Source: Sclerodactyla briareus
Taxonomy: Eukaryota > Echinodermata > Holothuroidea > Dendrochirotida > Sclerodactylidae
DNA length: 64,000 nucleotides
Assembly: GCA_026419785.1 (NCBI GenBank)
Contig: JAODTK010002543.1
Span: 190,314 to 254,313 of the forward strand
Reading direction: 5' to 3'
In this document: piece by piece, positions 1-64,000 of the stretch
Position numbering within the stretch: position 1 is the stretch's first letter
Layout of the letters: each line of letters opens with the position of its first letter
Notes under the pieces: generated by a model
The model's database searches: none
What the model was told of the DNA's origin: nothing
Seen by the model: the letters and a program-made list of their open reading frames with translations, nothing else
Position numbers and translations under genes: made by a program

Positions 1-69
1 CTTCCCACATCATATAAATTTTTCGCTTTCCCATTCATATTAAGTTGACACTGATATCTATGTCACCAG

Positions 70-369
70 CTTACGCCAAAAGCAGTGATCCGACTTACGG
101 GATATAGCCAACATGCGGTGACAATCCGTCAGAGGCTTGTGGACGATGTGGAACATTCGAGCCCGGACTCCACATACTCCCTGTGCTTAAGGGGACAGAA
201 AGTGAGCGTGACACCTGTAAGGGATTTGGCACACTGGGGCCAATCACATTATGGCTCCTACACCCAAGCTATGACGATCACTATGGCTGTTACACTAAAT
301 AGCCAGTCCATCAGCAGAGCACTAGAGAATTCCCTAGAGGCTTCGCTAAAGAAATTCAAAACCATTTAA
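70..369 (+). CDS. Possible terminal exon, unknown product
   Basis: An open frame of 99 codons plus a TAA stop starts immediately after a possible splice acceptor (TATGTCACCAG). I chose the acceptor as the start because there is no convincing ATG; the frame stays open back to it. The inferred protein has mixed composition, contains LTGYSQHAVTIRQRL near its start and ends in LKKFKTI. No signal peptide or membrane segment is visible, and I do not recognise the family. If real, it is the last exon of a plus-strand gene that begins before the window and converges on the minus-strand gene ending at 5922. A chance open frame is the main alternative. Confidence 0.3.
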   Translation, partial: LTPKAVIRLTGYSQHAVTIRQRLVDDVEHSSPDSTYSLCLRGQKVSVTPVRDLAHWGQSHYGSYTQAMTITMAVTLNSQSISRALENSLEASLKKFKTI

Positions 370-928
370 TTACCACAACTTCCCCCAAACTACTAATTGC
401 GTGAAGTCAACCTCTTTTTCAATTATATAATTGAAGTGTAATTCAATGCAATGGACCACCAATATATCTGCATGAACACAAACTGGTGTTTTCCATGAAA
501 ATACAACTGTTGGCTGATTGCTCAGGGGGGAAAGGTATGATATAAGTAGGCCAGACTGTGTCATTTTGTTACGATTTTTTAAAAAAGACTCACTAAATAA
601 GAAGAAAACTCACATAGTAAAATGGAAGTAAAGATGGACAGACATGGTTCTAAAGTGGTTTACAAAGATAGAAAACATAGCCATGACCTTCATCTACCCA
701 CAAAACTGCTCCATTGCAGCCTCCTCACTAGAAAGCCCAATATTCAATGTCATTATTTTGGAAATGTATGCAATGAACAAACCGGTCCCTCTCTGAATAT
801 TTGTAAGGTATGTTCTGATGTCTGGTTATCCATTCCTATTGGAAATGTGGTGCTGTGAGAGGGGTAGTAAAGCGCTGGGCAAGATTTGCCTGCCTAAAGC
901 CGGAAAAAGGGTGTGTTTCTACTTTCTT
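370..928. other. Non-coding stretch, nothing recognised
   Basis: AT-rich sequence with no supported exon, RNA gene or repeat. A 78-codon open frame starting at 622 has no splice context and no family resemblance. Confidence 0.5.
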
Positions 929-1220
929 GGTGTATGACCCCCCTGACAATGACTGTCTGGGGTAAGGAGCTGTATGACCACCCCGACGAGAATGACTGTC
1001 CTGTGGTATAGATGTTTATGACCAAACCCTGACAATGACTGTCTGGGGTATAGGTGTATGACCCACCTTACACTATCTGTCTTGGTTATAGGAGGTGTAT
1101 GACCCACCCCGCCATGACAGTCTGGGGTAATAGGAGGTGTATGACTCACCCCCGACATGCTGTCCGGAGGTATAGGAGGTGCATGATCCACCCCCGACAA
1201 TGACTGTCCTGGGTTATAGG
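929..1220. repeat. 41-bp minisatellite, about 7 copies
   Basis: Seven degenerate direct copies of about 41 bp each carry a TGTATGACCCACCCC-like start, a core close to GACAATGACTGTCTGGGG and a TATAGGAG-like end. Copies begin near 931, 968, 1012, 1055, 1096, 1137 and 1177. The minus-strand reading gives an apparent repetitive peptide, which simply reflects the array. Similar words (GACCCACCC, TTGACTGACCA) recur at 4727-4772. Confidence 0.85.
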
Positions 1221-3076
1221 GAGTACATCATACAATCAACTAATAAAACGATCGAGGGAGCCTTTGCCAGCGTGTGTGGCAGCAAATAACCTGGAGCAGC
1301 TGGAATATATCCAGGTAACTGTCCCCACAGAAGTACCCATAATCAGTCCACAGGGCTGCGCACTGGATATTGTACCCTCTTTCCAACCACACCCCACCAG
1401 CCTCAGTATTGCAAAACCGTCTGGTGTCAGGAGAAGAAGGGGGGTTAATGACACTTTCAGACTTCATACCAACTGACTATGCATGGATGGTCATCACATT
1501 CCCTGAATTTTATTTTAGCCATTGATGGCCATGACGCTCATGACATGTATTTTATCATTGTAGGTTTGGGGGTGTTTATACAGGCCAACTGACTAAACAC
1601 CGAACACTTCCTGTATCCCTCTCACAGGAAATCCACTGAGCAAAACGTAACACTCTCAAGGTGCCGTGAAAACAAAAATTCCCCTTTGTCTAACTCTCTC
1701 TACAGAAATAATACTTCGATAAATATACCAAGGGAATGCCGTTTATTTTTAAGGCCCATCTAGAAAACATACACATTGTGTTACCATTACTAAGAATTTT
1801 GGGAGCAGAAGAATCTAATGCCAATAAGCCCTGGTTTTACCACTAAACTCAAGACAATGGACTCGAAGCCAAGAAACCTTCTAACAAAGTACCCCTCTCT
1901 AAAAGAACATGGGTTTGCATGTCACAACTTTTGTTATCAAAATGGCCCAGAAAGACCTGCACCTAACCATCTACCATTCCACCAAAAAAAATTAAATTCT
2001 GGCCAGATGACCAATGAAGAAGAAGTCTAAGGGAAGCCCCCCCCCTGTCAAGCTCTGGTAATCCTTATGGCCCATGTATCAGCCATCATTATTGTTGGAG
2101 TTGCTGACGGCATTTTGTGTGGAGGACAAGAGTTAGGTTCCCTCACCAGATAAGTTTGCTGATGTTAAAAAATGACATTATCAATGACACCTGTTCGAAC
2201 CTTTACCCAATAAAATGAACCAATGCATCACTTTTTTTCACATAGAATGGGGAATGAGCAAATTGGCAAATTTGCTGCATAATCTCTGAAAATTCAAACT
2301 TCACACACATACATGAGAATTGCTGGACACCCATATAATCCATGATACAATGCACTTGCTGTATGAAGATTTGTTCATGTGCTGAAAAGGTGGTGCCACT
2401 ATTCTATATCATATACAATTCATTACTAAAAATTGATTGACATAATTATTGAAAAATACTTCACTGAAATTCCATGCAAATTTTATAACAATTTCTGAAA
2501 TTCAACAAGGAGTTTAGAGAGTTTACAAGAAGTGTTAACAGTCCTCTTTTTAGTTTTTAGACACAGGCATGACTGTGGTGGATCATGTTACCACCTGAGA
2601 CGTGACTTTAGGGGGCCACGTCAAAATCTAACCTGCAGCAGCTGTAGTACAAATGCATTACATATATCACACACAGGAACGAACCGGCCGTCCTGCAATA
2701 TGTGTGCTATCCTAACAGGAACCAACGTGGTAAAATAGGATACTCTACCGCTCTCTGATGTTGACACTTGACAGCCTTTACCTCCTTTCTTCTGATGAGC
2801 TCTGATGGCTTTTGTTATTCAACAATAGCAGAGGGAGGCTCCCAAATGAGAAATTGTGTCAATCTAGTTCAATTTACTTGTCTTGTGCTCAATGAACCAT
2901 AAATGAGTAATGTAATACACTGACTGCTCATTAATAGGCCAATTTGCAGCCTCCATTGTGTTTTGCCAGGATTGTAATATTCCCAGGAGATTGTGGGAGA
3001 GGCTGACACAGGCAACCAGCTGATCATCTCCATGACGACAGCTCATTGGATCACTGGCTGGGCGGTAACCGTGAGT
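1221..3076. other. Non-coding stretch
   Basis: No exon with credible splice sites or protein family was found on either strand. The stretch is AT-rich with short homopolymers. Confidence 0.45.
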
Positions 3077-3078
3077 TA

Positions 3079-3611
3079 AGCCTGCCTCACACTGTACGGA
3101 ATTTGTTCTCCGCAGGGCTTGCGACAGCTTACAGTCATGCCAACAGTCTCCATGTGACCGCAAAGTGTGAGGCGATGACGGTAAGGCAGTGGCAGCCGAG
3201 AGCCGCCAACCGGTCGTAAGCCTTGCAAACTTTGATCGCTAGGTTTTGAATAAGCTCAAGATTTTGAGGGATTCCACAAGGCCATCACAGTTTTGTAAGG
3301 GCAATCAGTAAGTTTAAAGTTGGGCGACTGGAAGCGGTACTGTTTATGCTTTGAGTGCACCAACTTTCTTCAGTAGTTCTTGGGGGGCATTCACACAATA
3401 CCTTTGAAATGAAACATATCTCTGTGGTATTCTTCTGAGAGTTTCTCCAGTGTGTGTCACAAAACAATACAGTCAACACTCGCGAAAGCTTACGGTCGAT
3501 TGCGCAGTCGGCCATAAGCTTTCGCAAGCGACCAAAAACTCTGCGTGTGGTGACCGCGAGCAGTGACCGTAAGCATTGCAGCCTTGAACTCCGCACAATG
3601 TGAGCTAGGCT
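3079..3611. mobile_element. TIR element (MITE) with TA target-site duplication
   Basis: A 533-bp element has terminal inverted repeats. The left end AGCCTGCCTCACACTGTAC matches the reverse complement of the right end AGCCTAGCTCACATTGTGC, and the similarity continues through CGGA. TA dinucleotides flank both ends (3077-3078 and 3612-3613), as in Tc1/mariner-type insertions. No transposase frame is present, so it is non-autonomous. The interior holds a long palindrome at 3482-3525. Superfamily assignment rests only on the TA duplication. Confidence 0.65.
3482..3525. repeat. 44-bp imperfect palindrome inside the MITE
   Basis: The arms GCGAAAGCTTACGGTCGA and the reverse complement of TCGGCCATAAGCTTTCGC differ at only a few positions and meet at TTGCGCAG. 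Either strand could fold into a hairpin of about 20 bp. Confidence 0.8.
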
Positions 3612-3613
3612 TA

Positions 3614-4690
3614 GATTCCAATGTGGCTCCTCAGGCAACATATCTTATTATGCATTACCGTATTCATCCTAATCAACAGTTCATGCCCTGATAGAAGCAC
3701 ACCTGTGTTTTGTCTATCTGAGATTATTGTGTCCTAACACTCATAACTAACAGCAAAACTGAAAACATTTTTGCCAAAGTGATCTGAAATGATCAGATGA
3801 CCAGAATTATTTAGCCCAGATAACACTGAACATGGTAATTATAGTCTTGCATATTTTTGCCTAGATGCATTCTTGCAATTTCTGCATTTTGTTTGTGCAA
3901 TAATGGACATTGATTTGATGCATTTTATTAAAAAATATCTAGTGCTACAAATTCCCTGACCGCTGTAATAAACATGCAAGCTTTCAACAAGTTTGCATTT
4001 GCAGTGTTCTTCTTGCTAGATTGAATATGTTATTTAGGAAGTGTTGTCCAATCACAGTGAGCTTCTGGAACTGGCTTTGTTTACCAGATGCGGCAGTTGC
4101 GTTTTCTCGTGTTTGTGTACAATCAATTACGTCATTGTACAAATCTATAAAATTGTCTTTGTCACTAATTTAGTTTAAGACGGTTGTCAAATTTCAATTG
4201 ACATGCTGAAAACATGGGGTACTCTGAATACAACATATCTGGCCATCACTGAAAAATACCCAACCATACCATACCATACCACACACAGGAATTGATAAGA
4301 TATAAATGGTTACTGCAATCTTAAAGGTGGAAAAATGCAGGGGGGGGGGGTATTCAGGGGGGGGAACGATCCATGTTGTTTTATCAATTGTTGCTGGCAA
4401 ACAATGCAATATGGTAAGCATCTGTGGATCGGTTTTAAGCACACAACGACAAGAGGTGGGATAAAACATTCATGACCTTGTCTTATGCACTCGTCGAGCG
4501 TGCGATGCACCCCCTATACAGGGTGAGCCATTGTCAGAGGTGGGTCACACAACCCTTGTCCATCAAAGTCGCTTAGATGACTTACAATACCTTTAAAATG
4601 ACCCACTGGTAAGTCAGCCGTTGATAACATAAGAATCTGAGTGGAATGACACACCACAGATTCAGCTTTGTGACTGAACATTAATTCAGG
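3614..4690. other. Non-coding stretch with simple repeats
   Basis: It contains an (ATACC)n-like tract at about 4263-4280 and two G-runs near 4341-4365. No gene was recognised. Confidence 0.45.
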
Positions 4691-4718
4691 AAAAGTGACA
4701 CACATGTGTGTCACTTTT
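4691..4718. repeat. Perfect 28-bp palindrome
   Basis: The half AAAAGTGACACACA is followed directly by its exact reverse complement. It is immediately followed by two direct copies of a 21-bp unit, CATGACCCACCCTTGACTGAC-like (4727-4772). Confidence 0.9.
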
Positions 4719-4907
4719 GATTTGACAATGACCCACCCTTGACTGACCATGACCCACCCTTGACTGACCACGCTCAGGGTATTGGGGGTGCGTCATGCAA
4801 TTTACAAGTGCATTGTCACAGAAGAAAATACTAAGCGTCTTAAAAATAACAATAAATGAATGAAACATCCCTGCACAGAATATGTTGTCACTGATAGAGT
4901 GACAGAC

Positions 4908-5480
4908 TGACATGTCCTAGAGTTCACACTGCCAACACAGCTAAGGCCAAAAACAATGTGAATGCACCATGGTCAGTGTGCAATATAACCTTTTCCGACT
5001 GCAATGCGGACAGGGAATGATACCACTCATGGCAAAACAACTTTGGTGATGATTTAAACATACCAGCACAAACTGAGCCGTCACTTATTATAATCATAGA
5101 CTGACATGTTCACATCACTTCCACAGTTAAGGCCAAAAACATAATGTGAATGCACCATGGTCAGTGTGCAATATAACCTTTTCCGACTGCAATGCGGACA
5201 GGGAATGATACCACTCATGGCAAAACAACTTTGGTGATGAATTAAACATACCAGCACAAACTGAGCCGTCACTTATTATAATCACGGACCGACATGTTCA
5301 CATCAATACCACAGTTGAGGCCAAAACATTATGTGAATGCACCATGATGTACTGTGCAACATACCCTTATCCGACTGCATGTGGACAGGTTATGATACCA
5401 CTCAATGAATGAAACCCCCTGTGCGTACTGAGCCCTCACTGATGGTAATCATGACCGACATGTTTCAGAGAGCACGTCAC
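4908..5480. repeat. 188-bp tandem satellite, about 3 copies
   Basis: The marker GCACCATG recurs at 4964, 5152 and 5339, giving spacings of 188 and 187 bp. GACTGACATGT-like unit starts lie near 4910, 5098, 5286 and 5454. Copies 1 and 2 are nearly identical; copy 3 is diverged and copy 4 decays into unique sequence. Confidence 0.9.
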
Positions 5481-5921
5481 CATGAAGGTAAAGGCACAAA
5501 CTTTAACTGGAGTGGATGAATGCTCCAGCTCAGAGACAGTCGTTCATACCATTGGACGATCAATGCACAGAAATATTCTAATTGACTCGCTCCTGCATTC
5601 CTAACGATTACATCGAGCATACACCCACTCGGCACTCGCCACGCGTTGACTACAAGTTTCCATCATCCAATAAGTCAGGTTGCTCACAACGACGCAGCTT
5701 GTCGTGGGTCAGTGGGTCCTGGCACACACTCACTGATCACCCTGTGTACTGTATATCTCATTGCCAAGGTCAATTACACCAAAATCAAGCTCCTCTGTCC
5801 TGCGATCATGAGGACCTGCCACCATCCACCATGTTTACTGCAAATTCTTCCGCCAATTTCTTATTTTGACAAGGTTTCCCTCGCCACCATTCTCACTCAC
5901 TCCGGCCGCAGAGACTCGCTG

Positions 5922-5977
5922 TTAGACGTCGCGCCGGACTTTCTTCTTCTTCACTGGCTTCGCCTCCTGCCAGTTGT
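5922..5977 (-). CDS. Last exon of a metadherin (LYRIC)-like gene
   Basis: Reading the minus strand, a TGTGTTCCTTACAG acceptor precedes a 56-nt coding end that translates to NWQEAKPVKKKKVRRDV and stops at TAA (5922-5924). From memory of the family, vertebrate metadherin ends in a Trp, a short Pro-Lys linker, a run of lysines and Ala-Arg-Arg-Glu-Thr, and this exon has the same layout. Its first two bases (AC) complete a GAC codon with the single G left by the exon ending at 9632, so the phase agrees. Metadherin is an ER/nuclear single-pass lysine-rich scaffold that binds SND1 in vertebrates. The identification rests on this tail, the lysine-rich exons upstream and the membrane-anchor first exon. 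Another lysine-rich ER protein is possible. Confidence 0.5.
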
Positions 5978-5979
5978 CT

Positions 5980-8900
5980 GTAAGGAACACAGATGGACAC
6001 TCAATGGTACTGTAGACAGGTACGTAGGCATTCAGTCAAACCCCACTCCGGGTGAATGTATTAGTCTAAAATCATGACATTGCGGCGAAAGAGAGAATGC
6101 AGTGAAATATACATTCCACCAAAACGTTTAAAACGTTATTTCTAAGCCTTACTGCGGTTTAGCCAAAAGCTGGGTAACTCCATTCAATAGGCGAGACCTG
6201 ATACTCTGTCATATGGTGTAGTGCCTCATACGCGACATAGGCGGCTAGGTTGCACATATTCATATATACAGGTATGATATTTTTTATCTATAGGGAGTAC
6301 ACGCCATGATGGCTCTGACTCCTGCGATTGATTCACTCCTGTACTGTTAGATGGTACAGAGAATGGGCCGACAGATGCTGAAGTCATGTATCAACTCGCA
6401 TACCTGAGCGGAATCGAGAAACACACACTGAGGCACATATTGGGTGGGAAACCTAAAATTATATACGATACTTCCGCTCTATTGTACATCTTTCTACAAC
6501 TTTCACCCTACCTGTTGAATTCGTGTTATATATATTCAATGTCCATGGGGGTTGTGAAGGCCCGGTCACACCATAATCAGGGGTGTAGTCGAGGCCAGCA
6601 AGACGAGGCAGTGGGCCTAATTTCTTGGTTGGTCCATGTATGTATGAAGGCCTCGAGGTCAAAAAACGAGGGACTGAGGCCATGGCAAATCCGAGGCCGA
6701 GCTGGCTCTTCTGGAGTTTGTACACTGTGTATGGCGGTCTGGAGGCCCAGAAGGAGGCCGAGGATGGGCAAATATGAGGCGAGGCGGCCCTCGACTACAT
6801 TCCCTACTGTAACAATAATGATATAGAAGACTGCTTACACTGAAACCCGCCATTCACTCTGAACAATCATGATACGATGAATACCAGATTGGTCTGTCGT
6901 ATATTCTTATCCATAACATGAAGTGTGCCCAATCATGGGGATGTTCACATATGACTTCACAGCTCATTCACTCCCTACTGCTGCGATTGTGATTTTATAC
7001 GCTAGAACCCCTCTCAATTTTATCCTAATAACGTGTGACCTGCGCTCTAATCGTCCTCCTCTTTAGTGATCTTGAATGACAAGCAGCTAATAGCTTAGTT
7101 CGCTCTAGCAAGCACAATCATAAACCTCTTGGTAGCTGAGGGCAAATACTTTAAAGAATGTTCTTAGTTTGACCCAATGACCTTCAGAGCCAACAATTGG
7201 CCCCCCATTACTGTATGTACCAACTCACATTTTAAGGCCCACACTCTGTAATTATGCGACTTAAGCCTGATATGACTTACATGTACCTTTGAATTGAATG
7301 TCCTTCAACATATTTGCCATCTTCTGTCTACAGTTGTTTTTTTAATGGGTCCTGTTCTTTGTGGGAAACTAGTCTAGAACTAACACTGCACCGTCATTCA
7401 TTTCACAAATGACATATTTTGACAGCGGTATCTTATTCGAGCATGTCAAACACAACAGTTTTACTTTTGAAGAGCCCCATGTCTGATCACTTCCATCAGC
7501 TGTTGTGAGCCCTTTGACTGGTTCTCCCCCCCCCCCCCCCACCAGAATCCAGAATCAGCAGACAACAAGACTACAAGTCAATGTAACCTTCATCGATTAC
7601 AATCCCCATAGTCCTAGATCAGGCTTGTTTCATAATAGGACTACTAATTCAATTTCAACTCGTCATTCCAAACCCCCAAAATAGACAAACACTTATCACC
7701 AAATAACCTTCGGAAAGAAGAGAACTTCTTGCACTTTCATTTCTCTCATTTGATTTTTTCACTGATGTATTGGGTCCCCTCCCTAAAATTTGGCTGTCAA
7801 AACAAGCCTTGATTGTTGTAGCCAGTTGGTTTAGCATATAGGGGATGACAACAGTCTTGTATAGGAATCTTGAATCGCGACTACAAATTCTGCAGATTCT
7901 CGGATTGCTGCCAACTTCATTCTGAACATATTCTGAACCCTATCTACTGATTGGCATGGTACCACATCTATTGACCAGCAATGCGTGCTTTGGGGTTCTC
8001 CAAAAGTTTATGCACTTTGAACAAGGCCTTTTGGGGTGTGAAATTGTTCTATGCATCACACTTTTTTGATATAGAATTTGAGATCACATTGCAAGGTACG
8101 CTGAAACTTGTCAGCTTTTCGATGCAATACTGTTCAATCAAATGCTGCGTGTGCAGCCTACAGGCGACATAGTAATTACAGTCACTATTGTATTTGATTT
8201 GGTGTTTAGGTATTAGAGCTGTGCTTTTTTCGAAATTTTCGTGGCCAAAAATTGTGCAATCAGTCACTAGTAAAAATGCCGGCGTCCGCTGCTTGCGCGC
8301 GGCCCAGCTCATGCAATAAGGAAGATGCCTCGGCCAGGTCCTTGAAAACATCGTAGTAAGTACACATAGATTTTCGGCGGAATAATGTCATGAATGAGTC
8401 CACTGAACTGCACAATGTTTGGTCGCAGATCATTGTGCAGTCCCTCATTGGTGAAAAGTTGACGAACGCAGGCCTTGACATTTCCGCTCGCAACTCGAAA
8501 AATGCATGTTAAAATTATGCTGTAGCGACCAGTTAAGCGATCACCAGACTCGCAAGTTGATCCAACTTGGCCCTGCAGCTTTATCGTACCGTAACGTAGC
8601 TATAATGAAACTGCATGCAAACTTGCAAAGCTGTACGATGCTAGCTCATTCACCCAATGCTGTGCACTACTTTTAACATAGCCCTGTTCCTAGTTGGAAC
8701 TAACATGTGCTATGCACCTGCTCTTATTCAGTGCGCTCCCGCCACTGATAATGTGCATGAACTATACAACAATACCTAGTTAGCCACTCTGATTTTGTAC
8801 AGAGCGATGACAAAACTTCCCACCGCATGCAGTTACGTCCATTGACACTGTGATTAAGGATCGACTGAAAATATTCAGGATCGGCGATAGAATGATACTG

Positions 8901-9631
8901 CAATTTAATTTGCATGTGCCTTCAATTATATGAATGAATGAGCGTGATTAATCAGGTAATTGGTGGATAAAACAAATATCTATGAAGGTTTAGCAATGAT
9001 TTAGTGGCATTTACAGCTAATTTCAGACCGTGGCTTGCTGAAATAATCAGTTATGTCAGAGCTTACTGGTAATTGCACTAGCAAGGAGTTTGTGCAGGCT
9101 AGCCAGCCATGCGTACGTATATAGGGAATAATAGACAGTTTTACACGTATTTGTATTATTGGTGATTATTTATTCGGTCTGATTGCACTGATCAGTCAGT
9201 CGACGCTATGCCTCGTACCAAGTGAAGCACACGTTTACTGACTGACAGAAGCGACTCCCCAGCAGACTAAAAATAATACAATTTGCTATGGACTGGATTG
9301 CAGTACCCCTGTGTATGCGTGTGCGTTTTTCATGATGCTGAGCAGCAACAGTAATTCTTTGTTTGTCTGCTTTTCAGTGTAGTAAGACCAGAAATCAATG
9401 ACTTCTGATCATGTTAATACATATTTTTTTGGTTGCGGGTCAAAATGGGAATTCCGTGGTCTGTTACCAATTCCGTGAATTTTTTTTTCTGTTTTCCGTA
9501 TCACAGAATAGTGGTGGCTTCAACATATATCAGCTGTAATTTCACCTAAGATTGCTCAATCTACTGGAAAGTAGGTGTACCAACGTCAATTGTACTTCGA
9601 TAAATCAATCAATCAATTCGATAGTTCCTAC
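5980..9631. other. Putative intron of the lysine-rich gene
   Basis: No convincing exon lies here. It includes a fold-back block at 6560-6822, a C-run near 7527, and a minus-strand open frame at 8260-8493 (77 codons, includes FKDLAEASSLLHEL) that is protein-like but has no recognised family or clear splice sites. Confidence 0.4.
6560..6822. repeat. GAGGC-rich fold-back repeat
   Basis: GTGTAGTCGAGGCC near 6589 is mirrored by GGCCCTCGACTACATTC near 6788, about 200 bp apart. Between them the words GAGGCC, GAGGC and CGAGG recur on the plus strand. Possibly a small fold-back element; no target-site duplication was found. Confidence 0.5.
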
Positions 9632-9782
9632 CTTTGATCTTTCCGTCTGGTCCACTGTCCGTGGTTTTCACCTCGCCCGAGGCAGGGGCTTCAGCTGGCT
9701 TCACCTCTGGGGTACTCTTGCTTGTGTCCTCTTGTGGTGGACTTGGCCGACTTCTCAAGTAGCGTCCCCTTTGCATTCACAT
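9632..9782 (-). CDS. Internal exon of the metadherin-like gene
   Basis: Minus strand: a TTACTTCTCAG acceptor, a 151-nt body and an AAAG|GTAGGA donor. The downstream two thirds read STPEVKPAEAPASGEVK and then TTDSGPDGKIK. The upstream third reads DVNAKGTLLEKSAKSTT in a second frame, so one base has been gained or lost near 9720. Composition is Pro, Lys, Glu, Ser and Thr rich, which suggests a disordered region. It ends in phase 1, leaving a G that joins the last exon in frame. Vertebrate metadherin also has a Ser/Thr/Pro/Lys-rich segment just before its tail. Confidence 0.55.
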
Positions 9783-10329
9783 CTGAGAAGTAACAGGGAA
9801 TGTTACCTTACGTCAATTTAAGAACTAGGAATAGTTCTTATATTATTGCCATATTTGTTTGTAATAGCGCGCTTCAAATCACCAAAACACTGATTCACAT
9901 CATGGAATATTTACTCTGGATAATTACTGACTTGTTCAACATGTTCGATATACTGCCCTGCAACCTCCGTGCACTGTGTCATCATAGACAATCTCCCAAA
10001 GTAACATTTCTTCTCGCCAAACAATGACAGTACTATCTAACCCCCTCCCCCTCCTCCCCCCCCCCCCCTCCCTTACACTTACTAGAGTCTAGTAGCAACA
10101 TTTGAGAAATCTAATGATAATATTTTGGCAGACTGTACATCTGTACAGAGCTTGAGATGTTGAAGCTTTTTTTTCCATATAAATGTACTTGAGACTGCTT
10201 GAAATGAGTTGATTGGTAAAATGATGGTAGTTTCTTAGTGAATAAGGCGAGGAAGGACCAAATCTTTCATCAACGACCCCAAGCCACACATCCAGAAAGA
10301 AAAATAACCAACCACTAAATATTTGCCGG

Positions 10330-13300
10330 TGATTCCTGAAAATAAATCAGACTGTTCTTGAACGCTTCACACTCTCAGAGAGAACAACATAGTCCGTAAG
10401 ACTTCCCACTCATTGACACTCTCTGCGAGAAGAAAGATTTACGAATTTCAATCTGCAGCGCTTGCCACGAAGCTTGAGACAGTGTCCTCTATTGCAGTAA
10501 CATTGGAAAATTCAAAAGTGTGGGAAGGACAGCCATCGCGCCATGGACAAGTTTGAAAACCGGATAGTCACCACTACCCCCGATTCGCTCAGCTCCATGG
10601 TAGTTTATACGAGACGCCTTTATCTTTCCTCGTTAGATAAATTTTTCAGCCAGTCAATCATCTTGTTTGCCCTACGCTTCACGTTTTCAATAACCTGCTG
10701 GTCTTTTGCAGTGGGATTCCACACTTGTAAGAATTTCATGTGCGGTCCTCACCAGTTGCTTAAATCAACCTGAAACATATCATTTCAAGGAAACTGAGTG
10801 ACGTCTTCAGCAGCCAAGAATCCAATTACCTACTCTTCTCAGCAGCATCGGCACACTGCTTGGAAGGTTTCAAAGAGGAAATCACAACCAACCTCAAGAT
10901 CTTTTTCTGAAATCACCCTCCTGAATATTTTGGCCCTTTACTTGAAGGAGTTGCGATTGTGAAACCCACATGCTAACTTTGCACGTGTCGACATTGAAAA
11001 ACATTTGCCAGTCGGAAGACCATTTGGAAATTATATCAAGATCCCTTTGAAAAATTCAGCATCACATGCGAAACCGTCTCACGAGACAACTTGGGATAGT
11101 CTGCGAAATTCTTAACCTGGAATGACAGAACCTTCAAGATCGACAATATACGCCAAAAAGAGTAACGGCCCGAGAAACGCCAACCCTGGGGGAATCACCA
11201 CTAGTGACCTTTTGCCTAGAAGACGACCGCCGTTATTATCTATGAGCCACGCACGAATCCACTTAAGGACCTTCCTCAATGCCAAAGCTCTCCAACTTGA
11301 GGAAGAGATGCCTCATGAGGAACTCTGTCAAAAGCTCCATTCTGAAGTCCAGGAAAATTATATGAACAGGCGCATTGCCATTGTCACAGAACCATGTAAC
11401 ATCTTCCATAAATCCAAGAGATAGTTAAAACACAACGTTTGCCTAAAACCCATGCTGAGAATCATTAATCAGACTATGCTCATTGGAATAATCAACCATA
11501 TGATCCCGAATGATTGATTCATTACCTGCAGACAACCAATGTAGACTGACTGGCCTGTATTACAGGAGAGACCGTTGACCTTTTTGAAAATAGAAAAACA
11601 TTTGATCTCCTCCAATCCTCGGAACAATACTTTCTTGCAGAGTCTATTGAAAATAAGAGCTAAATGGGACAGAGCAACTCGTCGGGCAAAAGATTTTAGT
11701 AAGGAAGGATAAACTCCGTCAGACCAGGATCTTTACATCTTGAGCTTTGCAGTTCTCCTTACAAACCAGGCGAGCACACCATATTACCAATACTATGCGG
11801 GGAAACCCGACAACTAGGTCACCAAAAGTATCCAAGTTCTCATGAGCAAAAAAAGACTGAGAAATAATTATTAGAACCTAGCCATTTCCTGGTATCGCTG
11901 ATTGTACTACCGCCGTGAACTATAAGGACCAATGAGGTCCTTGACTTTTGCGTCCCCCTCATTACGAGAAAAATGCCGAGGATTATCCTTAGATATGAGA
12001 AGCATCTGCCTCTCAAAATCAAGTTAGCCCCAGAAACTAAACGCTTGGAACAAGCTTTTGCCGGAACTTTGAAATGCTCCAGATCAGACACGGACCAGAA
12101 GAACGATTTAAAGTCGCCATAATGTTGCTTAAGTTGATGGCCAGGAAAATTCCTATTCATCCAAGAAGGACTCTTGTTCTTACTGCGACGTTTTCCTCCA
12201 AGGAACGTAAACTTTCATAACATCCAGTAACCTTTTCAATGAAACCATTCCAAGAGTCAAAAGCATCGTCTTTCTAACAATTTACGCCACTTTATTCGCC
12301 AAAAAACCTAGAAAGGCCCACTCGACATCGGCCTTCGGAACAAGGAACAAGCCTCTACACTCTGTGGGATATAGAGAACAAGACACATTGAAAGTTAAAA
12401 TTTCGTGATCACTTGCACCGGCTACCCAATGCATTATTCTACGAATCTGGTCACTGCCAAAAACTAAATCCAAAATATTATGCTTCTGGTAGGAAAATGT
12501 ACATGCTGGGAAAGGAAACGAGTCCGGCGTGACATAGAAAAACCAGATCCATGACTGCCACTAGTCCCATCAGACCAAGAAATATCTTCTTAATTGGGAT
12601 TCAACCCTTACTGATTGGTACTCTTCTTAGAAACTTCGAAAAGCATTCGAAAGAGAGAGAGTGCAGTTGTTTGTCTTCAGAGCTTATCGAATAGGGGGGG
12701 GGGGCGGGCAGGTGAGTTAGACAGATTTCACAGCCAAACAGAGTGTTTACAAACCACACACCAATATCGGCCTTCGCAAAACTATTCGAGTCAGACCTCA
12801 CATACAACGAAAACTCCACCACCATGCCACGGAGAGTAATCGGTCCCTACCTTGCCCTATACACATAACCAGGAATGTGATCGTTTTTTAATATCATGTT
12901 CAACCACGACTACTGATACCAATGACGTCATGCTTGCGTTCCTGGACTAAAATCTCTCAACTCATCAAACTTGTTTCTGATACTTTGTACATTGCACAGG
13001 AAAAAGACAGCTGGCTAACAATCTATCGCTAACTGTTGATCTGCCAGACCTCCCACTGCGCTGCTTACTATTTACAACCCAGCCAGTAAGCTACGGACAC
13101 CAGAACCTCGGCCCTCAAATTTAGTTTAACAACCCCTTCCACGCAGACATTATCAACTTGCCTAACACTGGAGCCCCCATTAAGGTGAAGACGCATCCGT
13201 AGCCAAGAGATCCCTCCTTCCCCAAACACGAACACCCCCAGAACCAACGCCCTACCCAGCACACTCTAAATTTCACCACCTATTGAGACCCCCTATCGTC

Positions 13301-14560
13301 CTACCTGCACACACCGTCAAACCTAGGGAGAATTGCCGCAAATCGCGAGCTTTCGACCTAGTGGACTCAGCCTGCACAGCATTTCACGGAATCGGGATCT
13401 TAGGACGTCCTGCCTTTCACCACCGGAGATTATTAGTGCCTATCTCGAGAACCGCCACTCCTCATCTCCCACGATCTATTAACCCTCTCACTATTCCTCC
13501 ACCCTTTGCTCCCTGAAGACAAACACGCGTATGCTTCAGCTTATTTATGCGACTAAATTGCCTGTCAACATACCGACACTCGATTCCCCACAGCAAACCT
13601 CTCCCTTTTCCCTTATCCCTCCCCCACAGTCCACCTTCCCTTCCACACCTCGACGGAACACCCACCGGCTCTGACTGTCGCTTCTTCCCTGTACTCTACA
13701 CCCGCCCCCACGCCACTCCACTTCCCCCCGCACTGCCTCCTCACCTGCCAGCACACTAAACCTATTCCTAGTGTCAAGCCATGACCAACTACTACTTCCG
13801 TTGTATCGGCAGCTGCGCCCCTCCTAACCTCTTCTCCCACTGACTCTTTCACTGCACCAAAAAAAGGGTGCCTCGCTTCACGCTCAGCTCGTCTATGACA
13901 CTTCTTACTCTATACATAGACCCAATTTTCCGCCTTAGTGTCCTCAAAGCTCACCCCTCTTAAAACTCAGCCCCCGACTTCAACAACCAAATCCATCGAC
14001 ATATCGCAACTCTGACAGGCTATCACCTATCCTTCCCTCCAGATCAGTCAACATAAATAGAACAAATAGTACGGGAGGAGAATAGTAGGGGCCGATACCA
14101 GTGACATTACTAATGCCAAAGAAAAAAATAGGAAAGAAAAGCACTTACAAACACTACCAATCGCGAACACAATACGGCTGGCGGACTACAAAAGAAGGCT
14201 TACCGCGTTAACCACATCCACCAACGCTACAAACAAAACACTTAAACAGTCACCACACAAACACAAGGACATACAAATTGACCTGAACCTCATACATCAA
14301 AATGGGTTCCTAGAAGTGGGACTCAACACCAAACGGAAAAGCTTAGGGCAGATGCTACAACGTAGAAGAGAACGATTAGGCTGCAACTTCCACCACGTAC
14401 AAATAGGATCAGAAAACACGCACAATAAAGAGATCCGTAGGAAAATCGACGGCACTTGATAAATCTCACGGAACAGAAATACTAAACACAGATACACAGA
14501 ACAAATAACGAATGACTCACAAAAAAGCAGAAAATCAGTAAGAAACCAGAGCGCTTGCAA
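10330..14560 (-). mobile_element. CR1-like non-LTR retrotransposon
   Basis: Read on the minus strand from high to low coordinates, the parts come in the expected order but in shifting frames. Endonuclease start, NVQSIRNKFDELRD (about 12.95-13.0 kb). Endonuclease middle, LYVRSDSNSFAKADIG (about 12.8 kb). Endonuclease end, LDLVFGSDQI then SDHEILTFNV (12.40-12.47 kb). Reverse-transcriptase pieces YRPVSLT, DSQHGFRQ, FLDF, KVPHE and LGPLLFLAYIVDL (about 11.57 down to 11.12 kb). C-terminal pieces VWNPTAKD, ENVKRRANKMIDWLKNLS (about 10.65 kb), then RGHCLKLR and FFSQRV (about 10.42 kb). These match the CR1/Jockey ORF2 layout. A weak frame with LSVKR (13.6-13.9 kb) may be ORF1. The element is not intact in any frame; the 5' limit is approximate. 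Confidence 0.8.
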
Positions 14561-15955
14561 ATGTACTTGTCGGTGGTGTTTCCAGTTCGAAACCCCTCTG
14601 CAGATTCGTTGCTTTTTCTAGTGCGTAGGTTTGTGAACAGGTCGGCCACTCAGCTGGTCGGAGGCTGTCCTCTTAGCTATCACCCTATAGATGTACGAAG
14701 GTATATACTACCGGTACGTATCCCCCATTCAGCCCCTCACATCCAGCACACGCGTCGGCCTAGATGCCCCAGTAATGGCCACACCCAGAAAACCAAATCG
14801 TCTCTGTGGACCTTGGCCTAAAATGATGCTGCCATCGTGTTAATGATAATATACGTCAGGTACCACCCGATTGGACTTCCTCGAGGCGAGGCCACTTAAC
14901 AGGACATCCTCGGCGATGCCTGATAACTGTCTCCAAAATATCCTCGGCGAAAATTTGATTTGACTAGGTCTTCTCTGAAACGGCGTGCTATGTGTTAATG
15001 GTAATTGATATTAGTAACATCATGCGTGCTTCAACGTTTGACCAGAAGTGACTGTCCTAATCCCTGCAGTCGCAAAAAATCAAGAACAAAGGAATCGAAG
15101 GGCTAGGCTGGGCGGTATTGATATTGACATAACACGGACTAAAACCATCCTGGCACCCCAATAGAATACATGGGATTAGTGTATCCCACCCTGATAATAT
15201 GGAATCTAGGTTAGGCCCAACTTGCAAAGGTGATTATTCATACTCCTGACATTACATCATGGGAACAACCCCCAAATTTCCAATCAACTTCATCTGGACA
15301 GGTATGCTGGAATTTATTACAAGCAGGTCAAATTACCCAAACTATGAATTACTAGGAATTTTAGAAAGTTATCTCTTTTTTCTTCTTCAGAAACATGACC
15401 TCCGATTTTGATAAATAAATATGGCTCATGAAACTCATCATGGGGATACCCACAAGTTTCAACTTCATCTGTCTGACTTAACCACGAATACAAGGTTAGG
15501 TGTTACACCCACACACCTCACCTAACACACACCCACGTCATGCGGACTGTATAGATTCCTTGGTACTCCTAGGGTCGCAAGAATTAAAGCAGTATTCATG
15601 AAGGATTCCGTCTTAGTCTCAATGACTCAGGAAGCAGGGATGATAACAAAATGCGCTGTAGCCTCAAGACTAGTTTCCTTGTCCAATATGCGATGAACTG
15701 CATGAACTCTGTATTCGAGTACAGATCCTGGGTTGCGTAGACAGTTCCATAATCCATTGTTCTCCTATTACTGGCCTCACCCCTCTGCTAGCATTAACAT
15801 TTATGTTTACCTTCTTTGAAGGAGTGCTTTTGATGACTTCGGAATGAAGAATGATATGTCCGCTTGCCCTTCCCTGAGGACTTCCCCTTCGTTGTTTGCC
15901 TGAGATGGAGAGCTTGGCAGTCGGCTCAGCAGGATATTCCTTCGGCCTCCTCTTT
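12178..15955. repeat. Direct duplication 1, copy A
   Basis: This block repeats at 15956-19725. From 14725 to 15955 it is identical to 18495-19725 as far as I can read (1,231 bp). From 12.18 to 14.72 kb it matches 15.96-18.49 kb with frequent single-base gains and losses. The copies abut: copy A ends at CCTCCTCTTT and runs straight into the start of copy B, whereas copy B continues into unique exon sequence. Confidence 0.9.
15811..15955 (-). pseudogene. Truncated extra copy of a lysine-rich exon
   Basis: This is identical to 19581-19725, the donor-side part of the exon at 19581-19978. It keeps the AAGAAG|GTAAAC donor but loses the upstream part of the exon at the duplication junction. If the duplication is real it is a broken exon copy; if an assembly error it does not exist in the genome. 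Confidence 0.7.
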
Positions 15956-18350
15956 CTACTTACTACCTTAACTCTTACTTACGGCACTTTTTCCTCCAGG
16001 AACGTAACTTTTCATAACCTCGTTAACCTTTTCCCTGAAACCATTCCAGAGTCAACAGCATCGTACTTTCTAACAATTTACGCCACTTTATTTCGCCAAA
16101 AACCTAGAAGGGCCTCGACATTGCCTTCGCGAAACAAGGAACCAGCTTACACTGTGGGTATAGACGGAACGAAGACACCCTGGAACTACAATCGTGATCA
16201 CTTTCAACCGTCTTACCCAATGCATTATCTACAGAATCTGATCACTGCTCAAAACTAAATCCAAATAGTTCTTTCTGGTATGGAAAAATGTAACATGGCT
16301 GGGAAGGAAACAGTCCTGCGTGACATTGAAAAAGCCAGAATCCATGAGCGCCACTAGTACCTCAGACCAAGAATACTGGATAATTGGATTCACACCATTA
16401 GAATTGTTCTTCTTAAGAAAACTTTCGAAAAGCTGTCGGAAAGAAGAGAATTTCAGTTTGTTTGTCTTCAGAGCATTCGGAATACCAGATGAGTTAGACA
16501 GAATTTCACCCAACAGAGTTTGACAACACTCACGAACCAATTCGTCCTTCTCAAACTATCCGAGTCAGACCTCACATACACCAAACTCCACCACCCCATC
16601 CACGGAGAGTATCTCCTACCTTCCTGAAACAACATAACAAAGGTTAAATCGGTTGTGGAAAAATCACTGTTCAACCACACGACTCTTTAATACTCATACG
16701 TCATGCTTGCTTTCCTGGACTAAATCTGCAACTCATCAGATCTTGTTCCCTGATACGTTGGAACATACCGGAAAAAGACAGCTGGCTACATATCTATCGC
16801 AACTGTTGACCTCGCCAGAACTCCCACTGCGATGCTTACTATTAATAACCCTGCCATTAAGCTACGGACCCAGAAACCCCCGCCCTCAATTTATTTTAAC
16901 ACCCCTTCCACGCAGACATTTATCAACTTGCCTAGCACTGGAGTGCCCCCATTAAGTGAAAGGACCATTCTTAGCGAAGAGATCCCTCCTCCCAGAACAC
17001 GAAACATCCACAACCAACGCCCTCCTCAGCGCACTCTATTCTATCCACCTGTTGCGACCCGTCTATCTCTACCTGCAACACACCGTCAAACCGAGGGCAA
17101 ATGCCGTCAAATCGCGACTTTCGACCTAGTGGACTTCACCCTGCACAGCAGTTCACAATCGTGATCTTAAGGACGCCGCCTGTCACCCGTGATTATTAGT
17201 GCCTATCTCGAAACCAGCCACCTCTCATCTCCCACGATTCTATTAACCCCTCACTAATATCCTCCACCATTGCGCCCGCGGAAGACAAACACGCTTACGC
17301 TTCAGCTTTTTTATATGCGACTAAATTGCACTGTCACATCCCGTACAATCGCATCCCCACATCAAACACGTCCCTTTGACTTATCCCTCCCCCCCATCAC
17401 CTTCCCTTCCATCCGCCCCTCGACTAAACCACCGGCTCTGACTTTCGCTTCTCTCTGTACTCACAGCCCCCAGCCCCCACTCCATCCACTGACCCCCCTG
17501 CACTCCTCCTCACTGCCAGCACCCTAAAAACATTCCTAGTGTCAAAGGCCAGGCAACCACTACTTCGTTCTATCGGCAGCAGAGCGCCCCTCGCTATCCC
17601 TTCTTCCCACGGACCTCCGTGCCCCAAGCCTCGCTTCACGCTCAGGGCTAGTCTATACCACTTCTTACATCTATAATTACCCCCTCCCCTTAGTGTCCTC
17701 AAAGCTTCCCCCCCCCTCTTAAAACTCAGCCCCGACTTCAAACTCAATCCACATATCGCCACTCTGACAGGCTTCAGCCATCCTTCCCTACCATATCAGC
17801 AAATAAATAGAAGACAAATAGTACAGGGAATGAGAAAGAATTAGTGCCTACCAGTGAAATTACTAATGGCAAAGAAAAAAAAAAGTAACGGGAAGCACTC
17901 ACAACACTACCAATCGCAAAACACCATATGGCCTGGCGGAACACCAAAGAAGGCTTACCGAGTTAACACACAGTCCACGCGACAAACAGAACAGATTAAC
18001 ACAAGCACCACACAAAACCAAAGGACCAAATCCTGACTGAACCTCGTACAGCAAAATGGGTCTATGAGGGGGAACTCAAACCAAACGGAAAAAACAGCTA
18101 GGGCCGGATGCTACAAACGTAGAGATACATATGCTGCCACTTTCCACACACGATTACACATAGATCAACAAACCGCACAATAAAGAGACCGTAGGAAATT
18201 CTAAGCACTTGAAAAATCTCAATCTCCGGAAAGAAAAGATGCAAACACAAAGATCAACACAAGAAAAATATAACGAATGAATCACCAAATGCAGAAAATT
18301 CAGTAATAAAACAGAGAGCGATTGCAAATGTGAACTTGTCGGTGGTGTTG
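15956..18350 (-). mobile_element. 5' half of the CR1-like LINE, repeated
   Basis: Minus-strand endonuclease pieces recur: LVYVRSDSDSLRRTN (about 16.57 kb), DSGFFNVTQDCF, SHVTFFHTRKNYLDLVLSS (16.24-16.35 kb). The reverse-transcriptase part is absent because the block joins sequence corresponding to about 12.18 kb. Comparison with the other copy lets some indels be located. Confidence 0.75.
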
Positions 18351-19725
18351 CCAGTTGCTCGAAACCCCACCCCTCTGCAGATTCCGTGCTTTTCTAGTGC
18401 TGTGTTGTGAACAAGGTCAGGCACTCAGCTTGTCGGAGGCTTCCTCTTTAGCTCTCACCTCAGATGTACAAGGTAAGTACCCGGGACGTATCCACCATTC
18501 AGCCCCTCACATCCAGCACACGCGTCGGCCTAGATGCCCCAGTAATGGCCACACCCAGAAAACCAAATCGTCTCTGTGGACCTTGGCCTAAAATGATGCT
18601 GCCATCGTGTTAATGATAATATACGTCAGGTACCACCCGATTGGACTTCCTCGAGGCGAGGCCACTTAACAGGACATCCTCGGCGATGCCTGATAACTGT
18701 CTCCAAAATATCCTCGGCGAAAATTTGATTTGACTAGGTCTTCTCTGAAACGGCGTGCTATGTGTTAATGGTAATTGATATTAGTAACATCATGCGTGCT
18801 TCAACGTTTGACCAGAAGTGACTGTCCTAATCCCTGCAGTCGCAAAAAATCAAGAACAAAGGAATCGAAGGGCTAGGCTGGGCGGTATTGATATTGACAT
18901 AACACGGACTAAAACCATCCTGGCACCCCAATAGAATACATGGGATTAGTGTATCCCACCCTGATAATATGGAATCTAGGTTAGGCCCAACTTGCAAAGG
19001 TGATTATTCATACTCCTGACATTACATCATGGGAACAACCCCCAAATTTCCAATCAACTTCATCTGGACAGGTATGCTGGAATTTATTACAAGCAGGTCA
19101 AATTACCCAAACTATGAATTACTAGGAATTTTAGAAAGTTATCTCTTTTTTCTTCTTCAGAAACATGACCTCCGATTTTGATAAATAAATATGGCTCATG
19201 AAACTCATCATGGGGATACCCACAAGTTTCAACTTCATCTGTCTGACTTAACCACGAATACAAGGTTAGGTGTTACACCCACACACCTCACCTAACACAC
19301 ACCCACGTCATGCGGACTGTATAGATTCCTTGGTACTCCTAGGGTCGCAAGAATTAAAGCAGTATTCATGAAGGATTCCGTCTTAGTCTCAATGACTCAG
19401 GAAGCAGGGATGATAACAAAATGCGCTGTAGCCTCAAGACTAGTTTCCTTGTCCAATATGCGATGAACTGCATGAACTCTGTATTCGAGTACAGATCCTG
19501 GGTTGCGTAGACAGTTCCATAATCCATTGTTCTCCTATTACTGGCCTCACCCCTCTGCTAGCATTAACATTTATGTTTACCTTCTTTGAAGGAGTGCTTT
19601 TGATGACTTCGGAATGAAGAATGATATGTCCGCTTGCCCTTCCCTGAGGACTTCCCCTTCGTTGTTTGCCTGAGATGGAGAGCTTGGCAGTCGGCTCAGC
19701 AGGATATTCCTTCGGCCTCCTCTTT
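15956..19725. repeat. Direct duplication 1, copy B
   Basis: Second copy of the 12178-15955 block, offset 3,770 bp in the identical half and about 3,798 bp at the start of the noisy half. The offset drift shows the noisy half differs mainly by indels. It carries a truncated 5' part of the CR1-like LINE and the 3' part of an exon. Confidence 0.9.
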
Positions 19726-19978
19726 GGCTTAGACTTCTGTTTCTTAGACCCCTTCTTTGAATCTTGGTGGAGCGGGGGGCTGACCCCCCTGGGACTGGGT
19801 CTGCCTTTGGAAGGAATGGGGTCCTTTTTGGCTGGAGGTGTGCCCGCGCCCCTGGGCTGCCTGGGTATGAGGGGGCTGATCCCTTGTTCTTCGTTTCTTT
19901 ATTGACTTCTTGCTCCCCTGGTCAGGGGGGTTGGTTGTGGTGCCGGTTTGATCTCCTCCTTAGAATGGTCAGATTTGC
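19581..19978 (-). CDS. Large lysine/proline-rich exon of the metadherin-like gene
   Basis: Minus strand: acceptor near 19979 (AAAGGCAG) or 19989 (AAATAACAG), donor AAGAAG|GTAAAC at 19581. Pieces in order are KSDHSKEEIKPAPQPTPLT, SKKSIKKRR, PAKKDPIPSKGRPSPRGV, DSKKGSKKQKSKPKRRPKE, YPAEPTAKLSISGKQRRG and SEVIKSTPSKK. At least two frame changes separate the first pieces. The exon is extremely rich in Lys, Ser and Pro and probably disordered; several basic clusters could be nuclear-localisation or RNA-binding patches, as in metadherin. Its 3' part is duplicated at 15811-15955. Confidence 0.6.
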
Positions 19979-20194
19979 CTGCCTTTCCCCTGTTATTTTG
20001 AAAAGTTATAAATATATAAAAATTACCGTTCAACCAGAAACCAAAATAATATCATTGACTCCTTGACTGGCACTGCTGACATTATAATATAGATCCAAAT
20101 GAATTAAGAGCTAATGCCATCTCGATAAAACCCAACAGGAGGCTGCCCATAACATGCTATGATTATATATACAGGCACCAGCAGAGTACAGCAA

Positions 20195-20830
20195 AGGAGG
20201 TTTGTGGGAGGAGTCGGAAACAGTGAAGAGTTTTCTGTTACTCGGGGACAAGGAAGGGAAGGGTGATGTTGAAGCGGCTGTGACAACAACGAGCTCCCAG
20301 GATTGGTTGGATGAATTTAGGGAGTGCGGTGAGTGGCTGCATGGGAGAAGGTTCCCCTTAAAGGTGAAGGAAGTGTATCAGAGTTTTCGTGAGACGCTGC
20401 AATGCTTGTATGGGAGTGAGACTTGTTTTTTTGAGAGAAAGTGAGATGGCTAGTTTGAGAAGGACAGAGGGAGCACTGGTGATAGCCTGTGCAGCGTGGA
20501 AGCTCACGACAGAAGAAGGACTGAGGATCTGAGAAAGATATGCTGGTTGGGAGGATGCCGAAGTCGACAACTGGCAAAGACAATGGAGTGGATTGATGGC
20601 GCATGTGCTAAGCAGAGATGAAGACCAATGTCCTGAGGGAGGGCACTTTCAATTTCAAGTGGCGGGAGCAGAAGCGTGGATGAACCAAGGATACATGGAA
20701 GGGGCAGGTGGAGGAGGAACACGGAAGTTGGTGGAGTAAGAGGAGACGCGCAAATCGAGCGAGAATGGTAGATATGGTGTGAGGGCGGTAGCTGTCAGTG
20801 TAAGGTGAATCCGGCCACCCTCGCATTGGG
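20195..20830 (+). mobile_element. LINE reverse-transcriptase C-terminal fragment
   Basis: Plus-strand pieces match the region after the polymerase domain in CR1/Jockey-like elements: ESETVKSFLLLGDKEGKGD, FRECGEWLHGRRFPLKVKE, VYQSF and LYGSETCF. Then, in other frames, come LAKT, RSVDEPRIHGRGRWRRNT and similar pieces of the WYGHVLRR...RGRP region. There is no polymerase core, so it is a 5'-truncated relic with frameshifts. It lies in an intron of the minus-strand gene, in opposite orientation. Confidence 0.7.
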
Positions 20831-20839
20831 GACAACACC

Positions 20840-22540
20840 GTAAAACTAGTTGAAGAAAATGAATAAGCCAGTTCTGTGGGTTAAGCGTTCATGCTCACCA
20901 CTGAACAGTTCGGCGGAATAGACGAGATTCCCCACATTGCAATATGAATCGCTACGGCTTATTTTTTACTGTCACCACTATTTAAACGCAACAGTTTCAT
21001 ACCCATTTTTTGGATGTTATTGTTGATAAGTAAGGGGGGGGATCTGTAAAAGGTTTGTGTCAGAGGATTTCGCAAGATGATCTGCACACTGCACGTTCAA
21101 GTCAAACTTTGACACAAGTAAATCTTCTCAATTCAAACTGTAACTACTCCGAAATGGCTCATGACATACCGCTATTATATATATATATATATATATACCT
21201 GAGAAGGCCCCAAATATGTACAGTACACTGTAAAGACAACGGGATACCTTTCGGGACTCCTTTTTAGGACTCTCGTCATACTTCGTTGGACGTTCTCCCC
21301 ATCGATCGGTGGCGACAGCTTCCCTGGGACCGGCTCTCTCAGTACCCCCCTGATGTATATTCTGCATATGACAGGGTGAGGGACCGATTAGTCGTTTATC
21401 CACACACTGCTTTTACCTTGGCAACAAATTGTTTGTTACCCTTAGTTATTCATGGGACAAGCTGTCAGAACCTCCAATCACCTTTGTCTCCATTATAGCT
21501 GATGTAATTTCCACAAACCGTTTCGATGCCGTTTTAAATCACACTCGATGCTCCCAGTGCTCTCATTTTTATATAAATGCCGCCCCGTTTTTTCAATGTC
21601 CTTTCGTTTGGGTCACTTGGGGTCTGGTAACTAATTGGTGACTGTTGTGCCCAAGTCCGCCGAATAAGATGTTTGGTCATGTTTAAGGATGGAGGGTGCT
21701 ACCGGTGTTAGACGTTAGAAGAAGGTAGGCTCGAGGACTTGGGATGTGGTGTTTTGTAGTGACCTCGCTGTCAAAGGTCGACATCCTAGGAGAGTTGGAG
21801 TGGAAGAGAGTTTGCCATCACAGTGCTCCCGTCCAACTCTATGTCTAGCATTGACTTATAACATAATCTGTTTATGATGATATGATGATTGTTTTCCTGC
21901 AACAACTCCAGCAGTGAATACTGGTCTATTACATAAATTTTTTCCTTTTCAGAAATGAAGCTCTTCTCAGGGCCCCTGCAAAAAAAATGTGACGTCCTAC
22001 TCCTGCATCAGACCCAGCCATCTTCTCTCCCCCTCCTTCAATACGGGATGGGATGGGTGCCACTTACACATGAATTTGTACCTCTGTTTTAAATAATGTT
22101 AGAACATTTTTGTAGTGTCGATCTCTGCAACCTGTGGAGTGGCCATATAGGAGGGAGTGAGGCGGGGAAATTCACTAGATAATGATATCAATCATCATTA
22201 CTTTACTTACTTACTGCCACAACTGCTGTGTCAACTATAGTCCCCCCTTGGGTGGGTTGTGGAGGTGATGCAAGGTTGACACATGCAGTGACACAGCTGC
22301 ATACGTCGTTGACGATCCAGAGATACTGCAGTCTCTCCTGTATGCACCATAGATGAGATGAGTTGGGACTCAAAACTCACCCAACTCAATTTGAAAACCA
22401 AAAGCCAAAAGGCTTAGTGATTTCTGACAAACCCATAGCAGACACAAGACAAATGGGAGAGGGAGCCTCATCACGGGAAACATATCGTCTGGGAAAAAAC
22501 AATTTCACATTTTTTCCCAACCAACCAATGGGTTCCTATA
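20840..22540. other. Putative intronic stretch
   Basis: No exon recognised. It contains an (AT)n tract at 21175-21197. From about 22.36 kb it grades into the 310-bp repeat family. Confidence 0.4.
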
Positions 22541-23720
22541 CCCTTATAGGATGAGATTACTCACACTAATTTTCAAGGATTTAAGACTTGGCCTCTGGTG
22601 ACCCCAAAACACTAGGGTTTCATTCTCATCATGACCTCTGACCATACCAAAACAATCGGGTTCCTGTACTTCCCCCATAGAAAGCTACACACAACATTAG
22701 AACCTGATCAGACAAACCATCTGGACTTATCGTGTTTCACAAGGTTTCAGACTTTGACCTCTGGTGACCTCAGATGACCTATGACCTGACCACCCCAAAC
22801 AATAGGGTTCAATGTACTAACATGGGGCCACACATACAAGTATGAGCTTTCATCCACCCGGTGGGTCAAGATGTCGTTTCACAACCCAATGGCCAAAATA
22901 TTGACTTTTCAACAAATTTTCCTATGTTTTCACAAAAATTCACCCCGCACCTATACCAGAAACGATAGGTTCCTGTACGTACTCTTCCCCATAAGAAAGC
23001 TGCACACCAATTTTACCCTGATCAGACCGACCATCTGGACTTATCGTGTCACAAGGTTTTCATCAGACTTCGACCTCTGGGTGACCTCATATACTCTCTG
23101 ACCTGACCCCAAAACATGAGGTTCATGTACCATCATGGGAACACACATTACCAAGTATGAGCTTCATCCTCCAGGTGGGGTCAAGTTATCGTGTTCCACA
23201 GCCGAAATGGCCAAAATATTGACTTTTCCAATTTTCTATTTTCCATGCACGAAAATTCACTGGTATTTATACCAGAACAATAGGGTTCCTGTACTCTCCA
23301 TAGAGCTACACACCATTTGAAACCTGATCAGACCAACCATTCTGACTTATCGTGTTCACACGTTTTTTCATTCAACTCGACCATCTGGTGACCTCTGACC
23401 TGACCACCCCAAAACAATAGGGTTTCATGTAGTCATCAGTGGGGAACACACATACCAAGTATGAGCTTCATCTATCCAGGTGGGGTCACGTTATCGTTTT
23501 CACAAGCCCGAATGGGCCCCAAATAATTGCACTTTTCACAATTTGTTTCTATTTTTCAACAAAAATTCACCCCAACCTAATCCAAAATCAATAGGGTTCC
23601 TTTCTCCCCTCACTGAAAGCTACACACCAATTTGAACCTGATCAGACCACCATTTTCTGGACTTATCGTGTTCACAAGTTTTCAGACCTTGACCTCTGTG
23701 ACCTCAGATGTCGAGTTTCT
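22540..23720. repeat. 310-bp tandem repeat array, 4 copies
   Basis: The marker GGACTTATCGTG occurs near 22723, 23036, 23344 and 23659, a spacing of 308-315 bp. Each unit carries, in order, GACCTCTGGTGACCTC, CCCCAAAACAATAGGGTTC, CATACCAAGTATGAGCTTCATC, AGGTGGGGTCAAGTTATCGTG, CAAAATATTGACTTTTC, and GAACCTGATCAGACCAACCAT. Degenerate relatives continue at 24.6-25.2 kb, and an inverted copy lies at 50.8-51.25 kb. Confidence 0.85.
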
Positions 23721-24296
23721 GTTCACACCACGTTACCAACCCACCCACACACACAACACACACACACCACCTATCATGACTGCATAGATTCCTCTGACTT
23801 CGTCAAGGATCAAAACAACACGTTGCCCGGTTCTTCTCTAACTAGAGCAACAATGGCGTGCTAGAGCTCACACCACACAACGTACCAGACAATGTAATTA
23901 TGTGATCATGTTCAAGATCATGAAATGCCAGTTGGCAATTCACACAATAGCTCATTGTACCCGCTGTAATGACTTTTGACCTTGATCTTGATATGTGCCA
24001 AATCAGGGCCAAATTGGACCCTGAGCCAGAAATTCCAAACACGCCCAATCAGTGTTTAAGCTAGGTCTCAAAATGTGGGGGGGGGGAGTTTCACACTCTT
24101 GGTGGCCCAAGCAGTTCCACAAGCTTGTCCTAAGCAGTTTTTATAAGCTGGCCCAAGCGCTTCACAAGTTGTGGGGCCCAATCAGTTCACAAGTTGACCC
24201 TAACCCTCAACAAGCTGGTCCAATTGCTAATGCAGTTTTTTTGAGAGCTTGCACAGTTGATATACAACAACTTAGGCCTCCTGCGGTCCTTTCTAC

Positions 24297-24509
24297 CTTT
24301 TTTCTTTTTCGTCTTAGACTTACTCTTGCTTTTTGGCACCCTGCTCCTCTGCTTGCCGGTGGAGCACAGCCTCGAGAATGCCTCCTTGAGACACTCGAGG
24401 ACAACATCCTCGGCAGCTTTTTCAAGCAAGAGCTCATGGGAAGGCACTTTTTCCTTCCATTGATGTTTCATCACCCCCTTGGCGATTACGCTTTGGAGAC
24501 TTCATTTGC
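24297..24509 (-). CDS. Lysine-rich exon of the metadherin-like gene
   Basis: Minus strand: acceptor AGCTCTCAG|GCAAATG and donor AAAAAAG|GTAGAA. Pieces are ANEVSKA, KEKVPSHELLLEKAAEDVV and then either LKEAFSRL or, in another frame, ILEAVLHRQAEEQGAKK, ending SKSKSKTKKKKG. The E/A/L-rich part looks helical and is followed by a strongly basic run just before the donor. Vertebrate metadherin has a comparable acidic/helical stretch leading into a long lysine run. One or two indels are needed to read it through. Confidence 0.55.
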
Positions 24510-25061
24510 CTGAGAGCTTGCTGCGAACCTGACCTCGATCCACCATTGTCCTCCTATTGGTGTGATTGACAACATGAACATTCAGAGTACACACTCACCT
24601 GACCTCACTTTATAACATTAAAGTGGGGGGGGGTGGTACCATCTTTCCACGATGGCCATCAACACTAATTGACCCAAGCAAATTTGCTACTAAGCCTAAA
24701 CTATCGTTTTTCAAAATTCCTATTTTTGACAATATTATAATGACCCTGATCTTCACTAAACAATCCATGGGTTGTTCTAGTATCCTCATATTGGAAAATG
24801 CATCGATTTCCCACCTTGATCGCACCAATCATTTTGGACTTATCGTGTTGACAGGTTTTTGGACTCTTACTCGAGACTCTAAATACTTTTGACCACTACA
24901 GAAGGCTTCATCTGACCTGGTGGGGTCAGTTATAGTTCACAAGCAAGAATTTACCAAAATATCACAATTTTTCACATTCTCACAATTTTTCTTACAGAAA
25001 ATGACCCCACCACAGTTACAACTAAAATCGATAGCCATCTTGTACTGACCATACGGAAGCT

Positions 25062-28000
25062 GTATGCCAAATTTAGGTTTGAGCGAACAAGCATTCGGAC
25101 CATGTTCGCAGTTCCCACTTTCACCTCATGATAATTACACTTGACCTTCCTTCCACAAGAGGTTTCCATACGCATTGTGATTTACCCACCTTAACCCAAC
25201 AAAATGTCCCCAATCCACACACCACACCAAGCACAACAAGGTTTTCGTGTTATCCATCCCTTGAGACAGCATATCGTGTGATAGTAGTCTTTGGTAAAAC
25301 GTTGATAATTGCCGTTTCCTCTTCTTTCATCCGGCAACGCACAGCCATCATCAGGGTCGAAAAAGACTAAGCCCGTTAGCCCCGGGGTACTTGAGGTACT
25401 GCATTTGGGCTAGTAAATAATTTGTTGGAGATGCACTTCGGGCTAGTGGTTAACTCAATGAAATTGTTGGTTGCCAGTAAATGCAATCGGCTAGTCAGAA
25501 TCTTGTTCGGGCTACTGACAGCCATTTTCTCAGAGCCCGATGGCTAGTTTGAGGTCAGACATTTTTTGAGCCCTGCCATCATTACATTCTGCAGTGGGCG
25601 CCAACCATTTCTGTATCTGTCTTCTCTTGTATCACAACGTCCTGTCCAGTCGTAATTTTTGCTCCCATTAAAAAATTTGGGAATGCCCAACTACACCCCT
25701 TATAGAAAACCCCCGATTTTTGGTTTTTCGAAGGAAAAATGAATGGTTAGACCCTAACAAAAACGTGTTACATGAGCGACATGAGGATCTTATACGGTTC
25801 AGCAGTTTGACAATTTGAACATGGCTGAAAATGATATCTTTAAAATCTTTGCAATTTGAACAAAACTGATACATAGAGTAAAAGACCAATGGTCAAGAAA
25901 TGTCAAGCCGGATAAAAGGCAGCAGGGAACATTAGGATATCTTTAACCAAAGACAAGTGTTATAGGACTATTTAAAGCAATTCAGATCACTCATCATGTT
26001 TCTCAGATATGTATCTTTGTTGACCTTAGAGGATCCGAAAGTTGATCTGAGTTCAATACAACATGGATCATGTGCTCTCATCAGAAGACTCCCCGAACCA
26101 ATTATGAGCCTCATCCCATTGCAAGCCTCAAAATGGGTCAGTTCACATGTTCACAAGCCAGCATCACTAACCACACCGCATCACACTGATATGACTGCCA
26201 AGTTGCCTCGACTGATTTCAAGGGTTTTTGTTTTAGACAGTTCGTGATGGTATATCACGCAGCAGAATACCACATGAATTTTTTAGGAAGTGCAACTCAT
26301 GAATGCAAATCTGCAATGTACAGTATTCGCAGTACTGGAAGCTAGTATCAGAAACTGGAACAGGAAAATTCTACACAGGTATTTCGTCCACATGCTACTC
26401 ACCCCCTCCAACTTCGAGTATACGTATAGAGAAGGGGGAGGCAGGCCCTACAGTAATCTGGTGTACCTGTAAAGGATTAGCCCCTAAAATAGCTAGCATC
26501 ACAATTCAAAATGCTCCTCAGATTAGCAGGTTCTACCCACTTTTCATGTTCACAGCAGTCAGTTTGTACACAAACTATATGACAGCATACAGTTTTCTAC
26601 AATTCCCCATTGGCATTCCTTTGCAACCCCAGTGTCCAGCACTACTGTACTGCAAAGCTGCTATATCCAGTGCACTCCAAACCTTTTTGTTTCGGGTGTT
26701 TGTTTTCATCCCCTTCAATCGCCTAAAGTGAATCTACCAGGATGTTCACTTTTTATTCCGGTTTGAATGACTTGTCATTGGCTGCAGCATTCGACCAAGA
26801 CCATTGGAAGAGGTGGGGAAAATATCACACACCAGGTGACATACAGGTAAAGTACAGAACATGCGAGTAATCACCTGATTAAAACAATGTTATTGACAGT
26901 GCCTCTATTACCCAGGCCATCTCAACTGGCGTCGGCCCCTTTAAACAAGTGTCGGCGCATGGCAATAATTTGTATATACACTAAACTTTAAGAAATTTTT
27001 TAAATAAAAATTCGTGGATTATAGTGCAATATTCCAGAAATGTGCTTACTGCCTTAAGGCGTGGGAATGCCGTTTCCTGCAACTTACAGGTCTGCCCAGA
27101 CAAATTTTCTGCCAAATACATGTGGCGCTCCCTAGAACTTAGATAGTACATCGTATTGGCACTCCACGAAAACATTTGAGAAGGCCCTTCTCTAACCTAT
27201 GTGTACTGTGCCTATAATACTATTGTTTAACAAGAGCAAACAATGGTGCTCTGTAGCTCAAACTGCACAAATGAACCAAGACACATTCAAAACTTATGTG
27301 TCATGTTTGAAATCAATCATGAATGTCAAGAAGGCAGTTTTCAAACAATTGCCTATTGTGCTCCCCGGTAACAAACCTTTTGCCTGATCTCATAAGGCCA
27401 CACAGCTGTCTTAGAAGTCAATTAACATTGCTACTTAGTTCAGTCACCACCATCCATCCGAAGATAACCAAATTGAGAGGAATAAAAGGCGTGGTGATCT
27501 GTCCGCCAGTGTCTACCTCGCCCGCTTGTGCAAGTCGTGTTTTCTAACCATGAAATAAAGCAATTGACAGCTAATTATACATGTCCGATTTGAAGTTGTA
27601 GTTTTTTAACAACTCTGAGTGAAAATTCCCACCCATTGGAAGCATTGTAAAATTTGTTAAACTGGACCACCTAATTAGCATTTTATGCTGAATCTCGTCA
27701 GTTCATGAACCTGCCCTCTTATTCATGCCAAAGTCAAACCAACAACCATTATATCGTCTGGTCATGGCGTATCTTGCTAACAAGAGCTTAAACAATAAAA
27801 TCTATGGCATAGGCAAATTGGGGGGGGGGGGTGCCTAAATTCTGATTCGCTCAACTACACCTAACTTTTGTTGCCATTAAGGTTGATCATCATATCTATA
27901 GCTGGAACCTACGAAAACATGCCATTATTGCATTGTGGCTGCGTTCCTGGTCTGTCTAAATTGCGCTGTGCAGTGGACATGTCAGTATCTGTCGGGAATG

Positions 28001-28962
28001 GTTTCACACACTTCAGTTTTGGCAAGTCTGCTGTAACAGTCACAGGAGCATGAACTCTTTTGCTTCTTCCAGGTTCTGAGAATTGGTCGTATCCTGGATT
28101 CCCTGATTGTCTGTTGGATGGAACGTAACATGGTGGTCCTGGAACAGGTTACAACCCCCTGCCCTTGATATCCATTTGACCACTTGTTGAGAAGAGTAGG
28201 TGAGTTTTTCCAAGATCAAAATAACCAGGCTTCCTAGATGGGCTTAAATGGCTTCCTGACTGTTGTTGAAAAGCTGTACTCAGCAAGTAAGATCAGAAGA
28301 AGCCTCTGGGCAGAGAATTGAATTTTGGGTGAAATTGTGTTACACACTAATGGCTACTCAACCAGTAGTCTTTTTTTCGTGTATGGTCTGAGATCATACT
28401 GTGATATATCAAGTACAATCACTAGTTACATGAGACTTATCTGCCTGTTTAGCTTTCAAATTTAGTCATTGTATTCCTGTGTTATGTTTCAAGCTATTAT
28501 TTTCCTCCCCATAACCATTAGATGTGGATGTTGTGTACAATAGCCCAGATTGGATATTACATGGTGGAGGCTGCACATTGCAATGTGCAGCCGTAATGGC
28601 AAGAGTGACGGGAGCCTAGAAGCCCGGGGGGGGGGGTCTGAAGTCCATAAGCCTCGGCTTTTGGGCAATGGCTATGAGCCCCAAAAGTTGACCTCTTTTC
28701 AAAGCTAGATCTGAGTGGTAGAAACACTTATTAGTGTTGCAATTGTACTCATATATATAGCTTTTTCTACAAACCATGGGTTCTGTGGCTTACTGTGCAC
28801 AGAATTGATTATAATGACGGCTACTTGCACAGTTGCCTATCCCAGCCTCATAATGGAGAAGGGGACTGTTTTTATTGTACTTGATCCAACCTTATCAAAG
28901 GGAGGGTAACTTGTGTCATATTCATACAAGCATTAAACACAATACTTCTGCAAGGGAGGAAG
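25062..28962. repeat. Direct duplication 2, copy A
   Basis: It runs from GTATGCCAAATTTAGG to the ACTTCTGCA segment and repeats at 28963-32868. Shared stretches include GGCCATCTCAACTGGCG, TTTTAACAACTCTGAGTG and CTGGAACCTACGAAAACATG-like sequence. The copies differ at many places, largely by single-base gains and losses plus poly-G or poly-C length changes. It contains TTCGGGCTAGT-type short repeats (about 25.37-25.56 kb) and a member of the 185-bp family (about 27.0-27.17 kb). No exon was supported. Confidence 0.85.
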
Positions 28963-31900
28963 GTGTATGCCAAATTTAGGTTTGAGCGAACAAGCATTCT
29001 GGACCTGTTCTCAAGTGGTCCAGACTTTCACCTCCAATTGATAATTACATTACCTGACCTGTCTTCCCCCCCCCCCAAACAAGAGGGTCCATACTCATTG
29101 TGGTTACCCCCCACTACCCCAAAAAATGTCCCCCCCAATCCACACCAAGAACAACAGGTTTCTTGTTATCTCCTTTATCCCTTGAGAAACAATTATCAGT
29201 GATAGTAAGTCTTGTGTTTAAAACGTTGATTATATTCCATTATTCCTGCTGGCTTTCATCCGGCACCACAGCCATCATCAGGCTCGAAAATCATAAGCCC
29301 GGTAGCCCGGTAGCCCGGGCTACTTGACTGCATTTGGGCTAGTAAAAAATTTTGTTGGAGATCACTTCGGGCTAGGTGGTTACTCAATGAAATTGTGTTC
29401 CGTAAATCATCGGCTAGTCAGAATCTTGTTCGGGCTACTTACAAAGCATTTCTAGAGCCCATGGGCTAGTGAGTCAGGTACATTTTTTTGAGCCCTGCCA
29501 TCATTACATTTCTGCAGTGCGCCACCATTCCCCATTTCTGTATCTGTCGTCGTATCAACGTCCTGTCCAAGTCGTATTTTGCTTTCCCGATGATTGGAAG
29601 CGCCCAACTACAACCACTGATAGAAAACCCCCGCTTATTTTGGTTTTTTCGATGAATTTAGACCATAACAACGTGTTACAATGAGCGACATTGAGGATCT
29701 ATACAGTTCAGCAGTTTGACAATTAACATGGTGAAAGATATCTTTAAAAAATCTTTGGCGAATTTTTTGAAAACGACGTTGATACAGAAAGTAAAAGACC
29801 AAGGGTGCAGAAATGTAAAGCCGGATAAAAGGCAACAGGAAAAATTAGGAATATCTTACCACAAGACAAGTGGATGGACTATTTAAAGCATTCACAGTCA
29901 GCAATCCCCCCCATTTTCTCAATATTTTATCTTTGTTGACCTTAGAGACCTAAGTTATCTGATGTCAAACAACATTGATCCTGTGCTCTCATGAAGAATC
30001 CACGAACCGAAGTATGAGCCTCATCCATCAAGCATCAAAATGGGTCGAGGTTCACATGTTCCCAAGCCATTCATCACATACACAACACGACCCTGATATG
30101 ACTGCACATGTTGCTCGCTGATGTCAAGGGATTAATTTTTTTTATAGACAGTTCTTGAGGTATATAATACCGCAGGTCACTGAATACCACATGAATTTTT
30201 TAGGAAAGTGCACTGCATGAATGCCAATAGCAAATGTAAAGTATCTCATTACTGGAACTGATATCAGGAAAACTGGAAACAGGATTTACACAGTATGTCC
30301 CCACATGCTACTCTCACCCCACCTCCACATTAGAGTATAGAGAAAGGGGGGGCAGGGCCCTACAGGTTCTGTGTACCTGGTAAAGATTAGCACCTAAAAT
30401 AGGCTAGCATCACAATTCAAAATGCTCCTCAGATTAGCAGGATTGCTCACACTTTTCAATTTCATAGCGTCAGTTTGTACACACAACTCATATACGCACT
30501 CAGGTTTTCTACCATTCTCCTTGCATTCCTTGCAACCCAGTGTCAGCACACTGCAATATCTGCTCAGTACCTTGTGCACTCCAAACCTTTTTGTTTCGGT
30601 GTGTTTATTTTCATCCCCTTCAAATCCGCCTAAAGTGAATCTACAGGAAGTTCACTGTTTAGCAGGTTGAAATGACTTGTCCTTGCGGCAGCATTAACAT
30701 CCGAAGACCAGGGAAGAGTGGGGGAAAATACACACACCAGGTGACATAACAGGTGGTAGTACGACTGCGAGTTAACATCACCTGATGAAACAATGTTATT
30801 GACAGTGCCTCTATTACCCAGGCCATCTCAACTGGCGGCGGCCCCTATTAAAAAACAAGTGCGCGCATGGCAACTAATTTGTATCCACCATAACTTTTCG
30901 GAAATTTTTTTGAATTAAATTCTGATTATAAGTCAATTCCAGAATTTTGCTTTACTCTGCCTTGAGGCGTGGGAATTGCCGTTTTCCTGCACTTACGAGG
31001 GCTGCCAGACACAAAATTCTAGCCAATACATGGTGGCGCTCCAGCTTAGAATCCTTATATAGTAGCATCGTAGTTGCAACTGCCACGAACACAGTTGATA
31101 AGGCCTGGCTCTAAACCTATGGTTACTGTGCATAAAATAATCTATTGTTACAAGAGCACCAATGGGGATGGAGCTCAAACTGCACAATTGAACCAAGACA
31201 AATTCAAATTATGTGTCAAATGTTTGAAATCACCATGAAAGTCAAGAAGGGCGTTTCAAACAATTGCCTATTGTGCCCCTGTACAACCTTTGACCTTGTA
31301 TCTTCATAAGGCCCAGCTGCTTAGAAGTCAATAAACATTGCTCTTAGTTTCTGTCAACATCATCGAAGAATAACCAATTGCGAGAGGAATAAGGCGTGGT
31401 GATCTGTCCGCAAGTGTCACGCACCGTTGTGCAATCAGTGGTTTCTACCCATGAGAATGAAGCATTGACTAGCTAAGTATACATGTCGAGTTGAAGGTTG
31501 TTAGTTTTTAACAACTCTGAGTGAAAATTCCCACCCATTGGAACTGCCATTGTAAAATTTGTTAAACTGCTCCACCTAATTAGCATATTTTTATTGCTGA
31601 AATCTAGTCATTTTCATGAACCTGCATCTTGACTTTATGCCAAAGTCACACCACATCATTATACCTCGTATTGTCCATGGGTAATCATTGCTAAGATCGT
31701 AACAATAAAATCTTGGAATAGGCAATTGGTGCCCTAAATTCTGATTGATCACCTACACCTAACTTTTGTTGCCATAATGTTGATTTAACTCAGCTTCCAC
31801 TTGGGAACACATACTAAAACTGCCCATTATTTCATTGTGGCTGCGTACCTGGTTCTGCAAATTTGCGCATGTGCAGTGGAAATGTAAGTATCTGTCGGGG

Positions 31901-32868
31901 AATGTTTCACAATTTTTTTAGTTTTGGCAGTCGGCTGTAAACAGTCACATGGCGCATGAATCTTTTGCTCTCAGGTTCTGAGAAGGGTCCGATCCTGGAA
32001 GATTCACTGATTGTCTTTGGATGGACACGTAACATGGTGGTCCTGGGAACAGGTTACACCCCTGCCTTGATATCAATTGACCACTACTTCTTGAAAGAGT
32101 AGGTGAGTTTTCCATATCAAAATAACCAGGATCCTAGATGAGGCTTAAAGGCTTCCTGAATGTTGTTGAAAAGCTGTAATCAGCAAATACGATCAGAAGA
32201 AGCCTACCTGGGCAGAGAAATTGAATTATGATTGAAATTGTGTTACACACTGATGCCTATTTAACCAGTAGTCTTTTTGTGTATGGTACTGAGATCATAC
32301 TGATAATCTCAAGGACAAATTAGCTAGTTACATGAGAAGTTCTGCAGGTTTAGCTTCAAATTTAGCATTGTAGTTCTGTTTTATTGTTCCAGCTATTATT
32401 TCCTCCCCATAACCATTAGATGTGGCTTTTTATGTACAATAGCCCAGAGGTTGAATATTACATTGTGAGGCTGCCATTGGCAATGGGTGCAGCAGTAATG
32501 CAGAGGTGAACCGTGGGGGGAGCCTAGAAGCCCTGAAGGCCATAGCCAATCGGCTTTTGGGCAATGGCCTCTGAGGCCCAAAAGTTGACTTCTTTTCAAA
32601 GCTAGCATCTGATGTAGAAAACAACTAGTTATGTTGCAATTGTACTCAATATATATAGCATTTTTCTACAAAGCATGGGTCCGTGGCTACTGTGCACAGA
32701 TTGTAATGATAATGAAGGCTACTGCACAGTTGCCTATCCCACGCCTCAGAAAAAGGGGAGAAGGGGAATTGTTGTTTCTATTGTACTTGATCCACTTATC
32801 AGAAGGGAGGGTAACTTGTCGCATATTCATACAAGCATTAAAACCCAATACTTCTGCATGTGTAGGAG
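28963..32868. repeat. Direct duplication 2, copy B
   Basis: Second copy of the 25062-28962 block, abutting it head to tail. The sequence after it (GTGGGTTTGCAAG...) has no match at the end of copy A, placing the junction near 32868. The relation of the two copies (same order, same orientation, indel-type differences) matches duplication 1. Confidence 0.85.
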
Positions 32869-33589
32869 GTGGGTTTGCAAGATTTTTCGGGGAAATGTCC
32901 ACTCTTATCCATATTGAGCATGTTCTACAGTATATGAATCCTAAATGTATAGCGGGCCTTACACTTGCTAGGGAAGCCGTGGGGATTGTTGCGTTTGCTG
33001 ACTTGCAATTGCATACTGTATATTTTTCCAATTCAAACACAACATCATTCTATTTAATACTCCTATAGCTGTATTACAATTGCACTTAATTCCATTTTTT
33101 TTTTTGATTTTCAATCCTATTAATTTTTTCAAGAGGGGTGATAGGCAATGATTTCTCATGTAACTACTCTATTCTCTGATGTTCCTACGTCCTACCCACA
33201 AAACCATTTTTCGTAGGGTTATTTTTTGTATTATAGCAGAGCCTAAGAGACTACTCTAAATTGACTTTCTCTAAATTCGAACATTCTGAAGGCCTACCCC
33301 AACTTGCCTGTCATGCTTGGCTCCACAACAACATTGCAGTTACTGCTGCATCTGAATAAACCTTTGATTCTGTCTTATGGTGGAGGGTGGAAGGTGATTC
33401 GCAAGTTTTTTGTTTGTTTGTTTTGTTCTCTTATAGATTTGCATTTTAATTCAGATATTTACTTTATATCGCATAATTCATTCTAAATTCATCATATTTA
33501 AGTGTCACAAATTGGCACATTTTAGGGTGGGGGGTCGCTCTTCCATGGATTTGCCTTTTCTCAATTATTGACTTATTGACTATTTGATT
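32869..33589. other. Putative intronic stretch
   Basis: AT-rich sequence, with no exon or repeat recognised. Confidence 0.4.
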
Positions 33590-34327
33590 AATGAGGACCA
33601 CTACCAAGGAAGCTACTATACGAAAATCACTTGGAACTTTGAGAATGCATTCAAGTACTAATGTGTTTATTTCCATGGATCCAAGTGGGACCTTGGATCA
33701 CAAGTTCCTGACCACCCCCAAGGTTCGAATGTTAGAACAAATCCTAGGTACCAAGAATGTCAGTACTGTGCACCAAAACTTGCAAGAGGAGAAGCATTTT
33801 GGCGTGATTTCCACAGGATGGGCCCTCAGGCCCACTGGGCCTTCGGAATCCCAAATCCCTAGGCCACCATGAATGTATGGCTTTTAACCGGTCCTTAGTG
33901 ACTGACATTTTGGCACTGTGGCAACTAAATTTGTAGGAATAACTCATTTTGGCGTATTTCATATGATGTGCCCTGGGTCCCAAACTGGGCCTTGGCCCTA
34001 AATCCCTGGGGGCGAGCCAAAAGCCCTTACTGAAGGACCATTCATGTACGTTGAAGGAAGACCAATGTGAAGCTTGTGATTAGTCAGATGCATAATTCGA
34101 ACACAACAATTGTTGTGAAATATCATAAAATGGGCCCTACGGCCCGAGTCAGACCTTGGAACACAAAATCCTCAACACCCAAAAAGTATGTCTATCAAAC
34201 CTTCATTATGACCCGAACATCGGCACGTGCAACTGAATTGTAATGAGATACAACTTTTGCAGTATATTCATGTAGTGGCCCTGGGGCCCAACTGGGGCCC
34301 TGGACCCAAAATTCCCGCATGGCTGTC

Positions 34328-34359
<32 letters not shown>

Positions 34360-35060
34360 TACCCAAGGACCATTACACATGTAACTTTAAAGAAAATCAC
34401 TTGAAGCTGGTGGGAAGAATGCATTCCGAGTACCATCTGGTGTGAACTTCATGAAATGGGCTATAGGGCCCTAGTGGAACTTTGGACCAAAATTTCCTGA
34501 TCAACCCCAAATGGACAGCGTCATAGACCACATTATGACTGAATGTCAGCATTGTGCACTAAAATTGTGGAAGGAGAGCTTTTGCGAAATTCACTGATGG
34601 GGCCCAGGCCCACACTGGGCATTGGGACGTAATTTCCCGGGGCACTCTAAGATATGCTATTAGACCCCATTACGACTGAAATCAGCAACTGGTCAACAAA
34701 TTAGTAGGATATACAAGATTTTATATTGTATTTCCATATAATGGGACCTTGGTCCAAAGTGGTCCTGACCCAAAATTCCGAACACATCCCCACCCCCAGT
34801 AGCCCCTCTACCAAACCATTACATGTAACCTATAAGAACATCAAATGAATCCGTGTGGGAGGAGATGCTTTCATGTACTATTGTGTAATTTCATAAAGGG
34901 GCCTTGGGGCCCGAGTGGGGCCTTGGAGACCAAAAAATCCTAACACCCCAAAGGTACGGCTGTGAGACATCATAATGCCTGAACAACAGCACTGTCCACA
35001 AAAATTTTGTAGGAGGATATACATTTGAAATTTACACATAATGGCCGATATTGCCCCTTT
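33590..35060. repeat. About 150-bp tandem repeat array, 8-9 copies
   Basis: A GGGCCCTNGGGCCC...ACTGGGCCTTGG-like core recurs near 33690, 33821, 33968, 34132, 34280, 34456, 34599, 34742 and 34897. Each core is followed by an AAATCCC/CACCCC segment, a CATTATGAC-like segment, and GCACTGTGCAC...AATTTGTAGGA. Units are strongly diverged. One unit carries a 29-base C-run at 34331-34359. Confidence 0.8.
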
Positions 35061-35658
35061 AATGGGCTTTGAGACCTTGACTTTCCCAAGGTCAACCATG
35101 TCCCAAGGGTAAATGACATTGTGTCCACGTTTTGGTCGACATCCATCACAGAAATGACTGTGTGGGAGCCAAAAAGGCAATTGTTTTAACAACACTAGTA
35201 GATAGCTTATAGATGACATGCAGATTCCAATAGCTCAACCAGCAAGCTGGTTTGAGCCAAAACTGACAAATGGGGCAGTGTTCTTTGTAATGCATGTACC
35301 AGATTCGCTGATCGGTAATCTTCCTGAGAACCCCCCCCACCGATTCCAAAATCCCCCTTTGAAAATTGTGAGGGAATTCCCCCTCCCACATTTTTAACTG
35401 AAAGCATAAACACTGGCACTAAAATAGCCTACCACTCACAATGGACAACGCACTGAACAAATGAGTGACCATATCACCTACGGTTCATTCGAATTCTTGG
35501 CTAACGAGCCTAAACAAACATTACTTTAAAAAGGCTATGACTTTACTTAATTAGACTTTGTGCCCAAAAGCTAATCAAATCGTGTTCCCCAACTTTGATA
35601 CTAGATACAAATTCATCAGAAGTCGTTTCGGCGAAATCCTGCAACAAAGAGGTGGCCA

Positions 35659-35715
35659 CACACCCACACATCACACACAACGACACAACATACATACACA
35701 CACATACACACAACA
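35659..35715. repeat. CA-rich microsatellite
   Basis: Imperfect CACACA/ACATACACAC tract on the plus strand. Confidence 0.85.
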
Positions 35716-36181
35716 AAGTGATCACTAAGTCTCTTCCCCTGAACTTCCGTCAGCAAAACAAACATTGTTCGCACATCTTTTACTTGTGTTCACTCATCAC
35801 TGCCACACAGAGCAACAAAAACGCCTGCAAAATAAACTGATTATGCTGCTTCAGAATACCAAACTGTTCCATGGGCATCACCAATAGTTTTTATTTTTGT
35901 GTTGTATCTAAGCATCCATGGGCGGAAGCTCCTCAATTGATTCCCCGCAACCCAAAACACCAAGAAGTTCAGAACCTGTTTTCCTGTTCATATTCCAATG
36001 TACATGTACAAACGGACGCCCAAAAAAGCGTAACATTGTTTTTTGTATCTTGTTGATGTTTCTTGCCGTCCATGTGTATTGGGCTCAAGACATTGCAAAA
36101 ATTGTCGCAAAAATTGTCACAAAAAACTTAAACTTTTAATGCCATGCAGTACATGATCATCAACCACGCTTTATTTCTCAC

Positions 36182-36482
36182 CTAGAGGTGACTCTTCCAC
36201 AAAGCACATCCGCATATTTGACTTCTCTGTCTGCCCCAAAGGAGCAACGACTTGGCCTTCGCTTCTGTGGACTCTATTCTTGGCCTTTGTAGTCCGGACT
36301 GGCTTTAGCAGACTGTTGTTTGGCATCCTCGACGCCTTCCCTGTTGTATCTGGTACTGCACAGCCTTGGGATAGCTTCAGTGGTTTTCTTCCCTTTCTAT
36401 CACCTTTGACCCGCAGGCATAGTCTCCTCCGTCGGTGGCTCGAAGACATCCCTGCCCGGACTTGTTCGGCTCCCCCTGTCCT
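36182..36482 (-). CDS. Probable exon of the metadherin-like gene
   Basis: Minus strand: acceptor GTCTCCAG near 36483 and donor CTCTAG|GTGAGA at 36182. Pieces are FEPPTEETMPAG, KVIEREENH, PKAVQYQIQQG, EDAKQQSAKASPDYKGQ and STEAKAKSLL, spread over frames. A continuous alternative frame of about 90 codons is very Arg/Lys-rich (HRRRRLCLRVKGDRKGRK). I favour the Glu/Lys/Ala/Ser pieces because their composition fits the neighbouring exons, but the choice of frame is uncertain. Confidence 0.45.
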
Positions 36483-38646
36483 CTGGAGACCAGAGTTGGT
36501 CCATTCTCCCTCTCAAACTCACAACATCGTAAATAAACAGGAAAATCCTGTAGCAAGACAAATGCAACAAGCATGACGCACGAAGTAACGCTGTCAAGAA
36601 GTTTCTGCCTTCTACTTTCGAAGAGGAAGCAGATTGAATACTACTTTCTTGTACAAAAGTAAAGCCTTGCATAAAGCAGAAGAATATGATTGAAAAGTAA
36701 ACTTTCTTGTCTCTGGTTTACACATAGGCCTCACTGCCCTGTAAGGCTCACGAATTTTTTTTGGTAATATCATTCTGATGAGAAGGTTTGAAAAGTCAGC
36801 TTGATACCTGTACTAATTCGCAATAAGCGATAGGGCAAAATTTTTTAACTTTATTACATATTTTAAAATCACAAATTTATTCCTGTCAATCCATGACCTC
36901 ATGGTTTAAGGTTCTTCTATTTCTATTTCCCAGAACCGGTCGGTGGGGGGGAAAAATATGAGAAAGGTTTACAGTTCAGTACTCCTCAACATACCTGTAC
37001 AAATAACAGCCAATGTGATTAGGTTGATGTGAAAATACCAGAAATTGGAAGACTAAAAATGCCTTTCATGGCACAAAGGATCAGGCCCACACCTTTCCAT
37101 CAAAATGCTTGTAAAGCACTTTACGTCTTACCCTGATAATGGTAACCAGCTAGTCTAAATGTTAGACGATTTAATCAGCGACAACTATTACACTTCGAGT
37201 TTGCTTTATTACGAGTACCAGTGTTTAACCTCATTGCACAATCGTCCGTCTAATCACTTTGCAAATCAAGACGAAACCTTGCTTCATATTGTAGTGTGGC
37301 TAATCGGCATCAGTTCTCCGGCCCCATGGAGTTTCGGGTTTCTTATAAAATTTCACATTTTACAGTCACAAAAAGGACTTGGGTGAGATGAATGAAAATG
37401 CACATCTCGTGTTGGGGTGGCCACGCCAACTCGTGGAACCGTAGCAGAGAAGGGAGGGGAAACCAAGTCGGGCGCCAAACAGTTAGGCATTACTGAGACG
37501 ACATGTCTAGTTGCAAAAATTAGTTGTCATAAACAAAAAACGAACTAAATTAACTGTAGCTATTAGTCATCACTTCGACATCGAAGTCGTCTGTGTCGTC
37601 CAGAACTCGAGAATCAACTACCGTATAAGACCTTCTCGAGTTCAAAAAGACTCGATGTCATGCTATACCCAGGTCTGTATGGCATTATTTTTTGTACAGT
37701 AGCTATACACGTTCGATATCACATAAACATAAAGGATAATTAGAGTTCATCAGTCTTGACAAGCCCGATGACCAGCAGGCATGCATTACTTACAGTTCCT
37801 TCACAGGTTGTTCAGGTGCAATCAGCAATACGCCTGAGTGCCGTCAGCGATGGAGATCAAGCCTTGTTTAAGACCATATTCTGTTTCCACGATTCATTAT
37901 TATGGCAGCTTGATACTGTATGTGACAGACCGCCGCAATCAATGAGACTCACCTGGTGGGGAATCTACTAGAGATGGATACTTACCCAACACTCCCTGCC
38001 CCTCTCCTGGCACTGCCACGCATAATTCCCAACTTTTTATTTCAAATTTCATCACCCAAAACTGGCAATCCTTCCAGTTCCTCTCCCAAATTTCCAGACT
38101 AGTATATTTATTTTGGGAGGTAAAACTGGCCGTATTATTATCCATGACGTTGAAAGAGTTGAAGATCATGTACAGTAGATTGGGTAAGCAGGAAGACGTT
38201 TGGATTGGCTAAGCAATCGGTTCCTGAGATGGTTTGAATCTGCCATCCGTAACATGTAGTTGATCTCAGTTCCAGAGCTATAATGACTGGCTAATACATG
38301 GTTCTTGCTGATTCTTTGCATCAATTTCCATGAACTTCTCCCCTGACCAATGAATGATTTCATGACCTCCTCTTGAACATCTTCACGAATTCTCAACAGA
38401 CATCCAAAAAATGCTAAAGCAACAACAGCAAACAGTAGCGAGAAAGTGACAACACACTTCATGTATTTCCATGACTTTTCATGACTCAACAGACTTGTTC
38501 ACTGAATTTCAAACCTTATCCAGGCTTGGATTTTTATTGAACCCTGCTAAATGCTAATATGATCTTGTTGCAAGCCCTTAAATGAATCAGTAATGGAAAA
38601 GTTTCTTCTTTGAGAACTCCCTTCATACTCATTTTTCTAGGCTTTA

Positions 38647-38754
38647 CTCTTTTTGGACGGACCATTTGTTACGATGGCATCTCCTTGCTTGGTACTTCTT
38701 CTTGGACGGTTTGTCAGACGGCTGTTGCGGCTTTGGCTTGCGTGCTCCTGGTGC
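38647..38754 (-). CDS. Probable lysine-rich exon of the metadherin-like gene
   Basis: Minus strand: acceptor AAGGTAGGCAG|GCACC. The first part reads APGARKPKPQQPSDKPSKKK. After one frame change it reads TKQGDAIVTNGPSKKS. The donor is AGAG|TAAAG, which would be a good GTAAAG donor if one G has been dropped. Vertebrate metadherin has a similar Lys-Pro-Lys-Pro-Asn-Gly block soon after its membrane anchor, which fits this exon's place between the first exon and the later ones. Confidence 0.5.
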
Positions 38755-38819
38755 CTGCCTACCTTAGGTTGATTTATCACGGACTGTTTTACCGTTGGCA
38801 GTAGACTCTATGACAAGGA

Positions 38820-41770
38820 CAGAACTGTGATACTTGTAAGATTATGGATGGATCTAGAGTCCATGGGAAACATCTAAAACTTCACCATACTCCCGAGCAA
38901 AAGAATAAGAATACAACTACAGTTTAGTACTGGAGAAAGGGTCAGGAAAACAAAGTCCTCATGAGGCTGAGCGGACCTGAAATCTACCACAGAACTCAAT
39001 ACTCTATTCTTCTCAAAGAACAAGTCAAGACTGTTCTTGAAGCATTAACACCTTTAGACTAAACTCTGTAGGAGGCCCTTCCAACATTGACCTCTTTGCC
39101 GGAAGAAATACTTCTGGATGACTAATCTACAACGTCCACTGCAGAGTTTTGAGAAATTGTCTTGCTTCATCAGCATTAAAAAACAATGGTCATCAGAAGA
39201 CCCTTTGAAAATTTTGGTCATTTCCTTCAAACACCTTCGAAAATTGGGAATACATCAATTTTCACAGTCACTTCCCGATACAACAGTGTTGTCCTGGCAA
39301 TTCTACAGTATATATACACGGTGGTTTGGAAGGATTATATATATTTTGGTACTGTTAACAGTACTACATTAGCTACAGATCGATGAAATTTGAAACTAAA
39401 GGGAGTCTCAGTAAATACGCAGACCTCCCAAAACACTGCGGGCTAGGAGACTTGGGAGTGGATTTTCTATTGAACCAAAAAATGGGAATGATGCTAGATT
39501 CTTGAAGAGTTGTCAAGCTATTCCAATTTGGATATCTCTGATATTGATTGAGATTTGAGAAGTCACAAAGCATAAAGACAATTAGTTGGCAACACCCCCA
39601 CAAATCAAAAGATAATTTTGAATTTGCTCCAACTTTAGTACTGTTATTCTTGAGCCTATGATGCTGTATGAGGTGAACTAGTGTACATACAATAACCTGT
39701 ACTGTACAGTATTTTCAAACTGCCGCTATGAATAAATATTAGTCAAGTTGCCTGGCCACAGTACAGTGTCTCCACAGGTCCAAATTTTGTCCGGGTGGTG
39801 GTCGCCGTCCTGTGGGAGGTCTAAGGGAGGGGGTGCCCCCTCCCCTTTGAAATTTTAGACCTCGTAAAGTGGGCTAGATCCAATGTGCCTATTTGGTGCC
39901 ATATTTGCTTTGCATGTAGCTCCCAGAAATCTCCATTTTACAGGCATGTTTCAATTTTCCAAGGATACAGAGGAAAAAAAATCTTCAAAATTGCGGCAAA
40001 ATAAGTGTGAACGAACGGTTAGCAAGGCCTGTCAGTCGGAACTGTATGCTTCCTTTCCACATATTCTGATGGAGAGGTAGCCAATAGCCATGTTCTAGAT
40101 TGAATGAAGTGGAAGCCACAAACTGAGGTAGTATTAGAAGCGATGTGAAACATCGGCCCCTTCTCCGGATCCCACTAGACCCCCCATCTCCCAACCTGAG
40201 CCTTCCCCACCCTAACCCGACCCTCCCCCCCCCACCCTCCCTCGCAATCCGTTCTGAGTGGATGCCCCAACCTTTCATATTTTCTCATACGCACGACAAA
40301 AAGCGCATTGAACTTTTGGATTTTACAGTATAAAGAACCCGTTAATTATAATAAAAATATATGTTCATCACAGTCCTAGAGCAGTTTCCAATACAGGCCT
40401 ACCAGATCGGCGCAATTTCTTTACAGCTGTGTATTGAACTTAGATTCAATATTGGTTACGCGACTCGAACCCTTGGCATTCCTGATCTAGTGAATTTTAC
40501 ATAATGTCCCCACCAATGCTGGCTAATTGACCGTCAGGCGCTTGAACTTCCTGGTGCATTCACTCGTCCCATGTTTCTCCAATCTCCATATAAATCAGAG
40601 CCTAGCCGCGAGTACAGACCGTCGTACATTCAAGTCTCATATATCGGCTGTTTTTTTCTGAATACCTCCTTTTCAAGTGCTTTTTTTTCTCTTAAAAGGT
40701 TTGGAACAGTTAGACTCATTGCAGTGTTCACCGATCTCGGTTTTCGGTATCATAATTGGTCCTATTATAGCATGATCGGAATCCGTATCGGAAATTGCCG
40801 ATCAAAAAGTTCAGATCATAACTACAGATTATGCAAAACCTAGCGACCTAAACTGGAACAATTACTGGTCAAAATTGACCCGACACATCGCTAAATATTG
40901 TGTATGCGGATTGCTGAAACAAAAACCGTTTTTATTTGCTGCATGTTTTTCGGCACGTAGCCCCCTCTCCCTTTCCGATATTACAACTCCACCCCAACAT
41001 TACCCATCATTCAACTGCATGTACAAGAAGCCTACACAAGCCCAATTAACCTGCATGCTGCTACGTTACGATTTAGCATAAATACCGAAGCAAATCACCA
41101 CCTCAAAAGTTGTTGTAAATGTGATAAAACCATTGCGAAAGCTGTTAATTACAATTCTTGCTCCCATTATTCAGTAAATAAGTCCATTGATTGAGGAGTC
41201 GTATGTAGGGCCACGCACTAACAGCTGAATTTACAACAAATCGCGATCCCCGTCCCGTTTTTCCGAGATTCGGCCCTACCTATTAGGTCATACAAAATTC
41301 CCATGCGGAAGAATGCGAGCTGATGTGATTACATGTCTAATTCATACGAGATGTACGTACAGGCCTATCCGTGTGGTCTATATGAATCATGTGTCGTTGA
41401 CCTATGGTGTATTCACTCGTGATGACGAGCGTGATTGTAGCGCTCGCACGTGGAGGCCTTGATATTTTCTTGCTTTCTTGTTGTATAGACTGTAGCTGCG
41501 GAAATCGGAACTTGAGAGTCCAGTTTATGTCATGAGTGTAGGGTTTGGAGAAAAGACCACATGCAGGGTGATGACCGCAGCATCAAACGAACTTTTTTTA
41601 TCATTAAATCGCTAGATTGCAGTGTGTATCAGTGCCTGGTGTTGTTTTTGTTCCGTGCGTCAAGGTTTTTTGTCCGGGCGGTAGCTTTCTGTCAGGGCGC
41701 TTGTGACCATTTCAATTTTTTGTGCCAGGCGCGACCCCGAGCAAACCCGTATGGATCACACTGACAGTAC
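38820..41770. other. Putative first-intron stretch
   Basis: No exon recognised. It contains a purine/pyrimidine-biased block at 39.8 kb and a C-rich block at about 40.18-40.25 kb. A tRNA box-B-like word at 40456-40467 lacks a matching tRNA fold. Confidence 0.4.
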
Positions 41771-41778
41771 CATACTCC

Positions 41779-42149
41779 TTCTTTTTTTTTTATGTTCACT
41801 GGGCCGAGCAAGGATCAAATCCATTCAAGGCCAAGCAAGGTGCAGACCTGATACGCACCGCATTGTAGTTTGTCGATCCCTTACAAGGTACCAAATATGC
41901 AATGCCTCGTTGGCAGTACCTTAATGTGGGGTTGCGGGTAATCACCGCAGAAGGCACCTTACAGTCACAAGTACAGTACCTACCCCTCCTGAGTCCCCTG
42001 CGTAACACTATTTGTCTGAGCGTCCAGCGATAAGACAACAGGTACAGTACCTTTTTTCTGCACATTGAACCGACCGGATTCAAACTCCTGTATGATCTCC
42101 TGAGTGTGCAGGCCCGACGCCACTACCATTGTACCAACCACTCAGTCGG
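41779..42149 (-). mobile_element. tRNA-derived SINE with target-site duplication
   Basis: On the minus strand the first 80 bases (42149-42070) can fold like a tRNA. The 7-bp acceptor stem is CCGACTG with CGGTCGG, including one G-U. An A-box-like GAGTGGTTGGTACAATGG and a B-box GAGTTTGAATCC are present. A body of about 275 bp follows and ends in an A-rich tail (41779-41793). TACTCC occurs on both sides (41773-41778 and 42150-42155), a 6-bp target-site duplication. Transcription would be by RNA polymerase III from the internal boxes. Confidence 0.75.
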
Positions 42150-42263
42150 TACTCCTGTACTTGTATGGATACCTGCATAGCCGGACACCTGATAGTTCTG
42201 ATCACACGTTCTTGATTGCTTTCATCATAGCAACATGGCAGACAATTACTTGCAGAACTCAGT

Positions 42264-42358
42264 ATGAAGGAGAAGAAAAAAAGAAAAGGAAAAAGGAAAA
42301 AGAAAAAAAGAAAAAAAAAGAAAGGAAAGAAAAAAAAAAGGGAGGAGAAAAGAAAAAA
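42264..42358. repeat. Purine-rich simple repeat
   Basis: GAAAAAG/GGAAAA-type tract of about 95 bp. It makes an apparent Lys/Glu-rich open frame that I do not regard as coding. Confidence 0.85.
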
Positions 42359-44009
42359 TTATTATCCTCGAAATGGGACAACTACAAATACTGGAGCACT
42401 CACACAAAGTGACGAACATGACCCACTGACGAATTTAGGCGCTTGTATCAACTGACACTGTTAAAATTTAAATGAGCCTGGATCCGCTTGAAGGTCTCGA
42501 GAAATTTCACAATTATTGTTGATCGACACTTCACTCCAGCCGACCTCCATGTACTGTCTACTGTAGTATCACATATTAATAGATTAATCCAAACTTCAAA
42601 TCTCACCTCCAGCTCTTCGCTACAGATCCGAAGCAATGAAATTATATGAAAAGCCCGTCTGTGTTTCCCTGTACGGTTTTCAATGGGACGTCCTTTTTGT
42701 TTTCCATCACAATTTTTTCCTGTTACGTCACACTGAATCGGTCTATAAAAACCGTCCTTCTCCGATCGCTCAAATCACAGAGTTTCGCTCGACAACAAAA
42801 AAAAAAAAACGCTCAAATTTTCAGAGCTATACAGCCTAACTTTCCAGTTACTATTGCAAGAATATAAATTCGGGGCCGAATTTTAAGGAATAATACTTCA
42901 AATATTTTCTGTCTTTCAAGTCTCCTCCCAAGCCCCTGGACAATGAAAATTTGGTTCGCCGACATGTCCTGGTTGGTGCGCCGAATCCTCTTGCATGGTT
43001 GGCCGATTTGGTAGTTGGGCGGAAAAGGTAGTTGGCCCGCTTGGCCGAAATGTCCTGCTTCCGTTACCAACACCTAAACCATCTGGCTACAGTACTACAA
43101 GTAACCGCCCTAACCCTCATCAACTCACCAAGGGTGCGCGGTAGACCAGTATTGTTGTAGTACCGGTACTCGCAGCCCCGGTACTCGCAGTACCGCCGGT
43201 CAACTGCACAGTTACTATTACCGTAAACTGGCTACCAAACACTGGTACTAAATAAAATTTTGTATGCTCGCCGATCAAGCCGCCGCCGTGTCATCGCTCA
43301 TCGCACCTGTTGAATGATAAAACGCCCCACGCGTATTGTGAGCTGTGTACTCGCATTATTCGCCGAATATCCCTGCCGCCGCGGACATCGCAGCTTATAT
43401 CCGTACACAATGAACTGCATGCAGAGCTATATGTTGCTTGCTTTACTCCGCCCAATGCTGTTTCCACTAGTTTTTTGGGGGGCAATCTGTTACTGAAAGA
43501 TGATGTTAATTGAGGAAGGCATGTGAAATAGAAGTCCCATACAGTGAGCTGCAGTATGCAGTGTAATAATAACGACGCTAGCATTATCTTAGGCGAGCGC
43601 GAATACCGGCAATCGGTATACTGCCCAAAGATATACCTCGCAACCTAACTCCCACCCCTACTCCCTAGTGACCATTCTCATTATCGTTAGTAACATCCAG
43701 GTACACATGGGTATACTGGCACGCCATCAGTTTGATCACCTGACTGTCACGTGACTTCTGTGTGTTTATAATGCGTTATATATGGCAATGACCTACTCAT
43801 GATACTGACGTCGCTTACGATAACACACTTTATCATTATGCAATCTTTAAAAAAAAAGTTGATGAATTTCTTAGTAGTTCTGTACTCAACATCCATGGAC
43901 CCGTACTAGTACTATTAATCCTTGTACTGCGTGTAAGCCTACCGGTAAATCATAAAAACGAAAATTTCAATCAATTTCTTCCGCTCGTCATACATATACA
44001 ACATCTCAC

Positions 44010-44172
44010 CTTTTCTTTTGTTTTTTAGATTCCTGTCGTTGTTTTCGGTATCGATGGCTCGGATGTGAGAGGCGGGTGGTGTTTGCTTCGCCAGCCGACA
44101 CCCGAACACCACACAAAACACCGAAGCACAAGTACACCCAGCAATCACATCACCAATCGAAATCACCTCCAT
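44010..44172 (-). CDS. First exon with membrane anchor, metadherin-like gene
   Basis: Minus strand: ATG at 44172 in a good context (GAATATGG), 54 codons, then donor AAAAG|GTGAGA at 44010, leaving a phase-1 G. Residues about 5-26 (SIGDVIAGCTCASVFCVVFG and onward) form one hydrophobic segment, followed by a basic, charged stretch ending NLKNKRKG. This resembles a signal-anchor N-terminus with a cytosolic basic tail. Order, strand and composition suit the start of the lysine-rich gene whose other exons lie downstream to 5922, but linkage over this distance is inferred. It could be the first exon of a separate gene. Confidence 0.5.
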
Positions 44173-45159
44173 ATTCGACAGATGGGGGATGGGCTTTCAA
44201 ACGGTCGCGACTTTAATTCACAGGTTCTCACATTGATTTCATCGCTGTTTATGGATGAATAACGCTGGACTCCATGCGAAACACTGAGTCAGCTTGTCGG
44301 ACCGACTAAAACAGCTGTTACGCCGCGCATTCATCATCCACCACCACACACCATGGTAAACAAGTTTGCCAGCAGCAGTTGTTCGAATTCGAAAGGAAAA
44401 TGATGGTTTTTGAATTCAAACTCCGAAAGTCGATGACAAAAAATATTATTCTCGTGTTTTCAAGTGAGGAATATTGTTCTATTCAACTTTACACAATATT
44501 ACGACGATCTTACGGACTATAACATCTAGTATAATATCTTACCACAATCTGAAATTCTAATTGGCAACTCCATATTGGAAACGTAGGTTTTCACAGATTC
44601 CCTTCACTGACTAGACAGCTCATTCTACTGACGTAAATGGTACCCCACTGCGATTCTAGAGCCGTATAAGCCCTCCCAACACAGAAAACCTCACAAACTC
44701 CACGGAACCAACGGGCCGAATATATATTGCATTCCAGTTTGCCGTTCACCCAATATTACTTTGCTATGTCAGAGCAGCAAGCTATGGGTAGCAATCGTGG
44801 AGGTTAAGAACTATCCACTGAGGGTATCCTATAGTGGGGTACTACCGGTCCCACAAAAATGTTTTTTTCGCGAATATCTTCCATCGAGGGGAATGCGGAA
44901 CCTTAAAAAATTAAAACACGCCTTGAATATTCCCAAAACACACATTCTCGCTAAAAATTGGGCAAAGATTATAAAAAAAAAATCGGATTTTTTTTTTTGG
45001 AGGGTGGGGGACAGCATTTTCGGGTAATTTTTCATTTTAACCGATTTTCATTAAGGTCAAGAAATTTGCTGATTCCGAGGCTGGATTATCCAAAGATAAA
45101 AAGAAACAATTTTAAAATTTTCCACCCAATCAGTCGAAAAGTTACCAGAAATGTGGATT
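44173..45159. other. Upstream region of the minus-strand first exon
   Basis: This holds any 5' UTR and promoter of the gene starting at 44172. No TATA box in a convincing position was seen. No other gene recognised. Confidence 0.35.
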
Positions 45160-45162
45160 TTA

Positions 45163-46552
45163 AGCGCTGTTTCACACTTGTGCGATACTATCCGATACGA
45201 TAAATTTTCGAATGGAGTTTCACCACTGTGCGATGAAATGTTCGTACGATAATTTTATCGACCGTCTCGCGCCTAACATATCGGAGGAAAGGTGGGATTT
45301 TAGTTGAGAAAAGCACAATTTTCCCCTTTTGTCGCTTCAGCGGGGGAATGAGGCCTGTCGCGAATATTTGAATACCAAGAATTGGTAATTTCAAAGCATC
45401 GACGCTTGTGTCTTCCTCATACTTGCAGAGCGTGCAATAGTTGTTTATCGACCCATTTTTGAAGCAAACAACAGCCTTTTCTCTAGTCGCGGGGACATCA
45501 CGCGCCAATCGGGCACCTGATTACACTGTGTTCTGGACATACTAAACGTCATTCCATATATAAATTTCCTCATGATCCATTCTGCCCGAACACAATCAAT
45601 AATGGGACGCGCATGCCTGGGAGGCGTAGCCAATTGACGATCCAAATCAGCACTGACCCACCATCCCCGCCTACCCTTTCGTTGGACACCCAGTCATATT
45701 TAGCATCGGTATGCAAGAATACGGCGAAGTGAGGAGCCAAAACTCATTCAGTCAATTGAGTAAATTCCTCAAATTGACTAGAAAACTGAAGCTTGGTTCT
45801 CTTCACAGAAAGCATGTAAAAACAATTCTACGGCTCTGCCTGTTTAACCCTACACTTTCCTCACGACCTACAAGACATTTAACTTGCTTTAGATCGACAT
45901 TATAACCCCCCCCCCCCCGCTTATAGCTTAGTCGTTTCGTTGCTTTCTTTGTCTCTTCCCGCGCTCTCTTTTTTCACATGAGGGTCATGGTGAAGTTCCC
46001 GTCAATACGGTCTGTGGATCGACCTCCTCAGGGTAACTCCCTCCTACCCTGCCCTTCTCGAACAGCCACAACACCCCCACTCCGGCCACTCACTACCCAC
46101 CAATTTTCTTCTGGCCTGTGCACGTCACAAGATACTTGGTGGGCGCCGACGCAACATTACCCCCCTTAACCTCACCGTGGTCACGATACTATTTGTATAT
46201 GGGGAGGGCATTATGAATTCGAGCTGAAATAATAGTTTCGTATGTCCCGTGCATGGTGGCACAAAGGGGCCGAGAAGCTCATTCCGAGGCCCATGTCTTC
46301 CACGGATACCTCACTACCCAAAACATTCATCAAAACCCCTATTTATATCACTAAAACCCACCTTTTCCGCCAAACTTCCCCCAATAAGCCTGTTTGGCGT
46401 TCCATACTCTTTCGCAGAATTGCGCAAGGTTATCACTGCATTGCGCCATTTATCGCATCCGATAAATCATCGTACTTGAAAGTAAGATGATTTCATTTGA
46501 CGTCCGATAAATTTATCGTACCGTATCGTCTCGCACAAGTGTGAACAGCCCT
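45163..46552. mobile_element. Harbinger-like TIR element, non-autonomous
   Basis: The left end AGCGCTGTTTCACACTTGTG pairs with the reverse complement of the right end AGGGCTGTTCACACTTGTG. Similarity continues through GCGA and TACGATAAATTT for about 43 bp. TTA flanks both ends (45160-45162 and 46553-46555), matching the 3-bp TWA target of PIF/Harbinger transposons. The GGGCTGTTCACAC-like terminus is also typical of that group. No transposase motif was seen in the 1,390-bp interior. A C-run at 45907-45919 lies inside. Confidence 0.7.
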
Positions 46553-46559
46553 TTAGGGA

Positions 46560-48390
46560 AGTAGGTCCAATTTTGAAATTTTATCAAAATGCGTTCCTCG
46601 TCTCAATAAATTTGAAGAGGCGTTGTCGTCTGGTGCGACTGGCTAAAAGCGACGGCGAAGCTTACATGACGTCACGGGGATAAATTTTCCCGGTGTAATC
46701 CGATATGATATTGATATGGTATATTGTTATAATGATATATCAATGGATTTAGTTCGACTATCCCTAGAAACGGTTTTCGTCGTGATGTCATTCACACATC
46801 CCCATCGATTTTGGCAAGTTTAATAAACAACGACAATGCCTCTTTAAGGCTTGGAAGGCCTATGTTCCAAACTTCCATACATGTGTACTAACTCGAACTT
46901 GACTTTATCAACGAGCGTTTTTCCCAGCATTCCCGCTGGAGTTCCTAAAAATATTATGGTATAGACTTTTTGTTAAGGGGTTTTGGGGTGCTTTCTAGAC
47001 CTTTCCGATAATTTCCCCATAGTTTCAGGAGATGCTCTCTTGTCATATATGATCGCCGAAAGCACAACATTGGCGACTCACGCGGCCATGAACATCGCCA
47101 AAATATAGTGCAGGGATTTTGGAAGCGTTCAATCTTAGGTAGAAATTCTGACCTCCAACCCCTCCCCCCACTTAATTTCCTCACCTGGGGCCCGTTAGAA
47201 TTAGCCGCAGTATTTCACACGGCGAGCTTCTGTGACAAAGCTACTACCGGTATTTTTTTGCATTTGGAGAAGTCTGCGCAGATCACAGAGCAGTATGGAT
47301 AACGGATACCCACAATGGTCATCTACCAGGCGTCTCATCAAACATACACCCAGTACAACTACATCTTGGAAGAGAAAGTCTGACACTGCGCTGCCTGAGT
47401 TCGTTCGTTCGTTTTGCAGTTCCCTCGCGGTTGTGGCAGCTGTTATTTAGGCAAATATTGCAGCAGCATGTGTTTAAGGGGCCCATAAATTTGTAATACT
47501 TATTTGCTAATAGGGAGGGTGAGGATTTTATGAGGGCGCACTTCCCCTGGTTCCGACCTCAACCCCCCCCCCCCCCCCCCCACCAGACAAATCTCTCGGT
47601 ACGCGCCTGAATTATCCTGTAGGACTAGACTTGCAATCATATCCCACCTTGCTCCGCCGCAGAAGATTTAAGGTGGCGAAGCTCCCGCGTTCGCCCCTTT
47701 CCCTCAACAGAACACAATCACTCACTGAGAAAATAGTGCATGCTTCATGTCAATTGCCACTGATAGTGCCACACCCTCAGAACATATCCCGCCCTAGATT
47801 GAAAAGTCCTGACTACCAACCCACTGGCGGGAATGTAACCTGAAATAGAGATTGGGGACGAGTCCGCAATTGTGAGGCTCAGTTGCTAGCAGGTGACTTG
47901 CCCATGATTGAGTGACCTTGCTTCCATTGAATGTGTACATAAGGACTTTGCCTGGACTGACTGTGAACTCGTCTACCAATATTTTGAGTCGATGTGACTT
48001 GAACTGAACAAATGATGGCGACTTGTCCCCTCCACCTTTGCCTTAAAATAAGGATGCACCACCCAGCCAGGAGATGACTGCTAAAGCCCTGCCCAGGGAT
48101 TCCGTCATCACGTACTGAACTATTTATTTCATCGACGCAATTAGGTAAGCATCACTTTCGAAAGAATACCCTAATTCTTCACAAAATGTCCTATCATTGT
48201 ACATTCCTCAGACAGCCGGACTTTAAAGGCCTTAAATAATCACACCAATCATTTCTTCATTATAGTCATCTCCTACAATACCATTCCACATCTTTAATGT
48301 AAGCTGCCAAGAATATCTCAAGTTGATATATAGCACTACACGCATTTCTAGCTTGTCCACCCCGGTCACCAATTTTAGGCATGTCAACTT
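46560..48390. other. Non-coding stretch
   Basis: No gene recognised. It contains a 19-base C-run at 47563-47581. Confidence 0.4.
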
Positions 48391-48399
48391 CATCTTTTT

Positions 48400-48545
48400 T
48401 CCTCCGGGTGACTTTCCAATAGAGCTGCCATATTCGGCGCCCGCTATCTCTTCACTCACACGTAACCACCTCAACTAAGATCCCCACTTTAACAGTGGGT
48501 GGCGTGGGACATTAAGGAGACATGCCTTGCCCAACAGCCGACAGC
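48400..48545 (-). mobile_element. SINE body remnant
   Basis: On the minus strand, TTGGGCAAGGCATGTCTCC, then a CCCACGCCACCCACTG segment, corresponds to TTGGACAAGACATGCCTCC and CTCACACCACTCAAG in the SINE at 52378-52655. The tRNA-like head and the tail are missing or unrecognisable. Confidence 0.5.
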
Positions 48546-49304
48546 TCCAAGGAAAAGTCATATCATTATTCACACAAGAACACCCACGACCAGTACGGCC
48601 CGCCTGGGGGGGGGGGGCATGGGGCGTGTTCCCCCAATCATATTTCTATGACTCTGAATTTTTTTTTTGGAAAATGCATTTGAGCAATCGTTTATTTTGG
48701 TATGGTATAATATGGTAAATTGTGAGTAATAAATAACACATTTGCTTTGCTAAACTCAAAAGTTTCTCATGGGAAGGGGGCCCCTTCCTCTATAGAACCC
48801 CCCCCCCCCATCTTCGTCCATGGGGAGGAAATCAACTGTGAGGGACTTGGGCAATTGAATTCTATAGTTAGAGGGCAAGGCGTGTCCTTGTAAGTCACAT
48901 GAGCTCCTTTGATAGACAGTTACTTGCCACTGTCACAGACGCGAACGCCACGTCACCGTTATCGTCACACAGTCCTATGAGTAGCCAAATTCGGCACAGC
49001 CGCCTACATGCAGACCAATTGGTTTTAAAATGCCGGACTTCGCGTTCCCGACGGTCTTTCTTGGGCCTCGAGCATTTACAATCTTTGCCAATGATTTTTT
49101 GTAGGTAATAACTAATAGTTATTTGTTTGTTCTAGAACCTGGATGTTGGTAGTCGTCCCCTCATTTTACCTTTTTATCGTCTGTTTGATGTTGCATTTAT
49201 ATTACTACATATTCTAATTTTTGTATTTCTTCCAAACTGTCTATCTGTTGAGAGCATGAAGTATAATTATCTTTCTAAAAATATATGGTCAATACAGATT
49301 TCTG

Positions 49305-49352
49305 TCTCTTATCTCATCTTATCTTCTTATCTTCTTATCTATCTTATCTTTC
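49305..49352. repeat. (ATCTT)n-like microsatellite
   Basis: Repeats of ATCTT and CTTATCTT on the plus strand. Confidence 0.8.
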
Positions 49353-49970
49353 ACAATCAAGAACACTTTTTTTAACTTATTTCTGGTCTCCACTCTTACT
49401 TTTGCTATAGAACATAATGTCTTGTTTTGAGATTTGAGAAAGAGTGGTGGATAAACTTGAAACTTGAAACAAACCACCTCTCGATATCCTTTTTACCTCC
49501 CTAACGCAGAAAACCCTGGCGCTGGCGGCCGCCCCGATCCGTACAATTAGAAATTGTAAGATTACTCATATATATTTCTTGAAGGGAATCTCCTACCGCC
49601 CCCCCATTTTATTTTCCCAACGTTTTGATGTTGTGGTATCGACACGCTTTCGAGAGATTTCGAGGACTACCCGAGATTTTCAGGAAATTCACTCGGGATT
49701 TAATGGAAGATATTCATAGTTTTAACGGCGCGGTCGGGTAAAATGGAAGTGGTGGCTGCTCTGATGCAGCTATGAGAAATGCTGCTTGTCCTCACATGCA
49801 AGAGTTCGTCATAAAAAACCCGTGGCTCTCAGACAACACCTTTGTGCGTATCTCAATGTATCATGCCAGCGGGTGATGAGCCGGAGAAATAGGAGAATGA
49901 AAGAGAAAGAGCGTCCCTTCTAGACTGGATGTGACCTTGAAAATAGGGTTGAAAAAGGACTGGAGATTTA

Positions 49971-50231
49971 ATGAAGAATTTAATATTCCCACCCGGGGTG
50001 CGTTTATACGGTGAAAAGAATAGTTGGTATAGAATAGTGGGGCTGGACCAGGAGATTGTACCGCCATGGAGATTGCTGGAGCGCATCCCGGTAGACCAAC
50101 AATACAGACGGTTATCTAGTATGCTCCGACAAAAACTCAAGGATTGGAATTCGGATCCTACTACGAGAAACCGTACCAAGGGGGAAGAGTTCTGTGATGA
50201 GAAACTTGCCAAGAACCGTCTTACCCAATGA
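49971..50231 (+). CDS. Unrecognised open frame
   Basis: An 86-codon ATG-to-TGA frame with protein-like composition contains WRLLERIPVDQQYRRLSSML and is rich in charged residues. Just upstream another frame also reads as plausible protein (LKIGLKKDWRFNEEF), which suggests a frameshifted larger reading frame. No known domain, membrane segment or splice sites are apparent. It could be a transposon-derived fragment. The opposite strand also has a long open frame over the same bases, which weakens the case. Confidence 0.25.
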   Translation: MKNLIFPPGVRLYGEKNSWYRIVGLDQEIVPPWRLLERIPVDQQYRRLSSMLRQKLKDWNSDPTTRNRTKGEEFCDEKLAKNRLTQ

Positions 50232-50659
50232 TGTGGTTCAATTTAGACGTGAACAGGAGGCGATGACGATGATGATGAGAACATCGCGGTGTTAGGCTTT
50301 GATTCCCCACCCCCTCAACCGAGTGATTGCGCCATTGCATGTACGGTCTACAGAACCTGTGATTGGAATTGGAATTTAGCCCATGGCTACTCACCCGAAA
50401 AAATACCGGGAAGCTTATCACATTCATGAGGGGGGAAATGTGACTATTCCTGAGATCATGTCGTGGGGAAACACGTGTAAGCCTTAGTGGTTGCGCCCTC
50501 TCCTGTCAGCACTTGGATCTGGCCGCCTCTCTGGGCGGGACAATCAGAGGACAGTAATAGAAGGCTTATGAGGAAACCAGGCTCGAATATAAGGAGGGAT
50601 TTGTTAGGTTTCTAATTTCCCTGACGAAGTCAGAGCAATCTATGCAGTAATGACAGTGG

Positions 50660-50730
50660 ATGTGTGTGTGTGTGTGTGGTGTGGTGTGTGCGTGAGTGTG
50701 TGTGTCTGTGTGGTCGTGGGTGGTGGTGTT
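50660..50730. repeat. TG-rich microsatellite
   Basis: (TG)n grading into GTGGTG/TGTGCG variants. Confidence 0.9.
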
Positions 50731-50799
50731 GCAGGTTAGATTGTTAAAACACGACAATGGACCCAACTGGATAGATGGAGCTTATATTTGGCGATTATA

Positions 50800-51250
50800 G
50801 GTGCCCCAGTAAATTAGGACATGTTCCTTCTTGTTTTGGGGTCAGGTCACAAGGTCATATGAGGTCGTGTTTAGGTCGAAGTATGAAAACGTTGACGATT
50901 AGTCCAGAATTGCTGGTCTAATACCGCTGAAGTTTGGTATGCAACTTTTTCACGAGGAGTACATGGGCCCGATTATTTTTTAGTTCGTTCAGGACCGGCG
51001 CCCAATTTGGTTTTAAAACAAAAGGGGGAAGGGGAAATGTGACAAAATAGTTTTTGGCTATTTAGCTTGTTAAACAGGTGTACTCGGGACCCCACTTGGA
51101 TGGATGAAGCTCACTTTGGTATATATGTTCCCACATAAGGAGTACATGATCATATTGTGTTCAGGGGGTTCAGGTCAAAGGTATCTGAAGTCAAGAGAGG
51201 TCAAAGTTTTTAAAAATCTTGTTAACACGAGGGGCTAGAAGTGGGTTGCA
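50800..51250 (-). repeat. Inverted copy of the 310-bp repeat family
   Basis: Read on the minus strand it carries CTGACCCCAAAACAAGAAGG, CATACTTCGACC and CATACCAAACTTCAGC-like blocks, in the same order as the 22.5-23.7 kb array. It is a strongly diverged copy in opposite orientation. Confidence 0.65.
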
Positions 51251-52377
51251 GCTTCTTATTTGACCATGGGAGTCATCTGAAGCGCCATAGGTCAATGAAA
51301 CTATCGTTACACTAAGAGAAGGGATCGTACGTGTGAGCGTTTTAAGGTATTGTCTTGATTCTACAACGCTTCATCGAACTGACCAATAATGCATTAATTT
51401 TTAATTTCAACAGCGCCATCACTACAGGGTGCCTGTCGATCCAAATATAAGAGTACCATGTAGAGCGAGTTCTAGTGGTGCAGGCCAATAATCCCCCCCC
51501 CCCCAAAAAAAAAAAAGTTGTAATCTCGTCACCCGCCATTGACAATAATTGACTGAAATTAAAAACGCCATTTAATGCCACACACACACTTTTACAAAGG
51601 TTTTAGAATACAGGAAATGGTATCGGCGGAACATTTATATTCGGAGATGGTATATGAGTGAAGGCAACTTTCATATTTGAAAAAAAGAGAGTTCACGATT
51701 AATGCTGGAGGAGAGGTCGAAAAAATACATCAAGGTTCACAAGTGATTGTCCAAAAATCTTTCAGCTAATTACAGTTCAATTTTTTTTATACAAAAATGA
51801 AAATATTATTCATTATTCACAATGCGGTTAATGCCACATGCAACCCCTGAAATACTGAAATACCTTATCAAAATCTGCCTTTGCCTGCCGTAACACTGTC
51901 GAGTTTTTCGGAGGAGGGGGGGCAAAAACCGTAATAAGACATTCAACCTTTCACCCTCTCTGAATAATTAGAACAGAAGAGAATAGGCCGAATACGATTG
52001 CCTCAGTTAAACGATATAGAAAAATTGGGGTAGAAACACCTGACAGAGAGCAGGACTCAACAATGTTAATGTTACCTACACTAACCAGCTAACGACAATA
52101 CAGTGGTTCACTGATAATGATACTCCAAAATTTTGAAGTAACCATTATTATAACCATAATACATTTCACTGAGGCTTAAATGATACGACTAAACTGAAAG
52201 AAGTTTATATATGAATATGAGAGTTTGTGTATGCGAGGAATAGCAAAAAAGTGCAACAGCGTCAAAGGCGTACATAGGTTTGGAAGGTATTGCGCTCATG
52301 TCCGTTCATGCTGTCGTGCGCAGATAATACACATCTTCCTGTGTTTTGGCTGTTTTAACGAGAACAATATTTTACTC

Positions 52378-52655
52378 GTTTTATATAGCGCTTTTCGATG
52401 TCGAACCTTGCTCAAGCGCTTTACAGATATTGACGCTTGATCATTAAAGTGGCCTTTTTCTTCTCCCGACGCAACCATTTCGTTCATCAAGAGGTCGCCT
52501 ACCAGGTACTCACTTGAGTGGTGTGAGATATTTCAGGAGGCATGTCTTGTCCAACAGCACTGCAGAAAGGTCCTCGGGGCTTCAAATAGCTCCGAACTCT
52601 CAATCAATTGTTTTGCAGTCTGGAGCTCTACCGAATGAGCTAATCCGACTCCTGG
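52378..52655 (-). mobile_element. tRNA-derived SINE with AGCGCT tail
   Basis: On the minus strand the head has an A-box-like TAGCTCATTCGGTAGAGC, an anticodon-arm-like CCAGACTGCAAAAC and a weak B-box GAGAGTTCGGAGC. The body has TTGGACAAGACATGCCTCC. The 3' end has GTAAAGCGCTTGAGC and AAAAGCGCTATATAA, a two-part AGCGCT tail I recognise from 3' ends of several animal SINE/LINE families. No target-site duplication or long A-tail was found, so the limits are approximate. Confidence 0.65.
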
Positions 52656-52659
52656 GTGG

Positions 52660-54100
52660 AGATTTAGGAGAATAAGATTGATCCCGCTCGGAGAAATATG
52701 TCTGATTCCGAGGGCGGCATATAGTAACAGCCAGTTTAATATCGTCTTCAAAGGCTATTTTAGTGGACGGTACTTTACACAGGATCGCACGATTGTATCT
52801 TCTGTCCATGGGAACCCTTGAGGGATTGAGATGGGAAAAACTCATTTTCTTTATGCTTCTTTGTGACAGACATCCATAATAATTGATATACGGACCTGGT
52901 AATTATCCATAATAATTGTACGTACCTGGTAATATTACGTACGTAATTCTTTTTCACTGGAAAACCCAACCTGTTCTATCAAACTGTCAACCGATGTCAT
53001 AAATGTCATCAAGTAGGCGAATAACCTGATGAGAGCTTGCTTCATAACCAATCAGTTATTACTTAGATGATTCACGTTTCTTCACACAGGATTTTGATGT
53101 TGATTACACAGTAGTAGTCAGTGATGCGTGTGTGTTGTATATGATCAGTATTTATCAGTCGTAACTTCTCAGTTCGGGTGGTCCAACAACTCGAGGGGAG
53201 CTGATAAAACATGCTAAAAAAAATCAATTGAAAAAAGCAAATTGGACCCAAATGTAAAATGAGGCTCTGAATCAAAAGTCAGGCTCCACCGACCACCGCT
53301 AACTGGTGAATAGGCATATTACAGACAAACGGGGGATTTGTATTCATTTGATCCATGTAAAATTGGATGAAACTCAAGTCGAAGGAAATTAAAAATTCAA
53401 ATAAATGTAATTAAAAACCATTACTCATTTTATGTGGGCGAATGAGTGTTTCTGTTCCCTATTTACTCCATCTAGGGAAGACTCTATTTCACTCGAATGT
53501 AACCTGAATTATAGGTGAGAGAAATTCATTCCACACAAGTAAACCCCGGTTCACTTAAGAGGCATATCGCCCCACGATACTCAACAAATAAAGGCCCGGT
53601 GTCACCGTAATCGATGCCGTAGTTCCACGTAACGAAAAAAGAATAGCGTTCACAAACAGAAACCCAAACATGAAGCGAAAGATTAAGATGAAATGCGAAA
53701 CGATACGTCAGCGATGTTTCTAACCCTCTACCCGATAACTATTCAAACTGCTGACCAATCAGAAGAATGATTACATTTGACGTCACAGCTCATTCATCAC
53801 CCCCTCCCTACCGTGCTCTGACATTGCTATAATGCCAACGCTCCAGTCTTTTCGGGGTTGTCGTTATCTTGGCGGTGTGGCAGAGGCCTAATAGACGCTG
53901 CCGTCCACCGGACGGCACGGCAAAAATCGCCCGAGGACTATCATTTTTTTAAAAGTTTACATTAACAATCATTGTGAATTGATACTGTATTGATTGGAAA
54001 GATATTTATTCGTGACGTCATGCCAACGAATCCGTCCCTCTTCCGCTAGCTGATCAAACCTGGCTACTACAGGTTAGATCTTTCTTTGATCTAGTCTGTG
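52660..54100. other. Intergenic, downstream of the Toll-like receptor
   Basis: No gene recognised. This holds the 3' side of the minus-strand receptor gene. A GTACGT/TACGTACGTA-rich block lies near 52915-52947. Confidence 0.4.
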
Positions 54101-54105
54101 GCTAT

Positions 54106-57100
54106 TTAGCCGGAGTTGATCGCGGGAGATATATTCTCCTTCGACTCGGGTATCGAGTACATTAGCTTAGACCAGAAGAAGACATCTCGCCGGTGCAGGT
54201 AAGTGTTCGTGGAAAATGTAGGCCTTGATCTCCTTATCTAGAGACTCCTCATCCACGTCATCCATCATCACCAACACGATGCGTCGAGCCCTGTCTCTCA
54301 GCGCCTGCTGGTGGGACGTCTTGAACTCGTAGGAGCACCAATCACTCTCGAGGTAGTTCTGCGAACACAGAATCAGAATCTTCCTGCTCTTCTCGATCGC
54401 ATTGATGTGTTGTCGCGTTACATTCACCGACGATGAAGTCCCGGTGGTGGATGCAAAGCTTCCTCCTGCCCTCCTGGGATTCCAGCTTTGTATCAGCTCT
54501 TCCAGAACGAAATCGCGATCGAAACTGCTGAAGGAGATGAACGCATCGTACTCCTTGTCATTGTCATCCGGAGACCGCGAAGAGAATGGCTTGAGGCCGG
54601 TCTTGATGTAGATGAAGACCAGGATCTCTAGACGATAATCGTAAATCAACCAGCACATCACTGCGGTGAAAAGACGGCGACAACTGAGGATCCCACGTAA
54701 AGATACCACTGCTGAGCCGAGACTGTTACTATCTGCGTAACTTCACTGTGACTATCGATGGAGTCGGTGCTGGAGAACATTCCTGTTCTTTTTCCTCCAC
54801 CCACTGAGCCATCCGTTTCATTAGAAAACCCAGTATCGTTACACGGTAGCGAGGGAGGTCCGTAGTTATTGATCGGCCGTCTGTAGAAAATACCATTTGA
54901 ACCAGCTTGAAAGGTAAGGTTCACAAGAGCACGTTGAATGGGTTGCCAACCAGAAAGAGGGAGGAAATATTATCAGATCTCAAGACCCCATCTGGAGGAA
55001 GAAAGGTGGTGTTAGGAGGAGATTCCTTGAACGACGACACTCGTTAAAAGTGTCGTTCGTTATCGACGGAAATCGATATTCGAGAGATCGAGAGAGGAGA
55101 AATGCGGAGAGGACACGTTAAGTATAGCCAGAGCTTACTTCGTATATAGCATTGTCGTTAAGGTATAGATCGTAGAGATCACGAAGAGGCAGGAACGACC
55201 ACTCTCGAATGTAGGAGATTTTGTTATCTCAGGTCGAGAACTTGGAGGTTCGGGATGTGGTGAGATTACCGTGTCAGGTTCTATGAGTTACCTGATAAAC
55301 AACGGGCAGTTACAGATGATGTCAGCTCAATCGGACGCGGCAAGGACTGGGAAATTCTCGCAGAGAACTACCACAAATTCGTTGAACATTGCTGATAGCA
55401 AAAACATGGCGATTGACAGTCGGGTTCCGAGTGAACATCGTATAGAAATCGAAGTACCTGAAAACTAGCCTAACGTCAACATAATGCCATCCTACCGGGC
55501 TGTACCCGATCGTGTGTATCGGTCGAAACGTTTGATAGAAAGGTGAAGTTACGGGCCATATATACTCAGAATAATATGGAGTGTCCATTCCCCGGTTTCT
55601 GGAGGCTCGCTCGAATAAATCACTGAAACATCCACAGTGCACATTAACGGATTCTCAAAAGTCTGGAATGGCTTCTCGGGAAGACCCTCGAGATTCTATA
55701 CCCAGTTAACGTAGTACGGGAGATGGAAATACCAAAGTTCGTGGTACCGCAAGTCTAAGATAGTAAGAGTAGCAATGTGACTGGAATGCCATTATGTCAA
55801 AGGAGTAGATACGGTTCCCAGCGAGATCAATATTTCGATGGAGGGAAGGTTGAAAACTACGTCTTGTCCGATGAAACTGCAAATATTTTTTGCGAGATCA
55901 CCCGTTTCAATTTTTGCCAGTACAAAGGTGTAGCGACACACTAAGGGCAATAAATATCGCTGAGACGACCATTTCTAGCCTTAACGAACAGGGGGTTTGA
56001 GGTCGAAATAGGCAAAAATAATCTGGTATCTCGCTTAGTTTATTGCGCCTTAGAACGAGTCCTTCAAGAGTGGTGATATTCTGGAAGTGTGAGCTGGTCA
56101 CGTCATCCAGGAAACATCTAATGTACAGTGTTCCAGATGGGGCATGCGTAACGAGATATTGTATTCGTTCAGGCCTAGGGGGAGTTGCCGTGAAGGTCAA
56201 GGACTCAGGTGGTGAGGCCTCTGAAGGCCCCTCTGTGGATGTAGCGAAGATAGTTGGGATAGGTCCAAGATTGCAGCTAGGAGAGGGACGATAAGGCGTG
56301 CTCCCCTAGCGCTTCTGTCGCTGTACGAACCAGTGCTAATGGTTCAGACTGGGCATTAATCGGAACAGGTACGTGGGAATTTCATCAACATCCTGTTAGT
56401 TCCGTATATCTAAGACTCGAGAGCTGTGAGAGGGAGTCACGACTGGAAACCGGCGTTCTGCATTTTTTTTTTTTTTTTTTTTATAAGTTATGCGAAGAAA
56501 ACATTTGTCCAAACGTTTCAATTACGGACTGCGTTGGCAGGAACACCTGAATGAATGAATTTTTTCAAGAGCAGAAACTCTCGGCGTAGGGGGAAAGCGT
56601 TGTCTCGTTGATAGGCAAATCAGAGCTCTCGGGTAATCCGAAGACTATAGGCGAGTAGTACTAGAATAAATTCAATTAGTACCTAGGCGCTTCGAAGAAA
56701 GAAAAACATCGTCGTCCATTCGAAGCAGGACCGTACTGCCAACTCAGTTTCTCCAAATGCAGGAAGGATACAAGGTATTGTTTGGCAGAACTCTACCAAG
56801 TCGCATGCGTACAACTCAACGACGTAACCGTCGCTGTACCCGCGAGAGCAGCCATACACGTGAAAAGTGACTAGGGTGCTGCATAGCTCTCGTCGCAAGT
56901 CACTAACAGATTCGATGGACCAGGCGGTGTGGGAACATGTCGGGATACTCATCGAGTGTGTGCGAAAACACAGGGACCCTCCGTCAGGTTCGTAAGGGAT
57001 CACGTTAGTCCATTACGGCAATGCCACTCGAATAGACACGCAGTATGGTTAAGTTCGCATGGGAAGAATCCAAGCAGATTACAGGAGAAACCGTTACGAA

Positions 57101-57964
57101 ATAGCACGCTCTTAGTAAACTTGCCATGATTCCTGAATCCTTCATGAAAATTGAACAGCATCAGCAAGACGTTGAACATGATCCTATAATATTGAAGCAT
57201 CATCGGGTGGGACTTGGTCCTGGTGTTTCAGAGAGTCAAGACCACTGGATATATGTTAAGTGTATTAAGGTTCAGTTTTATTGCTACTGCTCTACTTCGT
57301 TCGGTGTTAAAAGTGGTTAAAAGTGTGTGATGCCGACGTCATCGAATCACCGATGATAGTCAATAGAGACAGATTTATGGTTAGGAAGAGCAAATTCAAA
57401 GGGACTTTACAGCCCTAAATATTGACACTTCAAAGATTCAATCATATTCAGAGCGCCGGGTGTTATGTGGACCTTTGATAAATCAACATAGTGGGTAAGC
57501 TATTTACGATCTCAGATCGATCGATTCAGGAAGTGCAAATTTGGATAAAATTGGTGTTTATCGTCTTGTAGCAATTTATCTCTGACCCTGTGGTAATCAA
57601 ACCGATACGAGGGTTCCCATTTACGTTTAATTGATCAAGACCGAAAAAGATCACAAAGGGAACAATACTCAGTATTTGTTTGTGAGACGCTTAATGTAGT
57701 AGGGATGCGAGTATATACAATAGTCCTATTCTCCAGATATGATAGGCGATATGTGCAATTTCATGAAGTTTGAAACTCGCAAAAAGATTAGCAAGCTCCT
57801 GGAACCACAGAAAGACGTAAGATAGACTGCCAACATGCTTTACAGTTCATTCACTACTATCATACGAAGGGATGCGGGAGCAAAAGGCGCTGTAGATGAT
57901 TGCAGCGATAACAAATCCTACCAAGATGATCCTACGAGAATCTTTCTGCGAAGGAGAATCACGC
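54106..57964 (-). CDS. Toll-like receptor (LRR, TM, TIR), frame-broken
   Basis: Innate-immune type I membrane receptor. Read on the minus strand: a hydrophobic, signal-like segment RIILVGFVIAAIIYSAFC (about 57.9 kb). LRR pieces HYVDLSKVHITPGALNM (57.45 kb), NITTLEGLVLRRNKLSEIP (56.05 kb), IDLAGNRIYSFDIMAFQ (55.8 kb), DNKISYIREWSFLPL and LYDLYLNDNAIYEV (55.2 kb), ISSLFLVGNPFN (54.95 kb). Then a Cys-bearing LRRCT-like stretch, a membrane segment leading to YDYRLEILVFIYIKTGLKPF (about 54.6 kb), and the TIR domain. TIR box 1 is YDAFISFSSFD (54518-54550), box 2 is LCIHHRDFIVG (54432-54458, second frame), WCSYEF is present, and box 3 is FFW within NTYLHRRDVFFWSKL (54172-54180, third frame). The stop is TAA at 54106-54108. 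Length suits a single-exon TLR. Ectodomain frames change many times, so indels are probably consensus errors, but a decayed gene cannot be excluded. TIR identity is firm; the 5' limit is not. Confidence 0.85.
56463..56483. repeat. 21-base T-run inside the receptor gene
   Basis: An uninterrupted T-run on the plus strand (A-run in the coding sense) would encode polylysine in the leucine-rich ectodomain. This is unexpected in a TLR and marks an insertion or a low-quality consensus point. Confidence 0.85.
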
Positions 57965-58462
57965 TCTAATTCAAGGTTGAGCTAGTTCACAGTCATGTTC
58001 GTCAGTTGGCTCATCATCATGCATCACTGTTGTAGTTTTGAAGCCTCTTTGTAAATTACATGTTGTGTACACAACTTGCAGTATAAACTACTAGTTGGGT
58101 TTGCATATATCAAACAAGACGAGGCAGTGAGACTTCGCAGTTCCTCAGACAGGAACACGCTGGACTGAACTCCAAACACGTGTGGCAAGTAGGACTAATA
58201 AGATGCAAATCAACAAATGTAAACAGTAATAGGTCCGGTTCAAAACGAGGTGGCCATCCATATTGTCCGTGTCAATCGTGAACTGCGTGAACAGATCGGA
58301 AAACCTAGGCATAACATAAGTACCATCAACGTCCATGGGCGGCGTCACGGGGGGGACGGGGACTTCTATCAAATATCCCCCAATATTTCGCGGACTGGCG
58401 AAGAAACCTATAATGATATTTACAAGTAGGCCAAAACAAAAAGGTCTAACTCTTATTCTTAT

Positions 58463-58684
<222 letters not shown>

Positions 58685-59550
58685 CTTTAAATTTTTTTGT
58701 GAGGAAGGCTCGAATGCAAAAAAAAGGAAAAAGAAAATCGCACTGTGCGCGCCGTATCCTATCTTTCCCGTTACATGTATAAAACAGTGGGCACACGTGT
58801 ACAGTAACTTTTTTCACATTCTGACAAATATATTTTTGTCCATAGTGTCATCTTCAAGTGTGGTGAACATTTAGGTAGGCCAGAGGGCAATTGGTTTAGG
58901 ACTGATTATGTTGCACCCCCCCCCCCCCTCCTCACCTAAACAATGACGGAATCCACCTGCTATTTTCTTAAAACTGCACACAGTAGCTACTCTGATCCAT
59001 ATTGTCAGTCAGATTGGCCTTGCCAGACTGACGTGCTGTTTTTAAATAAAAGATGAAAAGCTATATGTAGCGAAAAACACAGGGCATGATCGTGCAAATT
59101 AGTGTGGATTTTTACTGATTGACGTAGGACTATACAGGCGGCGGAGCGGGCGAAACAATTCTGAGACATGAGAGAAATTTGAACGCAGAATTAGCGGAAA
59201 CTATCACCCAAAATGACAAATTGTCTTGCTGACCTGGCTCGATGCCTTTCAAATCAATCCCGAAAAATGCACACATTTACATGCATTGATGTTCAAACAA
59301 GCAAATTTTTCAATCTGCGGCGCCTCCACCCAATGGAAGGGTCCCCTCGATGGAATATCTCTAAGAATGGCTATGGTAGGAATGGAACAACGAAAATCTA
59401 AGAAATCTAAGGATTAACATCATCATTTTTCTGAAATACTGCCATTTCAGTGATTGCTACTGCCAAAGTCCGCGGGAAGTGCCGCTTCCTGCATCTGGGG
59501 GGGGGGGGTCCTGTATTACCTATTTCTTATACAGTACGCGTCAACTCGTC

Positions 59551-59901
59551 CCCCTTTTGCGTAGTGACGAATGTGCAAAAATCTGTTTCGAGAACGCAGT
59601 TTAAAGATTTGAGGCATTTTGAAATGGTCGTATCGAATGTTAAGCAATGGTTCTCTTCTCATATGTGGGGTACAAGCGTAAGAACACAAGGTATCTTTCC
59701 CAGCTAAATAAGCACGCTTCGGCGATGAAACGAACCCTTTTCTATTTATACTTAAGCTTAAAAGACATTCGTCACTAGCGAATGAAATGTACAGGTAGTA
59801 AAGTTCGTCACACATTCGTCACTACGAGCGACTTTTTCCATTGTTTCCCGCTCCTTGTAATATTCGTGTCCATCCTACATTCGTCACTACGCAAAATGGG
59901 G
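59551..59901. repeat. Fold-back repeat with ATTCGTCACTACG motifs
   Basis: CCCCTTTTGCGTAGTGACG (59551) is the reverse complement, with one mismatch, of the CGTCACTACGCAAAATGGGG segment ending at 59901. The similarity extends through AATGT. The word ACATTCGTCACTA also occurs in direct orientation at about 59767 and 59812, and as ACATTCTTCACTACG at 59942. Possibly a small TIR element with internal copies of its end. Confidence 0.65.
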
Positions 59902-60139
59902 AAATGGCCTTTAGTGACAGATTTTGTCACACGTGCGGAGCACATTCTTCACTACGCGAAAAAATTTCCGTGTTTTTCACTGACGTTATAAATATCATAC
60001 GCATTGACTTTACATCGATTTCGATAACGATTTCGAAGAGGCACACTACGAAATGATTTGCAACAGATCCCGAGCGACGAACTCATATCTCATTTCACTA
60101 TTACTGAAATGTTTCATACCCGGTCAAATTAGATACGTC

Positions 60140-61095
60140 AAACTATTAATCCTTTCAGCACGAACATCGCGTCCCCCCAGGGTGACAGTGCGAGTGCATA
60201 TTCTTTATAACATACTGCCAACTCATTGAACTCGGATGAAAATGACATTGGATGCAGTTATCCAACCATCTAGTTAGTTTATCATGACTACAGCGCAAAT
60301 AGTATAAGACAAACTTCTCACCGTGGACCCACATATGCCGATGATATCTCTGGGCATCGACTGGAGAACATATATTACAAGACATCGAAGATCGAGTGAC
60401 TGAGAAATTGGCAAGAAGAAATCTAAAAATAAACATACACGAAAACTGGAGAATTGTCAATCACAAGAATGGCATGGAAGTTGGAAAAAAATGTAATATG
60501 TAGGAAGTTTGTTAGGAACCGTAGAAGACATCAACAGAAGAATTGGTATAACCAACACGCTTTCAACACTCTATCAACAATTTCAAGAGCAACGAATCAG
60601 TTCAAGCATGCAAAACTCCGGCTTTTCGTTTTCATGCCCTTATACAGAGTATTTTCGTATAATTGTGAACTTTGGGGTACAACGAAGAATCTTGATCACA
60701 AATTGACACTTTTCAAAGCAATACTACTCCGCATCTGTTCTCAACATCCGATGACCATAACAATTGATACCAAACGACGAGCTCTATAATGTTTACCATT
60801 CAAATCCGCTTGGTCTTCCGTAGTCGCACATAGACTTTTGAGATTTTGTGGTCACGTCGCGAACTCCAGAAGAAGCTGCCAGCGAAGATCGCTGGAGAGA
60901 AGCATTGAGACCTACTACTAAGCCAGTTGGAACCTGTGACTTCTTTGCTCGGAAAAATCAAATCGCTATTCCAGGACATCAACATTAACAAGTTTCGAGG
61001 AGCTCAACAGATAAACCTTGCGCAAGATCATGATACGTGGCGGAGATTGATCACTGAGCATGTCGGATAGACGAGACTCACTACTACTACACTAC
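60140..61095 (+). mobile_element. RTE-like LINE 3' end with (ACT)n tail
   Basis: Plus strand, in shifting frames: a QGDSASAY polymerase motif (about 60178), the catalytic YADDI motif (about 60333-60347), DRVTEKLARRNLKIN (about 60390), EDINRRIGITNT (about 60524), YNCELWGTTKNLDHKLTLF (about 60660-60715), LRFCGHVA (about 60837), LRPTTKPVGT (about 60906) and DTWRRLITEHVG (about 61033). It ends in ACTACTACTACACTACTA, a short simple-repeat tail like those of RTE elements. It is 5' truncated. The catalytic Asp pair is visible, but no frame runs through. Confidence 0.8.
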
Positions 61096-61319
61096 TATTG
61101 ACTTTACACAGCATATTGACGATCTCCATCGTCATCTACTCGGAAAAATGTTCACGAGAAACACCCGAAAAAGAGGATTCGTCAGAAAACGTATTGGAAT
61201 ATGTCAAAACCTTCGGCTTTTTGACTTCAGGACCCAGGCCCCCATAGATCTAACCAAAAATTAGGCAGAATATCTAGCTAGCTCAAATATCGACAAAATG
61301 CAGATTAGTCAGTATGCGA

Positions 61320-62130
61320 ACAGAAATGATGGTGGCGCGACGTATAATGAAGAAACGTAGATCAGTTCCTTTCAAGAGTGTTTCTGGAGAATACATTTCA
61401 AAAATTGTTTGTCAATTTTGTGGATGTTGCTTACTGCCATAAGACATGGGAAGTACCGTTTCCGGCATCGGGGGATCGTAAGGCTCAAAAGTTCCTTGTA
61501 CCTATACGAGACCACTGCTGCTGGCACAAATGTGAGGAATGACATCAATTAGTCCTTCAAAGAAGTTCTTGAAAATACAAATTATGAAAATATGGTCAAT
61601 TTTAGAGACGGTGTCACGCCATACAGCGCGGAATTGCGTTTCCTGCAATCTGAGGGGTCTGTAAAACGAAAATTCCCTTTTACCCTACGGTCCCAATGAT
61701 GGTGGCGGATGGCCCGAATTGTAAGAACGTTCTAGAAATATGAATTCTGAAATTTATTGCCAATTTCAGGGACGTTGCTAACTACCATACGATCAGGGAA
61801 ATGCCGTTTCCAATATGGGAGGGGGGGGGGGGGGGGGGCTGTAAAACAAAACAAAAATCTTGTACCCTACGCATCAAACGACGGTGGCCCGAATTGTAAG
61901 GAATAACAATTGATCAGTTCCTTCAAGAATGTTTCTTGAATGAAAAATTCGGGATATTGACGTTTTGGTATGTTGCTTACTGCCTTAGGACCCCAGAAGT
62001 GCCGTTTTCCTGGGACGCTCTGGGGGGCGGTAAACCTGAAAAAATTCCATGTGCGTACGCGCCAAACCAATGGTGGCGCTCGCTTAGTTGGTACTCCCTA
62101 GATGTCTCCCAATATTCAACACAGTCGCCG
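61320..62130. repeat. 185-bp tandem array, 4-5 copies, with G-run hotspot
   Basis: The marker GATGGTGGCG or its variants occurs near 61329, 61514, 61688, 61880 and 62071. Each unit also has TGCTTACTGCC, GAAGTGCCGTTTCC and a G-run before CTGTAAAAC; the G-run is 18 bases in one unit (61821-61838). Diverged relatives lie at 59.44-59.52, about 27.0-27.17 and about 30.93-31.07 kb. Confidence 0.85.
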
Positions 62131-64000
62131 CCACTGCATACGTCCGTCAGCTTCTGTGGACCCATCCGAGGCCTATCGTGGAAATTTGACATCGCTTGTC
62201 TGTATAATGCTAGATTATGCTAGTACTGTATAAATGGCTGTACTTCAGATAAGTTGCGATTCAGTTAGAGCGCGACAGGTTGCCTTGTTTGTGTCAAATA
62301 CACCGGAAATGATAGTTACAAATGGAATGGAAAGATCTACGGAGGGTTCACGGAAGCATCACGGAGGTATAGATGTTTTACACTAATAATTTAACGGACG
62401 TGGCACGGACGTGCACGGGATGTCACGGATGGACACGGACGTATGAATGGCCACCTTGAAAAGTTCACGTCCCAATAATAAAAAACCATTTTAGTCTATT
62501 TTTGGCCAGATTCTGATGAAATCGCTCAACTTTAATTGAGCTGATTCGAACATCTTGAACTTTGGACCCCTTTAGGACAGTGGCGTATCTAGGGTCATTT
62601 ACTCGATATGTTACTATATTGAGTATATTGTCCTATTGTTTTCATGGGAGTTATGTTTGAGGCACTCCAGGTTATTAACATGCAGGAAACTACTGTAGCC
62701 TCATGTGAACTATAAAGAGCCACGCCTGATAAGGTTTCTCTTGTATACTATAGCTACGGTATTGTATACGGTCGATGGTTCTTTGTTGGAATAGATTCAA
62801 TTAGCAAAAGAATAGCGTTATCCCTATAGGGGAAATTCTGTAGAAGTGCGCATCGGCCATGAATGAGTAAAATAATAAGGTATCTATTTGTGCAGGGGCG
62901 TGATCTGTCCGAAAAGTGGGGGGGACACACATCGAATGCAGATGACCATCAAGCGGCGCCACAATTGGGTGGCGCGAAGCTTACAAAGAAAATTTAGCTT
63001 TCTGCATACCCTCCAGATCGCCGGAAACGGCCTTGCCAGACTCGATAGCCACCAATCTACATGTGATTGAGTAAGAGACAGGACAAAAAAAAGTTGTCAG
63101 GGCATACTGAGATGATCTACCGCATATCCAACATGGTATTTTTTTTTCATTTCTACTATGGCTTCGTTTGCTGGGATCCAGGGGTCTGCCCAACGGTCCT
63201 GGTGGGATTGAAGGGAAAAGCCATAAGGGTACGGGACCATGCAATGGGAAAGCCAGTAAATATTTGGCCGAATTCACAAGGTCAGTCCCCGAAGACTCCA
63301 GCGCGGCGCGAAGAGCGCGGAATTTTTTGCAGGTTTTCCGGGCTTATCGAAAAAGTCAGCAGAAAATTCAGGCTTTTTTTCACTCTGCCTTTCTAAGTCC
63401 CAAATTTCCGAATTTAGTCATCTCAGACAAATTAAGGGGGGGGGCAGTCTGTCCCCAGGGCTTCTGAATTATTCGAGTGAACAAGATGATTCGAAGCATT
63501 ACACGCAATTTCACAACGCCGGGTAGAAAAAACGCCATCTGATACCTCTGCATTCGAGCACTCGGTATGAATCATGTGTAATCCTTCGACTCCGGCCCTA
63601 GTGGGGTCGAGATCTTCATCTGGGGTCCGCTTCTGGAATTAGTGGACTTTTTTCCAACGCGATTATTGGTCGGTTTAGACAATAATTGAATCAGTTAGAC
63701 GATCATCACAATTATGATTATCACTTGAACACCGCACACCACTAGAATAAAATGACCAGGTGCACGATACACACGGTCACAGGCCTCAGTAAATTGGGGC
63801 AGAAAACAACTTAACCAGACTAAAAAAGGTTAGTGGATTTCATTGCAGTTTATATGGACAATCTTATATCAGTAATGATGCGCGAGAAATTCGCCACCAA
63901 ATCCATAATTCAAAAAAAACTTTTTAATTTGCACAAATTTCTTCCATTATTTCTCCAAATTTGGGTATTTTGTTGTGTTTTCACTCTTAAATATCCTGCA
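62131..64000. other. Non-coding stretch
   Basis: It contains short ACGGACGT/CACGGA repeats at about 62340-62445 and a G-run at about 63437-63444. Open frames at 63067-63467 resemble repeat-derived sequence, and no gene family is recognised. Confidence 0.4.

Follow-up and report, generated by a model that had tools for sequence, protein, structure and literature searches.

A Toll-like receptor gene divided among three reading frames in the Sclerodactyla briareus assembly, probably through consensus indels

The DNA analysed here, called the window, is a stretch of 64,000 nucleotides from the holothuroid Sclerodactyla briareus (NCBI GenBank assembly GCA_026419785.1, 319,486,128 bases in 3171 contigs; contig JAODTK010002543.1, positions 190,314 to 254,313), which extends to the end of its contig, C2065 in our numbering. 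The minus strand of the window carries TIR boxes 1, 2 and 3 in order, spread over three reading frames (Table 1). The frame class of each piece was taken as its highest coordinate modulo 3, and the classes 1, 2 and 0 found for the three boxes confirm what the initial annotation, made from the letters alone, had read at this place. Its description of box 2 as lying in a compensated shift and of box 3 as requiring a further one also agrees with the classes, which run 1, 2, 1, 0 along the domain. No single open frame spans the TIR coding sequence, in which three frame changes fall within 355 nt. Two of these changes lie inside the intervals where corrections had been expected, and the third, at 54213-54215, was missed by a few bases, being just beyond the interval 54170-54210. 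The final residues of the 180-aa ORF differ from the frame that is open in a paralog on another contig (C1553), in line with the earlier view that the annotated-looking frame ends early with a false C-terminus.

Table 1. Features of the receptor locus. Frame class is the highest coordinate of a piece modulo 3.
Feature	Positions	Strand	Remarks
180-aa ORF	54167..54709	-	spans most of the TIR domain; false C-terminus
TIR box 1 piece	54482..54550	-	frame class 1; Pfam TIR/TIR_2 match
TIR box 2 piece	54420..54488	-	frame class 2, compensated shift; aligns to TLR2 box 2
TIR middle part, after box 2	54215..54409	-	class 1 regained
TIR box 3 piece	54145..54213	-	frame class 0; residues of the C1553 paralog closely similar, partly in another frame
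Probable transmembrane/juxtamembrane stretch	54584..54673	-	class 1; hydrophobicity judged by eye
Probable C-terminal LRR cap (cysteines)	54826..54965	-	three frame classes; by eye and from the C1553 paralog
Leucine-rich repeats, best single-frame stretch	55136..55225	-	LRR profile 27.9 without frame changes
Leucine-rich repeats, two frame classes	55726..56128	-	3 frame changes in best path, LRR profile 34.4; Pfam LRR_8 16 bits

By sequence comparison, the locus is the intracellular end of an ordinary animal Toll-like receptor (TLR) gene with leucine-rich repeats (LRRs) upstream. The repeats lie N-terminal of the TIR domain, at about 54.9-56.1 kb, and are scattered over the frames. Scored with a hand-made cyclic LRR profile that permits frame changes, they reached 34.4, compared with at most 15.2 for six resampled sequences and at most 17.0 for 11 other stretches (17 controls in all, maximum 17.0). 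Frame changes add little to this score (34.4 vs 27.9), and the number of frames occupied by the repeats is accordingly not firm. A longer hydrophobic stretch was found in the C1553 paralog at the position that matches the probable membrane stretch of the window copy. The succession of LRRs, a probable cysteine-bearing cap, a hydrophobic stretch judged by eye and a TIR domain is the layout of a TLR. When 53.5-60 kb was scanned with Pfam in three frames, just TIR_2 and TIR scored above the cut-off; LRR_8 stayed below it (16 and 18.3 bits vs 27), and most of the other rows sit around a run of about 223 T at 58466-58688 (96% matches). Searches of the window with Rfam (gathering scores) and ARAGORN (bacterial code) gave no matches.

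Box 1 and its surroundings are recognised in the open frame: the 180-aa ORF matched Pfam TIR_2 with 43 bits and TIR with 35.6 bits, and the open frame aligned with PF01582 over profile positions 2-103 (36.8 bits, cut-off 21.3). An alignment of the corrected protein with PF01582, proposed in the initial annotation, was run on the pieces joined with X; the score rose from 36.8 to 50.1 bits and the match lengthened to profile positions 2-137. Among solved structures (PDB), the best score was 41.5 bits for the 180-aa ORF, with the TIR domains of TLR6, TLR10 and TLR1 as the closest ones, and 67.4 bits for the joined query of 157 residues, for which TLR2, TLR6 and TLR1 were the top matches; box 2 of the joined pieces falls on box 2 of TLR2 in this alignment. 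Since pieces joined by hand invite cherry-picking and inflate scores, a control by synonymous recoding was carried out. A frameshift-permitting alignment to the TIR domain of human TLR2 gained 67 points on the real DNA. In 200 sequences made by recoding the open frame with synonymous codons, drawn at random and evenly, the gain was 16.5 on average and 50 at most, and none of the 200 reached 67. The TLR2 target stops short of the FFW motif, which limits this control to box 2 and the beginning of box 3. FFW is reached by the Pfam match of the joined pieces, which extends to residue 144, and by the alignment to PDB 7ylf, which extends to residue 140. On these alignments, the residues split among frames are real TIR residues.

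It could be argued instead that the TIR fragment is shorter than it seems and that the three boxes arose around it as chance matches, in frames unrelated to one another. The motif FFW is by itself unspecific, as the three frames of the window's minus strand contain it six times. Queried singly, the pieces with box 2 and box 3 reached no Pfam family. Such a coincidence is nevertheless hardly credible: it is opposed by the failure of every recoded control to attain the observed gain, and by the paralog, which retains corresponding residues near boxes 2 and 3 in frames of its own.

This paralog was the one clear relative listed in a search of the assembly with the window protein (65% identical over 51 residues), and its DNA aligned with that of the window over 1161 columns, also at 65%. 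No intact copy of the receptor gene was present among the assembly matches listed. The paralog is broken too, at points other than those of the window copy: its frame continues unbroken as the middle part ends and box 3 begins, at the place of a shift in the window copy, and its own shift follows just past that point, where the window copy stays open. Of 56 gaps between the two, 51 have a length not divisible by three and 45 are just 1-2 nt long, although the list takes in a weakly conserved part in which gap placement is uncertain. In the longest gap-free block (54318-54411), 79 of 94 bases match, and the 15 mismatches are distributed 4/1/10 over codon positions 1/2/3. Such a preponderance of third positions indicates that coding constraint shaped the divergence of the two copies. 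A second, different TIR exon of the assembly, at locus L001 (G000:C2888:192160-195405), is stop-free through the box 2 region.

The comparison with the paralog also bears on the idea of a working gene in which programmed frameshifting or RNA editing restores the frame. The sole point in its favour is that residues are conserved on either side of each change. Shift positions were not conserved between the window copy and the one relative compared, the C1553 paralog, in which the last changes of the window copy have no counterpart at the same places, and this argues against programmed frameshifting. A recoding signal would, in addition, leave unexplained the many changes in the LRRs and in the histone genes described below; we therefore regard this mechanism as very improbable.

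Conserved genes of the same assembly served as controls. A search for the histone families, in which seven candidates were scored and the listed matches are a lower bound, gave at least four matches, all of them to H3 and all partial, with a stop in one of the four listed. Over spans of 202, 450, 421 and 427 nt, these require 1, 8, 9 and 10 changes of frame in a frameshift-permitting alignment, and are identical to H3 at 55/67, 78/133, 106/136 and 105/136 residues, respectively, the second being the weakest. In all four listed matches the frame changes sit within conserved residues. Expressed per kb, the changes amount to 5.0, 17.8, 21.4 and 23.4; the TIR coding sequence, with 8.5 per kb in the frameshift-permitting alignment, lies between the lowest value and the other three (for TIR and H3 alike, the counts rest on one penalty, 10, and one setting). 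Three of the four H3 places are on two contigs, C1362 and C2362, which are possibly poorly assembled, and the error rate may thus be overstated. To our knowledge, an animal lacking intact H3 is not viable. Since H3 is indispensable to animals, the assembly, not the organism, is likely at fault for most of the H3 breaks.

Stops were found in six of 14 HSP70 matches and in none of the other eight. In one HSP70 exon the conserved residues are divided between two frames, and a second copy is stop-free in the equivalent exon. Hence, essential invariant genes are broken in the same manner as the receptor, as seen in four of four listed histone matches (H3) and in an HSP70 exon. Six of seven tubulin matches were stop-free, the best being clean over profile positions 63-189, and the TIR exon on contig C2888 was stop-free over profile positions 1-83. 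From these clean TIR, tubulin and HSP70 exons we conclude that the assembly error is patchy, and a genuine lesion may still be present at the TIR locus.

We consider it very probable that the locus is a normal TLR gene read off an assembly with many short indels left in its consensus. While the identity of the receptor comes from comparison with known domains, the assignment of the indels to assembly error is inferred from the controls within the assembly. The animal needs H3, yet the listed H3 copies are broken, which makes assembly indels the simplest cause. The encoded protein would have an LRR ectodomain, one membrane span and an intracellular TIR domain; its role would presumably be in signalling, with the TIR domain acting through TIR-TIR contact. 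The assembly appears to be of a long-read type, with a consensus that would retain many short indels, and those falling within the TIR coding sequence would shift boxes 2 and 3 relative to the frame of box 1. The three-frame layout is thus most likely absent from the genome itself. The initial annotation had favoured consensus indels over pseudogene decay, and H3, HSP70 and the repeat copies of the window (see below) all support that preference. Its argument from the preservation of the motifs would by itself have been insufficient.

Decay, in the form of a young TLR pseudogene whose residues are still recognisable and which belongs to a decaying family together with the broken C1553 paralog, is in our judgement unlikely, even though several observations fit it. 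The two copies are broken at different places, as expected if each had decayed independently; clean exons occur elsewhere in the assembly; and TLR families do lose members. However, both the LRR and the TIR residues are well kept despite the many frame changes, 45 of the 56 gaps to the paralog measure only 1-2 nt, and H3 of the same assembly has suffered the same damage. If the breaks were real after all, the receptor and its closest paralog may have been lost together, in a recent collapse of part of the receptor family, to which we assign a small probability.

An ordinary gene affected by an artefact is the probable reading, and the locus resembles the animal receptors TLR1, TLR2, TLR6 and TLR10 in its three-box TIR domain, the LRRs upstream of it, the probable cysteine cap and the putative hydrophobic span. 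It differs from animal TLRs in the frame changes of its TIR domain, probably an effect of assembly. In the Kastor report (PMC12007338), consensus indels of long reads are described as introducing frameshifts and premature stops, by which normal genes take on the appearance of pseudogenes; the case treated there concerns small genomes, unlike the 319-Mb assembly studied here. Genes split among frames in this assembly, those of histone H3 included, should be called pseudogenes only on the evidence of reads, and TIR or LRR gene numbers derived from the assembly are likely to be underestimates.

Two pairs of abutting copies lie elsewhere in the window. With a unit-cost alignment, which favours indels, the copies at 12179-15955 and 15978-19725 differ by 163 substitutions vs 377 indel bases, and those at 25055-28957 and 28958-32885 by 206 vs 599. 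With higher gap costs, the first pair showed 668 mismatches and 64 gaps and the second 850 and 122; as mismatches now outnumber gaps, the share of indels depends on the scoring. For tandem copies at another locus (L017) of the window's contig, the best row has 79 mismatches and 14 gap openings, a ratio less indel-rich than that of the window copies under the same scoring. In PMC9516828, under-collapsed copies arising from read errors are termed 'homotype' false duplications; both abutting pairs of the window, at 12-20 kb and at 25-33 kb, are rich in indels and resemble these. The 12-20 kb pair departs from that case in that contig C1553 carries a relative of its repeat. Because of this relative, the 12-20 kb copies count as support for indel noise but not as proof that a false duplication took place, and may be real repeats.

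As to the copies themselves, those within 12179-19725 (about 3.75 kb each) are fully identical over their closing ~1.1 kb, and those within 25055-32885 (about 3.9 kb each) have an edit distance of 805 and differ from end to end. The window also contains tandem repeats of about 310 nt at 22634-23710, an inverted relative of which lies at 50741-51230.
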